Assembly: GCF_031312535.1 (NCBI RefSeq)
Contig: NZ_CP133594.1
Coordinates: 2,461,934 to 2,525,933 of the forward strand
Direction: 5' to 3'
Source: Methanolobus mangrovi
Lineage (GTDB): Archaea; Halobacteriota; Methanosarcinia; Methanosarcinales; Methanosarcinaceae
DNA length: 64,000 bases
Shown here one piece after another: positions 1-64,000 of this stretch. Within the stretch, counting starts at the first letter, position 1, and each line of letters begins with the position of its first letter. Made by a program: the position numbers and the translations under genes. The notes below the pieces were generated by a model. That model saw nothing but the letters and a program-made list of their open reading frames with translations. It was not told the DNA's origin and did not search any database.

Positions 1-14
1 GGCCTTCTACAAGA

Positions 15-830
15 ATGGCGCTCTCAACCATTGCGCGGCATGGTGTAGCCACAAAAAGGCTTGAGGCCAGACTTGCCCGGGAACTCGGTGATGTCCTTGT
101 AGACCTTACGGTAGCCTCAGGTGTTCCCAAGAGCATGCGCGTTGCAATGGATCATGAGGATGGTTTCTTCTACGATGAATCGGCGCTTGCCAACGGTCTG
201 GTAAGGGCAATATCCAGGCAGTTATCACTCACTGCTTTCTCACATCCTGATGTGGTTACGGATAAAGACTCGGTTGCTGTGCTTTCTGAATTGCGTAGGG
301 TGGTTGATGATCTTTCTCCCCGTCTCCTTAATTTCACCCGTGAGGACCAGTATCTGCCCATAGAGGGCATAATTCTGTTATTCTATGCCGTGCACAATCT
401 TTTCGTAGATGAAAAACCGGAATTCATATCAATTCCGCGTCTTCGGCATATTACCTGGCTGTACCGCACCATTCGTGAGCTAAGCACGTTCCCAAAGCTC
501 AGGAATCTTTTCGATTATTCCTTCCATGAAAGGTACGGTTTCCCCTACTGTGAGAAGGTCTTTGAGGACATACAGGTGCTCGTTGCCATGGGTATTGTTG
601 ATGAGGATCTGCGTTACTATGAAAAAGATGAAAGGTTCCGGCAGAGTTATGAATATGTGCTGACATGGGAAGGGGTTGAATATGCAGGGACACTTGCAGA
701 TGCCTACCGGCCTGAATTCGATGAAATGATGTCTCATCTTTCCATGAATAAACATTCTATCACAAGGGATATTGTTACTATTCCCTCTAACCGGTATGTT
801 TCAAAAAAACGTCCTACAGGTGTAAAATAA
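15..830 (+). CDS. conserved hypothetical protein, possibly truncated at the window edge
   Basis: I do not recognise this family. The reading frame stays open upstream of the first ATG to the window edge (codons for P-S-T-R precede it) and no ribosome binding site is visible, so the true start may lie outside. The 271 residues are soluble, with no membrane segment, and look alpha-helical. The last third, around residues 165-235 (YGFPYCEKVFED, then LTWEGVEYAG), reads like a winged-helix or effector domain, but this is a guess. The stop TAA overlaps the ATG of trmI by one base, so the two are translationally coupled, which hints at a role linked to tRNA or RNA metabolism. Codon use matches the neighbours. 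Confidence 0.7.
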   Translation: MALSTIARHGVATKRLEARLARELGDVLVDLTVASGVPKSMRVAMDHEDGFFYDESALANGLVRAISRQLSLTAFSHPDVVTDKDSVAVLSELRRVVDDLSPRLLNFTREDQYLPIEGIILLFYAVHNLFVDEKPEFISIPRLRHITWLYRTIRELSTFPKLRNLFDYSFHERYGFPYCEKVFEDIQVLVAMGIVDEDLRYYEKDERFRQSYEYVLTWEGVEYAGTLADAYRPEFDEMMSHLSMNKHSITRDIVTIPSNRYVSKKRPTGVK

Positions 831-1582
831 TGTTAACTGGTGAATTGGTTTTGTTAAAGACCTCCCACAGGGATAAGGTCAGAGAGTTCATCGTAAAAGT
901 ATCCGATGATCAACTACACACGGATTTCGGTATAATCGAACTGTCCTCTCTTGCGGACAAGGTCCCTGGTGACACAGTGGTGTCACACAAAGGTCAGGAG
1001 TTCACCATTCAACGTCCAAAGATGCCAGATTTTTTCCGTCATGCAAAAAGAACAGGGGCTCCGATGATGCCCAAGGACATAGGCATGATAATTGCCTATA
1101 CAGGTCTCAATAAAAACGACGTTGTTCTGGATGCGGGTACAGGGTCAGGTATACTCACAATGTATCTTGGTTCAATTGCAAAACGCGTTGTAACTTATGA
1201 GGTCAGGGATGACTTCGTAGGAGTTGCCCGTAAAAATGTTGAAAACGCCGGTCTGGATAATGTGGAACTTCGCTGCGGTGACATCGTTGAAGAAATAAAG
1301 AACCTCGATGAGAAATTCGATGTCATAACTCTTGACACTCAGAATTCAAAGGATGTCATTCCCCATGTAAGGAATGTACTGTATCCTGGGGGTTTCCTTG
1401 CTACATATTCTCCATTCTTTGAACAGACAAAAGAGATACGTGATGCAATTGAAGCTGCAAATTTCTATGAAGTGATGACCTTTGAGTGCTCAGAACGTGA
1501 GATATCCTTTTCATCAAGAGGTACGCGACCATCAACTTCAAAAGTAGGGCACACGGGCTTTATTACAATAGCAAGAGCCTGA
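830..1582 (+). CDS. trmI: tRNA (adenine-57/58-N1)-methyltransferase TrmI
   Basis: Archaeal TrmI uses S-adenosylmethionine to methylate N1 of adenines 57 and 58 in the T-loop of tRNA. The protein has the usual archaeal length of 250 residues: an N-terminal small beta domain (about residues 1-75), then a Rossmann methyltransferase fold with motif I VLDAGTGSG near residue 100 and an acidic residue after strand 2 (YEVRDD). A conserved PKDIGMI segment precedes motif I, as is typical of the TrmI/Gcd14 family. The ATG overlaps the stop of the upstream gene (TAATG), so the two are co-translated. It converges with radB, with only 7 bases between the stops. Confidence 0.92.
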   Translation: MLTGELVLLKTSHRDKVREFIVKVSDDQLHTDFGIIELSSLADKVPGDTVVSHKGQEFTIQRPKMPDFFRHAKRTGAPMMPKDIGMIIAYTGLNKNDVVLDAGTGSGILTMYLGSIAKRVVTYEVRDDFVGVARKNVENAGLDNVELRCGDIVEEIKNLDEKFDVITLDTQNSKDVIPHVRNVLYPGGFLATYSPFFEQTKEIRDAIEAANFYEVMTFECSEREISFSSRGTRPSTSKVGHTGFITIARA

Positions 1583-1589
1583 ATCTTTT

Positions 1590-2267
1590 TTATCTCACGC
1601 CTTCACCGGTGATGGTGAACTCGCAGGTTCTGCCTTCTGGAAGTGAGCGGTGTTTCCATAGTTTTGCACGTCTTTTACCATCCCCTGCTTTTTCAAGCTG
1701 GATGATGGTTTTTGATATGTGTTCTATGCCACTGCCGCCTATTGGTCTTACGTTGCCTGTTGAAATATCACTGTAGACCTGATTGGTCATAACAGCCACG
1801 ATCCTGTGTTTGCGCGCAATCCCGTGTACAAAACCTATCTGATTTGCCAGTTCTCTTCTGGTTCTGATGCTTGATTCTTCCTGGTCAAGCTCCAATCTGT
1901 AAAAAGCAGTTGCAGAATCTACTATTATAAGGCCGATCCTGTCTGAGATGAGTTTCTCTATTTCTAAAACAGCAGCGTACTGTTCTTCAAAATTGTGAGG
2001 TTCAAAGATGATTATTTGCTGTGCAATGTCTTTTGCATTCTCTCCGGCTATTTGCTTGAATCTGTCAGGGGAAATAGCTTCAGTATCTATGTAGATGACC
2101 TTTTTTCCTTTTTTAACACATTCAACTGCAAGCTGAAGGCAAAGATTGGTCTTCCCGCTTCCGGCTTCTCCATATATCTGTGTCACGACGCCTGCCTCAA
2201 ATCCTCCTCCCAGAAGTTCGTCAATAGGCTTGCAGCCGGAGCTTAGTTTTTCAGTTATCTTGTACAC
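1590..2267 (-). CDS. radB: DNA repair and recombination protein RadB
   Basis: RadB is the archaeal RecA/RadA paralogue. It lacks the N-terminal helix-hairpin-helix domain of RadA and acts as an accessory factor in homologous recombination and repair. The 225-residue length fits. Walker A GEAGSGKTN lies near residue 34, Walker B LIIVDSA near residue 116, and a core-domain segment GGSGIEH near residue 178. The start is a GTG with only a weak purine stretch upstream, so the exact start is uncertain. A TATA-like element reading minus-strand CCTATATAGC lies close upstream at about 2286-2295. Confidence 0.9.
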   Translation of the reverse strand: MYKITEKLSSGCKPIDELLGGGFEAGVVTQIYGEAGSGKTNLCLQLAVECVKKGKKVIYIDTEAISPDRFKQIAGENAKDIAQQIIIFEPHNFEEQYAAVLEIEKLISDRIGLIIVDSATAFYRLELDQEESSIRTRRELANQIGFVHGIARKHRIVAVMTNQVYSDISTGNVRPIGGSGIEHISKTIIQLEKAGDGKRRAKLWKHRSLPEGRTCEFTITGEGVR

Positions 2268-2655
2268 CTCTTGCTTGGATTATGTGCTATATAGGGTTTA
2301 TAATATACATCTTTTGGCAGTGGCATTGTAGTTTTCTTTATGTGATTTTTGTTCGCTTGTATTGTGGGGTTACTTTCCAGTCAGTTCTTCTAATCGTATT
2401 CATTATCATCTCTGATAACAATATGTTATCATATATGTTTCATCTATGATCTAATATTCTCCATTGTATATTCAAACGATGTTTGAAAAACCATTATTAA
2501 GCTATATGCCATTTGTATAATTTACCTTCTGGAAAACAAGGTAATTATAATAACAATGCTGCTTGGTTATGTTTTTATCATCTGGCATTGTTGTTCCTCT
2601 CCAGAATGGCACTAATATAATAAAGTAATTATATACTATGAAGGGACGCGAGAAA
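2268..2655. promoter_or_regulatory. divergent promoter region with three inverted repeats (radB and the nrd operon)
   Basis: This stretch of about 390 bases holds no convincing gene. It carries the radB promoter on the minus strand and, near 2610-2636, AT-rich TATA-like sequences (CTAATATAATA and TTATATACT) that probably drive the redoxin-nrdD-nrdG operon. Three perfect inverted repeats are visible: TGATAAC/GTTATCA with a 5-base centre (2413-2431), TTACCTT/AAGGTAA (2522-2544) and AACAATGC/GCATTGTT (2552-2592). They may be operator sites or, if transcription starts near 2440, hairpins in a leader RNA. Which of these holds cannot be decided from sequence. Confidence 0.5.
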
Positions 2656-2907
2656 ATGGTTGAAGTGGTTATATATACAACAAAGACTTGCCCGAAATGC
2701 GAGCAACTGAAGAAGGTACTTACGTCAAAGGAAGTTGCTTTCACAACTGCAGATATGTCTACTCCTGAAGCTTTGACCGAACTTAAATTCAATGGTGTTT
2801 TCACCATGACTGCCCCGGTACTCCAGATCGGCGATGAATTTTTAACACATAAGGAACTGTTCAATGGTCCTGACGTGAATCTGGAAGTCCTGGGTAGCAT
2901 AATCTAA
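2656..2907 (+). CDS. glutaredoxin/NrdH-like redoxin for anaerobic ribonucleotide reductase
   Basis: This is a small thioredoxin-fold protein of about 83 residues with the redox motif CPKC at residues 12-15 after a first beta strand VEVVIYTTKT, and a cis-Pro segment (TAPVL) near residue 56. In Methanosarcina a redoxin of this kind lies beside class III ribonucleotide reductase and supplies its electrons, so the same role is inferred here from its place directly upstream of nrdD. An in-frame ATG at 2638 exists, but it lies within or next to the TATA-like sequence. The ATG at 2656 gives the normal N-terminus, so I chose it. Confidence 0.85.
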   Translation: MVEVVIYTTKTCPKCEQLKKVLTSKEVAFTTADMSTPEALTELKFNGVFTMTAPVLQIGDEFLTHKELFNGPDVNLEVLGSII

Positions 2908-2931
2908 GTGCAATAAAATTGAGGTGGAATG

Positions 2932-5328
2932 ATGGACGTATGTGCTACTAAAAAGGGAAAGACAGGACTTGACAGGTCAGACTTGGGAACTGACATGCCG
3001 GTTCACGCAGAGGAAAATGAGAGGACAGATATCAGTATGACACCATTAACAAAACAGCATGCTATACAGAAGACACTCGATGGCCATGATATCTCTATAA
3101 TGCCAAAGGTGCGTACCACAGCAGGTCACATGGTCGATTGGGACCGTAGTGTAATTGTCAATCAGTTGCTGAAGGAGACAAAGCTTGCTGAGAGGTTCCA
3201 TGGCAAACCTGGCATCGAAAAGGATGAGGCTCATGACATTGCAAAAGAAGTAGAGCGTCTTATCAGAAGCCTTGATCTTAAGTTTCTTTCAGGTCCACTT
3301 ATAAGAGAGATCGTGAACATGGAACTTCTTCAGAGGGGCCATGTTGAATGGAGAAATGTCTCCACAAGGATAGGTACTCCTGTATATGATGCCTGTGAGA
3401 TTGACCTCGGAAGTGGGTTTGAGGCAAATGACAACGCAAATCTCCAGGAAAATGCTGAAACCTCCCATAAGAAGAAAGCTGATAAGATTTCCAAGGAACA
3501 ATATTTGCTTCTCTTGCCTCCAAAACTTGCTGACATGCACCTTAACGGTGATATTCACATTCATGATCTTGAGTACCTCGGAACCCGTGCATTCTGCCAG
3601 GACTGGGATCTCAGGTATTTCTTCTATTATGGTCTCATGCCAGACGGTTCAGGTGCAAAGGCAAGTGTCGCCGGTCCTGCAATGAAGGCAGAGGTAGCTA
3701 TACTCCATGCAGTGAAGGCTCTGGGAAGTGCACAGACCAATTTCGCAGGTGGCCAGGGATTCTATAATTTCCTGACATTCCTTGCTCCATACCTTGAGGG
3801 CAAGAGTTACAATGATATAAAACAGCTCATGCAGATGTTCGTGTACGAGATGACCCAGATGATGGTAGCCCGTGGCGGACAGGTCGTGTTCTCCTCCGTT
3901 CAGCTGTCTCCGGGTGTACCAAAACTCTGGAAGGATAAGCCAGCTGTTTACAAGGGACGCGTACATGACGGTACCAACGGTACCCAGAAGCGCACCTACA
4001 GTGAGTTCGAGCGTGAGGTACGTCTTTCATTCCAGGCACTTATGGACGTAATGATCGAAGGTGACAACTGGGGTAAACCTTTCAATTTCCCCAAGCCTGA
4101 GATATCCATCGAGCCAGACTTCATGCAGGAGGATGAATTCTTCAACAAGGCACATCCTGACCTTCCGGGCTATGAGGCACTCTATGACATGACCTTTGAA
4201 CTTGCAGCAAAGTTCGGTACTCCGTATTTCGATAACCAGCTACCTGAATACAGAGGTTCAGGGGAAGGTATATCCTGTTATCAATGCTGTGCATATCAGT
4301 TCTCAGCAAACGCTGATGCAGATGACAGTTTTGATGACAAGCTCCTGTTCAAGGATGGAAAACATTTCTCAATGGGTTCCTGGCAGGTCGTGTCCCTTAA
4401 CTGCCCAAGGGCAGCATACAGGGCTAACGGTGACGATTCTGTCCTGTTTGCAGACCTCAAGAATCTTATGGATCAGTGTATAGGTCTCTTCAAGACAAAG
4501 CGCAGCTGGATGGATAACATCATCGAGAATAACAGGATGCCTTTTGCAACACAGAGGCCAAAAGATCCTATAACAGGTGAAAAGGGTGCTGTTGCAGTTG
4601 ATATTGATGCACTTGTCTGTACAATAGGTGTTATAGGCATCAATGAAATGGTGCAATATCACACAGGTTCCCAGCTACATGAGTCTAAGGATTCATTCAA
4701 ATTCGCCATCAGAGTGATGACTGAGATGGAAATGTACGCTAATGAGCTCAGCCAGAAACATGGCCTGGAAATAGCTCTTGCACGTACTCCTGCTGAAACT
4801 ACAGGTCAGAGATTCTCCGTGTCCGACATGCTTCATGAGGAATACCGGGATTGTGTACTCGAAGTTGTGAAGGGTGACAAGGAAGCCGCTCTTGCGAACC
4901 TCAGAAAGACCACTGATCTGCCTGTCTATTACACCAATGGTACTCATGTACCTCCGGGTGCCAACATATCACTGATTGACAGGATGAACATTGAGCATGT
5001 GTTCTTCCCTATCGTTGACGGAGGAAACATCTGTCATATCTGGATGGGTGAAGGTGCTCCTGATGCAAAGGGCCTTAAGGAGTTCGCAATGAACATTGCA
5101 AAGAACACCCAGATAGGTTACTTTGCCTTCACCAAGGACATGACCGTATGTCTTGATGACTTCCACATGATGTCCGGCCTGAAGGGAGCATGTGACAACT
5201 GTGGTTCCTCACATGTTGAGCAGATGTCCAGAGTAACCGGATATGTGCAGGCTGTCGGTGGATGGAACAATGGTAAGAGGCAGGAACTTGCAGACAGGAT
5301 GCGCTACAGCTCCTCAGACATGATCTGA
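2932..5328 (+). CDS. nrdD: anaerobic (class III) ribonucleoside-triphosphate reductase, ATP-cone type
   Basis: This glycyl-radical enzyme reduces ribonucleotides to deoxyribonucleotides without oxygen. A leader of about 55 residues precedes an ATP-cone allosteric domain (about residues 57-140). The barrel domain follows, with a reductant-binding Cys in AFCQDWD near residue 222 and the thiyl-radical Cys in the CYQCCAYQF segment. A C-terminal zinc-site remnant (TVCLDD, then ACDNCGSS) is followed by the glycyl-radical motif RVTGY, Gly near residue 770. Two ATGs (2929, 2932) follow GAGGTG at 2921-2926; 2932 has the better spacing. It sits between its redoxin and its activase NrdG and forms one operon with them. 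A second NrdD without the ATP-cone lies at 18823-20637. Confidence 0.95.
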   Translation: MDVCATKKGKTGLDRSDLGTDMPVHAEENERTDISMTPLTKQHAIQKTLDGHDISIMPKVRTTAGHMVDWDRSVIVNQLLKETKLAERFHGKPGIEKDEAHDIAKEVERLIRSLDLKFLSGPLIREIVNMELLQRGHVEWRNVSTRIGTPVYDACEIDLGSGFEANDNANLQENAETSHKKKADKISKEQYLLLLPPKLADMHLNGDIHIHDLEYLGTRAFCQDWDLRYFFYYGLMPDGSGAKASVAGPAMKAEVAILHAVKALGSAQTNFAGGQGFYNFLTFLAPYLEGKSYNDIKQLMQMFVYEMTQMMVARGGQVVFSSVQLSPGVPKLWKDKPAVYKGRVHDGTNGTQKRTYSEFEREVRLSFQALMDVMIEGDNWGKPFNFPKPEISIEPDFMQEDEFFNKAHPDLPGYEALYDMTFELAAKFGTPYFDNQLPEYRGSGEGISCYQCCAYQFSANADADDSFDDKLLFKDGKHFSMGSWQVVSLNCPRAAYRANGDDSVLFADLKNLMDQCIGLFKTKRSWMDNIIENNRMPFATQRPKDPITGEKGAVAVDIDALVCTIGVIGINEMVQYHTGSQLHESKDSFKFAIRVMTEMEMYANELSQKHGLEIALARTPAETTGQRFSVSDMLHEEYRDCVLEVVKGDKEAALANLRKTTDLPVYYTNGTHVPPGANISLIDRMNIEHVFFPIVDGGNICHIWMGEGAPDAKGLKEFAMNIAKNTQIGYFAFTKDMTVCLDDFHMMSGLKGACDNCGSSHVEQMSRVTGYVQAVGGWNNGKRQELADRMRYSSSDMI

Positions 5329-5333
5329 TACGT

Positions 5334-6122
5334 ATGAAAGTAAACTATGGGAGCACTGTTCCCATATCAACAGTAGATTGGCACGGGAAAGTGTCAATCG
5401 TCTTTTTTTTACGTGGTTGCCCTTACAGGTGTCCATACTGCCAGAACCATGCACTTCTTTTTGAATCCAATCTTGTAGATGCTTCAGTACTTGAAGCTGA
5501 AATAAAAAAATCCAGGCCCTTCGTCAGTAGTGTCGTTCTTTCCGGTGGGGAACCACTGATGCAGAAGGAAGCTGTGATTCAGCTCGCAAAATTTGCGAAA
5601 AAAAATGGATTGCTTATTGGTATTCATACCAATGGCTATTACCCTCATGTAATGGCTGAATTGATCAAAGAAGGTCTTGTGGATAAATTCTTTATAGATG
5701 TAAAAGCTCCGCTTGATGATGCTGAAAGCTATGCAAAGGCAATTGGCTGCAATGATTATACTGACATTCATATCAATCCGCAGGTAGTAATAGAAAAAGT
5801 AGCCGAATCAATCTATCTGGTTCTCGATAACAATGTTAACCTTGAGTTAAGGACAACCATCATCCGGGATTTCATGGGAAGTTCGGATGAAGTGTATAAT
5901 ATTGCAAGGTCAATTAATGAGCTTACAGGCAGACGTGATGTTACTTATGTCCTCCAGCAGGGTTTTGCTGAAAATGCCATGCTTGAATCTCTCAGGGATA
6001 TCAAACCTTTAAGCAGGGATGAGCTTCTTGAACTTGCACCTGTTGCTCATGAGTTCCTGGATAATATCTATGTAAGGAGCAAAGAGAAAGGCAACGAAAA
6101 GATTAACTTCAACTCCGTTTGA
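5334..6122 (+). CDS. nrdG: anaerobic ribonucleoside-triphosphate reductase activating protein (radical SAM)
   Basis: NrdG is the radical SAM activase that installs the glycyl radical on NrdD. The 4Fe-4S cluster motif CPYRCPYCQNH (CxxxCxxC) lies near residue 29, and the SAM-binding GGEP motif is near residue 78 (VVLSGGEPL). The 262 residues fit the longer archaeal form rather than the short 150-residue bacterial NrdG. The gene starts five bases after the nrdD stop with no strong ribosome binding site, so it is probably translated by coupling. It is the only activase in the window and might have to serve both NrdD proteins. Confidence 0.92.
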   Translation: MKVNYGSTVPISTVDWHGKVSIVFFLRGCPYRCPYCQNHALLFESNLVDASVLEAEIKKSRPFVSSVVLSGGEPLMQKEAVIQLAKFAKKNGLLIGIHTNGYYPHVMAELIKEGLVDKFFIDVKAPLDDAESYAKAIGCNDYTDIHINPQVVIEKVAESIYLVLDNNVNLELRTTIIRDFMGSSDEVYNIARSINELTGRRDVTYVLQQGFAENAMLESLRDIKPLSRDELLELAPVAHEFLDNIYVRSKEKGNEKINFNSV

Positions 6123-6192
6123 AGTTTAAACAATTTTTTAATACTTCCCTGTCCATCATTTAATCATGCTTAAATCATGTTTGGGTGATTAA

Positions 6193-7044
6193 ATGAAAAT
6201 CAAATGTAGCTTTACAATAATTGTTCTTTTACTTATGGCGACTCTTGTCTCCGGATGCATGGCGGTCAGGGAAGAAACTTATTCGCAATCTGCAGATATT
6301 GTTACTACGGAATACTATGATGATTCTTCTGCAAAAAATATGGTTTCGACAGAAGCGGATTATGGTGGAGCTTCTTCAGTTTCGGTTGATCGCAAGACGA
6401 TAACAACTGTTGATATGACAATAAAGGTCAGTGATGCTTCTGCAGGTGTGGATGAGATTTCAAAGATGGCAGTGGCTTCAGGTGGCTATGTTGCAAGTTC
6501 CTCGGTCTACGATTCATACTATGATTCAAATGTGGGCAAAGCAGGATACATTACGGTCAGGGTTCCTGAGTCTGAATATCCTTTATTCCTTGAGAATGTT
6601 GAATCCCTTGGTGAAGTTACTTCCAAGAGTGTAAGTGCCCAGGATGTCACAGAAGAGTATATCGATATAACTGCACGTCTGGATAATCTTGAAAGGCAGG
6701 AAACGCGTCTTCAGGAAATACTCAACATGACCGTAACGGTTGAAGATGTCCTGAGCGTGGAAAAAGAGCTTGAAAGGGTGCGTGGTGAGATAGAGAGTCT
6801 TACAGGAAGGCTGAATTATCTTGAAGACCGGATCGAGTTCTCAACAATCAACATACATGTCACAGAACCACGACCAATTACGCGTTCATGGGGTATCAGG
6901 GATGCGATATCAGAATCTGTAAATGGTTTTATCTCAATGGTAAATGCGTTGATAGTACTTGTGGGATACCTTCTTCCATTGGTTATCGTCGTTGCAGTTT
7001 TTGGCGGAACATTTGTTGCTGTAAGGAGAAGAATACGTAGATGA
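6193..7044 (+). CDS. DUF4349 domain lipoprotein
   Basis: A membrane-anchored extracytoplasmic protein of unknown function. The N-terminal signal peptide ends in the lipobox LVSGC (Cys 22), followed by a Ser/Tyr-rich linker. The DUF4349 region starts near residue 65 (TTVDMTIKVSDA). A predicted coiled coil at about residues 155-215 (ARLDNLERQETRLQEI onward) is followed by a C-terminal transmembrane helix (about 250-275) and a basic RRRIRR tail. The protein is thus anchored at both ends. The ribosome binding site GGGTGAT precedes the ATG. It stands alone between the nrd operon and thiL. Confidence 0.85.
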   Translation: MKIKCSFTIIVLLLMATLVSGCMAVREETYSQSADIVTTEYYDDSSAKNMVSTEADYGGASSVSVDRKTITTVDMTIKVSDASAGVDEISKMAVASGGYVASSSVYDSYYDSNVGKAGYITVRVPESEYPLFLENVESLGEVTSKSVSAQDVTEEYIDITARLDNLERQETRLQEILNMTVTVEDVLSVEKELERVRGEIESLTGRLNYLEDRIEFSTINIHVTEPRPITRSWGIRDAISESVNGFISMVNALIVLVGYLLPLVIVVAVFGGTFVAVRRRIRR

Positions 7045-7154
7045 TTCGTTTTTCTGGCTTAGTACTATTCGCTGATGTTTACACATCAACAAAATTTATT
7101 TACTAAGAAGCATTTCTATTAGTTTATAATTTGTAGTATATCCTTCACTTTGAG

Positions 7155-7167
7155 TAATTATATATAG
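7155..7167 (+). promoter_or_regulatory. TATA box upstream of thiL
   Basis: The sequence AATTATATATAGT sits about 30 bases before the thiL ATG. It matches the archaeal TATA element and would place the transcript start within 10-15 bases of the start codon. Nothing else is visible in the 147-base gap. Confidence 0.5.
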
Positions 7168-7191
7168 TCACATCAAAATAGCAGGTAAAAT

Positions 7192-8184
7192 ATGAATGGT
7201 TCTACTCCTGTATCTGAGATTGGTGAACGTTCACTGATAAAGCGTTTATCCGGTATTTTCAATGTTGGTTGTAATCCTGATGTTCGCATCGGATCAGGGA
7301 CTGATGATTGTGCGGTTATCGATATTTCTGAAGAAGAGTATATGGTGATAACAACGGACATGCTGCATCGAAAAACAGATTTTCCTCTTCAGATGACTCC
7401 CTGGCAGATTGGATGGATGTCGGCTGCTGTAAATTTCAGTGACGTGGCATCAATGGGTGCACGTCCTATAGGTTTTCTTTCGGCCATGGGTTTTTCCAAG
7501 GATACTGACATCGCTTTTGTTGAGGGTATCTCAAAGGGGATGGATGATTGTGCCAAATTCTGTGGTACTTCCGTTATTGGTGGGGATATTGATACCCACG
7601 ACGAACTGACAATTACAGGTACAGCACTTGGAAAAGTCAAAAAATCAGAACTGCTGACCCGAAAAGGTGCCAGAGTCGGTGACAAGGTCTGTGTTACAGG
7701 TTTTGCAGGCTCTGCCGGAGCCGCACTTCATGCTATAGAACAAAACATAGATGTTCCTGATAGCCTTCTCAATAAATTGCTCACACCAATCCCACGTGTC
7801 ATGGATGCAATGGAACTTGCACGTTCAGGTGCTGTAACATGTATGATGGACACAAGTGACGGCCTTGCCATGTCCCTGCACGACCTTGCTGATCTTAATG
7901 GCGTAGGTTTCGTGATAGAAGAAGATGCTCTTCCCATACAGGCTGAACTCTCAGAATTCATTACATATGATACTGATATTCTGACAGAATTTGCACTTTA
8001 CACAGGCGGGGATTTCGAGCTGCTTTTCACAGTTTCGCCTGAAATGTTAGAATCTGCTCAAAGCGTATGTTATTTAAATGTTATAGGTGAAGTAGTTGGT
8101 CAGGAAGTTGGTACTGTCATTAGTTGCCGTAACGGGCAAAACCTGACGATAAATCGTAAAGGTTATCTACAATTGGGGGATTAG
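7192..8184 (+). CDS. thiL: thiamine-monophosphate kinase
   Basis: ThiL phosphorylates thiamine monophosphate with ATP to give the active cofactor thiamine pyrophosphate. The 330-residue protein shows the family features in order: SEIGERSLI near residue 8, the metal-binding GTDDCAV near residue 39 (the DD that binds Mg-ATP), a second Asp-rich site TTDML near residue 58, then the AVNFSDVASMGA motif near residue 81, GGDIDTHDE near 132 and the MDTSDGLAMSL motif near 221. A ribosome binding site AGGTA precedes the ATG. The S-layer gene follows after 51 bases in the same direction, so its promoter may lie inside the end of thiL. Confidence 0.95.
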   Translation: MNGSTPVSEIGERSLIKRLSGIFNVGCNPDVRIGSGTDDCAVIDISEEEYMVITTDMLHRKTDFPLQMTPWQIGWMSAAVNFSDVASMGARPIGFLSAMGFSKDTDIAFVEGISKGMDDCAKFCGTSVIGGDIDTHDELTITGTALGKVKKSELLTRKGARVGDKVCVTGFAGSAGAALHAIEQNIDVPDSLLNKLLTPIPRVMDAMELARSGAVTCMMDTSDGLAMSLHDLADLNGVGFVIEEDALPIQAELSEFITYDTDILTEFALYTGGDFELLFTVSPEMLESAQSVCYLNVIGEVVGQEVGTVISCRNGQNLTINRKGYLQLGD

Positions 8185-8235
8185 ATTAGGACATATAGTT
8201 TACGATATTGATATTTAACTTTAGGAAGTTTTAGA

Positions 8236-11200
8236 ATGCGAAATAAACTCAAATTCATTTTATTTGGATCAATCCTAATTATGCTCACAGGATTGGCATT
8301 AGGATTGCCAGGTCCTGTGACTAGTCTTGCTGAAAGTTCGACAGGTTCTGATTGGATTTTATGGACTTGGATCAATCCAACTGACTCCGATTTCAATCAA
8401 TCTGTGATTTCTATAGATGGTAGTGAGGTAGCCACTGTATCAAATACAACTACCACCTACAATGCAACAGGATTGGCATCTGGTTCACACACTATTTTAA
8501 TTGCTACTACAAATTTTACTGGTGTCCAAGGAGGCACTGCCACCGATGATGCAAGTACTGCATCAGTATCGGACACTACTGGTCCGGCTGCTGTGACCAG
8601 TCTTGCTGAAAGTTCAACAGGTTCTGATTGGATTTTATGGACTTGGACCAACCCAACTGACTCCGATTTCAATCAATCTGTGATTTCTATAGATGGTAGT
8701 GAGGTAGCCACTGTATCAAATACAACTACCACCTACAATGCAACAGGATTGGCATCTGGTTCACACACTATTTTAATTCTTACTAAGGATTTGACTGGCA
8801 ACGATGGAGGCACTGCCACCGATGATGCAAGTACTGCATCAGTATCGGACACTACTGGTCCGGCTGCTGTGACCAGTCTTGCTGAAAGTTCAACAGGTTC
8901 TGATTGGATTTTATGGTCTTGGACCAATCCAACTGACTCCGATTTCAATCAATCTGTGATTTCTATAGATGGTAGTGAGGTAGCCACTGTATCAAATACA
9001 ACTACCACCTACAATGCAACAGGATTGGCATCTGGTTCACACACTATTTTAATTCTTACTAAGGATTTGACTGGCAACGATGGAGGCACCGCCACTGATG
9101 ATGCAAGTGTTGATACTCCTAGCGGACCTGATACAACTGCTCCAGGAAGCGTAACTTCCTTGGAAGTGGATGAGAAAGGAAGCAACTGGATAAAGTGGAC
9201 ATGGACTAACCCAACAGATTCTGATTTTGATTACAGTATGGTTTACATTAATAATGTCTTTATTGAAAATGTATCCACAGAATACTATACAACAGCAAGT
9301 AATCTGAGTGCAAGTACAAGTTACACTATAAAACTCCATACAGTTGATGATTCAGGTAACATCAATACTACTGATGTTACGAATACTACAAGCACATATC
9401 CACAAACATATTCAACGGGTGACCGAATATGGGAAGATGATGGCGAGCACTCATATACATATACTTGGGATGCAAAAAGTTTCTCCGGTTTCTTCTATGA
9501 TCTGGAATCTGGATTGAGTTCTGAAAGTATGACAATATCCGATATTGACAGCTCATTGGGTGACGGTGACATCGTCTATGAGACAAGACCGGTTGAAACT
9601 GATTTCGAGCACAGTGAATGGGGTTCATATCAAATCATAGGTTTCATGGCAGAGAAATACTTTGCAGGATACACTGTTAACACTACAATTGATGGTGTTG
9701 AAGAAGTAAGCATGATGTCTGCAGGTCAGTTATCAAAGATTCTTATTGATGACGACGAGAAAGAGTCCGCATATGCTGGTTCATCACTCACTCTTGAAGA
9801 TGGTTATGAGCTTAACATAGTTGAAGTTGATGTGAATGGTAACAGTGTATTTGTCACCCTTACAAAAGACGGTGATGAGCTGGACAGCGACGTAGTTGCC
9901 GGTGGTAGTGACTATGTCTATAAGGATGACCTCGGCGATGCTGATGATGTTGTAATACTTGCTGTTCACTTCGATGAGGTATTCAGTGGTACGGAAACAA
10001 GTGCTGTTTTCGTTGAAGGTATCTTCCAGATATCCGATGATTACCTTGAACTTGATGATGGGGAAAGTTATGGCGAGATGGAGATTACAAGGATTGATGA
10101 GGATTTAATAGAAATGGAAAATGATGGAACAGTTTCCCTTTCCAAAGGAAAGTCAATCACTCTCATGGGCAAGATTAAGCTCATAGTCGCTGATGACAAT
10201 GATGTTCTCAGGTTTGCTCCCTATGTGGATATGTCAGACCCTGGTACATACGAACTTCGTGGTACTGTCGCAGAAGGCAGTGATAAGCTCACATGGACAC
10301 CATTGAACTTTGAAGGTTTCTACTACGATATTGATGAAGGTATCCAGACAGAAAGACTTGAATTAACATCCATTGACGGCAGGAAAATACCTGCAGGTGC
10401 CCTTGAATATACAAGTACTGCCAAATCCGTTGAATTCGAACATTCCGACTGGGGTAAGTTCGATGTTATAGGTTTCATGGCTGAGAAGTATTTCGCAGGC
10501 TATAATGACAATACAGATGTTGATGGCGTGGATGATGTAAGTCTCATTTCCGATGGCCAGTTGTCCAAGGTCCTGATGGATGAGGATGAAAAGGTTTCAG
10601 TCTATTCAGGTTCATCACTGATTCTTGAAGAAGGCTACACTCTGGACATAGTAGAAGTTGATACAAATGGTGAGCGTGTACTCGTTGAACTGTATCAGGA
10701 CGGGGACGAAGTAGATTCTGGCATTGTATCTTCAGACGCAGATTATGTCTATGAGACAGACCTTGGTGACTCAGATGATGTAGCTCTCATTATAATCCAC
10801 TTTAATGAGGTCTTCAGGGGCAGTGAAAGTAATGCTGTTTTTGTTGAAGGTATCTTCCAGATTTCAGAGGATTACATTACCCTGGAAAGCGGTGACACCT
10901 ATGGTGAGATGGAAGTAGACACCTTTAATGCTGATTCAATCGAGATGAGCAATGAGGATGCTATTTCACTTACAAGGGACAAGGAAATTGAATTGATGGG
11001 TGATGTGGGCATAAAGGTAGCAGACTCAAACACACTCAGATACTATCCTTTTGTTGAAGTAACAACTGCAGCTTCCCAGACACTGGAAATTGATCTGAGC
11101 GCTTCCACCATCACAGAAGGAGACGAAATAACTATCACTGTAACTGCACGTGGTGCATCAATTGGTGATGCTACTATCAAGGTAGAAGGCACAACGATTG

Positions 11201-12015
11201 GAACAACCGACAATGATGGTGAGCTGGATTATACTCCTACAGAAGCAGGCAAACTTGAGATTACAGCTGAGAAGGATGGGTATGCCTCTGGTTCAGAAGA
11301 CCTTGAAGTTATAGATGCTGATGATGAGACCAAGAAGATGAGTATAGAAGTCTCACCTGATGAGGTTTACGAAGGCACATCTATGACTATCTTTGTTCTG
11401 AAAGCCATTGGCGGCGATTCCGTTTCAGGTGCATCAGTCACATTTGATGGCAAGTCTCTTGGTACCACTGATAGTGATGGTACTATAACCTACACTGCAA
11501 CCGAAGCCGGTACTCACAAGCTCATTGCTACTAAATCAGGTCTTCTTGAAGCAGAGCTTGATCTGAAGGTCGCTGAGCTTGCAGCTAATTTTGAGTTCAG
11601 CAACCTGGATATCTCTCCTCTTGAAATAAAGCAGGGTAAAGAAGCTACTATCAGCGTCGACATTGCTAACACGGGTACCGCAGCAGGCGATTATACTGTG
11701 GACCTTAAGATTGATGATGTAGTCGTTGATTCACAGCTTGTAAGTCTCTCTGTTGGTAATTCTACTACAATTGAGTTCACTCATGTAGAGGAAGAGCCCG
11801 GAACATATGAGGTAAAAGTTGGTGACCTTACTACCACCTATGAAGTGTTTGAGAAATCCGGTACTGTATTCTACGTGCTCGGAGCGATCGCACTTGCAGC
11901 AGTGGGTGGGGCAGCCTATCTTTTCACAGCAGGTGGATGGACAGTAGAAATAGCACAGGCAAAAGCAGCTGAAGCAATTGAAGCAGTAAAAGAGTTGATC
12001 GGAAACCTCCGATAA
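8236..12015 (+). CDS. large S-layer family protein with tandem Fn3-like repeats and duplicated S-layer domains
   Basis: A 1259-residue cell-envelope protein. A signal peptide covers about residues 1-24. Three almost identical 92-residue fibronectin-III-like repeats (about 26-301, each holding DWILWTWTNPTDSDF) and one diverged fourth copy (to about 390) follow. Then come two tandem Methanosarcina-type S-layer domains (about 395-665 and 669-940; both contain FMAEKYFAGY). Two Ig/PEGA-like domains (about 945-1115), a CARDB-like domain (to about 1205), one transmembrane helix (about 1212-1235) and an amphipathic tail complete it. Known single-purpose S-layer proteins of this family are about 670 residues, so this is an enlarged paralogue. 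The tail has no PGF-CTERM signal, so archaeosortase processing is unlikely. Confidence 0.92.
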   Translation: MRNKLKFILFGSILIMLTGLALGLPGPVTSLAESSTGSDWILWTWINPTDSDFNQSVISIDGSEVATVSNTTTTYNATGLASGSHTILIATTNFTGVQGGTATDDASTASVSDTTGPAAVTSLAESSTGSDWILWTWTNPTDSDFNQSVISIDGSEVATVSNTTTTYNATGLASGSHTILILTKDLTGNDGGTATDDASTASVSDTTGPAAVTSLAESSTGSDWILWSWTNPTDSDFNQSVISIDGSEVATVSNTTTTYNATGLASGSHTILILTKDLTGNDGGTATDDASVDTPSGPDTTAPGSVTSLEVDEKGSNWIKWTWTNPTDSDFDYSMVYINNVFIENVSTEYYTTASNLSASTSYTIKLHTVDDSGNINTTDVTNTTSTYPQTYSTGDRIWEDDGEHSYTYTWDAKSFSGFFYDLESGLSSESMTISDIDSSLGDGDIVYETRPVETDFEHSEWGSYQIIGFMAEKYFAGYTVNTTIDGVEEVSMMSAGQLSKILIDDDEKESAYAGSSLTLEDGYELNIVEVDVNGNSVFVTLTKDGDELDSDVVAGGSDYVYKDDLGDADDVVILAVHFDEVFSGTETSAVFVEGIFQISDDYLELDDGESYGEMEITRIDEDLIEMENDGTVSLSKGKSITLMGKIKLIVADDNDVLRFAPYVDMSDPGTYELRGTVAEGSDKLTWTPLNFEGFYYDIDEGIQTERLELTSIDGRKIPAGALEYTSTAKSVEFEHSDWGKFDVIGFMAEKYFAGYNDNTDVDGVDDVSLISDGQLSKVLMDEDEKVSVYSGSSLILEEGYTLDIVEVDTNGERVLVELYQDGDEVDSGIVSSDADYVYETDLGDSDDVALIIIHFNEVFRGSESNAVFVEGIFQISEDYITLESGDTYGEMEVDTFNADSIEMSNEDAISLTRDKEIELMGDVGIKVADSNTLRYYPFVEVTTAASQTLEIDLSASTITEGDEITITVTARGASIGDATIKVEGTTIGTTDNDGELDYTPTEAGKLEITAEKDGYASGSEDLEVIDADDETKKMSIEVSPDEVYEGTSMTIFVLKAIGGDSVSGASVTFDGKSLGTTDSDGTITYTATEAGTHKLIATKSGLLEAELDLKVAELAANFEFSNLDISPLEIKQGKEATISVDIANTGTAAGDYTVDLKIDDVVVDSQLVSLSVGNSTTIEFTHVEEEPGTYEVKVGDLTTTYEVFEKSGTVFYVLGAIALAAVGGAAYLFTAGGWTVEIAQAKAAEAIEAVKELIGNLR
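8311..9138 (+). repeat. three tandem 276-bp direct repeats inside the S-layer gene
   Basis: The string TCTTGCTGAAAGTTC recurs at 8325, 8601 and 8877, exactly 276 bases apart, so each unit encodes 92 residues in frame. Copies 2 and 3 differ at only a few bases. Copy 1 differs from them mainly in one block of about 30 bases near 8500-8530. A fourth unit (about 9139-9400) is recognisable only as protein. Near identity, including at silent positions, implies recent duplication or gene conversion. Confidence 0.95.
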
Positions 12016-12032
12016 CTCTTTTTATCTTATTT

Positions 12033-12560
12033 TTAACTTATTTTTTTTGCCACAAGCTCTATAGCTTCTAAAAGACTGTTCTTTGGCATTATTGTGGCAA
12101 CAGGTATTCTCAGTATTTTCTCAACTGTGGGACTTACTATTGGTGCACATACCAGCGCCTTTGCTCCATCTCTTTCAGCACGAACTGCAGCGATTATGGC
12201 CTCTTCCATAGAGGTTGCTGAGTATTCCCTGATTGTGCAAAGACTTCCGCATATCTTTCTTTTAGTCTCACTGATGTTATCAAGTACTGGCCTGGCAGCA
12301 ATAACAGCAATGAACTCACCTTTTTCAGAACCTTCAAGTTTCTTAACCGTTTTTATTATGTGTCTCAGTGTTTTCACATTTGGTTCCCGTTTTCCGGACA
12401 TAATTTTATAAAGAGTACTGGCAGGAATGCCTGCATTCTCGGCAAACTCTGCCATATTCATATTCAGTTCTTCCTTTATCGTATTGGAAAGAATTTTCCT
12501 GAAACTCTCGTCAGATTCAAAAACAGCATCTATTATTTTATCAGCAGCACTCATGTCCAC
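12033..12560 (-). CDS. HTH transcriptional regulator with C-terminal ligand-type domain
   Basis: A 175-residue predicted DNA-binding protein. Residues 20-75 form an XRE/lambda-repressor-like helix-turn-helix (MAEFAENAGIPASTLYKIMSGKREPN). The C-terminal half (about 85-175) is an alpha/beta domain of the type seen in a conserved methanogen regulator family, with a faint resemblance to PrpR-N sensor domains (ALVCAPIVSPTVEKIL); its ligand is unknown. It is transcribed divergently from the ABC transporter at 12708-15409, the usual arrangement for a local regulator, but no operator is obvious in the 147-base gap. Confidence 0.8.
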   Translation of the reverse strand: MDMSAADKIIDAVFESDESFRKILSNTIKEELNMNMAEFAENAGIPASTLYKIMSGKREPNVKTLRHIIKTVKKLEGSEKGEFIAVIAARPVLDNISETKRKICGSLCTIREYSATSMEEAIIAAVRAERDGAKALVCAPIVSPTVEKILRIPVATIMPKNSLLEAIELVAKKIS

Positions 12561-12643
12561 ACACGCCTGTACTTTTTAATGCCCTATTAAGGTAAAGGTA
12601 TCTCATCAATTAATACTTTTAGACCATCGCATCCCTTAAATGT

Positions 12644-12663
12644 AGAAATATATATAATATATT
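12644..12663 (+). promoter_or_regulatory. TATA box of the ABC transporter operon
   Basis: AAATATATATAATATATTGA lies about 50 bases upstream of the GTG start of the substrate-binding protein and is the strongest TATA-like element in the divergent gap. Confidence 0.5.
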
Positions 12664-12707
12664 GAATCGTGCCTTTAAATTATCTATCTATTACTCAAGG
12701 TGGTAAT

Positions 12708-13733
12708 GTGAATTACAAACAGACAATCAAATTAACTTCCACTTTATTCTTTGTCTTTGCTCTGATAGCAGCAGTATTCATCTCCGGATGTACTGAACAA
12801 CCAACAGAGCAGGAAGAGGGACAGGCAGCAACAATCACAGAACTCACGTTTGGTTACCAGCCAAGCACTCATCAGATAGCATACATCACTGCAAGAGATA
12901 AAGGCTGGTGGGCCGAAGATCTTGCACCTTACGGAATAGTGGAGATCAATGACAATCTCTTCCCTACCGGAGCACCTGAAATGCAGTCCATGCTTGCAGG
13001 AGATATCGATGTTGCATATGTCGGTGCAGCACCTGTCATTTCAGCTCTTGCAAGTGGTCTGGATGCAAAGATCGTAGCTGCAGTCCAGATACAGGGTTCA
13101 GATATTGTACTTCGCACCGAGCTTCCTTATGAAAGCCCTGAAGATCTCAGAGGACTTAAAATTGCAACATTCCCTCCGGGAACAATTCAGGATACTCTAC
13201 TTAAGAACTGGTTGAAAGAGAACGGTATTGACCCTGAAGAAGATGTAGAGATCCTTGGTATGGGTCCGGGAGATGCAATGACAGCTATTTCTGCAGGACA
13301 GGTTGATGCAGTTTTCCTTCCACACCCAGCTCCGGCAATGATCGAAAGTGAAGGTACAGGCAGGTCAGTTGTATCATCCGGTGAAATGCTTCAGGATCAT
13401 GCATGTTGTGTTGTTGCAGTAAGTGGTGAGCTTATAAGAGAACACCCTGACATAGTTCAGCAGATCGTAGAAACTCATGTACGTGCAACCGAATACAATT
13501 CTGAGAATCTGGATGAAGCAGCACAGATATTTGCAGATGACCAGGATTGGGATGTAGAACTGGTAAAGCAGTCACTTAATGAATGGGATGGTACATGGGT
13601 TGCAGATCCAAATCTCATAATCAACTCCACTGTGGACTATGCACAGGTGCAGTATGAACTGGGATATATCAGCACCCCTCTTACACAGGATGACATATTT
13701 GATCTGAGCTTCTATGAAGCTCTAGATCAATAA
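12708..13733 (+). CDS. ABC transporter substrate-binding lipoprotein (nitrate/sulfonate/taurine family)
   Basis: Extracytoplasmic binding protein of the NrtA/SsuA/TauA type. I chose the GTG at 12708 because AAGGTGG (12697-12703) sits just before it and it gives a clean lipoprotein signal: N-terminal NYKQTIK, a hydrophobic core and lipobox FISGC. An upstream in-frame GTG at 12669 would put 13 extra residues before the signal. The mature part has the family pattern: FGYQPSTHQ at the start, PEMQSMLAGDIDVAYVGAAPV, the hinge strand LRGLKIATFPPGT, and GQVDAVFLPHP. The substrate cannot be read from sequence; sulfonate, taurine or a related anion are possibilities. It forms an operon with the permease and ATPase that follow. 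Confidence 0.9.
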   Translation: MNYKQTIKLTSTLFFVFALIAAVFISGCTEQPTEQEEGQAATITELTFGYQPSTHQIAYITARDKGWWAEDLAPYGIVEINDNLFPTGAPEMQSMLAGDIDVAYVGAAPVISALASGLDAKIVAAVQIQGSDIVLRTELPYESPEDLRGLKIATFPPGTIQDTLLKNWLKENGIDPEEDVEILGMGPGDAMTAISAGQVDAVFLPHPAPAMIESEGTGRSVVSSGEMLQDHACCVVAVSGELIREHPDIVQQIVETHVRATEYNSENLDEAAQIFADDQDWDVELVKQSLNEWDGTWVADPNLIINSTVDYAQVQYELGYISTPLTQDDIFDLSFYEALDQ

Positions 13734-13822
13734 TTTTTCTTTTTTTTGATACTAATTTAAATAATAAGTAGGCATTTCTATTCTCATTCCGGAGTTCTTT
13801 ATCTCCACTAACCGGAGGAATT

Positions 13823-14650
13823 ATGATAAAAAAACATCTTCAGGCCCTGAGTGAAAAAAGTGTGGAAATAGTATCTATAATCTCTGCGGTCATTCTCTGG
13901 CAACTCATAGCTGTTTACATTGTGCAGAACAAATTTTACCTGCCAAGTTTTACAGATGTTACTTTTGCATTCCTGGAAATTATAGCAAAAGATGCAAAAT
14001 TAAGTTTCCTTGGTCTGGATTACCAACTTCCGGTCTTACTTGTAGACCTTCTTTATAGTCTTATGCATTTCTGGATAGGTCTGCTTTCTGCACTTATAAT
14101 TGGCATTCCTGTAGGGATGATAATGGGATGGTTCCGCACGATCGATCGTATAGTCGATCCTTTGATAGAGATCATTCGCCCTATTCCGCCACTTGCCTGG
14201 ATTCCCTTTGCCATCATATGGATTGGTCTCAATCCTCTTGCAGCAGGTTTTCTAATATTTATCGGTGCTGTCTTTCCAATTATAATAAACACTTTTACGG
14301 GTTTTAAGAGCGTCTCCCGCGTTTATGTGGAGGCGGCAAAGGTGTTGGGCTGTAACACTGACCGTGAATTGATCAGATATGTGGCTCTTCCTTATGCACT
14401 TCCTTCAATTGCTGCTGGTATCAGGATTGCCATGGGAGTTGGCTGGATGTGTCTCGTTGCCGCAGAAATGTTCGGTGTAAGCAGAAACGGTCTTGGTTAC
14501 AAGATATGGCACCATTATTATCTGCACAACATGGACCTTGTACTTGTGTACATGCTGATACTTGGTTTCCTTGGATTGCTCATTGACAGGTTGCTGCGTT
14601 ATTATGTAGATGGAAAGCTACTCAAATGGCGTAAAGGAGTCGTGATATAA
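13823..14650 (+). CDS. ABC transporter permease (SsuC/TauC/NrtB family)
   Basis: A 275-residue inner-membrane permease with about six transmembrane helices. The first is at about residues 15-35 (IVSIISAVILWQLIAVYIV). The EAA loop that contacts the ATPase is visible near residue 170 (YVEAAKVLGCNTDRELIRYVALPYALP). This matches the BPD-transp-1 family of nitrate, sulfonate and taurine importers. A ribosome binding site CCGGAGG precedes the ATG. Its stop is directly followed by the ATG of the ATPase gene. Confidence 0.92.
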   Translation: MIKKHLQALSEKSVEIVSIISAVILWQLIAVYIVQNKFYLPSFTDVTFAFLEIIAKDAKLSFLGLDYQLPVLLVDLLYSLMHFWIGLLSALIIGIPVGMIMGWFRTIDRIVDPLIEIIRPIPPLAWIPFAIIWIGLNPLAAGFLIFIGAVFPIIINTFTGFKSVSRVYVEAAKVLGCNTDRELIRYVALPYALPSIAAGIRIAMGVGWMCLVAAEMFGVSRNGLGYKIWHHYYLHNMDLVLVYMLILGFLGLLIDRLLRYYVDGKLLKWRKGVVI

Positions 14651-15409
14651 ATGGGAACGGTAAAAGTAAGAAATGTTTCCCGTAAGTTCATAAAAGATGG
14701 TGATAGCTCCACACTTGCACTGGACAATGTCAGTCTGGAGGTGGCCGATAAGGAGTTTGTATGCTTTATAGGTCCTTCTGGTTGTGGAAAAACGACTTTG
14801 CTCAGGATAATATCAGGTCTGGATAAACCTGATAGTGGTGAACTCTATCTGGATGACAAGAAAATAGACTCCCCTGGTCCGGATAGGGGAATGGTTTTCC
14901 AGGAATATTCACTCTTTCCCTGGAAATCGGTGATCGATAACATTATCTTTGGTCCGATCATGGGCGGTGCTAAAAAGAAAGATGCGCTTGAAGCCGCTGA
15001 AAAATACCTTGAACTGGTTGGACTCCAGCAATTCAGGAACAGCTATCCATATGAGTTGTCAGGCGGCATGAAGCAAAGGGTGGCTATCGCAAGAGCTCTT
15101 GCAAACGAACCTTCCGTTCTGCTGATGGATGAACCTTTTGGGGCACTGGATGCTCAGACACGCAATATTCTCCAGCAGGAATTACTGGAAATATGGCAAA
15201 AAAAACACATTACGATCCTGTTTGTCACGCACAGTGTGGATGAGGCAGTGTTCCTGGCTGATAAAATAGTGTTGATGAGTGCACGTCCTGGAAAAATAAA
15301 GGAAATAATCAAGGTAGATCTTCCAAGGCCTCGTGAGAGAACAAGCCTTGAAGCAAATTTACTTCGTGACAGGATATTGAAGTCTCTCCTGAAGGAACAA
15401 GGTAAATAA
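14651..15409 (+). CDS. ABC transporter ATP-binding protein (SsuB/TauB/NrtD family)
   Basis: The 252-residue ATPase subunit of the importer encoded just upstream. Walker A GPSGCGKTT is near residue 40, the Q-loop FQEYSLFPW near 84, the ABC signature LSGGMKQR near 138, Walker B VLLMDEPFGALD near 158 and the switch His in FVTHSVDEA near 195. The ribosome binding site AAAGGAG lies inside the end of the permease gene. The three genes form a complete importer with one binding protein, one permease and one ATPase. Confidence 0.93.
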   Translation: MGTVKVRNVSRKFIKDGDSSTLALDNVSLEVADKEFVCFIGPSGCGKTTLLRIISGLDKPDSGELYLDDKKIDSPGPDRGMVFQEYSLFPWKSVIDNIIFGPIMGGAKKKDALEAAEKYLELVGLQQFRNSYPYELSGGMKQRVAIARALANEPSVLLMDEPFGALDAQTRNILQQELLEIWQKKHITILFVTHSVDEAVFLADKIVLMSARPGKIKEIIKVDLPRPRERTSLEANLLRDRILKSLLKEQGK

Positions 15410-15421
15410 TTATTTTTGCGT

Positions 15422-15853
15422 TCATTCCGAACGCACAATTACTTTAGTTCCTGATTCTATTTCCTTTATACTGACTTTTCCGACAAGTTCCATTGTGCTG
15501 CTTGCCTTTGCAGATTTTATTTTGCAGCCGGGGCGTACAAGCATTTCTTTTCCTGCAACAGCAGAACCATTTATCTCAACAGTATCTAATATCCTAAGTT
15601 CACCCGACACTTCGACATTACCTTTGATCTCTGAGTTTGAACCTATGATAGCCTCATCTGCTTTTATATTTCCTTTCACAAAAGTTCCTTTTCCAAGTTT
15701 CAGGATCCCTTTCACATTTAGATCCTTCCAGAAATTAGAACCTGCTCCAACTATGAAGTTCCCATCAATGTTGGTATCTTCTTCAAAGTAGCTCTTTTTG
15801 CCGGCAATAAAAGTATTGGAATCCTCATGATATTTTATTGAATTTTCACTCAT
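15422..15853 (-). CDS. bactofilin/polymer-forming cytoskeletal family protein
   Basis: A 143-residue protein made of short beta-helix-type repeats (NIDGNFIVGAGS, VKGNIKADEAIIGS, EIKGNVEVSGELRI), the pattern of the DUF583/bactofilin family. Bacterial members form filaments; the archaeal role is unknown. No signal peptide or membrane segment is seen. It converges with the ABC ATPase gene with 12 bases between the stops. A longer paralogue lies at about 55100-56006. Confidence 0.8.
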   Translation of the reverse strand: MSENSIKYHEDSNTFIAGKKSYFEEDTNIDGNFIVGAGSNFWKDLNVKGILKLGKGTFVKGNIKADEAIIGSNSEIKGNVEVSGELRILDTVEINGSAVAGKEMLVRPGCKIKSAKASSTMELVGKVSIKEIESGTKVIVRSE

Positions 15854-16095
15854 CTTAGGTCACTCTGTCTACTTCAATAGTTCCTTGTGATTATAAATGC
15901 TACTCAAAAGGTCAGTATTCTATTTCAATTCTAAGTATGAATTCAGTTTTAACTATTATTTTTTTATTAGGGTTTATATACAATAAGAAATCAAATACTA
16001 AATATTATATATTATACTTCCAATATAATTACATGCATCTGGGTATTATCAATGTAGATTCTCTACAATGTTTTGTCCGGTTCATAGGTGTATAG
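15854..16095. promoter_or_regulatory. divergent promoter region between the bactofilin-like gene and the histidine kinase
   Basis: This AT-rich gap holds no gene. On the plus strand TTTATATAC at about 15974-15982 is a good TATA box for the kinase, giving a leader of about 90 bases that ends in the ribosome binding site AGGTG at 16086-16090. Confidence 0.45.
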
Positions 16096-18087
16096 ATGGC
16101 CACAAAAAAAGAAACACTCGATTTTTCGGATAACGAGAGTGATAACTCTCACACTAAAGAGGATTCGGTCCGGATACTCGGTACTGAAATACCTTTTTCT
16201 GAAATTGAGCGTTCACAGTTTTTTTTTGACCTTCTGGATTCCTTTATACTTGTAATTGATGAGAATGACCGGATAATTCTGGCAAACAAAAAGGCACGAA
16301 GGTTTTTCGGTTTCGATGAAAAAGACATCTCAAATGAAATATTTTCAGACCTATGTATTCAGGAATGTGAAAAAGAAGATGTTCTCTCATTTTTCTCATC
16401 GGTTCTATCAGATGATGGTGCCGAGCCAAGAATCCTGGAAACATCAATTATGGGGTATGACAGGATACCAAAAACCTTTCTTCTAAATACTAGCTTGTTG
16501 AAGGATACAATATCTTCGGATAAGGCACTTCTTTTATCCTGTACTGATATTCAGGAAAAAAAAGACCTTGAAATGGAGTTACTCTTCGATACTGAAATGA
16601 TTTTTTCTCATCTGGATTCTATTCCTTATGCGTTGGTGCTTTCTGATTACACCGGAATGATTACTTTCTGGAACAAGAACGCCAGTAAACTCTTCGGATA
16701 TGGTAGGGACGAGATGCTCGGGAAGCCCATTGGTATGATAATGCCCAAAAGATATCGTAAGGCACACGAAGGATGGAATGAGGTTATATCCATTGGTAAG
16801 TCTCCCGTAGTGGGAAAAATAATAGAAGTAACTGGTTTGCGTAAAGATGGTACGGAATTCCCTTTAGAACTGGCTATCACAACAACAAGGCTGAAGGGTG
16901 AGGTTTTCCACGGTGCTATCATCAATGATATCTCCAAAAGAAAAATGAAAGAAAGATTAACGCTCATTGCCAAGAACAAATATCGCATGATGTTTGAAAA
17001 ATCCCCATTGGGTATTTTCCATTTTGATGAGAAAGGTGTCATTACCCAATGCAACGAAAACCTTGTGAAGATCATGGGCGTGCCAGAAGAAAGTGTTATC
17101 TCCAACGTTATCGGTTTCAATATCGTAGAATCATTTGATGATGATAACTCTATCAAAAAAGCCATTATGCAGGTACTTGCAGGAATTCCTGCAAGTTATG
17201 AGGATGACTTCTGCTCTCCTTTCTCCGATAAAGTAATTCCTATCAAAGCAGAATTCAGCCCGGTCATATCAGATGAGGGAAAGTTCATGGGCGGTGTATG
17301 TGTCGTTGAAGATTTCACCGAACGCAAAGCCGCAGAAAAAGCCCTGAACCAGTATGCTCAAGATCTTGCAAAGGCTAATGAGGAACTAAAGTCCCTTGAC
17401 AGGATGAAAGATGAATTCCTTTCAAACCTGAGGCATGAACTAAAGACTCCACTTATCCCAATTAAAGGATACAGTGAACTGATGTATGAGGAAGCACTGG
17501 GTGAACTGAACCAAAAGCAAAAAGATGCCATGGAAAAGGTAATGCTCAGTTCTGAAAGATTGAAGAGGCTTATCGATTCTCTGCTCTACGTCAGTATAAC
17601 CGAAGGTGGAAATGTTGAATACACTTTCCTTCCTCTCAGGATATCCGAGGTAATAGATGCTGCAATACATGATCGGTCTCCAGAGATTACCAGTAAAGGG
17701 CATGAAATTGAAAAGTTAATTCCTTCTGATATACCACTTATAGAAGGTGACCTGGATTATCTTGAAGAGGTATTCGTAAACATAATTGACAATTCAGTGA
17801 AGTTCACCCCGGAAAGTGGGAAAATATCAATCTCTGTCACTTTGCAGGATAACAGTAAGATACACATACAGATAAGTGATAATGGGATTGGTATTTCCGA
17901 GAAGAATCTTCCTCATATATTCAACAGATTCTATCAGGCCGATGGTTCCTCAACGCGTAAGTATGGGGGCAATGGTCTTGGTCTTTACATATGCAAAAAG
18001 ATCATTGTGGCGCACAAAGGGGACATGTGGGCCGATAGCAAAGAAGGAAAAGGAACTTCCATTCACATACTTTTGCCTGTAAAATAG
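16096..18087 (+). CDS. cytoplasmic PAS-domain sensor histidine kinase
   Basis: A 663-residue sensor kinase with no transmembrane segment. Three PAS domains occupy about residues 40-155, 165-290 and 295-415; the second contains ITFWNKNASKLFGY, typical of PAS. A HisKA dimerisation domain carries the phospho-accepting His near residue 447 in LRHELKTPL. The HATPase domain shows the N-box NIIDNSVKFT, G1 DNGIGI and G2 GGNGLGLYI. No response-regulator gene is adjacent, as is common for methanogen kinases. The signal is unknown: no heme-binding residue can be assigned by eye. Confidence 0.93.
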   Translation: MATKKETLDFSDNESDNSHTKEDSVRILGTEIPFSEIERSQFFFDLLDSFILVIDENDRIILANKKARRFFGFDEKDISNEIFSDLCIQECEKEDVLSFFSSVLSDDGAEPRILETSIMGYDRIPKTFLLNTSLLKDTISSDKALLLSCTDIQEKKDLEMELLFDTEMIFSHLDSIPYALVLSDYTGMITFWNKNASKLFGYGRDEMLGKPIGMIMPKRYRKAHEGWNEVISIGKSPVVGKIIEVTGLRKDGTEFPLELAITTTRLKGEVFHGAIINDISKRKMKERLTLIAKNKYRMMFEKSPLGIFHFDEKGVITQCNENLVKIMGVPEESVISNVIGFNIVESFDDDNSIKKAIMQVLAGIPASYEDDFCSPFSDKVIPIKAEFSPVISDEGKFMGGVCVVEDFTERKAAEKALNQYAQDLAKANEELKSLDRMKDEFLSNLRHELKTPLIPIKGYSELMYEEALGELNQKQKDAMEKVMLSSERLKRLIDSLLYVSITEGGNVEYTFLPLRISEVIDAAIHDRSPEITSKGHEIEKLIPSDIPLIEGDLDYLEEVFVNIIDNSVKFTPESGKISISVTLQDNSKIHIQISDNGIGISEKNLPHIFNRFYQADGSSTRKYGGNGLGLYICKKIIVAHKGDMWADSKEGKGTSIHILLPVK

Positions 18088-18089
18088 TT

Positions 18090-18800
18090 TTATTCCCTAT
18101 ATTGCCAGAGGGTGATAAGCGACAGGGATGTTGTATTGATGTCGCCTCCTTTTTTTCCCCATGATCCGTTGCTGTTAATGTGTGATAATATCCATTTGAG
18201 CGGAATGGCAGTCTCATCTTTATGTCCTGTAAGGATCAGTGATTGAATTACAAGGTTACTGGTGGCCAGTGTTTTCCAGGCAGCTTCACTTTCTTGTTGT
18301 GAGATTATCCATCTGGCACGTTCCTCTATAAAATCGCTAAAGATAACTTCATTTTCAAGTTTTGCCTGTTTTGACAGGGCGGTGATTATCAGGGCAGTAG
18401 TTCCTGGATGTTCCCACTTTATTCCATAATTATCAATGAGCCAGTCACATCCTTCACGGTTATATGAGCCCATATCAGCAAGTGCTATCAATGCATATGT
18501 GGTGTCATAAACATCGTTATTCCAGGAGCTTTCGGCTTGTTTTGATAGGATCCACTTTTCAATACCTGAAGACACAATGCCTTTAAGTGTAAGAGCTGAA
18601 GCAGCTCGTGAGGTGTCTCGCAGATCGGAATTCCAGGAATTCTCGGTTTTCGAATTTATCAGTTTCTCTGTAAGTTCCTCAGTGTGGTTGTTTTCCTCAT
18701 TCCAGAGATAACTTGCCTGAACTATACGTGCAAGATCTTTTACTTTTGTTATCTCCTGTGAATAAAGCCATTTGAACGATGCTTCACTCTTAAAATCCAT
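18090..18800 (-). CDS. terpenoid-cyclase-fold (prenyltransferase/squalene-oxidase repeat) protein
   Basis: A 236-residue protein built from about five helical repeats of roughly 45 residues with W-dense motifs (ENSWNSDLRDTSRAASAL, SSWNNDVYDTTYALIAL, GSWGKKGGDINTTSLSLI). These are QW-like repeats of the alpha/alpha-barrel found in squalene cyclases and prenyltransferase beta subunits. It is far too short for a squalene cyclase (about 630 residues) and lacks a DxDD motif, so catalysis is doubtful and a binding role is possible. It lies 22 bases downstream of the second nrdD in the same direction, and its stop is two bases from the kinase stop. Confidence 0.7.
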   Translation of the reverse strand: MDFKSEASFKWLYSQEITKVKDLARIVQASYLWNEENNHTEELTEKLINSKTENSWNSDLRDTSRAASALTLKGIVSSGIEKWILSKQAESSWNNDVYDTTYALIALADMGSYNREGCDWLIDNYGIKWEHPGTTALIITALSKQAKLENEVIFSDFIEERARWIISQQESEAAWKTLATSNLVIQSLILTGHKDETAIPLKWILSHINSNGSWGKKGGDINTTSLSLITLWQYRE

Positions 18801-18822
18801 ACTGTTCTGATGGTTCTGACAT

Positions 18823-20637
18823 TTATTTATCTTTCTGCCTGCAATCCATTCTGTACCTGTGCCGCTCTTCGTACTCCTTTATCTTCCCCGGATTCCAGTT
18901 GTTTACATGTCCGTAGTACCCTGTGACTCTGGAGATATGGTCAACGATCTCGCCCTGACATTGCGGGCAGCTTTCCTGGAGTCCTTTTGAACTGTGTCCG
19001 TTTATGCATATTGAGAAGTCCGGTGAAAAACAGAAATATGCAAGTTCTGTCTGTGAGATCATGTCGATGAATTCAGAAAGTCCGCCCGGGTCCGGGGTAC
19101 TTTCTCCCATCCATATGTGGCAAATGGTTCCGCCTGTGAAATAAGGGTGGAACACTGATTCTGTTTTTATACGGTTGACAAGGGATATGTTGCTCTTGTA
19201 AGGTACATGGGTAGAGTTTGTGTAGTAAGGTGCATCATCGGTTCCCTGAACGTTTGCTCCTTCTTTGAACTTCATATGGTCTATCATGGCAAAACGGTAA
19301 GCTGTACTCTCTGCAGGTGTCTGTTCCAGTGTATAATCGATCTCATCTTCTCTGGAATATTGTTGTATCCTGTCTGCCATATGGCTTATTATCTGAAGTC
19401 CCGTTCCCTGCTGCTCAGGAAGTGTCTCGCCTGTTAGGTTCATGAGGCATTCGTTAAGTCCAACGACTCCGAATGTCAGGTGGCGTTTTTCAAACTCGTA
19501 ATAGGGTATTCCGTCATCTGTAACCATCAACAGCCAGGGAAGTATTTTCCATTCATAGAGTGCTTTTTCAATTATCCGGTTGCCATCAAGCAGTGCCTGT
19601 TTGCTGATATCCATCACATTGTCAAGCTCTTCAAAGAACTCATCCATGTCCCTGGCTCGAAGTGAAACGCCGGGAAGGTTAATGGAAACTACCTTGTTCG
19701 ATCCGTTGCCCATGCCGCCTGCATTCCAGATTCCTCCGGTATGTTTTGCAAAAAGACGACAGCACATTGCATGTACTGTCTCATCAGCAAGGTAATCGGC
19801 TTTGAGGTTCAGAAAATATGGTGCTCCGGTGGAGGCAGTTGCCTGCATGGTCAGCTTCCACAATGGGTCATTGAAGTCCAGGTCTTTTGTTATTGCTGTG
19901 GTTATCAGTGGAAAGGTGAATGGACTGCCCTGCCCGTCTCCGTTTCCTGCAACATCCATCATCACTTTATAGATAGTCCTTGCTTCCTCCTCAAAAAAGC
20001 TGTAACTATCCTCAAGCTCCTTTCCTGCAAAGATGGCTTTCTGGTCTGCAATAAGGGGGGGGCATGTTATCCGAAGGCCTATATTTGTAAATGCACTCTG
20101 TGCACCTATACGATTGGACTGGTTCATCTGAAACATGAATCCCTGAACTATCTGCCTGAGCTGTTCTTCACTAATATCATCAAAATGAAGATGAGGGGCA
20201 AGCATCCAGTTGAGCATATCAATTGCCTGTGCTCCTGCAAAGAACTGTTGTGAGTGTACCATGAAGGACATCGCATGGTAAAGGGCAGATTCAAAACGTT
20301 TTGCAGGGAGGCTGACCGTATCCGGGAATCTCAGTCCGTCTTTCAGGAATATCCTGGCGTCTATTCCATTGCAGTAAGGCGTGAATGGACTGTGCAGATC
20401 ATGGATGTGGATAAGTCCTTCTTTATGAGCCCATGAACTTTCCTTTGAGTAAAGTTTCTCAAGAGCATACTGTTTCTTTATCTGTGCTGCAATATGCAGA
20501 TCTATCACAGACGGACTCAGGCGTGTGTTCGAGTTCTCTTTAAGCAGCCAGCTATTGTTCAGGAGGGCATCGTCTACAAGCTCAGTCGGGTCCCTGAAGT
20601 CAAGCCTGTCAATTGTTTTATGGCTCCCCACTTCCAT
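18823..20637 (-). CDS. nrdD: second anaerobic ribonucleoside-triphosphate reductase, without ATP-cone
   Basis: A 604-residue NrdD-family glycyl-radical enzyme clearly different from the one at 2932-5328. It begins directly in the catalytic domain and has no ATP-cone, so it should lack the usual ATP/dATP activity switch. The barrel Cys near residue 89 (PYCNGIDARIF), the MCCRLF segment that should hold the thiyl-radical Cys, the zinc-site cysteines (CINGHS, then SCPQCQGE) and the glycyl motif RVTGY (Gly near 573) are all present, so it looks functional. No activase or redoxin lies beside it; NrdG at 5334 is the only candidate here. The terpenoid-cyclase-fold gene follows and may be co-transcribed. 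Confidence 0.9.
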   Translation of the reverse strand: MEVGSHKTIDRLDFRDPTELVDDALLNNSWLLKENSNTRLSPSVIDLHIAAQIKKQYALEKLYSKESSWAHKEGLIHIHDLHSPFTPYCNGIDARIFLKDGLRFPDTVSLPAKRFESALYHAMSFMVHSQQFFAGAQAIDMLNWMLAPHLHFDDISEEQLRQIVQGFMFQMNQSNRIGAQSAFTNIGLRITCPPLIADQKAIFAGKELEDSYSFFEEEARTIYKVMMDVAGNGDGQGSPFTFPLITTAITKDLDFNDPLWKLTMQATASTGAPYFLNLKADYLADETVHAMCCRLFAKHTGGIWNAGGMGNGSNKVVSINLPGVSLRARDMDEFFEELDNVMDISKQALLDGNRIIEKALYEWKILPWLLMVTDDGIPYYEFEKRHLTFGVVGLNECLMNLTGETLPEQQGTGLQIISHMADRIQQYSREDEIDYTLEQTPAESTAYRFAMIDHMKFKEGANVQGTDDAPYYTNSTHVPYKSNISLVNRIKTESVFHPYFTGGTICHIWMGESTPDPGGLSEFIDMISQTELAYFCFSPDFSICINGHSSKGLQESCPQCQGEIVDHISRVTGYYGHVNNWNPGKIKEYEERHRYRMDCRQKDK

Positions 20638-20721
20638 ACAGAAATGTCTGTTTTTTTACTATAAATACTGATTGAGAATTAGAATCCCTTCCAACCTAAT
20701 GTAAAAACCGGGAAAGTTAAA

Positions 20722-20744
20722 AAGGAAGAGAAAATCTCTTCCTT
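20722..20744 (-). terminator. hairpin between the mrp and second nrdD genes
   Basis: A 10-base perfect inverted repeat AAGGAAGAGA/TCTCTTCCTT with a 3-base loop is followed on the minus strand by TTTTT. It lies just past the mrp stop and would separate mrp transcription from the downstream nrdD promoter. Confidence 0.7.
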
Positions 20745-20761
20745 AAATTGATTTATTGAAA

Positions 20762-21595
20762 TTACTTTTTAAATTGCTCTATGGAATCAACAATTGTAGC
20801 AAAACTCTTGCCCCAGAGCATCTCTTCGTTGATGTCCGTGTGAACTTTCCCGCTGTCCTCTATCTCTGCAATTTTAGGGTCCATTGGCAGTTCTCCAAGA
20901 ACAGGCACGTTGAAGTCTGTGGATGCTTTCTCTACGCCACCCTTGCCGAAGAGGTCTATCATCTCATCACAGTGAGGGCAGATTATACCGCTCATGTTCT
21001 CAACAATGCCAATTACAGGTACTTTGAGTATCTCTGCAAATTTGATGGATTTCCTTACACTGACAAGTGCCACATCCTGCGGGGTTGTCACAACGACAGC
21101 TCCTTCCATCTTTTCGATCAGCTGTGCAATGCTGAGTGGTTCATCACCCGTGCCAGGTGGCAGGTCTACAATAAGGTAGTCCAGTTTACCCCATGAAACG
21201 TCTTCAAGGAACTGCTTGATAGCTGCCATCTTTGCAGGTCCTCTCCATATAACAGGTGCATCCCTGTCCTCAAGAAGAAGTGCTACTGACATCACGGAAA
21301 GGTTCTCTGTGATGCTTATGGGTACAATGCCATTCTCATCAACGGTAGGTCTCTGGTCCTCAATGCCGAACATCTTTGGAATGCTTGGGCCGTGGATATC
21401 CGCATCCAGGAGTCCTACTTTATGCCCGCGTTCTGCAAGTCTTGCAGCCAGGTTTGCTGCAACCGTGCTTTTGCCGACTCCGCCCTTGCCACTCATTACC
21501 ATTATCTTCTTTTTGATGGCTCTCATGTTCCTGATGAGCTTTGGTTCCTCTGGCTTCTTTAAAAGGTCAGCTGCACTCTGGATATTTTGTGTCAT
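20762..21595 (-). CDS. Mrp/NBP35-family iron-sulfur cluster carrier ATPase
   Basis: A 277-residue P-loop ATPase that carries and transfers Fe-S clusters (ApbC/Nbp35 family). The deviant Walker A SGKGGVGKST is near residue 36, Walker B LIVDLPPGTGDEPL near 143, and the CxxC cluster ligand is in IICPHCDEM near 211. The ribosome binding site AAGGAGAT precedes the ATG. It sits at the head of a run of genes that recurs with this family: DUF134, NifX/NafY-like and MinD-ferredoxin proteins. Confidence 0.93.
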   Translation of the reverse strand: MTQNIQSAADLLKKPEEPKLIRNMRAIKKKIMVMSGKGGVGKSTVAANLAARLAERGHKVGLLDADIHGPSIPKMFGIEDQRPTVDENGIVPISITENLSVMSVALLLEDRDAPVIWRGPAKMAAIKQFLEDVSWGKLDYLIVDLPPGTGDEPLSIAQLIEKMEGAVVVTTPQDVALVSVRKSIKFAEILKVPVIGIVENMSGIICPHCDEMIDLFGKGGVEKASTDFNVPVLGELPMDPKIAEIEDSGKVHTDINEEMLWGKSFATIVDSIEQFKK

Positions 21596-21660
21596 ATGGA
21601 ATCTCCTTTAGAAATGTTCTGTTTTGAAATATAATGAAACAACAAATGTCGGTTAGGCAA

Positions 21661-21966
21661 TTACCCTATGTCTTTCGGGTCTTTGCCGACTATCTCTATG
21701 GCCATTCCTTCAATAAGGGCCATAGCTACTTTCTTTCTTGCATTCTGAAGATCCTGCCAGAAAGCCCTTCTTGAAATACCCATGCTGATAGCAGCTTCTT
21801 CCTGCTGCAATCCTTCAAGGTCTGCCAGTCGCAGAGCCTCAAGTTCTTCTATTGCAAGGGATACTGTTTCAAGCTCCTTGAGTGGGACTCCACGTGGTTT
21901 AAAATATAGCACCTCAGGTGAGCACTCAACTCTTCTGGGTGATTTTGGTCTTCCTCTGCAAGTCAT
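21661..21966 (-). CDS. DUF134 (UPF0251) family putative DNA-binding protein
   Basis: A 101-residue protein with the DUF134 pattern: N-terminal RGRPKSPR, a Pro-rich strand (YFKPRGVPL), then [20 protein letters not shown] followed by the helix-turn-helix [18 protein letters not shown], similar to the sigma-70 region 4 HTH. It is probably a transcription regulator for the surrounding Fe-S/P-loop genes, an inference from the constant association of DUF134 with NifX-like and MinD-like genes. It lies 65 bases upstream of mrp in the same direction. Confidence 0.88.
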
Positions 21967-22055
21967 AATTATGCACTCATTAAGTAATGTAATATTTATA
22001 TGTTTTCAGAAATCTTCATATATTTATTCTCTTTTGTGGCAAAATATGATTCTCA

Positions 22056-22853
22056 TCACACAAAATATGCCAGAATACTGAGTATTCCAAGAGCAATGCA
22101 GAATTTGGAAAAATCGAATCTTTTTGCTGCTTTGATGAAGATATCGATGGTGAGTATTCCAAATGCAAATGCAAAGAATAATGCAAGTATTGAGTAAGAG
22201 TCGAAGCTTAGCAGTCCCATTGCACCGATTCCCACGTCTGCAGCAAGGACAGCAGGTATGCTCATAAGAAAACTCAGTCTGATGGCCTGTGATGCTTCCA
22301 TATCCCTCAGAAGTAATGTTGATACGGTTATGCCGGACCTGCTGATTCCGGGGAGTGCTGCAAATCCCTGTGCAATTCCTGCAACAACAGAGTCCGTGAT
22401 CACAGGTTGGTCTCTTTTCTTTGTTTTCTTTGCAGCAGATATCTGCAGCAGACCTGTGATTATAAGAAGTCCTCCTATCAGGGCAGTTGCAAGCTTGCCG
22501 GAGAATTCTGCCATACCTGTGGCAAAGAGTATGAGTGGTAATCCTATTATTCCGGTTATAGCGGTTGCTATTAATAAGAATGTTATTACGCTGTCCTTTT
22601 TCTCCCGGATGTCCCTGTTCCTGATGTATTGTGGTATTTCGCCAATTATCTCTTTTATATCGGTCCTGAAGTAAACAACAGCCGAAAGCAGGGTTCCCGT
22701 ATGTAGCCATATGGCTATAGGCAATGCGTCAGCAAGTGTTTTATCAAATACGTTTAGCATCACGAGCGTAGTCATGCCTTCGCTGCTTATAGGCAACCAT
22801 TCAGCCACTCCCTGAACTATGCCAAGCACTATTGCTTCAAAAATTGTTAACAT
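22056..22853 (-). CDS. uppP: UppP/BacA family polyprenyl-diphosphate phosphatase
   Basis: A 265-residue polytopic membrane protein with about seven to eight helices. The two family motifs are visible: QGVAEWLPISSEGM near residue 15 and LPGISRSGITVS near residue 168. Bacterial UppP dephosphorylates undecaprenyl diphosphate. In archaea the substrate is presumed to be a dolichol-type carrier used in glycan transfer. A ribosome binding site AGGTGA precedes the ATG. Its relation to the neighbouring Fe-S genes is unclear. Confidence 0.9.
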   Translation of the reverse strand: MLTIFEAIVLGIVQGVAEWLPISSEGMTTLVMLNVFDKTLADALPIAIWLHTGTLLSAVVYFRTDIKEIIGEIPQYIRNRDIREKKDSVITFLLIATAITGIIGLPLILFATGMAEFSGKLATALIGGLLIITGLLQISAAKKTKKRDQPVITDSVVAGIAQGFAALPGISRSGITVSTLLLRDMEASQAIRLSFLMSIPAVLAADVGIGAMGLLSFDSYSILALFFAFAFGILTIDIFIKAAKRFDFSKFCIALGILSILAYFV

Positions 22854-22942
22854 TCAGTGTCACCTTGGCTTTTTTTGTATATATATGGGGTGGGTATTTA
22901 CTCATTATTGCTCAAAAGAGTGTAATTATATAATGGTTGTGG

Positions 22943-22993
22943 GATATATATTTATATTTGGTCTCATATGTGAGTATATTGATTTATTACTCA
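22943..22993 (+). promoter_or_regulatory. TATA box and overlapping inverted repeat upstream of the NifX-like gene
   Basis: GATATATATTTATATTT at 22943-22959 is a strong TATA element. About 25 bases downstream, over the expected transcript start, lies an inverted repeat TGAGTA (22971-22976)/TACTCA (22988-22993), which could be an operator. A good ribosome binding site AGGAG (22997-23001) follows. Confidence 0.45.
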
Positions 22994-23008
22994 TATAGGA
23001 GAATTGTA

Positions 23009-23371
23009 ATGAAAATATGTGTGACAGCAAGTGATACTGGTCTGGAAGCACCAGTTGATCCTCATTTTGGCAGATGCAAATACTTTGTGGTAGTTGATCC
23101 TGAATCAATGGAATTTGAATCAATTGCGAACGGACAGGGTTCTGCTTCTGGTGGTGCAGGTGTCCAGGCAGCACAACAGATTATCGGTGAAGGGATAGGT
23201 GTGCTGATAACTGGCAGTGTCGGTCCTAATGCATTCTCATTGCTGTCATCTGAGGGCATAGAAATGAAGATATCATTAGCAGGTCCGGTCATTGAAGCCA
23301 TCAAAGCCTATGGGTCAGGTTCACTGGAAACAATTGAAGCTGCAAACTCTCCTGGCAAGTCAAAAATGTGA
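23009..23371 (+). CDS. NifX/NafY-like (dinitrogenase iron-molybdenum cofactor family) protein
   Basis: A 120-residue protein of the NifB/NifX/NafY domain family, which binds Fe-S or iron-molybdenum cofactor precursors. It starts MKICVTASD, with the family motif DPHFGRCKYFVVVD and a Gly-rich turn TGSVGPNAF. I chose the ATG at 23009 because AGGAG precedes it; the frame is open 24 codons further up but there it overlaps the promoter. No nitrogenase genes are seen, and such proteins are widespread in non-fixing methanogens with unknown targets. It precedes a second paralogue and two MinD-ferredoxin ATPases. Confidence 0.88.
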   Translation: MKICVTASDTGLEAPVDPHFGRCKYFVVVDPESMEFESIANGQGSASGGAGVQAAQQIIGEGIGVLITGSVGPNAFSLLSSEGIEMKISLAGPVIEAIKAYGSGSLETIEAANSPGKSKM

Positions 23372-23463
23372 GTTGTGAATCCGGTTTAGTGTATATTCCT
23401 TTTAATAACCGCATTAAAAATGACATTGGAAATCATTAAAATATTAAAATCAGAGGTGTAAAG

Positions 23464-23853
23464 ATGAAATTATGTATACCAGCAATAGGGCAGAATGGAA
23501 TTGAAGATACAGTTGGCCAGCACTTTGGAAAGGTACCTTACTACACATTGTATGATACCGAAACAAAGGAATCCACAGTTATTCCAAACACAAGTGAACA
23601 TAACGGTGGCATAGGTTTGCCTCCTGAAATCATGGCAAAGGAAGGCGTAGATGTCATGCTCTGTGGTGGTCTTGGAAGAAAAGCTGTGGTGATGTTCGAG
23701 CAGTCAGGCATCGAGGTATTTATTGGTGCCACAGGCAAAGTTCAGGATGCGATCAATGCCTGGGAATCCTCAGGACTTAAAAAAGCTACTCAGGACAATT
23801 CATGCAGCGGGCACGGACATGATGAAGGTCATGACCACGAGCACTGCCATTAA
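23464..23853 (+). CDS. NifX/NafY-like protein with histidine-rich C-terminus
   Basis: A second 129-residue member of the same cofactor-binding family (MKLCIPAIGQNG, VGQHFGKVPYYTLYD, MLCGGLGRKA). The tail from about residue 114 is rich in His, Asp and Cys (CSGHGHDEGHDHEHCH) and could bind zinc, nickel or iron. The ribosome binding site AGAGGTG precedes the ATG. It is 92 bases downstream of its paralogue and 20 bases upstream of the first MinD-ferredoxin gene, so it likely belongs to one operon with them. Confidence 0.88.
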   Translation: MKLCIPAIGQNGIEDTVGQHFGKVPYYTLYDTETKESTVIPNTSEHNGGIGLPPEIMAKEGVDVMLCGGLGRKAVVMFEQSGIEVFIGATGKVQDAINAWESSGLKKATQDNSCSGHGHDEGHDHEHCH

Positions 23854-23873
23854 TTTTCTTAGGTGCCAGGTAC

Positions 23874-24728
23874 ATGAAAATAGCTATCGCAAGTGGCAAG
23901 GGTGGGACCGGAAAGACGACGGTAGCCGTCAATCTTGCACTTGCCCTTGGGAATGCACAACTGCTGGATTGTGATGTGGAAGAGCCAAATTGCAATCTCT
24001 TTCTTGGATTTGATCTAAAAAAGCAGGAAGATGTCATTATAACAGTTCCTGAAGTGGATTCTCATAAGTGCTCTCTTTGCGGCAAATGTGCAGAGTTCTG
24101 CCAGTACAATGCGATAGCTAAATTGCCCCGTAGCATCATGCTGTTTCCAAAATTATGCCATGGCTGTGGTGGCTGTGTTCTTGTTTGCCCTGAAAATGCA
24201 ATTACAGAGAAGAAACGGTCAATAGGTATTATTGAAAAAGGCACTAACGAGTATTTTAATACTGAACTTTTGCAAGGTACTCTTAACATTGGTGAGCCTA
24301 TGGCTTCACCTGTTATCAGGCAGTTACAGGCACATATTGATGAAAGCACGGTTGCAATAATTGACTCTCCTCCGGGAACTGCATGTCCTGTCATAACATC
24401 TGTTGCAGAAATGGATTACTGTGTGCTTGTAACAGAGCCAACACCATTTGGTCTGAACGATCTCATCCTTGCAGTGGATGTTGTCCGGCAGCTTGGTGTG
24501 CAATTTGGGGTTGTGATAAACCGTCATGGTATTGGTGATGGTAAAGTCGAAGAATATTGTAGGGCAGAAAAGATACCTATTCTGATGAAAATCCCCGATG
24601 ACCGGGAAATAGCTGTCCTTTACTCAAAAGGAATTCCTTTTGTGGAGCAGATGCCTCTTTGGAAAGAGAATTTCCGGGAGCTCTACCGGTATATATGCAA
24701 ATTCATTTCCTATCAGGGTGGTTTCTGA
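23874..24728 (+). CDS. MinD-superfamily P-loop ATPase with inserted ferredoxin domain (first of pair)
   Basis: A 284-residue Mrp/MinD-like ATPase. The deviant Walker A SGKGGTGKTT is near residue 8. An insert at about residues 60-110 carries two 4Fe-4S motifs (CSLCGKCAEFC and CHGCGGCVLVC). The Walker B IIDSPPGTACPV segment follows near 163. Such pairs are encoded beside NifX-like proteins in many anaerobes and are thought to handle Fe-S clusters or couple ATP use to electron transfer; the exact role is unknown. The ribosome binding site AGGTG precedes the ATG, and the next gene starts immediately after the stop. Confidence 0.9.
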   Translation: MKIAIASGKGGTGKTTVAVNLALALGNAQLLDCDVEEPNCNLFLGFDLKKQEDVIITVPEVDSHKCSLCGKCAEFCQYNAIAKLPRSIMLFPKLCHGCGGCVLVCPENAITEKKRSIGIIEKGTNEYFNTELLQGTLNIGEPMASPVIRQLQAHIDESTVAIIDSPPGTACPVITSVAEMDYCVLVTEPTPFGLNDLILAVDVVRQLGVQFGVVINRHGIGDGKVEEYCRAEKIPILMKIPDDREIAVLYSKGIPFVEQMPLWKENFRELYRYICKFISYQGGF

Positions 24729-25595
24729 ATGGTAAAACAGCTCACAGTTATCAGTGGAAAAGGCGGGACCGGTAAGACGACCATCACTTCTTCATTTGCC
24801 GCACTTGCTGAAAACGTAGTTATTGCAGATTGCGATGTTGACGCTGCGGATATGCACCTCGTTTTACATCCTGATACATTTGAAACGAATGATTTCTACG
24901 GGTTAAAGGTTGCAAGTATCAATAAAAACATGTGTGTCGGTTGTGGAAACTGCGCTACATCATGCAGGTTTGAAGCAATTGGTAGGTACAATGTAATTGA
25001 TGTTTACAAATGCGAGGGCTGTGCAGTCTGTGAATACGTCTGTCCGGTAAACGCCATTAGTATGGTTGAGAAAAAGTCCGGTGAATATTATTGTTCTCAT
25101 ACGAGATTCGGTCCACTTGTCCATGCAAAACTTGGTATTGGGGAGGAGGCAAGCGGGAAGTTAGTCTCGGATGTAAGGCGCAGAGCATCAGAGCTTGCAT
25201 CGGAAGCCGGAAGCGATATGATACTTATCGATGGTCCGCCGGGAACCGGTTGTGCTGTGATTGCTGCAATCACGGGTACAGATCTTGTTCTTGCTGTAAC
25301 GGAGCCGACGGTATCGGGAATACATGATCTTGAAAGAGTTATCGGGGTGGCACAACATTTCAGGATACCTGTTGTTGTATGTATCAACAAATACGATATC
25401 AATGTGGAACTTTCACATACAATTTCTGCTTATTGCAAGAATAATGGCATATGCGTTGTTGGCATGCTTCCATACAACAGAATTCCTGTTGATGCAATGG
25501 TAGAAGGGAAATCTGTTATGGAGTATAAAGAAAATGTTTTTTCCTCGATGATCCGGTCGATGTGGTTTGAGGTTAGTGGTCGTCTATTGAAGTGA
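24729..25595 (+). CDS. MinD-superfamily P-loop ATPase with inserted ferredoxin domain (second of pair)
   Basis: A 288-residue paralogue of the preceding protein, with the same order: Walker A SGKGGTGKTT near residue 9, two 4Fe-4S motifs in the insert (CVGCGNCATSC and CEGCAVCEYVC), and LIDGPPGTGCAV near residue 166. The ribosome binding site AGGGTGG lies inside the end of the upstream gene. The two proteins probably form a heterodimer, inferred from family habit and coupling. Confidence 0.9.
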   Translation: MVKQLTVISGKGGTGKTTITSSFAALAENVVIADCDVDAADMHLVLHPDTFETNDFYGLKVASINKNMCVGCGNCATSCRFEAIGRYNVIDVYKCEGCAVCEYVCPVNAISMVEKKSGEYYCSHTRFGPLVHAKLGIGEEASGKLVSDVRRRASELASEAGSDMILIDGPPGTGCAVIAAITGTDLVLAVTEPTVSGIHDLERVIGVAQHFRIPVVVCINKYDINVELSHTISAYCKNNGICVVGMLPYNRIPVDAMVEGKSVMEYKENVFSSMIRSMWFEVSGRLLK

Positions 25596-25735
25596 AGGTT
25601 ATATTATCTTTAATTTCTTCTATTATTTTGAAACTTGATGCAAATTCTGCTGCATTATTGATTATAATCAAAAAACATTAACAATCATCGATACACTTTT
25701 ATTGTAGCTGGTAAGAGTTCTATTTAGGTGATAAT

Positions 25736-25921
25736 ATGGTTCATTCTGCAAATGGACATGTAGGCGCTTTTGCTCATCTGGTGCAGTCTCTTCCGGATTA
25801 TTCAGAACTGCTCATAGCAATCCTGATACTGGTGCTGTTGCTGCTATCCATCGATGAAATTATGGATTTCATCTACGTGGTGAAAGAAATTTTCACATTC
25901 AAGGGTATGCCTTTTGATTGA
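25736..25921 (+). CDS. small single-span membrane protein
   Basis: A 61-residue protein that I do not recognise. The evidence for translation is a near-perfect ribosome binding site, TTAGGTGAT, eight bases before the ATG. It has a His-containing N-terminus, one hydrophobic helix at about residues 24-42 (LLIAILILVLLLLSI) and a short C-terminal part with two acidic residues and FTFKGMPFD. Its stop is 46 bases from the convergent MBL/rhodanese gene. Confidence 0.6.
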   Translation: MVHSANGHVGAFAHLVQSLPDYSELLIAILILVLLLLSIDEIMDFIYVVKEIFTFKGMPFD

Positions 25922-25967
25922 TCCTATCGAGGCTACTACACGTGAGGAATCACACGGTTTAATTCAT

Positions 25968-27377
25968 TCACTTATTTTTGAAGGGTGCCCATGGGAGGAC
26001 ACACATAGGGCATTCAGGTCCATATCCGGCAGCAGCATATCCTGTCATGCCACCTGCTACATTTTGTACATTGGAGAATCCTTTTTGCAGGAGGATACTG
26101 CATCCCATACTGGATCTTTGTCCTGACCCACATATGAGTATGGTTTCAGTATTATGTTCGATCTCTGAATAGCGGTCTCTTAATTCGTGTACTGGTATGT
26201 TTATAGCTCCTTCTATGTGGAAGTCTTCATACTCAGACGCGGCTCTGACATCCAATATTGTCATCTCTTTCCCGGCAGTTATCCTGTCGTGCAGTTCAGT
26301 TGATGATATTTGCGGAACATGTCTTGTAGGTAGTCCATCTGTTACCCATCCATACATTCCATTTTCGAGATAGCCTGCTACTCTGTCGAGTCCTACGCGG
26401 TGTAACTGGGTACATGCATTGAATGCCTGTGAATAGTTGTCTGAAACTATGAGTATGTCTTTTTCAGGTGGTAACAACCATCCGGCGTATGTGGGGAAAT
26501 TTGAATTTCTGTCTATGTTGTAGGCCTGGGGTATATGTTGTCCGCCGAACGATTCAAAGCTGCGAACGTCAAGGATGATTGCATTCTTCATCTTTTCCCG
26601 AAACCGGTCATTTTCCAATGCATCCGGAATAGTGAGATCTTTCACTTCTTTCGGTCCTACACGATTTATGTCTGTACATCGGCTGAAATGGTCAGGTGCA
26701 TCGGGCATATTGTTTGTCAGTGAATCTATGAAATCTGCCCTGTCATTTATTTTCAATGCATAATTGTAATTCTTTTCGTAACCCAGTGTACTGCTTCTTT
26801 TGGATGCCATGGCTCTTCCACAGAGTGACCCTGCTCCGTGTGCAGGGTATATCTCACAGAAATCAGGTAACTTAAGCAGTTTTTCATGTAAAGTATCGTA
26901 TAGCTTTGATGCAAGTTCCTCTGCTCTTCCGGGGAATAGGTCCGGTCTTCCCACATCGCCTACAAACATGGTATCTCCACAGAAAAGTGCGACTGGCTCC
27001 TGACCTCTTGAAGTGTCGGTGACCACATACGATATATGTTCTGGCGTGTGGCCGGGTGTTTCCAGAATATCCAGTTTGATATCCTCTATGGAGAATGAGT
27101 CTCCTTGAGCGAGTGGAACTGATCTAAAATCACAATCTGCGGCTTTAGGTGTGTATATTGTAGCTCCGGTTCTTTGTGCAAGGTCGATATGGCCTGAAAT
27201 AAAATCTGCATGCAAATGGGTTTCCAATATGTGTGTGATCTTGACTCCCAGGTCTCTTGCAAGTTCCAGATATATCTCTATGTCTCGTCTCGGATCGATG
27301 ATCGCACAGGTTTTATCTCCTGCAAGTATGTACGAGCTGTGTGCTATTTTTTCTGTGAATATCTGTTGTATTAACAT
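25968..27377 (-). CDS. metallo-beta-lactamase fold protein with two rhodanese domains
   Basis: A 469-residue protein like bacterial persulfide dioxygenase-rhodanese fusions. The MBL domain (about residues 1-240) has the metal motif THLHADFISGH near residue 57 and later metal ligands (CGDTMFVGDVG, YPAHGAG). Rhodanese domain 1 (about 255-350) has no cysteine at the active loop (LIVSDNYSQ), so it is probably inactive. Domain 2 (about 365-460) has the catalytic Cys in ILICGSGQRS. I chose ATG 27377; the longer frame begins with a TTG 36 bases further up. A dioxygenase is odd in a strict anaerobe, so sulfur transfer or thioester hydrolysis is also possible. Confidence 0.88.
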   Translation of the reverse strand: MLIQQIFTEKIAHSSYILAGDKTCAIIDPRRDIEIYLELARDLGVKITHILETHLHADFISGHIDLAQRTGATIYTPKAADCDFRSVPLAQGDSFSIEDIKLDILETPGHTPEHISYVVTDTSRGQEPVALFCGDTMFVGDVGRPDLFPGRAEELASKLYDTLHEKLLKLPDFCEIYPAHGAGSLCGRAMASKRSSTLGYEKNYNYALKINDRADFIDSLTNNMPDAPDHFSRCTDINRVGPKEVKDLTIPDALENDRFREKMKNAIILDVRSFESFGGQHIPQAYNIDRNSNFPTYAGWLLPPEKDILIVSDNYSQAFNACTQLHRVGLDRVAGYLENGMYGWVTDGLPTRHVPQISSTELHDRITAGKEMTILDVRAASEYEDFHIEGAINIPVHELRDRYSEIEHNTETILICGSGQRSSMGCSILLQKGFSNVQNVAGGMTGYAAAGYGPECPMCVLPWAPFKNK

Positions 27378-27534
27378 TTTGACCCCATCATTAAATCTTG
27401 GTCGTATGTACAAATATATTTCCGGCCATTTGTTCCAATTCTTTCAACCTGATTTGCAGTCATTTGTTTGCCAGGCACTATTAATTATTGGGCGCATACC
27501 AAAAATTACATGGGGAATTGGCTTATTTTCAAAA

Positions 27535-27545
27535 GAGATATATAC
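27535..27545 (+). promoter_or_regulatory. TATA box of the DtxR-like regulator
   Basis: AGATATATACC lies about 28 bases before the ATG at 27568, which would give an almost leaderless transcript. Confidence 0.45.
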
Positions 27546-27567
27546 CTGTTCTTAGTTATTGGGTATC

Positions 27568-27990
27568 ATGCAGGAAATCACGGGGCTGGAGCTATCTCCT
27601 AAAAAAGTGGAGTATCTGAAATTCCTCTTGAAAAAAGGTGGTCTTGTAAAGACTACCGATATATCTACTGAGTTGCATGTCGACCCATCGACATCTACCA
27701 AAACTATAACGGACCTTTCCGAATCTGGTTATGTGGACCATGTTCCTTACAGGGGAGTTCAGCTTACTGAAATGGGCAAACAGTATGCAGAGTTCTTTGT
27801 TAACCGGCACAATATACTAAGCCTGATGCTGACTCATTATGGTCTCTCTTCTGAAGAGTCCTGTGCTGAGGTGTCTCGTTTTGAGGCATTAGTCTCCAAA
27901 AATGCTATAGATCGGATATGTGGTTCAATGGGTCATCCGACTGTAGGTGTTTGTGGTAAAATAAAACATATTTCCTGCGGTTCTCTTTGA
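27568..27990 (+). CDS. DtxR/MntR-like metal-dependent transcriptional regulator
   Basis: A 140-residue protein. The N-terminal winged helix (about residues 5-70) contains KTTDISTELHVDPSTSTKTITDLSES followed by the wing YVDHVPYRGVQLTEMG, typical of the DtxR family. The C-terminal part has the dimer/metal region (RFEALVSKNAIDRICGSMGHP) and ends with three Cys and one His in a short tail (VCGKIKHISCGSL), which could add a metal site. It directly precedes a zinc/manganese-type ABC transporter operon and probably controls it. I chose ATG 27568 over a TTG three codons up. Confidence 0.88.
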   Translation: MQEITGLELSPKKVEYLKFLLKKGGLVKTTDISTELHVDPSTSTKTITDLSESGYVDHVPYRGVQLTEMGKQYAEFFVNRHNILSLMLTHYGLSSEESCAEVSRFEALVSKNAIDRICGSMGHPTVGVCGKIKHISCGSL

Positions 27991-28076
27991 TTGTATTTTG
28001 CTGTTATTTTTAAATGATTAATTATTGGTATAATGCCAAACAATTTGGTGTAATTACAAATATGTGGAGTAATATT

Positions 28077-29012
28077 ATGAAGAAAAGTATGATGGTTCAA
28101 ATGATGCTCTTTTCTATTTTCATCATTTTAACAGCCGGTTGTGTCGATGAACCAAGTTCCTCAGATGTGATATCTGATATGGGCGATGGTATGATTGTAG
28201 CTGTAAGTGTACTTCCGCAGGCTGAATTTGTGGAAAAGATTGCAGGCGATAATGTAAAAGTAGTTGTCATGGTGCCTCCTGGTGCAGATCCTCATTCATA
28301 TGAACCCACTCCTGGCCAGCTCAAAGATCTCAGCAAGGCAAAAATGTATGCAATGGTTGGTTCAGGGATAACCATTGAAGATAATCTAATGGGCAAGATT
28401 GCAGATCTGAACCCTGATCTGATGATAATTGATTGCTCTGAAGGTATAACCTTGAGGGAAATGGAAGCTCATGGGGATGAGGATGGTGCTGAGGAAGAAA
28501 CCGATGGTGACCACGAAGAGGAAGGAGGTCTTGACCCTCACATATGGACATCTCCTGGTAACGTCAAGATTATGCTGGATAATATTTACGAAGGCCTTGT
28601 GGAGATAGACCCTGGGAATGAATCAATTTATCTTGAGAACAAAAATGCATATCTTGCAGAGCTCGATGAACTGGATGAGCAAATAAGAACTACTCTTTCC
28701 GGTAAAGAGGGCAGTAGTTTCATAGTTTATCATCCTGCATGGGGTTATTTTGCAGACTACTACGGCCTTATTGAAGTGCCTGTTGAGATCGAAGGCAAAG
28801 AGCCCAGTGTAAAGGATATGCAAAAAGTTATCGATGAAGCAAACGAGAAAAATATAAAAGTGATTTTCGTACAGACCGGTTTTAGTACTGTCAGTGCGTC
28901 GGCTATTGCAAACGAGATTGGTGGTGAGGTGGTGGAAGTCGACCCGCTTGCAAAGGATTATATAGATAACCTTGCAAAAGTAGCAGAAGCATTTGAAAAA
29001 GGGCTGGCTTGA
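28077..29012 (+). CDS. metal ABC transporter substrate-binding lipoprotein (ZnuA/TroA family)
   Basis: A 311-residue cluster A-I binding protein. The lipoprotein signal ends in TAGC. The metal-binding His in PGADPHSYEPTPGQ near residue 70 matches the family. An acidic and His-containing loop (about 130-152: HGDEDGAEEE, DGDHEEEGG) is typical of zinc binders, followed by LDPHIW, YHPAWGYFA and a C-terminal Asp in EVDPLA. ATG 28077 gives the proper signal peptide; the frame is open 21 codons upstream. The metal is zinc or manganese, and the acidic/His loop leans towards zinc. Confidence 0.92.
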   Translation: MKKSMMVQMMLFSIFIILTAGCVDEPSSSDVISDMGDGMIVAVSVLPQAEFVEKIAGDNVKVVVMVPPGADPHSYEPTPGQLKDLSKAKMYAMVGSGITIEDNLMGKIADLNPDLMIIDCSEGITLREMEAHGDEDGAEEETDGDHEEEGGLDPHIWTSPGNVKIMLDNIYEGLVEIDPGNESIYLENKNAYLAELDELDEQIRTTLSGKEGSSFIVYHPAWGYFADYYGLIEVPVEIEGKEPSVKDMQKVIDEANEKNIKVIFVQTGFSTVSASAIANEIGGEVVEVDPLAKDYIDNLAKVAEAFEKGLA

Positions 29013-29013
29013 A

Positions 29014-29763
29014 ATGGATGATGTGATCGAACTTAAGGATATATGGGTAAGCTATGATGGTGTTCGTGTTCTGGAATCTGTCACTTTAAATGTAAAGGAC
29101 AAGGATTTCCTGGCTATCATAGGTCCGAACGGAGGGGGCAAAAGTACTCTCCTGAAAGTCATCCTTGGATTGATCACTCCTGACAAGGGCTCTGTCAGGC
29201 TTCTGGGGGGAAATCCTCGGGATATGAGGAAGTATGTGGGGTATGTTCCCCAGTATCACTCCTCAAACCTTGATTTTCCCATCACAGTGTGTGATGTTGT
29301 ACTCATGGGTCGCCTGAGTCATAAAGGTCCTCTTCAGAGGTACAATGAAGAAGATCGCAAAGCTGCACGTGAAGCACTCAAAACAGTCGGGATGCTTGAA
29401 TTTAAAGATCGGCAGATAGGTGAGCTTTCCGGTGGCCAGAAACAGAGAGTTTTCATTGCCCGGTCACTTGTTACAAAACCGAAACTGTTAATACTGGACG
29501 AACCGTCCACAGGCATAGATTCCAGGATGCAGAAAGAGTTCTACGAACTTCTCAACAGGCTCAAATCCGAGATTGCCATTATAATGGTCACTCACGACAT
29601 CAGTGCCATTTCGGTATATGTTGATAAGATCGGTTGTCTGAACCGTCAGTTCCACTATCATGACTCTAAAGAAATAAGTCCGCATGACCTGGAAGTGTCG
29701 TATCAGTGTCCGGTGGAGTTAATTGCTCATGGTGTACCGCACAGGGTATTGAAAGAACACTGA
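29014..29763 (+). CDS. metal ABC transporter ATP-binding protein
   Basis: The 249-residue ATPase of the metal importer. Walker A GPNGGGKST is near residue 37, the signature LSGGQKQR near 137, Walker B LLILDEPSTGID near 157 and the switch His in MVTHDISA near 190. The ATG at 29014 follows the stop of the binding-protein gene by one base. The permease gene follows after 12 bases. Confidence 0.93.
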   Translation: MDDVIELKDIWVSYDGVRVLESVTLNVKDKDFLAIIGPNGGGKSTLLKVILGLITPDKGSVRLLGGNPRDMRKYVGYVPQYHSSNLDFPITVCDVVLMGRLSHKGPLQRYNEEDRKAAREALKTVGMLEFKDRQIGELSGGQKQRVFIARSLVTKPKLLILDEPSTGIDSRMQKEFYELLNRLKSEIAIIMVTHDISAISVYVDKIGCLNRQFHYHDSKEISPHDLEVSYQCPVELIAHGVPHRVLKEH

Positions 29764-29775
29764 GGGTGAAACAGT

Positions 29776-30591
29776 ATGCTTGAAATACTCCAGTATGATT
29801 TTATGAGGAATGCTATTTTTGCCGCTATACTGGCAAGTGTGGCATGTGGTATAATCGGTGTATATGTAGTTGTGAAAAAGATAGTTTTCATAAGTGGTGG
29901 CATCAGTCATGCCTCTTTTGGGGGCATCGGTCTTGGGTACTACCTTGGGATAAATCCTCTATATGGGCTTATTCCTTTCAGTCTCTTATCCGCACTTGTC
30001 ATGGGGCTTGTAAGCAAAAGGTCAAAAGTGGCTGAAGATACTGCTATAGGGATACTCTGGTCCCTGGGGATGGCCATAGGTATTATTCTGATATACTGGA
30101 CCCCTGGCTATGCTCCCGACCTTATGACGTACCTTTTTGGTAATATCCTGACAGTACCAATGTCTGATATCTATCTGATGATGGGTCTTGATGCAGTTAT
30201 CATCTTTATCGTGTATGCATATTATAAACAGTTCATGGCACTTTGTTTTGACGAAGAGTTCACAACAGTTGCCGGTCTGTCCGTAGAGAAACTTTACCTG
30301 CTTCTGCTTTGTCTGATAGCACTGACAATAGTATTGTTGATCAAGGTCGTAGGTATCATTCTTATCATTGCACTGCTTACCATGCCAGCATCCCTGAGCA
30401 GGCATTACACCAATGATCTTGGGAAGATGATGTACCTTGCAATATTGTTCGGTATATTTTTCAGCATAGTGGGATTGTCACTGTCTTATATGTTCGATGC
30501 TCCCTCCGGTGCCACAATAATCCTGGTAATGTCTTCCGCCTATATACTGCACTTCCTGTATGACGGTTTAAAACCAAAAATAGCAGCTTAA
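29776..30591 (+). CDS. metal ABC transporter permease (ABC-3 family)
   Basis: A 271-residue permease with eight or more hydrophobic helices and the ABC-3 family motif SGGISHASFGGIGLGYYLG near residue 40. It completes the DtxR-regulator/binding protein/ATPase/permease set. A ribosome binding site GAGGGTG precedes the ATG. Its TAA stop and the stop of the convergent tfuA gene lie within one shared hairpin. Confidence 0.92.
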   Translation: MLEILQYDFMRNAIFAAILASVACGIIGVYVVVKKIVFISGGISHASFGGIGLGYYLGINPLYGLIPFSLLSALVMGLVSKRSKVAEDTAIGILWSLGMAIGIILIYWTPGYAPDLMTYLFGNILTVPMSDIYLMMGLDAVIIFIVYAYYKQFMALCFDEEFTTVAGLSVEKLYLLLLCLIALTIVLLIKVVGIILIIALLTMPASLSRHYTNDLGKMMYLAILFGIFFSIVGLSLSYMFDAPSGATIILVMSSAYILHFLYDGLKPKIAA

Positions 30592-30604
30592 CTATTCAGT
30601 TAAG
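30587..30604. terminator. bidirectional terminator holding both stop codons
   Basis: CTTAACT (30587-30593)/AGTTAAG (30598-30604) with the loop ATTC. The permease stop (TAA, 30589-30591) and the tfuA stop (30592-30594) are adjacent inside the stem, so the hairpin serves two convergent genes with no intergenic base. Confidence 0.7.
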
Positions 30605-31266
30605 ATCTGTTTTATTTTTTCAAGAACAAGGAGTGCATCTTCTCTTTTTATGTTACGCTCGTTCTCTATGCAGAATTTAAGGAGCTCATTTGCTTTATCC
30701 TCAGGAATTATTCCTTCCCTTGAAGCTCCCTTTGTAATTCCAAAATAACTTCTTTCCGTGTAGTGTGTTCTTTTGGCAAGCTCAGTTATGCGTCTGAATT
30801 CATCATCCTTGATTATATCTAACTTGAGTGCTGCCTTGAAAGTTTCCCGTATGTTTACCATGGGATTTGACACTGGTTCGAATGTATCAGGATTTGTAGC
30901 AACTGCCACTTCATCATCATCCTCGATGACTCCGTCCCTGTACCACTCATATATCTGTCCCACTCCTGTCATTCCGTGGACGTCTAGTTCAGAAGCCCGA
31001 AGAGCTCCCATACTGCAACCGCCAACGACGGTTATTCCTTCTTTTATTGCCCTGATTATTTCCTTGTGAGCCACTGCTGCCCGGCTAAAAAAGATACCGT
31101 CAATAATGCCTATTGTCGCATAACCCTGAAGAATGGCTTTTTCAATATCTCCTCTGGATATGGGTGGCCAGTATGTAGCATCAAGGACCTTTGCAGCATC
31201 TTCGTGGCTTATGCTTGTGCCTGCAAATATGAGGGCTTTAGCAAGGGGCTTAGTATTTTCGCTCAT
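30592..31266 (-). CDS. tfuA: TfuA-like protein, McrA glycine thioamidation partner
   Basis: TfuA-core family proteins work with YcaO to convert a glycine in the alpha subunit of methyl-coenzyme M reductase into thioglycine; TfuA is thought to deliver sulfide. The core is clear: ALIFAGTSISHEDA near the start, PPISRGDIEKA, IGIIDGIFF, and VVGGCSMGALRASELDVHGM near residue 80. The ATG at 31266 overlaps the ycaO stop by four bases (ATGA), so the two are coupled; a longer frame begins 7 codons up. An N-terminal extension of about seven residues is therefore not needed. Confidence 0.93.
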   Translation of the reverse strand: MSENTKPLAKALIFAGTSISHEDAAKVLDATYWPPISRGDIEKAILQGYATIGIIDGIFFSRAAVAHKEIIRAIKEGITVVGGCSMGALRASELDVHGMTGVGQIYEWYRDGVIEDDDEVAVATNPDTFEPVSNPMVNIRETFKAALKLDIIKDDEFRRITELAKRTHYTERSYFGITKGASREGIIPEDKANELLKFCIENERNIKREDALLVLEKIKQILTE

Positions 31267-32540
31267 TTTCGGCGTCCAGTTCTCCATGGCCTGTCCTCTG
31301 GTGCCATTTTCCTCTTTTTTCCTGACTTTGCTCTTCTTCCTACGCGCTCTCTGTCAAGTGTGTACATCTCAAAGGAGGGAATAATCACTCTGACAACCGG
31401 AACAGGTATGTTTTCTCTTGACATGTCTACAACTACGGCGCAGTCTGCAATATTCCTCAATTGTTCCAGCACTACATCGATACTTTCGGAAGGTGTGTTT
31501 TTTGACAGGTCTTTCAGATCGCGCATGGATGTCTGTTCATCGTCCTCATACCAGTACTTGTTCATGCGTTTTATTCTGTCATATCCGATTTCCCTGACAA
31601 ACTTTTCACGTTCAGTGTCCTCTCGGGCACCGTGTATCTGCACAACTCTTGACTGTGCGGCTTCTGTCAGTGCTCTCTTTACTGCGATTTCCGGTTTGAG
31701 GTGTGCACCTGCACCCATTACCAGAAGTGCAGCATCTCTGAGTCTTATGTCATCAGTGACTGCAACTACGGTTGTTATTTCTGTATCATGGGGTACTGCC
31801 CACAATTTCACCTCAACTTCATTGTCGGTGAACTTGCGTAGAAGCTCGTAATTTTCACCGTCACTTTCTGTGAGGATTATCTCTTTTCCCGGGGTACGGT
31901 TGAATTCTGCTATGCTTAAAGCATCCCTTTCAATGACTTCCAGCAGGCCGTGGAATATGGCCTCTTCTACAGTGTTTCCTGCTGCAAGTCCGTTAGTGTT
32001 ACTTCTGAATAACTTCAAAGCTCTGCCGGGTGCATCATATGGATGATATACTGCATTTGCAGGAACAAATATTTCCTCGTTCTTTAAAAGGTCCCATCCG
32101 CTTATCCATTCTACAAAAGCCTGAGGGCTGTAATCTTCAGCTATGAGTAGAAGTGTCGGGTCAACTGTGCGGTGATTTTCCCGCATGGCTATATAATTGT
32201 CTATGATGTGCTGAGCTTTGATATCTTCTGCCACATCGTTGTTCAGTCCGTTCCTTTCTGCCAGGCATCGTTCAAAACTCTCCATAATTGCGGATATCCT
32301 TGCCTGATTCTCAGTGTTGCCCTTTCCTGAATAGACTGATATTGCACCTTCTGCCGCGCTGGGTCTGATGGTTGAAATAACGGGTATTCCTACTCTGTCA
32401 AGGTCAGTGATGCTGGCGACTCTGGTAACCCCTATTTGTTTGGAATTATCGTTTACCTTCTCTAAAGTACTTTTTTCATCAAAGACTCTCTGTGTCCCCT
32501 CGATGTATGTGAGTGTTCTGTCGATGTTTAGCTCTGGCAT
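31263..32540 (-). CDS. ycaO: YcaO-family thioamidation enzyme acting on methyl-coenzyme M reductase
   Basis: A 425-residue YcaO enzyme. YcaO uses ATP to phosphorylate a backbone amide and enables thioamide formation; in Methanosarcina the ycaO-tfuA pair is needed for McrA thioglycine. Family features are the ATP-binding elements near residues 85-100 ([15 protein letters not shown]), the E-rich VIERDALSI segment near 200 and the C-terminal region [15 protein letters not shown]. The C-terminus ends in basic residues rather than the Pro-rich PxPxP tail of bacteriocin YcaOs. It is divergent from the P460-like gene and is the first gene of a two-gene operon. Confidence 0.94.
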
Positions 32541-32605
32541 GATTATCGAAAGTCTCCTGCATATATTATATCTCTTACGACAAAGGTTCTATGTAAATTT
32601 GAGTA

Positions 32606-32617
32606 ACTGTTATATAG
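32606..32617 (+). promoter_or_regulatory. TATA box of the P460-like gene
   Basis: CTGTTATATAGC lies about 32-43 bases before the ATG at 32649. The divergent ycaO promoter may use ATATATTATATC at about 32560-32572 on the minus strand. Confidence 0.45.
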
Positions 32618-32648
32618 CTCAGTGTAAGTGTCTAAATGGGGTTATTAT

Positions 32649-33188
32649 ATGAAAATTAGAACAATTATCCTTTTGATGGTGATTTGTATCGTTGGTATTT
32701 CGGGTTGTACTGATTCAGCTACTGAGGGTGATGTTGTGTCACAGGATGCTGAAGAAACGGCAAATGGTGGTGTAGATATGCAAGTATCTCAACCGGATGC
32801 GTCATCCCTATTCTCCGCTTTTACTGAAAATGATGCTTACAAAGGATGGTCCATATGGCCTGGCAAGGAAGCAATGATGGAGGGCAATGGTGTACATGGT
32901 GATTATGTTTCCATATATGTCTCTGACAATGCTTTGTCTTCAGCAGAAATAGGCGGGGCAACAATGCCATATGAAACAATGGTTGTCAAAGAAGGTTTCA
33001 ACGCTGATAAAGAGCTTACCGGGATCTATCTCATGTATAAATCGGAAGGCTTCAACCCTGAGAACAATGATTGGTTCTGGGCAGCTTATTCTTCCGAGGG
33101 TGATGTTAAAACAGAAGGTAGGGCAAGCGGTTGTATCGGTTGTCATGAAGGAAAGGAAGATGTTGACTATATTTTTATGAATGCTTGA
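32649..33188 (+). CDS. cytochrome P460-like lipoprotein with a c-type heme motif
   Basis: A 179-residue exported lipoprotein; the signal ends in lipobox GISGC (Cys 20). The body matches the cytochrome P460 domain by eye: YKGWSIWPGKEAM, NGVHGDYVSIYVSDNA, TMVVKEGF, then MYKSEGFNPENNDWFWAAY. It ends with CIGCHEG, a CxxCH heme c motif (Cys 162 and 165, His 166). P460 proteins in bacteria oxidise hydroxylamine or nitric oxide; in a methanogen the role is unknown and could be electron transfer or NO/hydroxylamine defence. Methanosarcinaceae make multiheme cytochrome c, so heme attachment is plausible. I chose ATG 32649 for the clean signal peptide. Confidence 0.75.
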   Translation: MKIRTIILLMVICIVGISGCTDSATEGDVVSQDAEETANGGVDMQVSQPDASSLFSAFTENDAYKGWSIWPGKEAMMEGNGVHGDYVSIYVSDNALSSAEIGGATMPYETMVVKEGFNADKELTGIYLMYKSEGFNPENNDWFWAAYSSEGDVKTEGRASGCIGCHEGKEDVDYIFMNA

Positions 33189-33282
33189 ATTCCTTTTTCT
33201 TTTTTTTAGCAAATCGATATATCTTTATACCATGTGCGACAACATTAATGTTCAGCCTGCAAAAAGCAATAAATATTGTTAA

Positions 33283-33334
33283 AATGTGTATAAAAATTAC
33301 AATATGCATAAAATCATAATATGTATAAAATTAC
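33283..33334 (+). repeat. three tandem 17-18-base direct repeats upstream of the 47-residue peptide gene
   Basis: AATGTGTATAAAAATTAC (33283-33300), AATATGCATAAAATCAT (33301-33317) and AATATGTATAAAATTAC (33318-33334) follow each other without gaps; the last two agree at 14 of 17 positions. Each contains a TATA-like core, so they may be repeated promoter elements or an operator for a co-operative regulator. They lie about 50 bases upstream of the peptide ATG. Confidence 0.6.
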
Positions 33335-33384
33335 AATGATTTGTCAGGCGATGAAATAGATTACAGAGAGACAGGAGGCAAAAT

Positions 33385-33528
33385 ATGAGAAACCTAAATA
33401 GAAAAAGAAACGTAGTCGATATCTTCAAAAGCTGCCATACGGTGGTTGGCGGAGTATCAGCAGATAAACTCAACGCCGAGGAAATGGAGCTTTATCGCTT
33501 CATGGTAGGCGGAGTGCAGGCAAAGTAG
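33385..33528 (+). CDS. 47-residue peptide with two VGGV motifs, unknown function
   Basis: An overlooked short gene. It has a textbook ribosome binding site (CAGGAGG at 33373-33379, five bases before the ATG), the tandem-repeat promoter region upstream and a terminator hairpin overlapping its stop, so it appears to be a separate transcript. The N-terminus is basic (MRNLNRKRN), then VVDIFKSCHTVVGGVSA, an acidic helix (NAEEMELYRF) and MVGGVQAK. A 13-base near-repeat TGGTTGGCGGAGT/TGGTAGGCGGAGT encodes the two VGGV motifs 20 residues apart. There is one Cys and one His. It is not recognised; a peptide precursor, regulator or metal/sulfur-binding partner are possibilities. It lies between the P460-like gene and a cysteine desulfurase. 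Confidence 0.6.
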   Translation: MRNLNRKRNVVDIFKSCHTVVGGVSADKLNAEEMELYRFMVGGVQAK

Positions 33529-33545
33529 CCTGCAAAACTATTTTT
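33515..33545 (+). terminator. terminator overlapping the peptide stop codon
   Basis: TGCAGGC (33515-33521)/GCCTGCA (33528-33534) with a 6-base loop that contains most of the TAG stop, followed by CTATTTTTAT. It separates the peptide transcript from the cysteine desulfurase gene. Confidence 0.7.
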
Positions 33546-33559
33546 ATATTCTCTACATA

Positions 33560-34750
33560 ATGGTTCTTATGTATGATGTTCTCACAGTCAGGGAAGACTT
33601 TCCCGTATTAAAAGATGTGATATATCTGGATAATGCAGCTACGACGCAAACGCCTGTTCAGGCTGTATCTGCAATGCTGGATTATTTCTATAAGTATGCC
33701 GCAAACCATGGACGTGGGGCTCACAGGCTTGCAAGAGAAACAACAAACCACTATGAGGATGCTCGGGAAATGGTTGCATCTTTTTTCAATATGGATGTTG
33801 CAAATACTATTTTTACAAAGAATGCAACAGAAAGCATCAACGTCGTGTCCAGGGGTTTTCCGTGGAAAAAAGGTGACCATGTCATAGTCACACTTGTCGA
33901 ACATCATTCCAATTTGCTTCCATGGATGCGCTTAAAGGAGTTGGGTGTTGAACTCACAGTTGTAAAACCCGATCAGGGGGGTGTTGTGGACCCTGAAGAT
34001 ATCAGGTCAGCTATCAATGATAGGACTCGGCTTATAGCAGTAAATCATGTTTCCAACGTATTCGGGTCCATACAGGACATAAGCAAGATCATTGGCATCG
34101 CACGACAGGAAGGCGTGAAAATACTGGTGGATGGTTCCCAGTCTGCAGGAAACATGCCAATAGATATCAGATCAATTGATCCTGATTTTTTTGTATGCCC
34201 TGGGCATAAAGGTTTACTTGGTCCTCAGGGAACAGGCGTATTATACATAAAAGAACCTGATATGATCGAACCTATATTCCTTGGTGGTGGAATGGTCAGT
34301 TCTGTAACTCCTGATAGTTATAAAATGGAACCAAGTCCTGCAAGATTTGAAGCCGGTACTCCTAATATTCCTGGTGTTATAGGTCTTGGTCGTGCTGTGC
34401 AATACGTGAAAGAGCTTGGTGTCGGGTCTATCGGAAAGCATGAAATATCCCTGGCAAAGGAAACGGCTCTACGTCTTGGCGAACTGGATGCTGTTGAAGT
34501 ATATGGTCCCAAGAACAGGGCTGGTGTTGTATCTTTTAATGTGGTGGGTATGAACTCTCATGACGTGGCTATGATACTTGACCAGACGCATAATATATGT
34601 GTAAGGAGCGGTTATCATTGTGCAATGCCAGGTATTGATCATCTGGGTGTCAAAGGTACTGTAAGGGCTTCATTTGCTCTATACAATACTGTTGAAGAGG
34701 TTGAAACTCTGGTTAAAACAGTTTCCGATATCACTTCACTTCTTTCCTGA
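33560..34750 (+). CDS. SufS-like cysteine desulfurase
   Basis: A 396-residue PLP enzyme that takes sulfur from cysteine for Fe-S clusters and other thio-cofactors. The NAATTQTP motif lies near residue 26. The PLP Lys is in CPGHKGLLGPQG near residue 222 and the catalytic Cys in RSGYHCAMPG near residue 356, the SufS/CsdA (group II) pattern. Either ATG 33560 or 33569 may start it; no good ribosome binding site is present and a TATA-like TTTTATATT is only 20-25 bases upstream, so the transcript may be leaderless. Its location near ycaO-tfuA suggests a local sulfur supply, but this is inference. Confidence 0.92.
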   Translation: MVLMYDVLTVREDFPVLKDVIYLDNAATTQTPVQAVSAMLDYFYKYAANHGRGAHRLARETTNHYEDAREMVASFFNMDVANTIFTKNATESINVVSRGFPWKKGDHVIVTLVEHHSNLLPWMRLKELGVELTVVKPDQGGVVDPEDIRSAINDRTRLIAVNHVSNVFGSIQDISKIIGIARQEGVKILVDGSQSAGNMPIDIRSIDPDFFVCPGHKGLLGPQGTGVLYIKEPDMIEPIFLGGGMVSSVTPDSYKMEPSPARFEAGTPNIPGVIGLGRAVQYVKELGVGSIGKHEISLAKETALRLGELDAVEVYGPKNRAGVVSFNVVGMNSHDVAMILDQTHNICVRSGYHCAMPGIDHLGVKGTVRASFALYNTVEEVETLVKTVSDITSLLS

Positions 34751-34779
34751 TGCAATTATTCTTTTACCATTGCATTTTA
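34750..34779 (+). terminator. terminator after the cysteine desulfurase gene
   Basis: ATGCAAT (34750-34756)/ATTGCAT (34769-34775) with a 12-base loop, then TTT. The stem starts on the last base of the TGA stop codon. Confidence 0.6.
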
Positions 34780-34810
34780 GGAATAAAAGCAAAAGGTTAT
34801 TATGCGCAGA

Positions 34811-34844
34811 TAATTATATTAGTCTTGCAAGCTGACAGTTTGCA
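34811..34844 (+). promoter_or_regulatory. cdc6 promoter with palindrome at the expected transcript start
   Basis: A TATA-like TAATTATATTAG (34811-34822) is followed by the near-perfect 19-base palindrome at 34826-34844 (TGCAAGCTG, A, CAGTTTGCA) with a single mismatched pair. The site overlaps the expected start of transcription and could be a repressor or Orc1/Cdc6 autoregulatory site. Further down, ATCAA occurs four times between 34850 and 34915. Confidence 0.45.
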
Positions 34845-34928
34845 GCAACTATCAATTATCAACCATCAATGATTATTCGTATTTATTACAGCCGTTATCA
34901 GTAGTATCAATTAAGAGGGGAATTTAAA

Positions 34929-36041
34929 GTGAGCAAGGATATGCTTCTGTGGGATGAGACTCTTTTTAGCAATGGAGAGATACTTGAGTTTGATTACCTG
35001 CCGGACTATTTTGTACACAGGGATTCCCAGATGCAATCTCTGCGCTTCAGCCTGAAGCCGGCCTTAAGAGGTATGCGCCCTGTGAACTGTCTTGTGAAAG
35101 GTCCTCCCGGAACTGGAAAAACTACTGCTGTTATGAAGGTATTCAATGAGATGAAAGAATACACTGATAATGTTGTCTTTGTAAAGGTCAATTGTCAGAT
35201 GGATTCTACAAGGTTTGCTGTCGTTTCAAGGATATATGAACAGCTTGTGCATATCACTCCGCCTTCATCGGGTGTTGCTTTCAGAAGGCTTTTTGAAAAG
35301 GTGATAAAGTACTTGCTGGATGCGAACAAGACTCTTGTAGTTGCTCTTGATGACATCAATTACCTTTTTCCCGAAGGTCATGCTGATGAGGTGATGTATT
35401 CTCTGTTAAGGGCACATGAGCAATATCCTGGTGCGCGGATATCCATTATAGCTATAATAAGTGATGTGGGAATTCCATATCGTTTTGATCCCAGGGTTGG
35501 ATCGGTGTTTCTGCCGGAGGAAATCGCTTTTCCCCGATATGAGTCCGATGAGATCGGTGATATTATTGATAATCGTATAAGGCACGCTTTCTTTCAGGAT
35601 GTGGTGTCTTCCGAAGCAAGGGATAAAGTCGTCTCCTATGTGGATATGACCGGTGACCTGAGGATAGGTATTGATCTTCTGAAACGCTCCGGTCTTAATG
35701 CGGAACGCAGGGCCCGCAGGACTGTCTCTGTTGAAGATGTTGAGAAGGCGTACGAAGCTTCCCGGCTTTTGCACCTGTGCCGCAATATAAAGTCACTTTC
35801 GGATCATGAAAAGACATTGCTTAGACTTATTGCAAAAGATAGCAGTCTTCAGACAGGGGAATTGTATAAGGCATTCCATGAAATCACCGGCCTTGGATAC
35901 ACTCGGTTTTATGAAATAATTGAGAAAATGCATGTATCACGACTTATAAATGCTGATTTCTCTGGTAAAGGTATGCGTGGCAGAACCCGCTATGTTGAAC
36001 CAGTCCCTGACTCAAAAGACATACTCAAATGTCTTGAGTAA
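34929..36041 (+). CDS. cdc6: Orc1/Cdc6-family replication initiator
   Basis: A 370-residue AAA+ protein that binds replication origins and loads the MCM helicase. Walker A GPPGTGKTT is near residue 59, Walker B VVALDDINYL near 139, and sensor-1 and sensor-2 regions follow (the latter DLRIGIDLLKRSG near 240). A C-terminal winged helix (about 285-360) holds ETGLYKAFHEITGLGYTRFYE-like residues. The start is GTG with AGGGGAA upstream. Methanosarcinaceae carry two orc1/cdc6 genes; this may be the second, rather diverged type. I see no canonical origin recognition box beside it, so an adjacent origin is not supported. Confidence 0.9.
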   Translation: MSKDMLLWDETLFSNGEILEFDYLPDYFVHRDSQMQSLRFSLKPALRGMRPVNCLVKGPPGTGKTTAVMKVFNEMKEYTDNVVFVKVNCQMDSTRFAVVSRIYEQLVHITPPSSGVAFRRLFEKVIKYLLDANKTLVVALDDINYLFPEGHADEVMYSLLRAHEQYPGARISIIAIISDVGIPYRFDPRVGSVFLPEEIAFPRYESDEIGDIIDNRIRHAFFQDVVSSEARDKVVSYVDMTGDLRIGIDLLKRSGLNAERRARRTVSVEDVEKAYEASRLLHLCRNIKSLSDHEKTLLRLIAKDSSLQTGELYKAFHEITGLGYTRFYEIIEKMHVSRLINADFSGKGMRGRTRYVEPVPDSKDILKCLE

Positions 36042-36079
36042 TTTTTTTTTAAAATATTTTTTTAACTAAAAAAAGCAGT

Positions 36080-36110
36080 TTTGCGCAGAATTCATAAGAA
36101 CCTGCGCAAA
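36080..36110. terminator. bidirectional terminator between cdc6 and the thermosome gene
   Basis: A 9-base perfect stem TTTGCGCAG (36080-36088)/CTGCGCAAA (36102-36110) with a 13-base loop lies between the two convergent genes. On the minus strand it is followed by a run of seven T. Confidence 0.75.
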
Positions 36111-36146
36111 TGAGTTTGTGTTGTATATTTTTTGTTAACGGGACAT

Positions 36147-37796
36147 TTACATGTCCATTCCGCCCATCATTCCTGGAGGCATGCCGCCTGGAACCATGTC
36201 TTCTGCGGAAGGTCCTGCTCCTCCCTGTCTGGATGCGATGATATCATCGATCCTGAGGATCATGACTGCGGATTCAGCAGCTGCATTGATTGCCTGGGTC
36301 TTTACCCTGAGTGGCTCAACTACGCCTGCTTCCCACATGTCGATTACCTTTCCTTCGTATACGTTAAGACCTGCTGTCTTTGTGCCCTTCTCGTGGTGTG
36401 AACGGAGCTCCATAAGCATGTCTATTGGGTCAAGACCTGCGTTCTCAGCAAGTGTTCTTGGAATTACTTCCAGAGCTTCTGCGAATGCTTTGACTGCAAG
36501 CTGTTCCCTGCCGCTGAGTGTTGCTGCGTATTCCTGGAGTCTGAGTGCAACTTCAACTTCAGGTGATCCGCCACCAGCTACAAGTTTCTCGTCCTCGATT
36601 GCTACGCCGACTACTCTGAGGGAGTCGTTGAGTGCTCTCTCGATGTTGTCAATGACGTGTTCTGTGCCACCGCGAAGGAGGATTGAAACTGCCTTTGGAT
36701 TTACACATCCTGTTACGAATGTCATTGGGTCGCCGCCGATCTTCTTCTCTTCTACAAGATCTGCCTTGCCCATGTCAGCTTCTATGATCTCATCAACGTT
36801 TGTGATGAGCTTTGCACCAGTTGCTCTTGAAAGCTTCTGCATGTCACTCTTCTTGACACGTCTGATGGCAAATACGCCTGCCTTTGCAAGGTAGTGCTGT
36901 GCCATATCATCGATTCCCTTCTGGCAGAATACGACATTTGCACCGCTGTTAACTACTTTGGCGACGAGGTCTTTGATCATCTTCTCTTCCTGGTCAAGGA
37001 ATGACTGGAGCTGCTCAGGTGATGTGATAGAGATCTCTGCATCGACTTCTGTGTCTTTGAGTTCGATTGCTGTGTTGATGAGTGCGATCTTTGCGTTCTC
37101 AACTTTCTTTGGCATGTTTGTGTGGACACGCTCTTTGTCAATGATCATACCTTCAATAAGTTCGGATTCTTCGATACGTGCTCCGACCTTCTTCTCTACC
37201 TTGATGTTTTCCATATCGACCTTGTTGTCTTCATCAACAATGCTCAGGATTGAATCAACTGTAATTTTTGAAAGTACGTCCTTTGTTGCTTCTGCGCCCT
37301 TTCCGGTCATTGCTGTTCCGGAAATGTTCAACAGTACATCCCTGCTGTCTCTGGTGACGGATACTGCAAGACCTTTAAGGATCTCAGCTGCTTTCTGTGA
37401 AGCCATCCTGTAACCGGATGCGATGATTGTTGGGTGTATGTCCTGCTCAATGAGCTCTTCTGCCTTCTTGAGGAGTTCGCCGGCAATTACGGCAGCTGAG
37501 GTTGTTCCGTCTCCTACCTCATCATCCTGGGTCTTAGCTACTTCCACAATCATCTTTGCAGCAGGGTGCTCAATGTCCATTTCTTTAAGAATGGTTGCAC
37601 CATCGTTTGTGATGACTACATCTCCGAGGCTGTCTACAAGCATCTTGTCCATTCCTTTTGGTCCAAGTGTTGTTCTTACAGCTTCAGCGACTGCTTTTGC
37701 AGCCATGATGTTGTTGCTCTGTGCTTCTCTGCCTCTAGTTCTCTGGCTTCCTTCTCTTAATATGAAAATTGGCTGTCCTGCCATCTGTCCTGCCAT
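36147..37796 (-). CDS. thsA: thermosome (group II chaperonin) subunit
   Basis: A 549-residue ATP-dependent chaperonin subunit that forms a double-ring folding chamber. It shows the TCP-1/thermosome signatures: [15 protein letters not shown] near residue 42, the DGATIL and [23 protein letters not shown]-binding motifs near 64-110, and [10 protein letters not shown] near residue 407. The C-terminus ends with the Gly/Met-rich PGMMGGMDM tail. Ribosome binding site AAGGAGGAT and TATA element CTTATATAG (minus strand, about 37872-37881) precede it. Methanosarcinaceae usually have several paralogues; which one this is cannot be told. Confidence 0.96.
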
Positions 37797-37968
37797 GTAT
37801 TGACTATCCTCCTTAGATATATGAAATTAATATGACATTTGTTTTAGGTCGTTTTTTAATGTTTGTAGTTCTATATAAGCGTATCGGGCACTCCGTTTTT
37901 TGCGGAAGGACAGAATAAACTAAAAAACAAACAATTTAAAAGAAAACAGAATAAAAAAAAGATATGAT

Positions 37969-37988
37969 AAAGTGATAAAAATCACTTT
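37969..37988 (-). terminator. terminator across the stop codon of the small basic protein gene
   Basis: AAAGTGAT (37969-37976)/ATCACTTT (37981-37988) with a 4-base loop; on the minus strand an eight-T run follows a few bases on. The TGA stop (37982-37984) is inside the stem. Confidence 0.7.
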
Positions 37989-38155
37989 ACGAGTGCTTTT
38001 GGTGACCTGCGAAGGAACCTTCTCTTAGCACCTGATGCTGAATATCTCTGTGCTGGTCCTGGATGAGCCTTTCCTTCCTTGCTCTTACGAACTTTGATTG
38101 TTCTGCCGTTACGTCCTTTTACTCTTACCCATTCAATGCTGCCTGTCTTGCCCAT
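37982..38155 (-). CDS. small basic protein, DUF5350-like
   Basis: A 57-residue protein, strongly basic: [51 protein letters not shown]. It resembles the DUF5350 family of methanogens, whose function is unknown; the charge suggests RNA or ribosome binding. Translation is supported by the ribosome binding site GAGGAT before the ATG and by the terminator that begins in its stop codon. It lies 185 bases upstream of the thermosome gene in the same direction but ends in its own terminator, so it is a separate transcript. Confidence 0.8.
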
Positions 38156-38322
38156 GATAAATCCTCTTGATAATGTTAATTATAAATTTTAAGTTAACCT
38201 AGATATATAATTCTAGTCGTGAGTTTACTTCTAGACGTAATGCTCATTATTAAAGCTTGCGGGAAAATCAGAGCAAAATTACTTGTAGACAGCAGGGATT
38301 ATGGCAATCACTATAACAGGAG

Positions 38323-39036
38323 TTGATCAAGGTTACTTCACCAATTGAGAAACAGCTTAAAGCAGTGAAAGATGAGCTTAAAGGTGTACAGGATTATCCG
38401 ATGGACAAACTAATATCCATAATACAGGAAGTTGGCTTTGAATGTGATTTCTGTGCACGCTGCTGCACCCGGGAATTCAATGATCATGTTTTCCTTCTTA
38501 ACGATGATGCTGTCAGGATAAAGGCCATATCCTCGGATTCTCTAGAACCTGCTCCTTATTATGAGCTATGCGATCAGCATGGGCGGTTCTACGTTTCCGG
38601 TTATTCACTTAAAGTAAAAAAGGACGGTTCATGCATTTTCCTCCATGAAAAGAAATGTGCTATCTATGGACAGCGTCCGCTGATATGCAGGCTTTATCCT
38701 TACATGTTGCACCGTGAAGCGGATGAGGATGGGAATATCGACTGGAGGCAAATAGCTGGACCGGGTCAGCATGGCTGCTACCATACTGGAATAAGTGATG
38801 ATGAGTCTGAAGAGATCGCTCTCCTGATAAAATCCTATGAAACCGGTTATCTTATGCAGGTAGCAGAGTTCTTCAAAAAAGCAGAAGAACATTTCAAAAA
38901 GAACGGTCTCAAACATGTTCAAAGTGTATACGACGGGGAGATGAGGAAGTTCAACAAAGGTGAGGAAATTACAGTATTTGTCTTATTCAATGATGACTTT
39001 ATTGAACATAAGGTCAAAAAAGAATCAAGCCAGTAA
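38323..39036 (+). CDS. YkgJ-family cysteine cluster protein
   Basis: A 237-residue protein of the YkgJ/UPF0153 family, thought to bind a metal or Fe-S cluster. The signature is CDFCARCC near residue 44 and a later CAIYGQRPLICRLYPY near residue 108. The start is uncertain: the TTG at 38323 has AGGAG directly abutting it, and the first in-frame ATG (38401) would remove 26 residues just before the cluster. The MFS gene follows 25 bases later. Substrate and partner are unknown. Confidence 0.82.
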   Translation: MIKVTSPIEKQLKAVKDELKGVQDYPMDKLISIIQEVGFECDFCARCCTREFNDHVFLLNDDAVRIKAISSDSLEPAPYYELCDQHGRFYVSGYSLKVKKDGSCIFLHEKKCAIYGQRPLICRLYPYMLHREADEDGNIDWRQIAGPGQHGCYHTGISDDESEEIALLIKSYETGYLMQVAEFFKKAEEHFKKNGLKHVQSVYDGEMRKFNKGEEITVFVLFNDDFIEHKVKKESSQ

Positions 39037-39061
39037 ACTGAAAATATTGATCATCGGTAAA

Positions 39062-40219
39062 ATGAAAGGAACACAGAATCTTCTGCTGATCTGTCTTGTT
39101 GCATTCTTTTCAATGTCAGCCGGGGCTCTGCTCGGTCCTGTACTTCCCTTTATGGTTGAACCATTGAATACTTCACGTGAAGCTGTGGGATTGATCCTTG
39201 GAATGTATACCTTCTCTACAGCTCTCTCCATGATTGTTGTTAGTTTCATCACAGATCGCGTGGGTCGCAAAAAGATACTGGTGCCATGTCTTCTGATCAA
39301 CGGGATTGCCGGTTTAGCGTGCTATTTTTCCACTGATATGGCCATGCTTCTGGCTTTGAGATTTGTCCAGGGTATAGGCATTGCAGGAATGCTCCCCATT
39401 GTCATGACAATGATAGGGGAAATATACACCGGTCTTGACAGGGTCAATGCCATGGGTAAAATGAGCATGACAACGGGTATAGGTGCTGTGTCCGCACCTT
39501 TGATCGGTGGTATCCTTGCTTCATACGGATGGAATGTACCATTCCTGTTCTATGGTCTTACCATTCCCCTTGCAATTATTGTGACAGTCTTTCTTCCTGA
39601 AACCAATCCTCATGAGAACAGGGCGAAAAACAGGAACTCTATAATAAGGACTCTTGCCGAATTCCGTATTCTTTATACTATTATACTGAGCTTTTCTATC
39701 TTCTTCCTGCTCTATACGGTAGTTATCTATGTCCCGTTCATCCTCAAGGACAATTATAATTTCACCGCAAGTCAGGCAGGACTGGCACTCGGTATTCAGG
39801 GAATAGCAATGGCTGGGATATCATCACGCGCCAGATTTTTATCATCCAAATTTGGTAAGCAAAAGCTCCTCATAGCAGGTTTTTCAATAACCGGCATCGC
39901 ACTTGGTGGTCTCATATTTGCAGGTTCACTTTACCATGTTCTAATTCTGATCTTCATATTCGGGGTCGGTTTTGGAATGGTGCAACCTCAACTGAATACC
40001 CTTGCAACTCAGGTAGCTCCCCCTGGAATGATGGGGGGCATTGTGTCAGTTTTCAACATAATGAAGTACGCAGGACAAACAGCAGCCCCACTTGTTCTTG
40101 CAGTTGTGTTATTCCACAGCGACCTGCACATGGTCTTTGCAACTTCATGCACTTTCGCATTTGTGATTGCGTTCTCTGCTTATTTCTTTAAAGGTGTTTA
40201 TGAGCGTCTGGATGAATGA
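39062..40219 (+). CDS. MFS transporter
   Basis: A major facilitator superfamily permease of about 385 residues and 12 hydrophobic helices. The family loop motif between helices 2 and 3 reads ITDRVGRKKILVP near residue 62. The N-terminus MKGTQNLLLICLVAFF supports ATG 39062; the longer frame overlaps the upstream gene by 77 bases. The substrate is unknown; general drug/metabolite efflux proteins look similar. Its end overlaps the convergent radical SAM gene by 22 bases. Confidence 0.88.
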   Translation: MKGTQNLLLICLVAFFSMSAGALLGPVLPFMVEPLNTSREAVGLILGMYTFSTALSMIVVSFITDRVGRKKILVPCLLINGIAGLACYFSTDMAMLLALRFVQGIGIAGMLPIVMTMIGEIYTGLDRVNAMGKMSMTTGIGAVSAPLIGGILASYGWNVPFLFYGLTIPLAIIVTVFLPETNPHENRAKNRNSIIRTLAEFRILYTIILSFSIFFLLYTVVIYVPFILKDNYNFTASQAGLALGIQGIAMAGISSRARFLSSKFGKQKLLIAGFSITGIALGGLIFAGSLYHVLILIFIFGVGFGMVQPQLNTLATQVAPPGMMGGIVSVFNIMKYAGQTAAPLVLAVVLFHSDLHMVFATSCTFAFVIAFSAYFFKGVYERLDE

Positions 40220-41328
40220 GTTTCATTCCATGAACCTGTAACCTTCCCTTCCAACGCCATTTTCCCCAACACTTTCCTGTAACGGTCGCTCACCGGCGAG
40301 GTTTTGATATCTGCATACGGTGTCCCTGGAAGCGGTGTCAGGTAATGTGAATGCACATGGCCGCCTTTTTTGCATATCCACTGAATAAGCTCAAGACTCA
40401 TATCCTGTTCCTCCTCTGTTTCATCAGGGAATCCCACCATGAAGTCCACTATCGGCGTGATACCGTGGTCAAAACAGAGTTCAATGCTATGGACAACATC
40501 ATCCACCGTGTGCCCTCTCAGGATGCTTCTGAGGATACGGTCACTGCCTGACTGTGCCCCGAGACTTACTTTGGTATTGGTGCAGTATTTTGTGATAAGT
40601 TCCAGTGATTCGTTTGTGACGAACTCCGGTCTTACCTCTGACGGGAATGTGCCGAAAAAGATGTTCCTGTCTCCATATTCGTGGAGTGTAGAGAGAAGCT
40701 TCTCAACCTTGTCGAGCCGGGGATGTATCCCGTCACTGCCATAGGCGAGGGCATTTGAAGATGTGAATCTCAGGTCCTTGTAGTATTCCACAAATTTCAT
40801 TATGGAATCTACACTCCGGTGCCTCATTTTATTACCAAAAAGGCGTGGTGTCTGGCAGTACTTACACCTGAAAGGGCATCCTCTACTTATTTCCAGAGGT
40901 GACATGAGGGTATTCGGGTCGAAACAGGGATATTTATCAAGGTCAACAGGGTCTCTTTTATCAGTGAAAACAGTTTTTCCCGCATTGTCCTTATATGCTA
41001 TTCCCTTTACCCTGGATACATCCTTGCCTGAAGCTATAGTCTCTATAAGCTCAGGCAGTGTCTCTTCTCCTTCTCCTACGACCACGTAATCAAAATGTTC
41101 AAGTGTTTCCTCGGCAGCTCCGGATGGATGGGGTCCGCCTGCTATGAATATAGATTCGGTGTTTGCTTTCTTTACTTCCTGAAATACTGAATCTGCCTGC
41201 CTTGTGGCAAAGCTGTATATCATTATTCCATCATGAGGTGCCTTGACCTTCAAAGCACCCGGAAGAAGGGGAGCCAGCGCAGCAAGGCTATATGCATTTT
41301 TCTTATTCCAGCGAAAGCAGACATCCAT
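40198..41328 (-). CDS. B12-binding domain/radical SAM protein (MJ_1487-like family)
   Basis: A 376-residue protein with an N-terminal cobalamin-binding-type Rossmann domain (about residues 1-130, with IFIAGGPHPSG and YVVVGEGEETL) and a radical SAM domain. The cluster motif is CPFRCKYCQT near residue 152, and VDFMVGFPDETEEE lies near residue 296. It resembles an archaeal family of unknown reaction, probably methyl transfer or C-C chemistry. The ATG is ten bases after the stop of the small aconitase-X gene, so it ends an operon that also makes isoprenoids, but a role there is unproven. Confidence 0.85.
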   Translation of the reverse strand: MDVCFRWNKKNAYSLAALAPLLPGALKVKAPHDGIMIYSFATRQADSVFQEVKKANTESIFIAGGPHPSGAAEETLEHFDYVVVGEGEETLPELIETIASGKDVSRVKGIAYKDNAGKTVFTDKRDPVDLDKYPCFDPNTLMSPLEISRGCPFRCKYCQTPRLFGNKMRHRSVDSIMKFVEYYKDLRFTSSNALAYGSDGIHPRLDKVEKLLSTLHEYGDRNIFFGTFPSEVRPEFVTNESLELITKYCTNTKVSLGAQSGSDRILRSILRGHTVDDVVHSIELCFDHGITPIVDFMVGFPDETEEEQDMSLELIQWICKKGGHVHSHYLTPLPGTPYADIKTSPVSDRYRKVLGKMALEGKVTGSWNETHSSRRS

Positions 41329-41337
41329 GAATTAGTC

Positions 41338-41742
41338 TCAGTCTTTGTTTATCTCTACAAAGGAAGCAGTGCTGTTAACGATAACTCTGTCACCGTTCTT
41401 CAACAATTCAAAAGGATCAGTTTCCAGCTTGTCTACGAGTGGAATCTCTGATATTATTGCTCCTACTGCTACAATGGGTTCTGATTCAATATTTATCATT
41501 GCAGCAGGCGCTACGTTGTTCTTGAAAAGCTGATAAATGACATATGAACCAACGGTAGACCCTTTTCCGTATGGGAAGACAAGAACCTTTCCGCTGATGG
41601 ACTGGCCGTAAAGCTCATGCTGAGGCTCTACGATCTCTCCGGTCTCAGGGTCAACATTCCCAAGGAATGATATGGGGTCACGGGTTAGGAGCACTTCTCC
41701 TTCTGCAACACCCCTGGCTATGGTCCTGCAATTAACTCTCAT
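41338..41742 (-). CDS. phosphomevalonate dehydratase small subunit (aconitase X, DUF126)
   Basis: The small subunit (about 134 residues) of the archaeal enzyme that dehydrates mevalonate 5-phosphate to trans-anhydromevalonate 5-phosphate. The DUF126 swivel domain shows NCRTIARGVAEGEVL at the start and GKVLVFPYGKGSTVGSYV near residue 62. I chose the start MRVNCRT at 41742; the open frame runs 27 codons upstream within the large-subunit gene. The two subunit genes overlap by 11 bases. Confidence 0.9.
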   Translation of the reverse strand: MRVNCRTIARGVAEGEVLLTRDPISFLGNVDPETGEIVEPQHELYGQSISGKVLVFPYGKGSTVGSYVIYQLFKNNVAPAAMINIESEPIVAVGAIISEIPLVDKLETDPFELLKNGDRVIVNSTASFVEINKD

Positions 41743-42916
41743 CGATGACACCTGCCTCTTTGATACAGTCCTCAATGCTCGCATACTTTGCAGCCACTTT
41801 ACACATGCTTGGTACGTAGGCAAGCGCCTTTCCGGAATTAACTGTTATAGAGCTATACTTGTTAGTGGCAGGTGATACTACCATACAGGTATCACACACA
41901 ACCTTTGCACCACTCTTCTCAATTCTCTCTACAAGGTCCGGGTATTTCTCAGCAATCTCCCTTGCAGTGCAGACCCACATCTCCTTCTGTAATTTCTTTC
42001 CGTTAACGAGTTCTGCGATCTCTTCCAGTTCTTCAGGAGAGCAATGTGGACATCCCACAGTTATTATTTCGCTGGACAGTATATCCTTATTAGTTTCATA
42101 GACCTCGTCTATCTGTACTCTCTCAACAGGGATCCTCTCATCGGGTTTTGCAAACCTGTTCCTGACAGCTTCAGGTGTCACGCCTTCTATATGGTATAAT
42201 GCCACAGCCCCGGATGCTGCAAGAGCTGCACCGAGTGATTTCATCTCATTTTTGGAAGGTTCGTTCTTCGTGTAGAATATGGGCACCCTGCTTCCGACGG
42301 TCTTCCCCACTACGTAACCGAGGGCACCGTAATCAGAGCCTGAAAGTTCGCAATCAACTTCCACAGCTATTACAGGTTCCCTCATCTCATCAAGGTGGTA
42401 TCCGTAATTTGCAGTTTTCCCGATAAGGGCTGCTGAAAGGGCTGAAGGTCCCCCTTCACGGTTTGTCCTTGCACCTATTACAGAGTTGGCATAGGAAACT
42501 GCCGAGGACTCGCTCCAAGCGATGTGGTCATCCAGTTTAACATCAAACCCTTCAAGATAATAAGGGGTGCATGTGCATTTTGTCTGAATTCCAAGTTTTG
42601 CATAAGCTTCTATGATCTGCTGCTGCTTCTTTGCAAAAGCAGGGTCAATACCCATCTCTTCCCATTTGTTGATGTCCATTCCGGCAGGGTTGAGTATTGA
42701 AGGTATCTTCACTTTTCCTTCAAGGTCAGAAATCCATTCCAGTCCTGCATCTCCAATTGTCTTATATGATACTCCGGCTATCTGGGCACTTTTTACAGGT
42801 ATGAGCCTGTCCGCACCGTAGATATCGCCCAGTGCCACAAGGATCTCTATTGCTTTTTGGAGGCTAGGTCCATACTCTCCTTCAAGAGTCTTTTCTTCTT
42901 CAGGTGTAAGATACAT
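41732..42916 (-). CDS. phosphomevalonate dehydratase large subunit (aconitase X, DUF521)
   Basis: A 394-residue catalytic subunit of the aconitase-X superfamily. Cysteines that could hold an Fe-S cluster are seen in TKCTCTPYY near residue 115, VGCPHCSPEE near 290 and CDTCMVVSP near 346. In archaea this heterodimer works in the modified mevalonate pathway that makes isopentenyl phosphate for ether lipids. The gene order large subunit, small subunit, with the UbiD-like decarboxylase just upstream, matches that pathway. Confidence 0.92.
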   Translation of the reverse strand: MYLTPEEEKTLEGEYGPSLQKAIEILVALGDIYGADRLIPVKSAQIAGVSYKTIGDAGLEWISDLEGKVKIPSILNPAGMDINKWEEMGIDPAFAKKQQQIIEAYAKLGIQTKCTCTPYYLEGFDVKLDDHIAWSESSAVSYANSVIGARTNREGGPSALSAALIGKTANYGYHLDEMREPVIAVEVDCELSGSDYGALGYVVGKTVGSRVPIFYTKNEPSKNEMKSLGAALAASGAVALYHIEGVTPEAVRNRFAKPDERIPVERVQIDEVYETNKDILSSEIITVGCPHCSPEELEEIAELVNGKKLQKEMWVCTAREIAEKYPDLVERIEKSGAKVVCDTCMVVSPATNKYSSITVNSGKALAYVPSMCKVAAKYASIEDCIKEAGVIDES

Positions 42917-42940
42917 TATTGTTCCGCCGTTTTCCTTTCC

Positions 42941-44200
42941 TCATTCGGGCATCTTTGCACGTTCAAAGTTCTGGGCTTCCCTGAGCACCTTTGTCGCATC
43001 AATGCCGACTTTGGTAGTTGTTCCGTCAGGTGCACCTCTTGGATCAAGTGAACTACCTCTCACATTTGGTATTATCATGATATCCATGTCACCTTTTACT
43101 CTGGTGGCAATGGCAAATTCCACATCATGCAGGTCGAAGATGTCAATATCATCATCAACCACAACAACATGCTTCAGGCTTGTGTGGGCGGCAAAGGCTG
43201 CCATGATGGCATTCTTCCCGTCGCCTTCTGTCTGTTTCTCTATCTGAACCACTGCATGAAGGTAGCAGCATCCGCCTTCAGTGAGCACTACATTCTTTAC
43301 GGTTGTAACTTCACTCACAGCATTGAATATCCTTGGTTCATAGGGAACACCCATCATCAACAGGTGTTCCGGACCAGCAGGAAGGATTCCATGGTAAATT
43401 GGGTCCTTGCGGTGTAATATTCTGGTTATGTGTATGACTGGTTCCTGTCTAACAAGGTCATAGGTTCCTGTGATGTCTACGAATGGTCCTTCATCAACTC
43501 TCTCTTTAGGGTCTATGTAGCCTTCAAGGACTATCTCTGCATGTGGCACTTTAATGCCGTTGGAACACTCGAACAGTTCCACAGGTCTGCCACGAAGGGC
43601 AGCAGCATAATGGAATTCCTTACCAGCAGGCACACGTGTTGTGGATGCGAATATAACTGTTGGGTCTGCACCAAGAACAATTGCAATTGGAAGTTTTTCT
43701 CCTTTGTCGGATGCCTTCTTGTGCATCACATAGCTGTGTCTTGGAGCTACAAGACGTGCTGCAAGTCTTGTCTTATCTACTACAAGGAGTCTATGGATAG
43801 CTGCGTTCATGACACCATCGTATTCTGTCACAACAACTCCGGCTGTGAGATATGGTCCTGCATCTTTCTCGAAGTGTGTCATTATAGGGAGTTTTGTGAG
43901 GTCAACATCGTCCTCGATAACTTCCATTGTTGGTGAGTCTTTTACAATAACAACCTCGCCATCAGGTGATACTTCTGAGAGTCTCTTGATGATCTTGTCC
44001 TTGTCCACGCCGAACATTGTTGCAAGCTCATCCCTTGAACCGAGCACGTTCATGATGGCTTTGTTGCCGTCAATGTCATGGAAAAGTACTGGTCCGGGTG
44101 TCTTCTTTGCAATACGCGGTGCTTCGAACACCTTTGAAACAGGCTCTGTGATCTCAACAAGTTTCCCGTTCTTCCTGAGCTGGTCGATAAATTCCCTCAT
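42941..44200 (-). CDS. UbiD-family anhydromevalonate phosphate decarboxylase
   Basis: A 419-residue UbiD-family decarboxylase that needs prenylated FMN. In the archaeal mevalonate pathway it decarboxylates trans-anhydromevalonate 5-phosphate to isopentenyl phosphate. Family signs: HRLLVVDKTRLAARL near residue 135, ERVDEGPFVDITGTY near 235 and DIFDLHDVEFAIATRV near 355. The aconitase-X pair is directly downstream with a 24-base gap, which is why I assign it to this pathway rather than to menaquinone or aromatic metabolism. Confidence 0.92.
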   Translation of the reverse strand: MREFIDQLRKNGKLVEITEPVSKVFEAPRIAKKTPGPVLFHDIDGNKAIMNVLGSRDELATMFGVDKDKIIKRLSEVSPDGEVVIVKDSPTMEVIEDDVDLTKLPIMTHFEKDAGPYLTAGVVVTEYDGVMNAAIHRLLVVDKTRLAARLVAPRHSYVMHKKASDKGEKLPIAIVLGADPTVIFASTTRVPAGKEFHYAAALRGRPVELFECSNGIKVPHAEIVLEGYIDPKERVDEGPFVDITGTYDLVRQEPVIHITRILHRKDPIYHGILPAGPEHLLMMGVPYEPRIFNAVSEVTTVKNVVLTEGGCCYLHAVVQIEKQTEGDGKNAIMAAFAAHTSLKHVVVVDDDIDIFDLHDVEFAIATRVKGDMDIMIIPNVRGSSLDPRGAPDGTTTKVGIDATKVLREAQNFERAKMPE

Positions 44201-44288
44201 AATATCATCCGTGTAAAAGTTATAGTTTAGTAAATATATTGCTGCCTTAAATGGTTATCTGAATCCGGACATATGAATAAAATAGTTG

Positions 44289-45107
44289 TCAGCACCATGC
44301 ATGGTAGTAGCCTTTGTCCTTGCTGACATCAACAGGAATCCCGAAGAGATCGGTCAGTTTCTCTGCATTGAGTATGCTTTCAATGTCTCCATCCGCAAAT
44401 ATGTTCCCATCTTTTAGCAAAACAACACGGTGTATTTCAGGTACTATATCTTCAAGGTCGTGTGTTACAAGAATTATACTCTTTCCTGCGGCTGCTATCT
44501 TGCTCACAGTTTCCCTGAACTTATGTTTGCTTTTCAGGTCCAGACTGTTGGTAGGCTCATCCAGCACAAGTATCATTGGGTCATGCACAAGTGCCCTTCC
44601 GATGAGCACTCTTCTTGCTTCCCCGGTTGAGAGTTCTGAGATATTCTTATCCGCAAGGTGTCCGATCTCCAGGAAATCAATTATCTCATCGGTCCTTTCC
44701 AGCATGTAGGGTTTGATCCGAAGATTCGGATAGATGCCTATGCTGCTGAAAAAACCGGAAAGCACTACATCGGTTACTGTTATGTCCCTGGTGTATTCAA
44801 ATTGCAGGTCCCCTGAAACTGTCCCTAGCAGTTTTTTGAGGTCTAAAAGGTTCCACCGGTTCTTTCCAAGTACTCTGAATACCATTCCTTTTGTTCCTGC
44901 AATAGGTCGGTAGTCACCAATTATAGTCTTGATGATGGAGGACTTGCCAGAACCATTGGGTCCGATGATGGCTATATTCTCTCCCTCTTTTATGTTGAAA
45001 GAAATGGAGTTCAGAATTATCTTGTCCTTTTTTCGGACTATTATTTTCTCCATCTCGATAAGTAAATTTATAACGTTCCCATTTTCATCTGTATTGGTGT
45101 AGTGCAT
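44289..45107 (-). CDS. orphan ABC transporter ATP-binding protein
   Basis: A 272-residue ATPase with Walker A GPNGSGKSS, the signature LSTGEARR (an unusual T for S/G at position 3, as in the ModF/YlmA-like branch) and Walker B LVLDEPTNSLD. The switch His is in LVTHDLEDI. No permease or binding protein is nearby, so the partner is unknown. The first 18 residues may not be translated; an internal Met 19 begins the usual ATPase N-terminus. Confidence 0.85.
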   Translation of the reverse strand: MHYTNTDENGNVINLLIEMEKIIVRKKDKIILNSISFNIKEGENIAIIGPNGSGKSSIIKTIIGDYRPIAGTKGMVFRVLGKNRWNLLDLKKLLGTVSGDLQFEYTRDITVTDVVLSGFFSSIGIYPNLRIKPYMLERTDEIIDFLEIGHLADKNISELSTGEARRVLIGRALVHDPMILVLDEPTNSLDLKSKHKFRETVSKIAAAGKSIILVTHDLEDIVPEIHRVVLLKDGNIFADGDIESILNAEKLTDLFGIPVDVSKDKGYYHAWC

Positions 45108-45344
45108 CTATTAATCACACAATTTATTTTTGTTATTTCTTGATAAATCGCTTCCTGTTAACCATTCAAAACAAATAACTCTTTTTAATCTGTCTGGATA
45201 AGTATCCTTATGCACAGTTATCCGAATTATATAATGATATATATTTATATATCTCCAATTATTATAGAATAGCTTTGCTACATAAAATAATTCGCTTATT
45301 TCTGATTCTATAAATTAAACGGATATGATGTTTTGACAGGAAAG

Positions 45345-47237
45345 ATGGCTCGGAACCTTTTATTTATTCTACTTCTTGTCACTAATCTCTTGTCTCCGGC
45401 CGCTTTAGCATCGTCTACTGAGTACGCGGATGCGGCAGATTCGCAGCCCCCTCAAATTCTCATATTCCATTCGTATTATCCTACTTATGAATGGTCGAGT
45501 ATGATAACTCAGGGTATTCTTGATGTCTTTAAAGACAGCGAATATTCTAATGCAGAAATATATTTCGAATACATGGATGCAAAAAGACATCCTGATAAGG
45601 AATACATTGACTCTCTTGCAGATGTTTACAGGCAAAAGTACAAAAACCATGATGAATTTGGCCTGATAATTTGTGCAGATAATTATGCGATTGATTTCCT
45701 GACCTCTGAAGCAGGACTTGAAATATTCTCTCCTGACATCCCTGTGGTTTTTTGCGGGGCTAATGATTACGATCCGATGTGGAGAGAAAACCGTTCATTG
45801 ATGACTGGTATAGTTGAGCATATTGAACCTGCAGAGACACTTGATCTCATATTAGAGCTTCATCCTGATACCAAAAGACTGCTTGTTGTGAGGGACAATA
45901 ATAGCCACACATCCCTGATAACAACCGAGCAGGCAAAAAAAGAGTTCCAACCCTACGAAGATAAGCTTCAGATCGAGTATCTGGAAGACATGACGGTTTT
46001 ACAAATGCAGGAAACCGTTGCAAATGTCTCAGATGATACGGTCATCTTTTTACTTCTCTTCAGCAGGGATAAAGCCGGAAATGAGGTAACCATGACAGAA
46101 TCCATCAACGCCATAGCGGATGTTTCCAGTGTTCCTGTTTATTCGGTCTGGGAATTCTATCTGGGTAATGGTATAGTTGGTGGCAAGTTAACAAGTGCTG
46201 AAAATGAGGGCAGGCTCGCAGGTGAATATGCTTTAAGAGTACTTGATGGCGAGGGCGCAGACGAACTTCCAGTTCTGGAGAGTCAATATCATGATTTCAT
46301 GTTCGACTGGAATCAGATGGAACGATTTTCAATATCCGAAAGTTCTCTTCCGGCTGGCAGTATACTTATAAATAAAGACCTTTCTTTTTTTGAAGAGTAT
46401 CAAAAAGAACTGCTTGTTATTTTTATTGCACTTGTGTTACAGTTCATTCTCATTGCTTTTCTTCTGGTCAACCGGCAGGTTTTGAAAACCACTGAAGCCG
46501 AGTTATTGGTCGCAAAGGACAAAGCGGAAGAAGCTGACCTGCTGAAATCCCGATTCCTTGCAAACATCAGTCACGAACTTCGAACTCCATTGAACGGAAT
46601 ACTTGGTTTTTCAGAAATGATCCAGTTTGGCAACATATCTGAAGAAAAATGCACTCATTATGCTGGCCTCATCAAAAAGAGCGGTGAACAGTTGTTGCTG
46701 ATCATAGATGATATTCTTGATATCTCCAAAATCGAAGCCAATCAGCTTGATCTCCATAATGAAGCATTCAATGTGAATCATATGCTTGATGACCTGTATT
46801 CTCTTTTTAAGGTCCAGTTTGAACTAAAAGAGCCTCCAATAGAACTTATTCTGGTGAAAGAACTTGATGATATGGGCAGTTTCCTTTATTCAGATGAACA
46901 CAGGATAAGGCAGATATTTAACAATATTATTGGTAATGCATTAAAATTCACTCATGAAGGTTCAGTTGAATTTGGTTATTCAGTTAACGATGAGTATATG
47001 GAATTTTATGTAAAGGATACTGGCATCGGTGTTCCTGAAGATAAATATGATTGCATATTCGGACGTTTCAGGCAGGTAAATGATGCTTCCACAAGGAAGT
47101 ACAAAGGAACTGGCCTTGGAATGTCTATATCTAAATCCCTTGCGGAACTTCTTGGTGGCAACATCCGATTTGAATCTGAAGTTGGTGTTGGTACGACATT
47201 CTATTTTTCAATTCCTTTTGTTCATGTTCCGGTTTAA
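45345..47237 (+). CDS. membrane sensor histidine kinase with periplasmic binding-protein-like domain
   Basis: A 630-residue kinase. After a signal peptide (about residues 1-25) comes an extracytoplasmic ABC-binding-protein-like domain (about 35-340: ILIFHSYYPTYEWS, GLIICADNYAID, VVFCGANDYD), the type found in sensors of small organic ligands. A transmembrane helix (about 352-373) leads to HisKA with the phospho-His in SHELRTPL near residue 410, and HATPase motifs NNIIGNALKFT, DTGIGV and GTGLGMSI. The start is ATG 45345 after AGGAAAG; a TTG lies four codons up. No response regulator is adjacent. Confidence 0.92.
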   Translation: MARNLLFILLLVTNLLSPAALASSTEYADAADSQPPQILIFHSYYPTYEWSSMITQGILDVFKDSEYSNAEIYFEYMDAKRHPDKEYIDSLADVYRQKYKNHDEFGLIICADNYAIDFLTSEAGLEIFSPDIPVVFCGANDYDPMWRENRSLMTGIVEHIEPAETLDLILELHPDTKRLLVVRDNNSHTSLITTEQAKKEFQPYEDKLQIEYLEDMTVLQMQETVANVSDDTVIFLLLFSRDKAGNEVTMTESINAIADVSSVPVYSVWEFYLGNGIVGGKLTSAENEGRLAGEYALRVLDGEGADELPVLESQYHDFMFDWNQMERFSISESSLPAGSILINKDLSFFEEYQKELLVIFIALVLQFILIAFLLVNRQVLKTTEAELLVAKDKAEEADLLKSRFLANISHELRTPLNGILGFSEMIQFGNISEEKCTHYAGLIKKSGEQLLLIIDDILDISKIEANQLDLHNEAFNVNHMLDDLYSLFKVQFELKEPPIELILVKELDDMGSFLYSDEHRIRQIFNNIIGNALKFTHEGSVEFGYSVNDEYMEFYVKDTGIGVPEDKYDCIFGRFRQVNDASTRKYKGTGLGMSISKSLAELLGGNIRFESEVGVGTTFYFSIPFVHVPV

Positions 47238-47384
47238 ACCTTTTTTTGCTACCAAAAATAGCACAAAAAATAAATAACAATCTTTATATAATATATAATA
47301 TATTTTTGTCAATGGTTCCATTTAGTTGTTAATTTAGAAGCTACATTGTGGTATCACATCTATTGGATGTCGAGGAGGGTTCTT

Positions 47385-47852
47385 ATGGATGACGAAATAA
47401 TCGGAATTGTTCCGAACATGAAGAAAAGTAAGATGTTAGGTTTATCCTATGATTCATTTACGCTTGTTGCAACACCTGATACAACCATATTTGCCAAGAT
47501 TACAAGTGATATGCTAAAACAGGTTGTTAAGGAGTCCCGTGATCAGGCAAAAGCAGAAGGCAAGGGTTTTTTTGGTCAATGGGGTGCCCAGATAAAAGGC
47601 TCTGCTAGGTATGCTGAAAGATATGCCCGGATGAGTGCACAGGCAGCTTTGGCTGAATGCCCGGCAAATTTTGCAATACCAAATTCAAGTATTAGCTCTA
47701 TAAAAGTCAAGAAAAAGAGTAGTTCGGATGATGATGAGATTCAAATTACGTGGCATGTCACCCTTCAGCATAATTCAGGTAAACTGAATCTCAGGACTGA
47801 CTTTGATCCAAAAGGTCATTTGCAGGCTATATATGGTAGCAGGGTAAAGTGA
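47385..47852 (+). CDS. conserved hypothetical protein, possibly PH-like
   Basis: A 155-residue cytoplasmic protein that I do not recognise. Strong ribosome binding site GAGGAGGG before the ATG (MDDEIIGIVPNMKK) fixes the start; the open frame extends 13 codons upstream. The layout is N-terminal beta strands (LGLSYDSFTLVATPDTTIFAKI), a long central helix (about 42-90, AKAEGKGFFGQWG and YAERYARMSAQAA), then strands with a lysine cluster (SSIKVKKKSS) and a final beta segment, which could be a PH-like fold interrupted by a helix. Confidence 0.65.
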   Translation: MDDEIIGIVPNMKKSKMLGLSYDSFTLVATPDTTIFAKITSDMLKQVVKESRDQAKAEGKGFFGQWGAQIKGSARYAERYARMSAQAALAECPANFAIPNSSISSIKVKKKSSSDDDEIQITWHVTLQHNSGKLNLRTDFDPKGHLQAIYGSRVK

Positions 47853-47922
47853 TCTGTTATTCTTCTACCTTTCTCCTCTTCTTTTTTCTGTTATTTTTGG
47901 GTCATTAAATCAGGAGTGGATT

Positions 47923-48738
47923 TTATCCTATTTTAAAACATCTCATGGAGATCGAAGCATGCTGGAATCCTTCATGAATGAACTCTAGAGGTTCACCTTT
48001 TTCCTGTAAGGAGATTGCATATACCATTGGAAGATAATGGTCAAGTGTAGGCACTGCCATTGTTGCTGTTTTACCCATGTTGAGGTATTCAATTAGATCC
48101 CTGTGGTTGCCGGATAGAAGGTTAGCTTTTACCTTTTCATCGAATTCAACAGCCCAACCATAGGGTTTTGCATCGACATTACGAAAATCTATGAGGCTCA
48201 GGTTGTGTACTATATTACCGCTTCCAATGATGAGTACTCCCTGTTTTCGAAGCTCTCCAAGTTCAGCTGCCATGTCATAATGATGTTGCATCATTTTTGG
48301 TTGCCAGTCGTTAAAGGAGTAGTCAATGCTCATCTCGAAGACAGGAATATCCGCGTCAGGATACATGTGCTTTAACACAGCCCATGATGCATGGTCCAGT
48401 CCCCATTGGTTGCTGCATTTCACCTCTGCTTTGTGTACGGATCTGCATGCTAGATCTGCTTTATCCGGTGAACCTTGACTGGGGTACTGAATTTCATATA
48501 ATTCCTGGGGGAAGCCGTAAAAATCATAAATTGTCTTCGGTCTTTCATTGCACGTGACATATGTTCCATCGGTCATCCAATGGGCAGAGATCACCATTAT
48601 TGCCTTAGGCCTTGGAAGCTCTTTCCCGAGTTTGACAAGGCTTTCGGTATAACTGTTGTTGCTAATGATGTTCATGGGTGAACCATGCCCTATGAATAAC
48701 ACAGGCATTTTATCGATTTCTGACACTTTTACACTCAT
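47923..48738 (-). CDS. YgiD/LigB-like extradiol dioxygenase family protein
   Basis: A 271-residue protein of the 4,5-DOPA-dioxygenase-like class III extradiol dioxygenase family. It shows LFIGHGSPMN (metal His near residue 18), VISAHWMTDG (second His near residue 53) and GSGNIVHNL near residue 173. Bacterial members open catechol rings with oxygen; methanogens are anaerobic, so another metal-dependent reaction is likely. The start may be the internal Met at residue 11. Confidence 0.85.
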   Translation of the reverse strand: MSVKVSEIDKMPVLFIGHGSPMNIISNNSYTESLVKLGKELPRPKAIMVISAHWMTDGTYVTCNERPKTIYDFYGFPQELYEIQYPSQGSPDKADLACRSVHKAEVKCSNQWGLDHASWAVLKHMYPDADIPVFEMSIDYSFNDWQPKMMQHHYDMAAELGELRKQGVLIIGSGNIVHNLSLIDFRNVDAKPYGWAVEFDEKVKANLLSGNHRDLIEYLNMGKTATMAVPTLDHYLPMVYAISLQEKGEPLEFIHEGFQHASISMRCFKIG

Positions 48739-49144
48739 AATAACCCGTTATTAACAATGGCAATGGATGTATTAATCCTTTCTTCGATATTGTATGGATA
48801 TGATGTTTGATAACGACACAGCTAGTAATTTTCATGGATATTATCTGAAATAGCTTTGCTTATATGCTTTCTTTAATGGAACATGTGAAGACGGTGACTA
48901 AAAAGAAGGAAAAATGCTCATTTGAGAACAGGATATTCTTTATCGCAACGACATGTAATTGCCATGGGATACTGAATTTGCTCGAAGTGCTCTGATATAT
49001 TTACTTTTATCTAGTCAATACTTCCTTTGTTCTGATTTTTTCTACCGTTCTCATGATAGCATCGAGTTTATATCACATGGTGGTGTAGGTATGTCTAGTT
49101 CGATTGGTCAACGATTTATAAAGGGTTACTATATTTTGTGTGCT
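48739..49144. other. gene-free region with the promoter for the small zinc-ribbon gene
   Basis: About 400 bases without a convincing gene. A 39-codon frame at 48876-48995 has no ribosome binding site. TTTATAAAG at 49115-49123 is a good TATA element that would start a transcript near 49145-49150, ahead of the structured leader and the small gene at 49287. Confidence 0.5.
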
Positions 49145-49286
49145 TCTTTTAACAATTGCTAGGACAATTAGAGTTAGTCGTATAGGGCAGAAGTATCTGG
49201 CTACGGCCGGATAAAACTAATCATGTGCAACGTCTCAATCTCGGCTTTGCTGAGCGAACTAATAGAAAACTAAGGAGATATAAAAT
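49145..49286 (+). promoter_or_regulatory. structured 5' leader of the CxxC zinc-ribbon gene
   Basis: A predicted leader of about 140 bases. Hairpin 1 (49194-49213) is an 8-base stem TATCTGGC/GCCGGATA closed by the loop TACG, a member of the very stable UNCG tetraloop class. Hairpin 2 (49240-49254) is CTCGGC/GCTGAG with a TTT loop. The ribosome binding site AAGGAGAT follows at about 49273-49280. The layout suggests regulation at translation, as in cold-shock leaders; it is inference. Confidence 0.5.
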
Positions 49287-49478
49287 ATGGGATACAATGA
49301 CAGAGGCGGAAACAGTAGAGGCGGCGGCGGCGGCTTTAGATCAACAGGTCCAAGAGAGATGCACAAAACAACTTGTTCAGACTGCAAACAGGAAACAGAA
49401 GTTCCTTTCAAGCCATCTGGTGACAGGCCTGTATACTGCAGGGAATGCTTCCAGAAGCACAGACCAGCAAGATACTAA
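49287..49478 (+). CDS. small RGG/CxxC zinc-ribbon protein
   Basis: A 63-residue protein that starts with an Arg/Gly-rich stretch (GGNSRGGGGGFRS) and has two CxxC pairs: TTCSDCKQ near residue 30 and VYCRECFQKH near 50. It matches the CxxC-x17-CxxC zinc-ribbon family common in methanogens and other prokaryotes. The RGG part is typical of RNA-binding proteins, so a role in RNA folding or cold response is possible but unproven. Ribosome binding site AAGGAGAT precedes the ATG. Confidence 0.85.
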   Translation: MGYNDRGGNSRGGGGGFRSTGPREMHKTTCSDCKQETEVPFKPSGDRPVYCRECFQKHRPARY

Positions 49479-49627
49479 TTATACTTTTGTATAATTCTTA
49501 TATTTTAATAAAGGGTAGATGCTTTACGATCAATCTTTTTTGATCCGTATCTGCCTACAACACTTTTTTGCATTTGCGTTTTTTTAACATTGCATAATTT
49601 CCGCAACGAAATTAAAGAGGGATATAT

Positions 49628-49822
49628 ATGAATCTTGAAAGTGTGGTCTGTCCGGGCTGTGGCACACAGGTCCTTGCGACAATACCCCTTGGTCAGTCTA
49701 TTGTTTGTGTTTCAATAAGCTCAGGTAAACCGGTTGATTTTGGAGCATTATATAAATCTGCGTCAAGGTGTACAAGTTGCAAAAAGAGTTTTGCATGTTA
49801 TACCACAAACGTGGTCAGATGA
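49628..49822 (+). CDS. small zinc-ribbon protein, unknown
   Basis: A 64-residue protein with two CxxC pairs (VVCPGCG near residue 8 and SRCTSCKKSF near 48) separated by about 35 residues, plus two further cysteines. A ribosome binding site AGAGGGAT lies just before the ATG. I do not recognise a named family. Promoter-like AT-rich sequence occurs in the 149-base gap after the previous zinc-ribbon gene. It may be a zinc or rubredoxin-like protein. Confidence 0.6.
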   Translation: MNLESVVCPGCGTQVLATIPLGQSIVCVSISSGKPVDFGALYKSASRCTSCKKSFACYTTNVVR

Positions 49823-49945
49823 CAATTGCGTCACTGTATATTTGATCTTTGATTTTTTAACAACTGTTTTATGTTGCCTGTAAGGCACAGTCTTTGCTGA
49901 AGATATGACTGGGTGGTCTCTATTTTTCACCAATGATCGTACCTT

Positions 49946-50155
49946 TCAATTAATTTCCTTTACTCTTCCAACACGGCCATCTTCCAATTGGACTTTGATC
50001 CCATGCGGATGCGATGAGGAATTGGTCAGGATCTTCTTGACAACACCGCGGGTTATATTTCCGCTCTTCTGGTCTTGCTTGAGAACTATTCCTACGCTTA
50101 ATCCTATTTTGATATTCCCTCTGTTGCTACCTGGGTTCATGGCATGTAGTTCCAT
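49946..50155 (-). CDS. YwbE family protein (DUF2196)
   Basis: A 69-residue beta-rich protein that matches the YwbE family almost along its length: RGNIKIGLSVGIVLKQDQKSG, TRGVVKKILTNSSSHPHG, KVQLEDGRVGRVKEI. The fold is an SH3-like barrel, and RNA binding is often suggested, but the function is not established. It converges with the zinc-ribbon gene. Confidence 0.85.
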   Translation of the reverse strand: MELHAMNPGSNRGNIKIGLSVGIVLKQDQKSGNITRGVVKKILTNSSSHPHGIKVQLEDGRVGRVKEIN

Positions 50156-50193
50156 TGAATGTAAAAATAGATGCCGGTAACCTTTACAAAAAA

Positions 50194-50535
50194 CTACTTA
50201 TATTTCCCGTAAGCATTCGTCCAGTTATCAGCAATATTCAAAAACTCTATGTATCCATTCTCTTTGATAAACTGAGTGGCCTGCTTATACTTGCCGTATT
50301 TGTATCCGTTTTTGCTATAAAACTCATTTATTGTCGGACATGAGTTTATCTCAGGACAATCAGCACAAGTATTGTATTCTCGTTTGATGCAGCATATTTT
50401 GATTTTGCACTTTGCTTTGCTGATGTCTCTCTCACCGGTGTCATATCCTGGTTTGCACCCAATGCAGGCTCCATCTTTGAATGGGTGACAGGTTTTGCAG
50501 TATGCACCGCAGCAGCCAATTTGTTTGATTGGCAT
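50194..50535 (-). CDS. DUF3795 cysteine-rich protein
   Basis: A 113-residue protein with many cysteines: GCCGAYCKTC near residue 7, ACIGCKPGYD near 23, then CKIKICCIKREYNTCADC and INSCPTI. This is the DUF3795 family pattern, probably binding metal or Fe-S. I chose the ATG at 50535 because AGGAG lies just before it on the minus strand; the frame is open 24 codons further. A short T-run follows its stop. Confidence 0.85.
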   Translation of the reverse strand: MPIKQIGCCGAYCKTCHPFKDGACIGCKPGYDTGERDISKAKCKIKICCIKREYNTCADCPEINSCPTINEFYSKNGYKYGKYKQATQFIKENGYIEFLNIADNWTNAYGKYK

Positions 50536-50742
50536 GGATACTCCTGTTTGAGTTCTTAATTGATAATTTGGATATTGACTTAAAAGACCTTGTTGTATGT
50601 TGCCCAAAAAGCTTTAACTCAAATTCACAACGGGTTGCCTATTTTGGTTACAAAGCACTAAATACTGGGATTAATATTTGGCAAATTTACCACTCATGTA
50701 TAGCGATAAACGCTGCACTATGGATTATTCATTATACGTCTC

Positions 50743-50750
50743 AAAAAAAA
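50743..50750 (-). terminator. poly-T terminator of the tRNA-Thr gene
   Basis: Eight T on the minus strand, 10 bases after the tRNA 3' end, the usual archaeal signal for tRNA transcripts. Confidence 0.65.
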
Positions 50751-50759
50751 GTAGTAAAG

Positions 50760-50833
50760 AGCCTCGAGCGTGATTTGAACACGCGACCTAGTGATTACAA
50801 ATCACTCGCTCTGCCGGGCTGAGCCATCGAGGC
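50760..50833 (-). tRNA. tRNA-Thr (anticodon TGT)
   Basis: The minus strand folds into a full cloverleaf: acceptor stem GCCTCGA/TCGAGGC (7 pairs), D-arm with GGCTCAGCCCGGCAGAGC, anticodon stem AGTGA/TCACT with loop TTTGTAA (anticodon TGT, threonine), a short variable loop and T-arm GCGTG-TTCAAAT-CACGC. The discriminator base is T, as in archaeal tRNA-Thr. CCA is not encoded and there is no intron. Confidence 0.95.
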
Positions 50834-50880
50834 ATTATGGTGCTTATTCCACATCTTTTTATGGAAAGCATTCCCTTACA

Positions 50881-50909
50881 TACCATAATAGCAGATAAAT
50901 TTTATGGTA
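50881..50909 (+). promoter_or_regulatory. palindrome over the promoter of the class II aldolase gene
   Basis: TACCATAA (50881-50888)/TTATGGTA (50902-50909) is an 8-base perfect inverted repeat with a 13-base spacer that contains the AT-rich GATAAATT. It lies 22 bases before the ATG and may be an operator. Confidence 0.4.
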
Positions 50910-50931
50910 GCACATTGTTAGGAGATGTCCT

Positions 50932-51486
50932 ATGTGGCGTGAAATATCAAGGATCGGAAAAAAACTTGTGGAAAACAGGCTGGTGGAATCTCACTTTGGT
51001 AACATTAGTGTAAGAATTGGCAACCGTATGCTGATCACACGAAGTGGCTGTGCTCTGGATGAGATTACAGAAGATGGTGTTGTAGAAGTAAGTATTGGCG
51101 GTTCATGCGCTCTTGATATGATCGCATCGTCCGAGACTATCGTTCACAGGGCCATATACCGGAGCACGCCGGCACTTGCTATAGTTCATGCGCACTGTCC
51201 CTTTGCGGTAACACTCTCCCTGCTTGCAGAGGGGGACAGCATCACTCCTGCGGACAGTGAAGGGCAGTATTTCCTGGGGGAAATGCCTATTGTCAAAGGT
51301 GGGATAGGTTCCGAGGAACTTGCACAGAATCTTGCCGCATCTCTTGCGTCATATAAGGCATCGATCATTTACAGCCATGGTACCTTTGCCATCGGTAAGG
51401 TTCTTGATGAAGCCTACGTGCTAACCACTCAGGTAGAGCATTCCTGCAAGATTAAGTACTGGTATGATCTTGCAAAGAAAAACTAA
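50932..51486 (+). CDS. class II aldolase (fuculose-phosphate aldolase-like)
   Basis: A 184-residue zinc aldolase/adducin-head protein. It shows the phosphate-binding SHFGNISVRIG near residue 20, the Glu/His region SSETIVHRAIY near 68, the zinc motif VHAHCPFAV near 84 and YSHGTFAIG near 147. Methanogen homologues such as MJ1418 cleave fuculose 1-phosphate-type sugars and can supply lactaldehyde for coenzyme F420; the same role here is inference. The ribosome binding site is GGAG. The CDP-alcohol phosphatidyltransferase gene follows after 58 bases. Confidence 0.87.
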   Translation: MWREISRIGKKLVENRLVESHFGNISVRIGNRMLITRSGCALDEITEDGVVEVSIGGSCALDMIASSETIVHRAIYRSTPALAIVHAHCPFAVTLSLLAEGDSITPADSEGQYFLGEMPIVKGGIGSEELAQNLAASLASYKASIIYSHGTFAIGKVLDEAYVLTTQVEHSCKIKYWYDLAKKN

Positions 51487-51544
51487 TTTCATCAAGTTCC
51501 CGGAAAACGTTAAATCATAAAAATGCTCATTGGATACAATACTC

Positions 51545-52156
51545 ATGACATTCAATGCTCTAAGACCCGTAGCTTCAAAAATACTTGAGCCGCTGGCAAG
51601 GATAATAGCCGATGCAGGCATCTCGCCAAATGCAATATCGATGCTCTCACTTTTCTTTGCAGCACTTGCAGGTTTTCTCTACTATTATTCGGCCTTTGAT
51701 CCTCTTCTTGTATTGGTGGCCGGATTGCTGGTTGCGGTCAACTCCCTGCTTGATGCAGTGGATGGTCTTATGGCACGCTATCTTGACATAGCAAGTGCAA
51801 GGGGCGACTTCCTCGACCATGTCATTGACCGCTATTCTGACGTATTCATCATTTGCGGTATTTTCTTTGGCGGTTACGTGGATTGGCAGATAGGTGTCGC
51901 AGCCATTGTAGGCGTGCTGCTCACAAGTTATCTTGGCACACAGGCACAGGCACTTCACCTTGGACGGTACTACGGTGGCATTATCGGAAGGGCTGACCGG
52001 CTGGTACTTATCATGCTATCATCAGTTGTCTATTTTGTCTACCAGTCCACAATCTACGGTTTCTCCTCTCTTGGCTGGATGGTCATCGTCATCGGCGCAG
52101 GTAGCCACATAACAGCTTTCCAGCGTATCGCGCACATATGGAAACAGCTTGAATAA
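51545..52156 (+). CDS. CDP-alcohol phosphatidyltransferase (archaetidylinositol phosphate synthase-like)
   Basis: A polytopic membrane enzyme of about 203 residues that transfers an archaetidyl group from CDP-archaeol to an alcohol. The CDP-alcohol motif is complete: DAVDGLMAR, then GDFLDHVID near residue 65-90 (D-x2-D-G-x2-A-R-x8-G-x3-D-x3-D). Sequence and length resemble archaetidylinositol phosphate synthase. The start is uncertain: the frame from 51530 begins with TTG, and ATG 51545 fits the family better. Confidence 0.87.
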   Translation: MTFNALRPVASKILEPLARIIADAGISPNAISMLSLFFAALAGFLYYYSAFDPLLVLVAGLLVAVNSLLDAVDGLMARYLDIASARGDFLDHVIDRYSDVFIICGIFFGGYVDWQIGVAAIVGVLLTSYLGTQAQALHLGRYYGGIIGRADRLVLIMLSSVVYFVYQSTIYGFSSLGWMVIVIGAGSHITAFQRIAHIWKQLE

Positions 52157-52214
52157 TGAAGTCAGGTCCATACTAAGGGGGCTAATTTAATTATATCCAG
52201 ATCAATTAAGGTTC

Positions 52215-52658
52215 ATGTCATCTGATATGAACAAGGACTTCGAGTATCTGGAACACACAGCAGATGCCAAATTCCGGGCTTACGGTAAAACTCTTGAGGA
52301 AGCTTTCCAGAATGCTGCCCTTGCCATGCTCAACGTTATGGTCGATACCAGTTCAGTGAAGAACAGCTCATCAGTGGACATTGAACTGACTTCCCCTGAT
52401 CTCGATAGTCTTCTTTTTGACTGGCTTTCCGAGATACTTTTTGTTTTCGAGGTTGATGAAATGGTCTTTGGTAGTGTCAGGGTCAATGAATTGAATATCT
52501 GCGATGAAGAATGCTCCATGTCCGCAACACTGTCAGGGGAAGCAATGGACCTCTCTGTTCATGTGTTTGATACTGAAGTAAAAGCAGCCACATACAACGA
52601 TATGAGAATAGAAAAGACCGATGATGGCTGGATGATACAGGCAACAGTGGATACCTGA
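52215..52658 (+). CDS. archease
   Basis: A 147-residue chaperone/activator of the RNA ligase RtcB. The signature FEYLEHTADAKFRAYG is at residues 8-24, with the acidic calcium-binding residues in LTSPDLDSLLFDWLSE near 60 and a conserved C-terminal part (ATYNDMRIEKTDDGW). It is followed by rtcB with 89 bases between, the classical pair. ATG 52227 is an alternative start. Confidence 0.94.
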   Translation: MSSDMNKDFEYLEHTADAKFRAYGKTLEEAFQNAALAMLNVMVDTSSVKNSSSVDIELTSPDLDSLLFDWLSEILFVFEVDEMVFGSVRVNELNICDEECSMSATLSGEAMDLSVHVFDTEVKAATYNDMRIEKTDDGWMIQATVDT

Positions 52659-52747
52659 TAATCTCATTGCAGCAATTTCTTATAATCAATATATTCATAC
52701 GTTTAGAGCATATAGTCTTGATTATAGATGTTTGAAAAGAGGAATTA

Positions 52748-54217
52748 ATGATGTCACAGGAAAATGAAAGTTCAGTTCATGATATTCTTACTAAGGTCGA
52801 TGATAATACCTGGGAGGTGCCCGCAAACTTCAAACCGGGGATGAACGTTCCCGGGAGGATATTCGTATCAAAGACCCTTCTGGATATACTCGAAAAGGAG
52901 ACTATTGACCAGGTTGCCAATGTAGCTTCTCTCCCGGGAATTCAGAAATATTCAATGGCAATGCCGGATGCGCATCTGGGTTATGGTTTTTCCATTGGCG
53001 GAGTTGCTGCTTTTGATAAACATGAAGGTGTAATAAGTCCTGGTGGTGTTGGTTTTGATATTAATTGCGGAGTGCGTCTTATACGCTCCAATCTATCAGA
53101 GGAAGATGTCCGGCCGAAACTTCCGGAACTACTGGATGCTCTGTTTGAGGCTATACCATCAGGTGTTGGTTCAAAGAGCCGTAGAAAGGTCAATGACAAA
53201 GAACTCGATGATATTTTTGTACATGGGGTCCGTTGGGCTGTGGAGAACGGGTATGGTGTAAAAGGGGATATCAGTCATTGTGAGAGCAATGGTACCATGC
53301 CGGGCGCAGATCCTTCAAAGGTGAGTATAAAAGCCCGCAAAAGAGGCAGGCCACAGATCGGAACCCTTGGAAGCGGCAACCATTTCCTTGAGGTCCAGTA
53401 TGTAGATAAGATATATGATGAGGAGGCAGCAAAGGCATTCGGCCTTAAAGAAGGACAGATAACCTTTATGATACACTGTGGTTCCCGTGGCGCAGGGCAT
53501 CAGATATGCACGGACCATCTGCAAGTGCTTTCACAGGCTTCCAAAAAGTACAAAATAACACTCCCTGATAAGCAGCTAGCATGTGCTCCTGCTGAATCCG
53601 AGGAAGCACAGGATTATTTCAAGGCAATGACATGTGCGGCAAATTATGCGTGGGTCAATCGTCAGGTGATAATGCATTGGTCACGTGAAGTGTTTGACAG
53701 TTTCTTTAAAGAAGAATTTGGTGATCTTGGTCTTGATCTCGTTTATGATGTTGCCCATAACGTTGCAAAACTCGAGAAACACACCATTGATGGTGAGGTA
53801 AAAGAGGTCTACGTCCACAGGAAAGGTGCTACACGTGCATTTCCTGCAGGTCACCCTGAAGTGCCTGAGGACTATCGCAACATAGGACAACCTGTCATAA
53901 TTCCGGGAAGTATGGGGACTGCATCCTATATTCTCAAAGGATGCCCTGCTGCAATGGAACTTACATTCGGTAGTGCCTGTCATGGTGCCGGAAGGGTCAT
54001 GAGTCGTAAGAGTGCAAAGCATGACCTGCGTGGTGAAGAGATTCAGAATGAGCTGAAAGCGCAGGGAATCATCGTAAGGGCAACCCAGCCTTCACTTATA
54101 GCTGAAGAAGCGCCTGAAGTATACAAATCCAGCAGTGATGTTGTTGATGTTGTACATAACCTTGGAATTGCCACAAAAGTTGCACGTGTTCTCCCTATGG
54201 GAGTTGTCAAAGGTTAA
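52748..54217 (+). CDS. rtcB: tRNA-splicing RNA ligase RtcB
   Basis: A 489-residue GTP- and manganese-dependent ligase that joins 2',3'-cyclic phosphate to 5'-OH ends, as in tRNA splicing. It has [17 protein letters not shown] near residue 75, the metal Cys in DINCGVRL near 105, [13 protein letters not shown] near residue 210, [10 protein letters not shown] near residue 245 and the GMP-accepting His in [12 protein letters not shown] near residue 414. No intein interrupts it. The ribosome binding site GAGGAA lies just before ATG 52748 (52751 is also possible). Confidence 0.96.
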
Positions 54218-54249
54218 TTTCCGTTAACCTTTTTTTCATTTTTTTTTAT
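54211..54249 (+). terminator. rtcB terminator including its stop codon
   Basis: AGGTTAA (54211-54217)/TTAACCT (54224-54230) with a 6-base loop, then runs of seven and nine T. The TAA stop codon is the end of the left arm. Confidence 0.8.
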
Positions 54250-54323
54250 CCGTCCAACGCAAAAAAGATTAAACTAACGAACTATGATTCTTTAAAAAAA
54301 GTTTGGCCCTGTAATTGAGCAAC

Positions 54324-54420
54324 GAGGAAACGGGAACATGTTTGAGGGGATGAATGGTTTTGCTTGATTAAAGTTACTATACCTTTGAATACAGTTACAA
54401 GCAGTTGTACCCGTTTCCTC
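54324..54420 (+). ncRNA. candidate structured RNA or inverted-repeat element downstream of rtcB
   Basis: A 97-base element ends in a perfect 11-base inverted repeat GAGGAAACGGG (54324-54334)/CCCGTTTCCTC (54410-54420), extended inside by a mismatch and ACA/TGT. A second stem TGCTTG (54361-54366)/CAAGCA (54398-54403) lies within, with AAAG/CTTT inside it. No reading frame fits. A TATA-like CTTTAAAAA at about 54290 would start a transcript near 54318, after the rtcB terminator. It could be a small RNA, or a short terminal-inverted-repeat element; no target duplication is visible (the flanks AAC and AAG differ). Confidence 0.45.
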
Positions 54421-54558
54421 AAGTTATAATTAGCTATTATTATATATAAATCTGTTCGATATTCTTTATATATCTTTTACAGTAAGTTCTCTTAAATAAG
54501 TGTGAACTACTCTTGATTAACCGCTATCATTTTAAAACTTATACTTTATCTAGCATCT

Positions 54559-55032
54559 ATGAGCAATGATGATAAGAATCTCAAAAAAGTGCGAATAATG
54601 GCTGATATTCAATTTGGAAAAGGCTGTGGGGAAATCCTTTTCCCGGATGGGGTCACATTCCAGCTTTCAAAAACCAAGCGTGTCCGGCAGATCCAGTATA
54701 ATGGGAAACATATGGCAACTGTCCGTGCGAAAGATGGTATGCTTACGCTCAGCATCGATGGTGCGGTTGCCTTGCATGGTATGCTTGCGAAACCTGCATC
54801 AAGAGTGGTCATCTGTGAGGATGCAGCACCTTTTGTATCAAAAGGTAAGACTGCTTTTGCTAAACATGTGATGAATGTTGATCCTGAACTAAGGGCAGGC
54901 GATGAAGTGATAGTTGTTGATGAGTCTGATACAATTATGGCTACCGGTCAATTATTATTGTCACCGCATGAAGCTATTCGTATGGACAGGGGTCCTGCGG
55001 TTGATGTAAGGCGAGGGATAGCACAATCCTAG
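54559..55032 (+). CDS. PUA-domain RNA-binding protein
   Basis: A 157-residue protein. The N-terminal part (about 1-75) is a pre-PUA-like domain (DIQFGKGCGEILFPDG, SKTKRVRQIQYNGKHM). The C-terminal PUA domain follows (about 78-150: SRVVICEDAAPFVSKGKTAFAKHV, GDEVIVVDESDTIMATGQLLLS). This resembles the C-terminal unit of archaeal tRNA-guanine transglycosylase/archaeosine enzymes, so a tRNA-modification role is likely, but the catalytic domain is absent. It has no clear ribosome binding site; the upstream region is AT-rich. Confidence 0.85.
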   Translation: MSNDDKNLKKVRIMADIQFGKGCGEILFPDGVTFQLSKTKRVRQIQYNGKHMATVRAKDGMLTLSIDGAVALHGMLAKPASRVVICEDAAPFVSKGKTAFAKHVMNVDPELRAGDEVIVVDESDTIMATGQLLLSPHEAIRMDRGPAVDVRRGIAQS

Positions 55033-55175
55033 AATAACTATTTATAAATCCATATCTATTAAATACGTGGAAATAAAGTCCTATTAATACATTTGATACA
55101 GTTTACCCCCTGCCGGAGAGTGAAATCATAGAAGAGGAGATTTTTAAGACCTTTGTAATTCCAGACAATACCAGG

Positions 55176-56006
55176 ATGGAAGAGCATACAATAGTCGTAG
55201 ATGGGGATGTCATTGCTGGCAATCATTCTGATATCAAATACGGTATCATTGCAAATTCAATAATATTGGGTGAGAGGGTCTCTCTTTCCGGCGATCTGAT
55301 ATCTACAGGTGATACTAGGATCGATATCTGGTCACAGATTGGCGGTAATGTCAAAACCGATAAGAATGCCTATATTGGTGAATTTGTCACTATTGAAGGA
55401 AAACTGGTGGTAAAAAGCGATCTTGATATTGGCAATGATGTCAAGATAAATGGCGGATTTGAAGCCAAAGGATGGATAGTCGTAAGAAATCCTATTCCTG
55501 TAATAGTTTATCTTTTCCTTTACATTAGTGAACTCTTAAGGCTGGGGAAGGATGAGGAAGTTGAGAAGGCATTAGAGGATCTATTTGAAGATGATGTTGA
55601 ATCTATTGGACTCAATTCCATGATAATTCCAAATGGTTCCAAAATATCAATGGATTCCATGAAAGTGCCATCAAATGCTATTATAGGGAACAAATGCAGG
55701 CTTGTTGGTAATATACGTGCCACTTCACTTGAAATGGCAAACGACACCACACTTTATGGAAGTATACGTACCATCCAGGATGTAAAACTCGGGACCGACA
55801 ATGTCATCCATGGTAATATTATCTCAAGGGGAAACGTGTACATTGCAAGCGGCACTCATGTTCTTGGGGAGATAAATTCCCAGTCAATAACGATTCATGA
55901 AAGCGCACGTGTGGACGGTGTGATGCGGGCACCAGGCGGTATCATCTTTGAACGTGATGAGGATGCTGGCTTAAGTGACAATGAATTGATGCAATTGGAT
56001 ATCTAA
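55176..56006 (+). CDS. bactofilin/polymer-forming family protein, start probably upstream
   Basis: A 276-residue protein with two beta-helix-repeat blocks (about residues 5-100, for example GEFVTIEGKLVVKSDLDIG, and 150-260, for example GNIISRGNVYIASGTHVLGE) flanking a more hydrophobic middle (VIVYLFLYISELLRLG near 108). The first ATG is 55176, but the same frame is open back to 55077 and that stretch reads like coding sequence with the family's N-terminal FVIPDNT. No ATG, GTG or TTG occurs there, while GGAGAGTGA at 55115-55123 lies just before in-frame ATC/ATA codons. The real N-terminus is therefore uncertain. It is a long paralogue of the gene at 15422. Confidence 0.78.
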   Translation: MEEHTIVVDGDVIAGNHSDIKYGIIANSIILGERVSLSGDLISTGDTRIDIWSQIGGNVKTDKNAYIGEFVTIEGKLVVKSDLDIGNDVKINGGFEAKGWIVVRNPIPVIVYLFLYISELLRLGKDEEVEKALEDLFEDDVESIGLNSMIIPNGSKISMDSMKVPSNAIIGNKCRLVGNIRATSLEMANDTTLYGSIRTIQDVKLGTDNVIHGNIISRGNVYIASGTHVLGEINSQSITIHESARVDGVMRAPGGIIFERDEDAGLSDNELMQLDI

Positions 56007-56114
56007 ATTTATATATATGTAGTCATATATTAGGGTATGCAATAATCAGTTGATGGAACTGGATATTTTATATTTATACAACAGGATGATACACACGTTA
56101 ATGAGGGGATGGTT

Positions 56115-56456
56115 ATGAATTCAATTTCAATCTTCAATTTTATAGATCTTGCAATCCGTTTATGCATAGTTATTCTGTCTTTGTTGACATCTCATCTGCT
56201 TCTCAAGCTTGATGCAGATGTTATTCGATCACGCATTTATGTATCTTTTAAGAATCTTAAAAAGTATTTTATCTTCCTTACAATTGGTTTCCTGCTTTAT
56301 CTTTCTGAAGCATTGCTATCAGTGAATTCAATTCCGGGAAGTATGCAGCATGATGCGGCAAAAGGTATAATGCTTACTATTTTCCAGTTTTCAATTCTTG
56401 TTTTCCTTTATCACCTATATGTAGCGATAAGGGTTCCTGACAGACGTATCCTTTAA
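56115..56456 (+). CDS. small three-helix membrane protein
   Basis: A 113-residue protein of unknown function with three hydrophobic helices: about residues 12-32 (AIRLCIVILSLLTSHLLL), 55-75 (FIFLTIGFLLYLSEALL) and 88-108 (GIMLTIFQFSILVFLYHLYV). It ends with a short charged tail. The ribosome binding site GAGGGG at 56101-56107 favours ATG 56115 over ATG 56109. Not recognised. Confidence 0.65.
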   Translation: MNSISIFNFIDLAIRLCIVILSLLTSHLLLKLDADVIRSRIYVSFKNLKKYFIFLTIGFLLYLSEALLSVNSIPGSMQHDAAKGIMLTIFQFSILVFLYHLYVAIRVPDRRIL

Positions 56457-56566
56457 AGTGGTCGACCTTTTCAAAGGTCACCATCAATTCTATTTTTACT
56501 TGCTTTCATTTGTATCGAGAGTCAGATTTAAAACAGGTTCTAATATTATAGTGAAAAGGTGTTAAT

Positions 56567-57742
56567 TTGGAACAAGATTATATTTCATCATCATCGGATT
56601 CACAATCCATCTTCGATAAGGATTCAAAATATGTAATGCAAACATACGGTCGCCAGCCAATAGTCATTGCCAGTGGAAAAGGTTCAATTGTCTATGATAT
56701 TGAAGGCAGGGAATACATCGACTGTGTTGCCGGTATCGCAGTTAACAACGTGGGCCACTGTCATCCTCGTCTTGTAGAGGCAATAAAGGATCAGGCAGAA
56801 AAACTGATGCACGTCTCCAACCTCTACTACACTGAACCGCAGGCGCAGCTTGCCGAGGAACTGGTGAATGTAACTGGGATGGACCGTGTATTCTTCTGTA
56901 ACTCAGGTACCGAGGCAGTTGAAGCTGCAATGAAACTTGCAAGGGTCCATACCAAAAAGACTGATTTTATAGCTGTAGAGCATTCCTTCCACGGCCGTAC
57001 CATGGGTGCCCTGAGCCTGACCTACAAGGATATGTATCGTGCTCCTTTCAAGCCTCTGGTTCAGGAAGAGATGTTCGTTCCTTTCGATGACGCACAGGCA
57101 ATAGCAGATTCCATCACTCCTAATACGGCCGCGGTAATAGTTGAACCGATACAGGGTGAGGGCGGTATAAACGTGCCATCAGAAGGCTACCTGAAAGAAG
57201 TCCGCAAGATATGTGATGAAAATGAGACTCTCCTTATCTTTGATGAGGTACAGACAGGTTTCGGAAGGACTGGAACCTGGTTCTGCAAAGAACACTTCGG
57301 TGTTGAGCCTGATATCATGACAATGGCCAAGGCAATTGGTGGTGGATTCCCAATGGGCGCTATTGCTGCACGTGAAGGAGTTTCCTTCGGTCGTGGTGAA
57401 CATGCCGCAACATTCGGAGGCAGTCCCCTGGCTTGCGCAGCGGCACTTGCATCTATTGAAATTATCCGTGAAGAGAATCTTATCAAGCACTCAAAGGAGA
57501 TTGGTGAATATTTCCGTAATGAGCTATCAAACCTGTCTACTGAAGGACTTATTGAAGTCCGTGGAAAAGGTCTTATGCTGGGTGTTCAGTTCGACCGCAA
57601 ATGTGCTGATCTGGTTGAGTATGGCCGCAAGAACGGTATACTTCTTAACTGTACATCAGAGACAGTTCTGCGTATCGCACCTCCTCTGGTTATTACGAAA
57701 GAGGAAATTGATAGGGTGGTGAATGTGCTTGAGCAGGCCTGA
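56567..57742 (+). CDS. argD: acetylornithine aminotransferase (class III)
   Basis: A 391-residue PLP-dependent class III aminotransferase of arginine biosynthesis (N-acetylornithine, possibly also N-succinyl-diaminopimelate). Motifs: [16 protein letters not shown] near residue 108, [13 protein letters not shown] near 138, [15 protein letters not shown] near residue 223 and the PLP Lys in [15 protein letters not shown] near 252. The start is TTG with AAGGTG six bases before it. It overlaps hisC by 20 bases. Confidence 0.93.
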
Positions 57743-58829
57743 ACTTATCAAAGATGTTGTTGCCTCAATTGCAGAATATGTTCCGGGAAGATCCATTGAG
57801 GAAATAGCAAAAAAATACAGCATCAATCCATCTGAGATTATCAAACTTGGTTCAAATGAGAATGTATTGGGTCCCTCTCCTCTGGCAGTTGAAGCTCTCG
57901 TATCCACTGCCACAAAGGTCAACATATATCCGTCAGCTGATGCATCAGAATTGGTGGATGCAATATCAGTCTACACAGGTCTTCCTGTAGAGAATATATG
58001 CGCTTCAGGACCCGGTATGGATGGCTTTCTCGATAATCTGATGAGGTTACTTATAACGCCTGGTGACGAGGTTGTATTACCAACTCCTACGTTCTCTTAT
58101 TATGAGATTGCAGCCAGGGCGAATGGTGCTGTTGCCATCCATGTGGCTCCGGGCGACGAGCTTGAATTTGATGTGGCAGCAATAAAGGATGCTATCTCAG
58201 AAAATACAAAGGTTATCTTCCTCTGTTCCCCGAACAATCCTACTGGGAAACTAATGGAGGAAGCTGAAGTGCGTGACATTCTTGGGTCTACAAAGGGACT
58301 TGTATTCGTGGATGAGGCATATGTTGAATTTGCAGACCACAACCTCTCTCACCTGGTTGCAGAATATGATAATATCATCATCGGCAGAACTTTCTCCAAG
58401 GCATTCGGGCTTGCAGGACTGAGGATTGGATACGGACTTATGCCTGCCTGGTTGAAAACAGAGTACATGAAAATAGCAACTCCTTTCAATGTAAGTTATC
58501 CTGCAGTTATGGCTGGAGTAGCAGCTCTATCTGATAAAGATTATCTTGAAAAGAGTATTTCGTTCACAACTGAAGGACGTGCTTTTCTTGTAAAGAACAT
58601 CCCTTTCAAGGTGTATGATTCACAGGCTAATTTCGTACTTGTTGATGTTTCGCCCCTGATTGCCAGGGATGTAGCAGAATCCCTTCTTAAAAAAGGTATC
58701 ATTGTAAGAGATTGCAGGTCATTCAGGAATGCAGGTGATTCTCTGATCCGTGTGACTGTGGGAACGCAGGAACAAAATGAAAAAGTAGTTGCAGCCTTTA
58801 AGAAAGCAAAGGCTTGCAGTGATCAATAG
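57723..58829 (+). CDS. hisC: histidinol-phosphate aminotransferase
   Basis: A 368-residue PLP class I aminotransferase of histidine synthesis. It shows [13 protein letters not shown] near residue 40, [11 protein letters not shown] near residue 162, VDEAYVEF near 195 and the PLP Lys in [16 protein letters not shown] near residue 225. The gene overlaps the end of argD in another frame. It converges with mptD, overlapping by 7 bases. Related enzymes on aromatic substrates cannot be fully excluded. Confidence 0.92.
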
Positions 58830-59182
58830 ATATTTTCTATTTTCATAAGTGGATAGTCAAGTTCTGTATCAAATGCCAGACTTACGTCCACTTTTGCACT
58901 TTTAAAGCTTGCAGTGATACTGACATCCAGCATACGGCCTTCAAGCTCACAATATCCATATTCACTGTTCAGCTTGGAACGGATCATATCCCTGTTGATG
59001 GAAACTGTGATATCTTCAACACATGGCTGAACAGAAATACTTTCCTGTATTGCTTTTTCAAGGCTGTCTACGGTTTTCAGATTCACAGGCGAGCCTGTGA
59101 ATTGGTGGTAAAGGGCACCAAGTTTGATTCCTGCCTCGAAAAGTACATTATCCCTGTCTGTTATTACTTCGTTTTGCTGCAT
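58823..59182 (-). CDS. mptD: archaeal dihydroneopterin aldolase MptD
   Basis: A 119-residue member of the DUF372/MptD family that cleaves dihydroneopterin to 6-hydroxymethyl-dihydropterin in methanopterin synthesis. The conserved [17 protein letters not shown] is near residue 20-40, and [13 protein letters not shown] near 78. ATG 59182 has GAGGGAGATC just ahead; an ATG 12 bases upstream overlaps the pss stop (ATGA) and is an alternative. It is the last gene of the artA-asd-pss-mptD run. Confidence 0.85.
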
Positions 59183-59190
59183 GATCTCCC

Positions 59191-59862
59191 TCATGTAGTT
59201 CTCTTGATTATGGGTGAAGCTACGTAAATTGCCATAAGCCCTGATAGCAATGTTGCCATTGTATGCGTGTAGCCGATGCCAAAATTATATGAAATTATTG
59301 TTGCTGCAAAGATCATTGTGAGTGGTATGAGTATCTTCTGATCTTTTGCTTTAAGGTATGTTATATTGCTTGCCATAAGGATTCCGAGTATCACTGCTAT
59401 GGTGGCCATGATGTATATATCAAAGAATCGTTCTCCCATAAGCAGGTATGCGGACATGCCAATCCCTCCGGCGGTAATGGGCAGTCCTCTAAATGAATTC
59501 TGTCCCATGTGCATTGTGTTGAATCTGGCAAGCCTGAGAATCCCGCAAATAAAATAAAATATCAATGCAGGTAGAATCAGATATTTCATTCCGTTTTCTA
59601 CAAAGGCGTACGTGATGACAACAGGTGCAACACCGAATGATATTACGTCAGCAAGAGAGTCCAGATTAGCTCCGATCTCACTGGATGAGAATTTCCTCGC
59701 AATATGTCCGTCAAGGCCATCTGCAACAGCAGCAATGAGTATGAGCAGTGGTGCAAGATATGTAAAACCATTCATCAGGAGGAGAATGGCCACTATTCCA
59801 CACACTGCATTCACAAGAGTTACAAAATCGGATAATTTTAAAGTATGAAGTATGTGGTTCAC
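59191..59862 (-). CDS. archaetidylserine synthase (phosphatidylserine synthase family)
   Basis: A 223-residue polytopic CDP-alcohol phosphatidyltransferase that makes archaetidylserine from CDP-archaeol and serine. The signature is complete: ADGLDGHIARKFSSSEIGANLDSLAD near residue 45-70. It precedes mptD and follows asd (5-base gap). In haloarchaea the same lipid genes are linked to archaeosortase, as here. Confidence 0.92.
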   Translation of the reverse strand: MNHILHTLKLSDFVTLVNAVCGIVAILLLMNGFTYLAPLLILIAAVADGLDGHIARKFSSSEIGANLDSLADVISFGVAPVVITYAFVENGMKYLILPALIFYFICGILRLARFNTMHMGQNSFRGLPITAGGIGMSAYLLMGERFFDIYIMATIAVILGILMASNITYLKAKDQKILIPLTMIFAATIISYNFGIGYTHTMATLLSGLMAIYVASPIIKRTT

Positions 59863-59867
59863 GTCCT

Positions 59868-60476
59868 TTATCTTATTCTGGCGATCACGGTCTCGCCGGC
59901 AAATACTCTGTCACCTTCTTTAGTTAGAATTTCAAAGTTCTCCGGAATGGTCACATCAACTCTTGATCCAAAACGAATCATTCCGAAGCGCTGTCCCTGC
60001 TGCATATAGTCTCCTTCAGTGACATAGGATACAATTCTTCTGGTAACCGTTCCGGCAATCTGTATAACCTCCACAATCCCATGTTCGGTTTCTATAAGGA
60101 TGTGGTTTCTCTCATTACGGTGGGAGTCTTTACAGAATGCGGGGATGTATCCTCCTTTTTTGTGTTCTATTGTTTGAACCTTTCCATTGATGGGTGCCCT
60201 GTTAACATGCACATTCTGAAAGTTCATAAATATGCATATCTTTCTGCCCCTTATGTCAACGATCTTTCCGTCTGCAGGTGAGAGCATATAACTATCATGT
60301 TCCTTTATCTCCCTTTCAGGGTCTCTGAAGAAAAGGAGGAAAAAGACTGTTACAGATATAGCCAGTATCGCCAGTTTTCCTGTATATGGAATTTCATATA
60401 GGAGGTATGCAAGGGAACTGACCAAACCTACAGTAATGGATGTGATAATCCAGGGAAAAGAACCTTTTGCAAGCAT
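59868..60476 (-). CDS. archaetidylserine decarboxylase (phosphatidylserine decarboxylase family)
   Basis: A 202-residue pyruvoyl enzyme that converts archaetidylserine to archaetidylethanolamine. Two N-terminal transmembrane helices (about residues 10-30 and 32-50) precede the catalytic domain. The FMNFQNVHVNRAP motif is near residue 82, and the self-cleavage Gly-Ser occurs in RFGSRVDVTI near residue 170. The short form (about 200 residues) is the type II/archaeal class. It is downstream of artA with no intergenic bases. Confidence 0.92.
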   Translation of the reverse strand: MLAKGSFPWIITSITVGLVSSLAYLLYEIPYTGKLAILAISVTVFFLLFFRDPEREIKEHDSYMLSPADGKIVDIRGRKICIFMNFQNVHVNRAPINGKVQTIEHKKGGYIPAFCKDSHRNERNHILIETEHGIVEVIQIAGTVTRRIVSYVTEGDYMQQGQRFGMIRFGSRVDVTIPENFEILTKEGDRVFAGETVIARIR

Positions 60477-61295
60477 TTATTGGTTTCCTACTACTTTATA
60501 GAATAGCTTCTGAACGAACCTGGTAACCAAAAGCCAGATTCCTTCAATAAGGTCTATGAGTTCAGGCAAAATACGCATGACTGCATATGCAACTACAAAC
60601 AATGCAATACCTGACCCGATTTTTGCGATAGTATTATGGGCGATATCAAAGCTACTTGGGCCAAACCACTGATATCCATAGGCTGCGATTACAAAAGCAT
60701 CCCTTATTAGATTCAATATGTAGATTACGGGTACGGATACCATGAATGCAGCGGCAAGCTTCTTGAATGGTGCATTTACGGATACAATAAGGCCGATAAA
60801 AAGTGCTATACTTTCAATGGCTGTGCAGGCAAGTATGATCTCTACCTGATATCCCTCCAGTGCTATCTTGTTCCATGCAACCATTTTAGCAGGTACGCCA
60901 AAGGAATGTAACATCCATAGTACATTATCTGTTACCTGGCCTATTATCCAGACATTCAGGACATCCATCTGTGCAAAAGGGAAATAGAACAGGGAGCCAA
61001 GTGCGGTTGCACTGGTTGCCATTGATGTTATGTCAGGTCTTGGAATATTTTCATTATTGTGGTATTCTTTGACCATAGTATGTGCTATAATCAAGCACAC
61101 GGCTCCTACGGTAATGACAAGGGCTACGTTGAAGTAATCCCCAATCTCAATATAGTGTATCGGCTGGTAGAACCAGTGTATGGAGAAAAATCCCCATCCC
61201 GTTGCAGATAATAATCTGCGCGTCTTCATATTTTTAGGTATTATTGACCCCAAAAGCATAAAAACAACAGCAATCCATAGAATATTCTCGATCAT
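60477..61295 (-). CDS. artA: archaeosortase A
   Basis: A 272-residue membrane protease/transpeptidase with about eight helices. The catalytic triad of the exosortase/archaeosortase family is seen: Cys 157 in ILACTAIES, Arg 198 in NLIRDAF and His 220 in DIAHNTIAK. In haloarchaea ArtA processes proteins with a PGF-CTERM tail and attaches a lipid, in step with archaetidylserine synthase and decarboxylase. The same three genes are adjacent here, which supports the assignment. No protein in this window carries the expected C-terminal signal. Confidence 0.93.
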   Translation of the reverse strand: MIENILWIAVVFMLLGSIIPKNMKTRRLLSATGWGFFSIHWFYQPIHYIEIGDYFNVALVITVGAVCLIIAHTMVKEYHNNENIPRPDITSMATSATALGSLFYFPFAQMDVLNVWIIGQVTDNVLWMLHSFGVPAKMVAWNKIALEGYQVEIILACTAIESIALFIGLIVSVNAPFKKLAAAFMVSVPVIYILNLIRDAFVIAAYGYQWFGPSSFDIAHNTIAKIGSGIALFVVAYAVMRILPELIDLIEGIWLLVTRFVQKLFYKVVGNQ

Positions 61296-61361
61296 TTAAG
61301 CACACCTTTAATAGGTATGGCTTCTATATATTTGATGTAGTCTATTAAGTTTTTGTTCCTC

Positions 61362-61778
61362 ATGCCCTTCAATACCCCTAAACTTACAGTTGATGCAGTA
61401 ATCATATTGAATAGGAAAATTGTTCTGATCGAACGAAAAAACCCTCCGTTTCAAGGAAAATTTGCTCTTCCTGGTGGTTTTGTCGATGTCGGTGAAACAA
61501 CTGAAAAGGCTGTTGAACGTGAGGTTCTTGAAGAAACAGGGCTTACAATAGAAATAGTTAAGTTACTTGGAGTATATTCTGAGCCTTCGCGTGATCCTCG
61601 CGGACACACGGTAAGCATAGTCTATCTGGTACTGGGGGAAGGTATCCCAAAAGCTGATTCGGATGCCAATGGAGTGTATTTATTCGATCTTCAGAACATG
61701 CCAGAAATGGCTTTTGACCATAACTTAATAATAGAAAATGCGAGAAGTGATATTTATGGAATTTTGTCCAGAATGTAA
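61362..61778 (+). CDS. NUDIX hydrolase
   Basis: A 138-residue NUDIX hydrolase with a complete box: GGFVDVGETTEKAVEREVLEETG near residue 37-60 (G-x5-E-x7-REVLEETG). It probably cleaves nucleoside-diphosphate derivatives; the close match to ADP-ribose pyrophosphatase-like enzymes (VDVGE, LGVYSEPSRDPRGH) is suggestive. ATG 61362 is the first Met; a TTG three codons upstream also exists. TATA-like CTATATATTTG (about 61324) is close upstream, so the transcript may be leaderless. It overlaps tfs by 23 bases. Confidence 0.88.
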   Translation: MPFNTPKLTVDAVIILNRKIVLIERKNPPFQGKFALPGGFVDVGETTEKAVEREVLEETGLTIEIVKLLGVYSEPSRDPRGHTVSIVYLVLGEGIPKADSDANGVYLFDLQNMPEMAFDHNLIIENARSDIYGILSRM

Positions 61779-62070
61779 AAGTATGATGGTCCCGGCAGGT
61801 GAATCCTTTAAGTGCAGAAAGTGTGGTCATGTTAAAGGTAAGCAAGCTGGTTCAGAGGCTTTGTTGTCCAAAGCATCAAGGGAAAAGAGAGAGGTTACTG
61901 TTCTTGAAGGTAACACAGATCAGGGGCTCCCCACAACTACTGCCAGATGTGACGAATGTGGTCATAACATTGCTTATTGGTGGTTGCGCCAATTAAGGTC
62001 TGCAGATGAATCAGAGACGCGCTTTTTCAAGTGTACTAAATGTGGATGTACCTGGCGTGAATATGACTGA
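61756..62070 (+). CDS. tfs: transcription factor S (TFS)
   Basis: A 104-residue archaeal RNA polymerase cleavage factor (TFIIS/RPC11-like) that rescues stalled polymerase. It has an N-terminal zinc ribbon (CPECKS, CRKCGH) and a C-terminal zinc ribbon (ARCDECGHN, FFKCTKCGCTW) with the functional acidic pair in SADESE near residue 84. The start is ATG 61756, inside the end of the nudix gene. A hairpin (62075-62091, TGATAC/GTATCA) follows its stop. Confidence 0.93.
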   Translation: MEFCPECKSMMVPAGESFKCRKCGHVKGKQAGSEALLSKASREKREVTVLEGNTDQGLPTTTARCDECGHNIAYWWLRQLRSADESETRFFKCTKCGCTWREYD

Positions 62071-62103
62071 ACTCTGATACTTATGGTATCATTGTTTGGT
62101 TGC

Positions 62104-62115
62104 ACATATATTTAA
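62104..62115 (+). promoter_or_regulatory. TATA box of the pcn-priL operon
   Basis: TATATTTAAAAG lies about 65 bases before the pcn ATG. The leader ends with TTGGTGGCG, a good ribosome binding site. Confidence 0.5.
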
Positions 62116-62180
62116 AAGAAAACTTATATTACTTATTAGATATAATCTCCTAAAAATTAAATTTATTGGTGGCGAATTAG

Positions 62181-62918
62181 ATGTTCAAGGCAACTATTGA
62201 TGCAGATATATTAAAAACTGCGATTGAAACTCTTTCGGTTCTTGTTGATGAAGCAAGGTTCAGGATATCTCCTGAGGGAATGTCTGTCCGGGCTGTGGAC
62301 CCTGCAAACGTAGCCATGGTCAGTTTTGAACTTGGTTCAAGTGCTTTTGATGAGTTCAGTGCTGATGATTGTGAGATTGGCATGGACCTGTCAAAGATCA
62401 ATGATATTTTCAGTGTTGCAGGCAAGGACGAGAAAGTTATCATGGAACTTGATGAGATGTCCCAGAAAATGTCACTGCATCTTGGCGGACTTTCTTACAC
62501 TCTTGCATTGCTCGATCCTTCAACTATCAGGGCAGAACCAAGAATTCCTCAACTTGAGCTTCCAGCTGAGGTTGTACTTAATGGTAAGGAACTTCAGAGA
62601 GCTGTCAAAGCTGCTGAGAAGATCAGCGACCACATGTTGCTTGGAATTGATGGCGATGTATTCTATATGGAAGCAGAAGGGGATACTGACCGCGTTCGCC
62701 TTGACATGGCCCGTGATAAGCTTATTGACATGAAGGTTGGCGAAGCACGTTCCCTGTTCTCATTGGACTATCTCTCTGATATTGTGAAACCAGCATCTCG
62801 TTCCAACGAGATTACAATTGAGATTGGAAAGGATTTTCCTGTAAAGATCTCTTTCTCCATTGCAAACGGCGCAGGAAAAGTAGGTTATCTTCTGGCTCCA
62901 AGGATCGAATCTGACTGA
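62181..62918 (+). CDS. pcn: DNA polymerase sliding clamp (PCNA)
   Basis: A 245-residue homotrimeric clamp subunit that tethers replicative polymerases, ligase and FEN1 to DNA. Features: FKATIDADILKTAIETL at the start, the MSVRAVDPANVAMV segment near residue 30-47, an interdomain loop (ELPAEVVLNGKELQRAV) and the C-terminal YLLAPRIES that carries the PIP-binding pocket. It is followed after 3 bases by the primase large subunit gene, a common archaeal pairing. Confidence 0.96.
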   Translation: MFKATIDADILKTAIETLSVLVDEARFRISPEGMSVRAVDPANVAMVSFELGSSAFDEFSADDCEIGMDLSKINDIFSVAGKDEKVIMELDEMSQKMSLHLGGLSYTLALLDPSTIRAEPRIPQLELPAEVVLNGKELQRAVKAAEKISDHMLLGIDGDVFYMEAEGDTDRVRLDMARDKLIDMKVGEARSLFSLDYLSDIVKPASRSNEITIEIGKDFPVKISFSIANGAGKVGYLLAPRIESD

Positions 62919-62921
62919 TCT

Positions 62922-63986
62922 ATGGATGAAAAGGACTTTGCATTATATCCATACATTTCCGAGGCATCCTCACATGTAAGGGGCCTCGGAATAGCTCTTG
63001 ATCGCCTGGTTACGTCCAGGGCCATGGAATCAGCACGTGTTCGTGGCAAAGAGCGTGTTTTACAGGCGATATCAGGTGAACTTATAAAACCAAACCTTTC
63101 CATTTCGGATGAACAGAAGATCCTTTTGGAATTACTTTCCTATCCATTTTCAAGGATACTTGTTTCCTCTATCGATGATTCTTTCCTGACACGGAGATAT
63201 TGTCTTGCCGAAGCAGTTGCTTCCTATAGGCTTTTAAAGACACAAAACCTTGCTTTTCTCAGAGAATTTGCTTCAGATTTCGGCATTTTTCCGGATGAAA
63301 CTGAAAATGGTTTCAAAATCCACTTTACATCGTATATCCGTATGGCAAGCTCTCTAAAAGCAATAGAATGGAAACTCGTCAATCGAAAACTTGATCATGG
63401 GAATGTGAATGTTTCAAAGGAAGAGTTTGCCCGTCTTTTGCAGGAACTTATAAAAAACCGTGTTGAGCAAAATTTGCCTATGCCAGTTGATGATGAACTG
63501 GTCAAGGCGTGTGAGTCATATCTTGGTGAGATTCGGGAAGCTCTGGAAGAGCAGAAGAGTACTTTTGGTGAATCTGAATTTGAATCAGTTGAAACAGATA
63601 TTTTCCCTCCATGCATAACTCATGCTATCGCTAATACACAGGCTGGTGTGAATCTCGCACATTCTATGCGATTTGCGATGACTGCTTTTCTCCTTACAAT
63701 AGGCATGACGGTTGATGACATCATGAACCTCTTTACCGCATCTCCTGATTTTGATATTGAGAAAGCCAGGTATCAGGTAGAGCATATTGCCGGTTCATCT
63801 GGTACACATTACAAGCCTCCGTCATGCTCAACGATGCAGACCTATGGCAACTGTTATGCTCCGGATGAAATGTGCAAGAAGATAAGCCATCCGCTTAATT
63901 ATTACAGTCGCAAGCTATGGTTCCGTAGAAGGGATATGCAAAACGGTAAAGAAGAATCCGTATCTGAAAAACCAACAACAGAATGA
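62922..63986 (+). CDS. priL: DNA primase large subunit PriL
   Basis: A 354-residue regulatory subunit of archaeal-eukaryotic primase. The C-terminal domain has the cysteines that bind the 4Fe-4S cluster: PCITHAIANTQAG near residue 229, SCSTMQTYGNCY near 302 and EMCKKISHPLNYY near 315. The N-terminal helical domain (about 1-200) shows the expected LYPYISEASSHVRGLG segment. The gene seems complete, with a tail of about 20 residues after the last conserved segment. Confidence 0.95.
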   Translation: MDEKDFALYPYISEASSHVRGLGIALDRLVTSRAMESARVRGKERVLQAISGELIKPNLSISDEQKILLELLSYPFSRILVSSIDDSFLTRRYCLAEAVASYRLLKTQNLAFLREFASDFGIFPDETENGFKIHFTSYIRMASSLKAIEWKLVNRKLDHGNVNVSKEEFARLLQELIKNRVEQNLPMPVDDELVKACESYLGEIREALEEQKSTFGESEFESVETDIFPPCITHAIANTQAGVNLAHSMRFAMTAFLLTIGMTVDDIMNLFTASPDFDIEKARYQVEHIAGSSGTHYKPPSCSTMQTYGNCYAPDEMCKKISHPLNYYSRKLWFRRRDMQNGKEESVSEKPTTE

Positions 63987-64000
63987 TTCATCTGAAAATT

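Follow-up and report, generated by a model that had tools for sequence, protein, structure and literature searches.

A conserved 47-codon gene upstream of a SufS-like cysteine desulfurase gene in the Methanosarcinaceae

The open reading frame at 33385-33528 of the window (the whole 64,000-nucleotide stretch of Methanolobus mangrovi DNA analysed here, from a genome of one 2.62-Mb contig) is, judged by the conservation of its sequence, a genuine, conserved small protein-coding gene specific to Methanosarcinaceae. It lies directly upstream of a gene for a SufS-like cysteine desulfurase. Our best guess, a tentative one to which we give somewhat less than an even chance, is that the product may be a non-catalytic accessory or regulator that acts in trans on the supply of cysteine-derived sulfur. 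The gene adds a near-universal small-protein family, of which we found no description, to a lineage in which small proteins adjusting methanogenesis have recently been reported. The features discussed below are as follows (window positions; C1 is the contig of the same genome).

30592..31287, minus strand: tfuA, McrA-glycine thioamidation type (NF033432, 298.9 bits; model cut-off 235.2)
31263..32540, minus strand: ycaO, McrA-glycine thioamidation type, divergent (TIGR03266, 526.2 bits; model cut-off 365)
32649-33188: P460-like haem lipoprotein gene
33293..33337, plus strand: 17-nt AT-rich repeat (2.6 copies) ahead of the small gene
33368..33378, plus strand: leader box GAGACAGGAGG, including the ribosome binding site
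33385..33528, plus strand: small-protein gene (type A), 47 codons, stop included, identified by family homologues and dN/dS
33515..33534, plus strand: hairpin across the stop codon
33529..33547, plus strand: CCTGCAAAACTATTTTTAT box, which probably doubles as T-tract of the small gene and BRE/TATA of a sufS without leader
33569..34750, plus strand: SufS-like cysteine desulfurase, start MYDV (PF00266; TIGR01979)
C1:412810-412959, minus strand: paralogue B, similar at the C-terminus
C1:412602-413043 (locus L045, 5603-6044): paralogue B with a CxxC mini-protein

Conservation and architecture of the small protein

The frame translates to MRNLNRKRNVVDIFKSCHTVVGGVSADKLNAEEMELYRFMVGGVQAK, and its ATG is preceded by CAGGAGG, the ribosome binding site named in the initial annotation. 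When Methanosarcinaceae genomes were searched with a profile of close homologues, a homologue was found in 93 of 101, and in 82 of the 83 of high quality; the misses fell in the genera designated g9 and g10. The search of 393 genomes of the archaeal phylum gave one borderline match outside the family, and an order-wide search gave one more; apart from these two, the gene was absent outside Methanosarcinaceae in the phylum as sampled. Most of the named relatives bearing the closest peptides were Methanolobus. For 25 distinct Methanolobus sequences, pairwise dN/dS had a median of 0.24 (249 usable pairs), with the tightest constraint in the C-terminal part of the protein. The codons of the gene are under purifying selection, and the initial view that this is a real gene, to be checked by its conservation across the family, is borne out on both counts. 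Searches of Pfam, NCBIfam, PDB sequences and, with Foldseek, PDB structures returned no usable match to the peptide, a plasmid collection gave no match, an Rfam scan placed no family in the region, and the peptide motif did not occur in the published text searched. The main text of a Ribo-seq and peptidomics study of M. mazei (PMC11456600) mentions neither the desulfurase, SufS nor YcaO.

Across the family the protein is ~38-55 residues long, and its N-terminus differs in sequence and length between genera. The part constant across genera is G-x(5)-L-x-x-(E/D)-(E/D)-x-(D/E)-L-Y-R-F-M-(V/I)-G-G-x-Q-(A/G)-K-stop, with RFM(V/I)GGxQ(A/G)K at a constant distance from the stop. The pattern [DE]LYRFM[VI]G was itself used to gather one homologue set, and in that set those letters are invariant partly through selection; sets gathered without the pattern had the same core with small variations. 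AlphaFold2 predicted a helix at residues 31-42, a loose N-terminus and little strand (mean pLDDT 65). The conserved part is a C-terminal helix ending in RFM(V/I)GGxQ(A/G)K-stop. It includes a conserved Tyr and Phe and no conserved Cys: many homologues have Tyr, Phe or Ser in place of the Cys, and the significance earlier attached to a Cys-His pair finds no support. An internal duplication with two VGGV motifs had also been proposed. TGGT(T/A)GGCGGAGT does occur twice in the window, with none expected by chance, but only 9 of 72 loci have VGGV at the first site and the two DNA segments differ at a median of 7 of 13 positions, and we rejected the duplication.

Most genera apart from Methanosarcina also have a diverged second copy (B), similar to the first at its C-terminus. 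At 22 of 28 B loci a very small protein carrying two CxxC pairs (a mini zinc ribbon) is encoded downstream. B lies near CODH/ACS genes in Methanolobus and elsewhere in other genera. Since B keeps its C-terminus without sufS, this part most likely works as protein, and the comparison argues for a product that would act in trans.

Neighbouring genes and flanking DNA

The small gene was found directly upstream of a SufS-like desulfurase gene in 77 distinct loci from at least 12 genera. Loci were retained on condition that such a gene lay no more than 300 nt away, so this count shows the regularity of the spacing, which from the small-gene stop to sufS was 40-46 nt in 73 of the 77. The synteny with the desulfurase that the initial annotation proposed to check is supported. 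Every type A stretch fetched in the neighbourhood comparison had sufS adjacent, and the pair persisted while the remaining neighbours varied between genera. The best NCBIfam model for the window's desulfurase was TIGR01979 (sufS), at 407.6 bits, below its cut-off of 475.1. The g7 genomes fetched (g7 is apparently Methanosarcina) carry this SufS-like enzyme; parts of two papers on Fe-S biogenesis in M. acetivorans list IscS1-3 and name no SufS for that organism. The genome encodes one more SufS-like desulfurase (45% identical), ~0.8 kb away from a ThiS-like gene (L189; C1:1440797-1442971).

A divergent ycaO-tfuA pair stands beside the small gene in nine genera (g1, g3, g4, g5, g6, g8, g12, g13 and g14) and is not its neighbour in g2, g7 and g11. 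SufS, YcaO and TfuA are all present without the peptide in genera g9 and g10 and in family f2; small frames upstream of sufS in genomes lacking the peptide were inspected by eye, and none resembled it. Two papers state that archaeal TfuA obtains its sulfur from thiocarboxylated ThiS homologues, and a desulfurase beside ycaO-tfuA would fit with this. The P460-like gene lies between ycaO and the small gene, and locus L070 has a relative of it at the same place.

Upstream of the small gene, the leader box is exact in 56 of 77 loci, and its conservation reaches past the ribosome binding site; as a regulon marker it was rejected, the only other of the two copies in the genome being inside a long reading frame. 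The tandem repeats noted initially are present, but by eye they are common only to the nearest relative (L002) and were not seen in the other species shown. At the stop codon lies the stem-loop TGCAGGC-AAAGTA-GCCTGCA followed by AAAACTATTTTTAT (1 found against 0.3 expected), and a stem containing 4 or more G-C pairs spans the stop in 64 of 77 loci compared to 0.8% of shuffled controls. This hairpin upholds one half of the terminator proposed earlier. Its T-rich tail, however, lies at a fixed distance from the sufS start, the CTGCAAAA box preceding the sufS ATG by 39-41 nt in 68 of 77 loci, so that the tail probably serves as sufS promoter too. Loci L074 and L077 have an insertion that parts a second copy of the box from the stop, and the usual distance to sufS is kept. 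AT-rich boxes also precede SufS genes in family f2, which lacks the peptide. The box is probably the BRE/TATA of a leaderless sufS, in which case the sufS promoter would overlap the 3' end of the small gene.

A putative role in sulfur supply and its alternatives

In the reading we prefer, the peptide would act in trans by means of its C-terminal helix and tail; its target would be SufS or a partner that takes sulfur from SufS, and one likely consumer of that sulfur would be McrA thioglycine formation by YcaO-TfuA. The adjacency to sufS in 77 distinct loci from at least 12 genera, the divergent ycaO-tfuA in nine genera and the purifying selection on the protein all speak for a role in sulfur supply, and the paralogue's C-terminus, kept away from sufS, is consistent with it. 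Against it count g9, g10 and f2, which keep SufS, YcaO and TfuA without the peptide, and g2, g7 and g11, in which YcaO-TfuA are not neighbours. Because the first three have all three proteins and lack the peptide, it can only be an accessory, and it would adjust the sulfur pathway rather than be essential to it. No Cys is conserved, and the peptide is therefore unlikely to be a persulfide carrier holding sulfur on cysteine. An AlphaFold2 model of the peptide tethered to SufS gave no docking (peptide pLDDT 26-39), a weak test made with the monomer in which the N-terminal part of SufS was also poor.

The adjacency to sufS may be kept only through the overlap of the gene end with the sufS promoter. 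The small protein would then be independent, regulate something else and stand beside sufS for that reason alone, an explanation we regard as possible though somewhat unlikely. The box at fixed distance that overlaps the small-gene end, the paralogue located away from sufS, and the small proteins known to act on methanogenesis in Methanosarcinaceae (MtrR and MtrI, on the Mtr complex of M. mazei) all agree with it; the persistence of the small gene-sufS pair while other neighbours change between genera, and the sulfur theme of the neighbourhood, do not. The flanking DNA raises another explanation, in which the frame is a cis-acting leader whose translation controls the hairpin at its end and thereby read-through into sufS, or protects the sufS promoter against transcription coming from upstream. 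The arrangement expected of such a leader or attenuator, a hairpin at the end of a frame upstream of sufS, is found here; the conserved hairpin covers the stop and the codons just before it, conservation of the leader box extends past the ribosome binding site, and the distance between the C-terminal motif and the stop does not vary. However, sufS looks leaderless with a promoter of its own, selection acts on the protein, and the paralogue keeps the C-terminus without sufS, and we consider a leader function doubtful.

Two further explanations turn on the ycaO-tfuA genes. That the peptide is a precursor modified by the neighbouring YcaO-TfuA, as had been suggested initially, draws on their adjacency in nine genera, but we now hold this to be extremely improbable. 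A RiPP precursor calls for a peptide-modifying YcaO, and the YcaO here scores as a McrA-specific equivalog; both it and TfuA exceed the cut-offs for McrA-glycine thioamidation, and enzymes of this kind also occur in genomes without the peptide. The peptide is equally conserved where ycaO-tfuA are distant, and its conserved part reaches the very last residue, leaving no variable core. The other explanation arises from a local resemblance: residues 7-42 of the peptide align with the TfuA stretch VVGGCSMGALRASELD and its flanks. The peptide would then be a mimic, or a fragment, of the elbow at the TfuA active site, and would either assist one of TfuA's partners (YcaO or ThiS) or compete for it. 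Alignment with hhalign gave a probability of 60-81%, a score reached by none of 200 column permutations, although these values do not come from a single planned test, TfuA having been singled out from recurrent weak matches. In test sets of 325 and 560 proteins, TfuA proteins also came first among those outside the peptide family, and tfuA is a neighbour gene. Set against this, scans of 40 family members with Pfam and NCBIfam (E up to 10) matched no TfuA model, the likeness is weak outside Methanolobus, and the predicted helix, starting at residue 31, appears to begin later than the TfuA alignment implies. We think the elbow explanation improbable, and so, a shade more strongly, its extended form, in which a TfuA-elbow mimic with a ThiS-like VGG tail would adjust how sulfur passes from cysteine via SufS to the McrA thioglycine. 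If true, this mimic would be a dedicated small regulator of the McrA thioglycine modification.

Comparison with known systems

The McrA thioglycine locus (ycaO-tfuA; TIGR03266, NF033432) neighbours the small gene in nine genera; the two have a sulfur theme in common, and the peptide weakly resembles part of TfuA. The peptide differs in being no enzyme of the pathway and in being missing from genera that keep both enzymes. A SufS-like cysteine desulfurase tied to this locus offers a lead on the sulfur source in vivo, and since Methanosarcina is genetically tractable, the points about the family and the sulfur source are directly testable.

MtrR and MtrI of M. mazei, which act by binding a larger complex, the Mtr complex, resemble the peptide in being small (49 and 68 residues), restricted in lineage (to Methanosarcina or Methanosarcinales) and overlooked by annotation (PMC13370731, PMC12774963). 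The peptide was rejected as either of them on their published features. MtrR, with 49 residues, reportedly lacks aromatic residues and is confined to Methanosarcina, whereas the peptide has a conserved Tyr and Phe, occurs family-wide and lies beside sufS; MtrI has an N-terminal four-cysteine zinc ribbon, and the peptide has no conserved Cys. A ubiquitin-like sulfur carrier was also considered, as the ThiS/MoaD carriers likewise have a GG motif near the C-terminus. In the peptide, however, GG is followed by four residues (VQAK), and the chain is not long enough for a beta-grasp fold; with 47 residues, no Pfam ThiS match and one predicted helix with little strand, it was rejected as such a carrier. 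The genome encodes separate ThiS-like proteins that end in GG.
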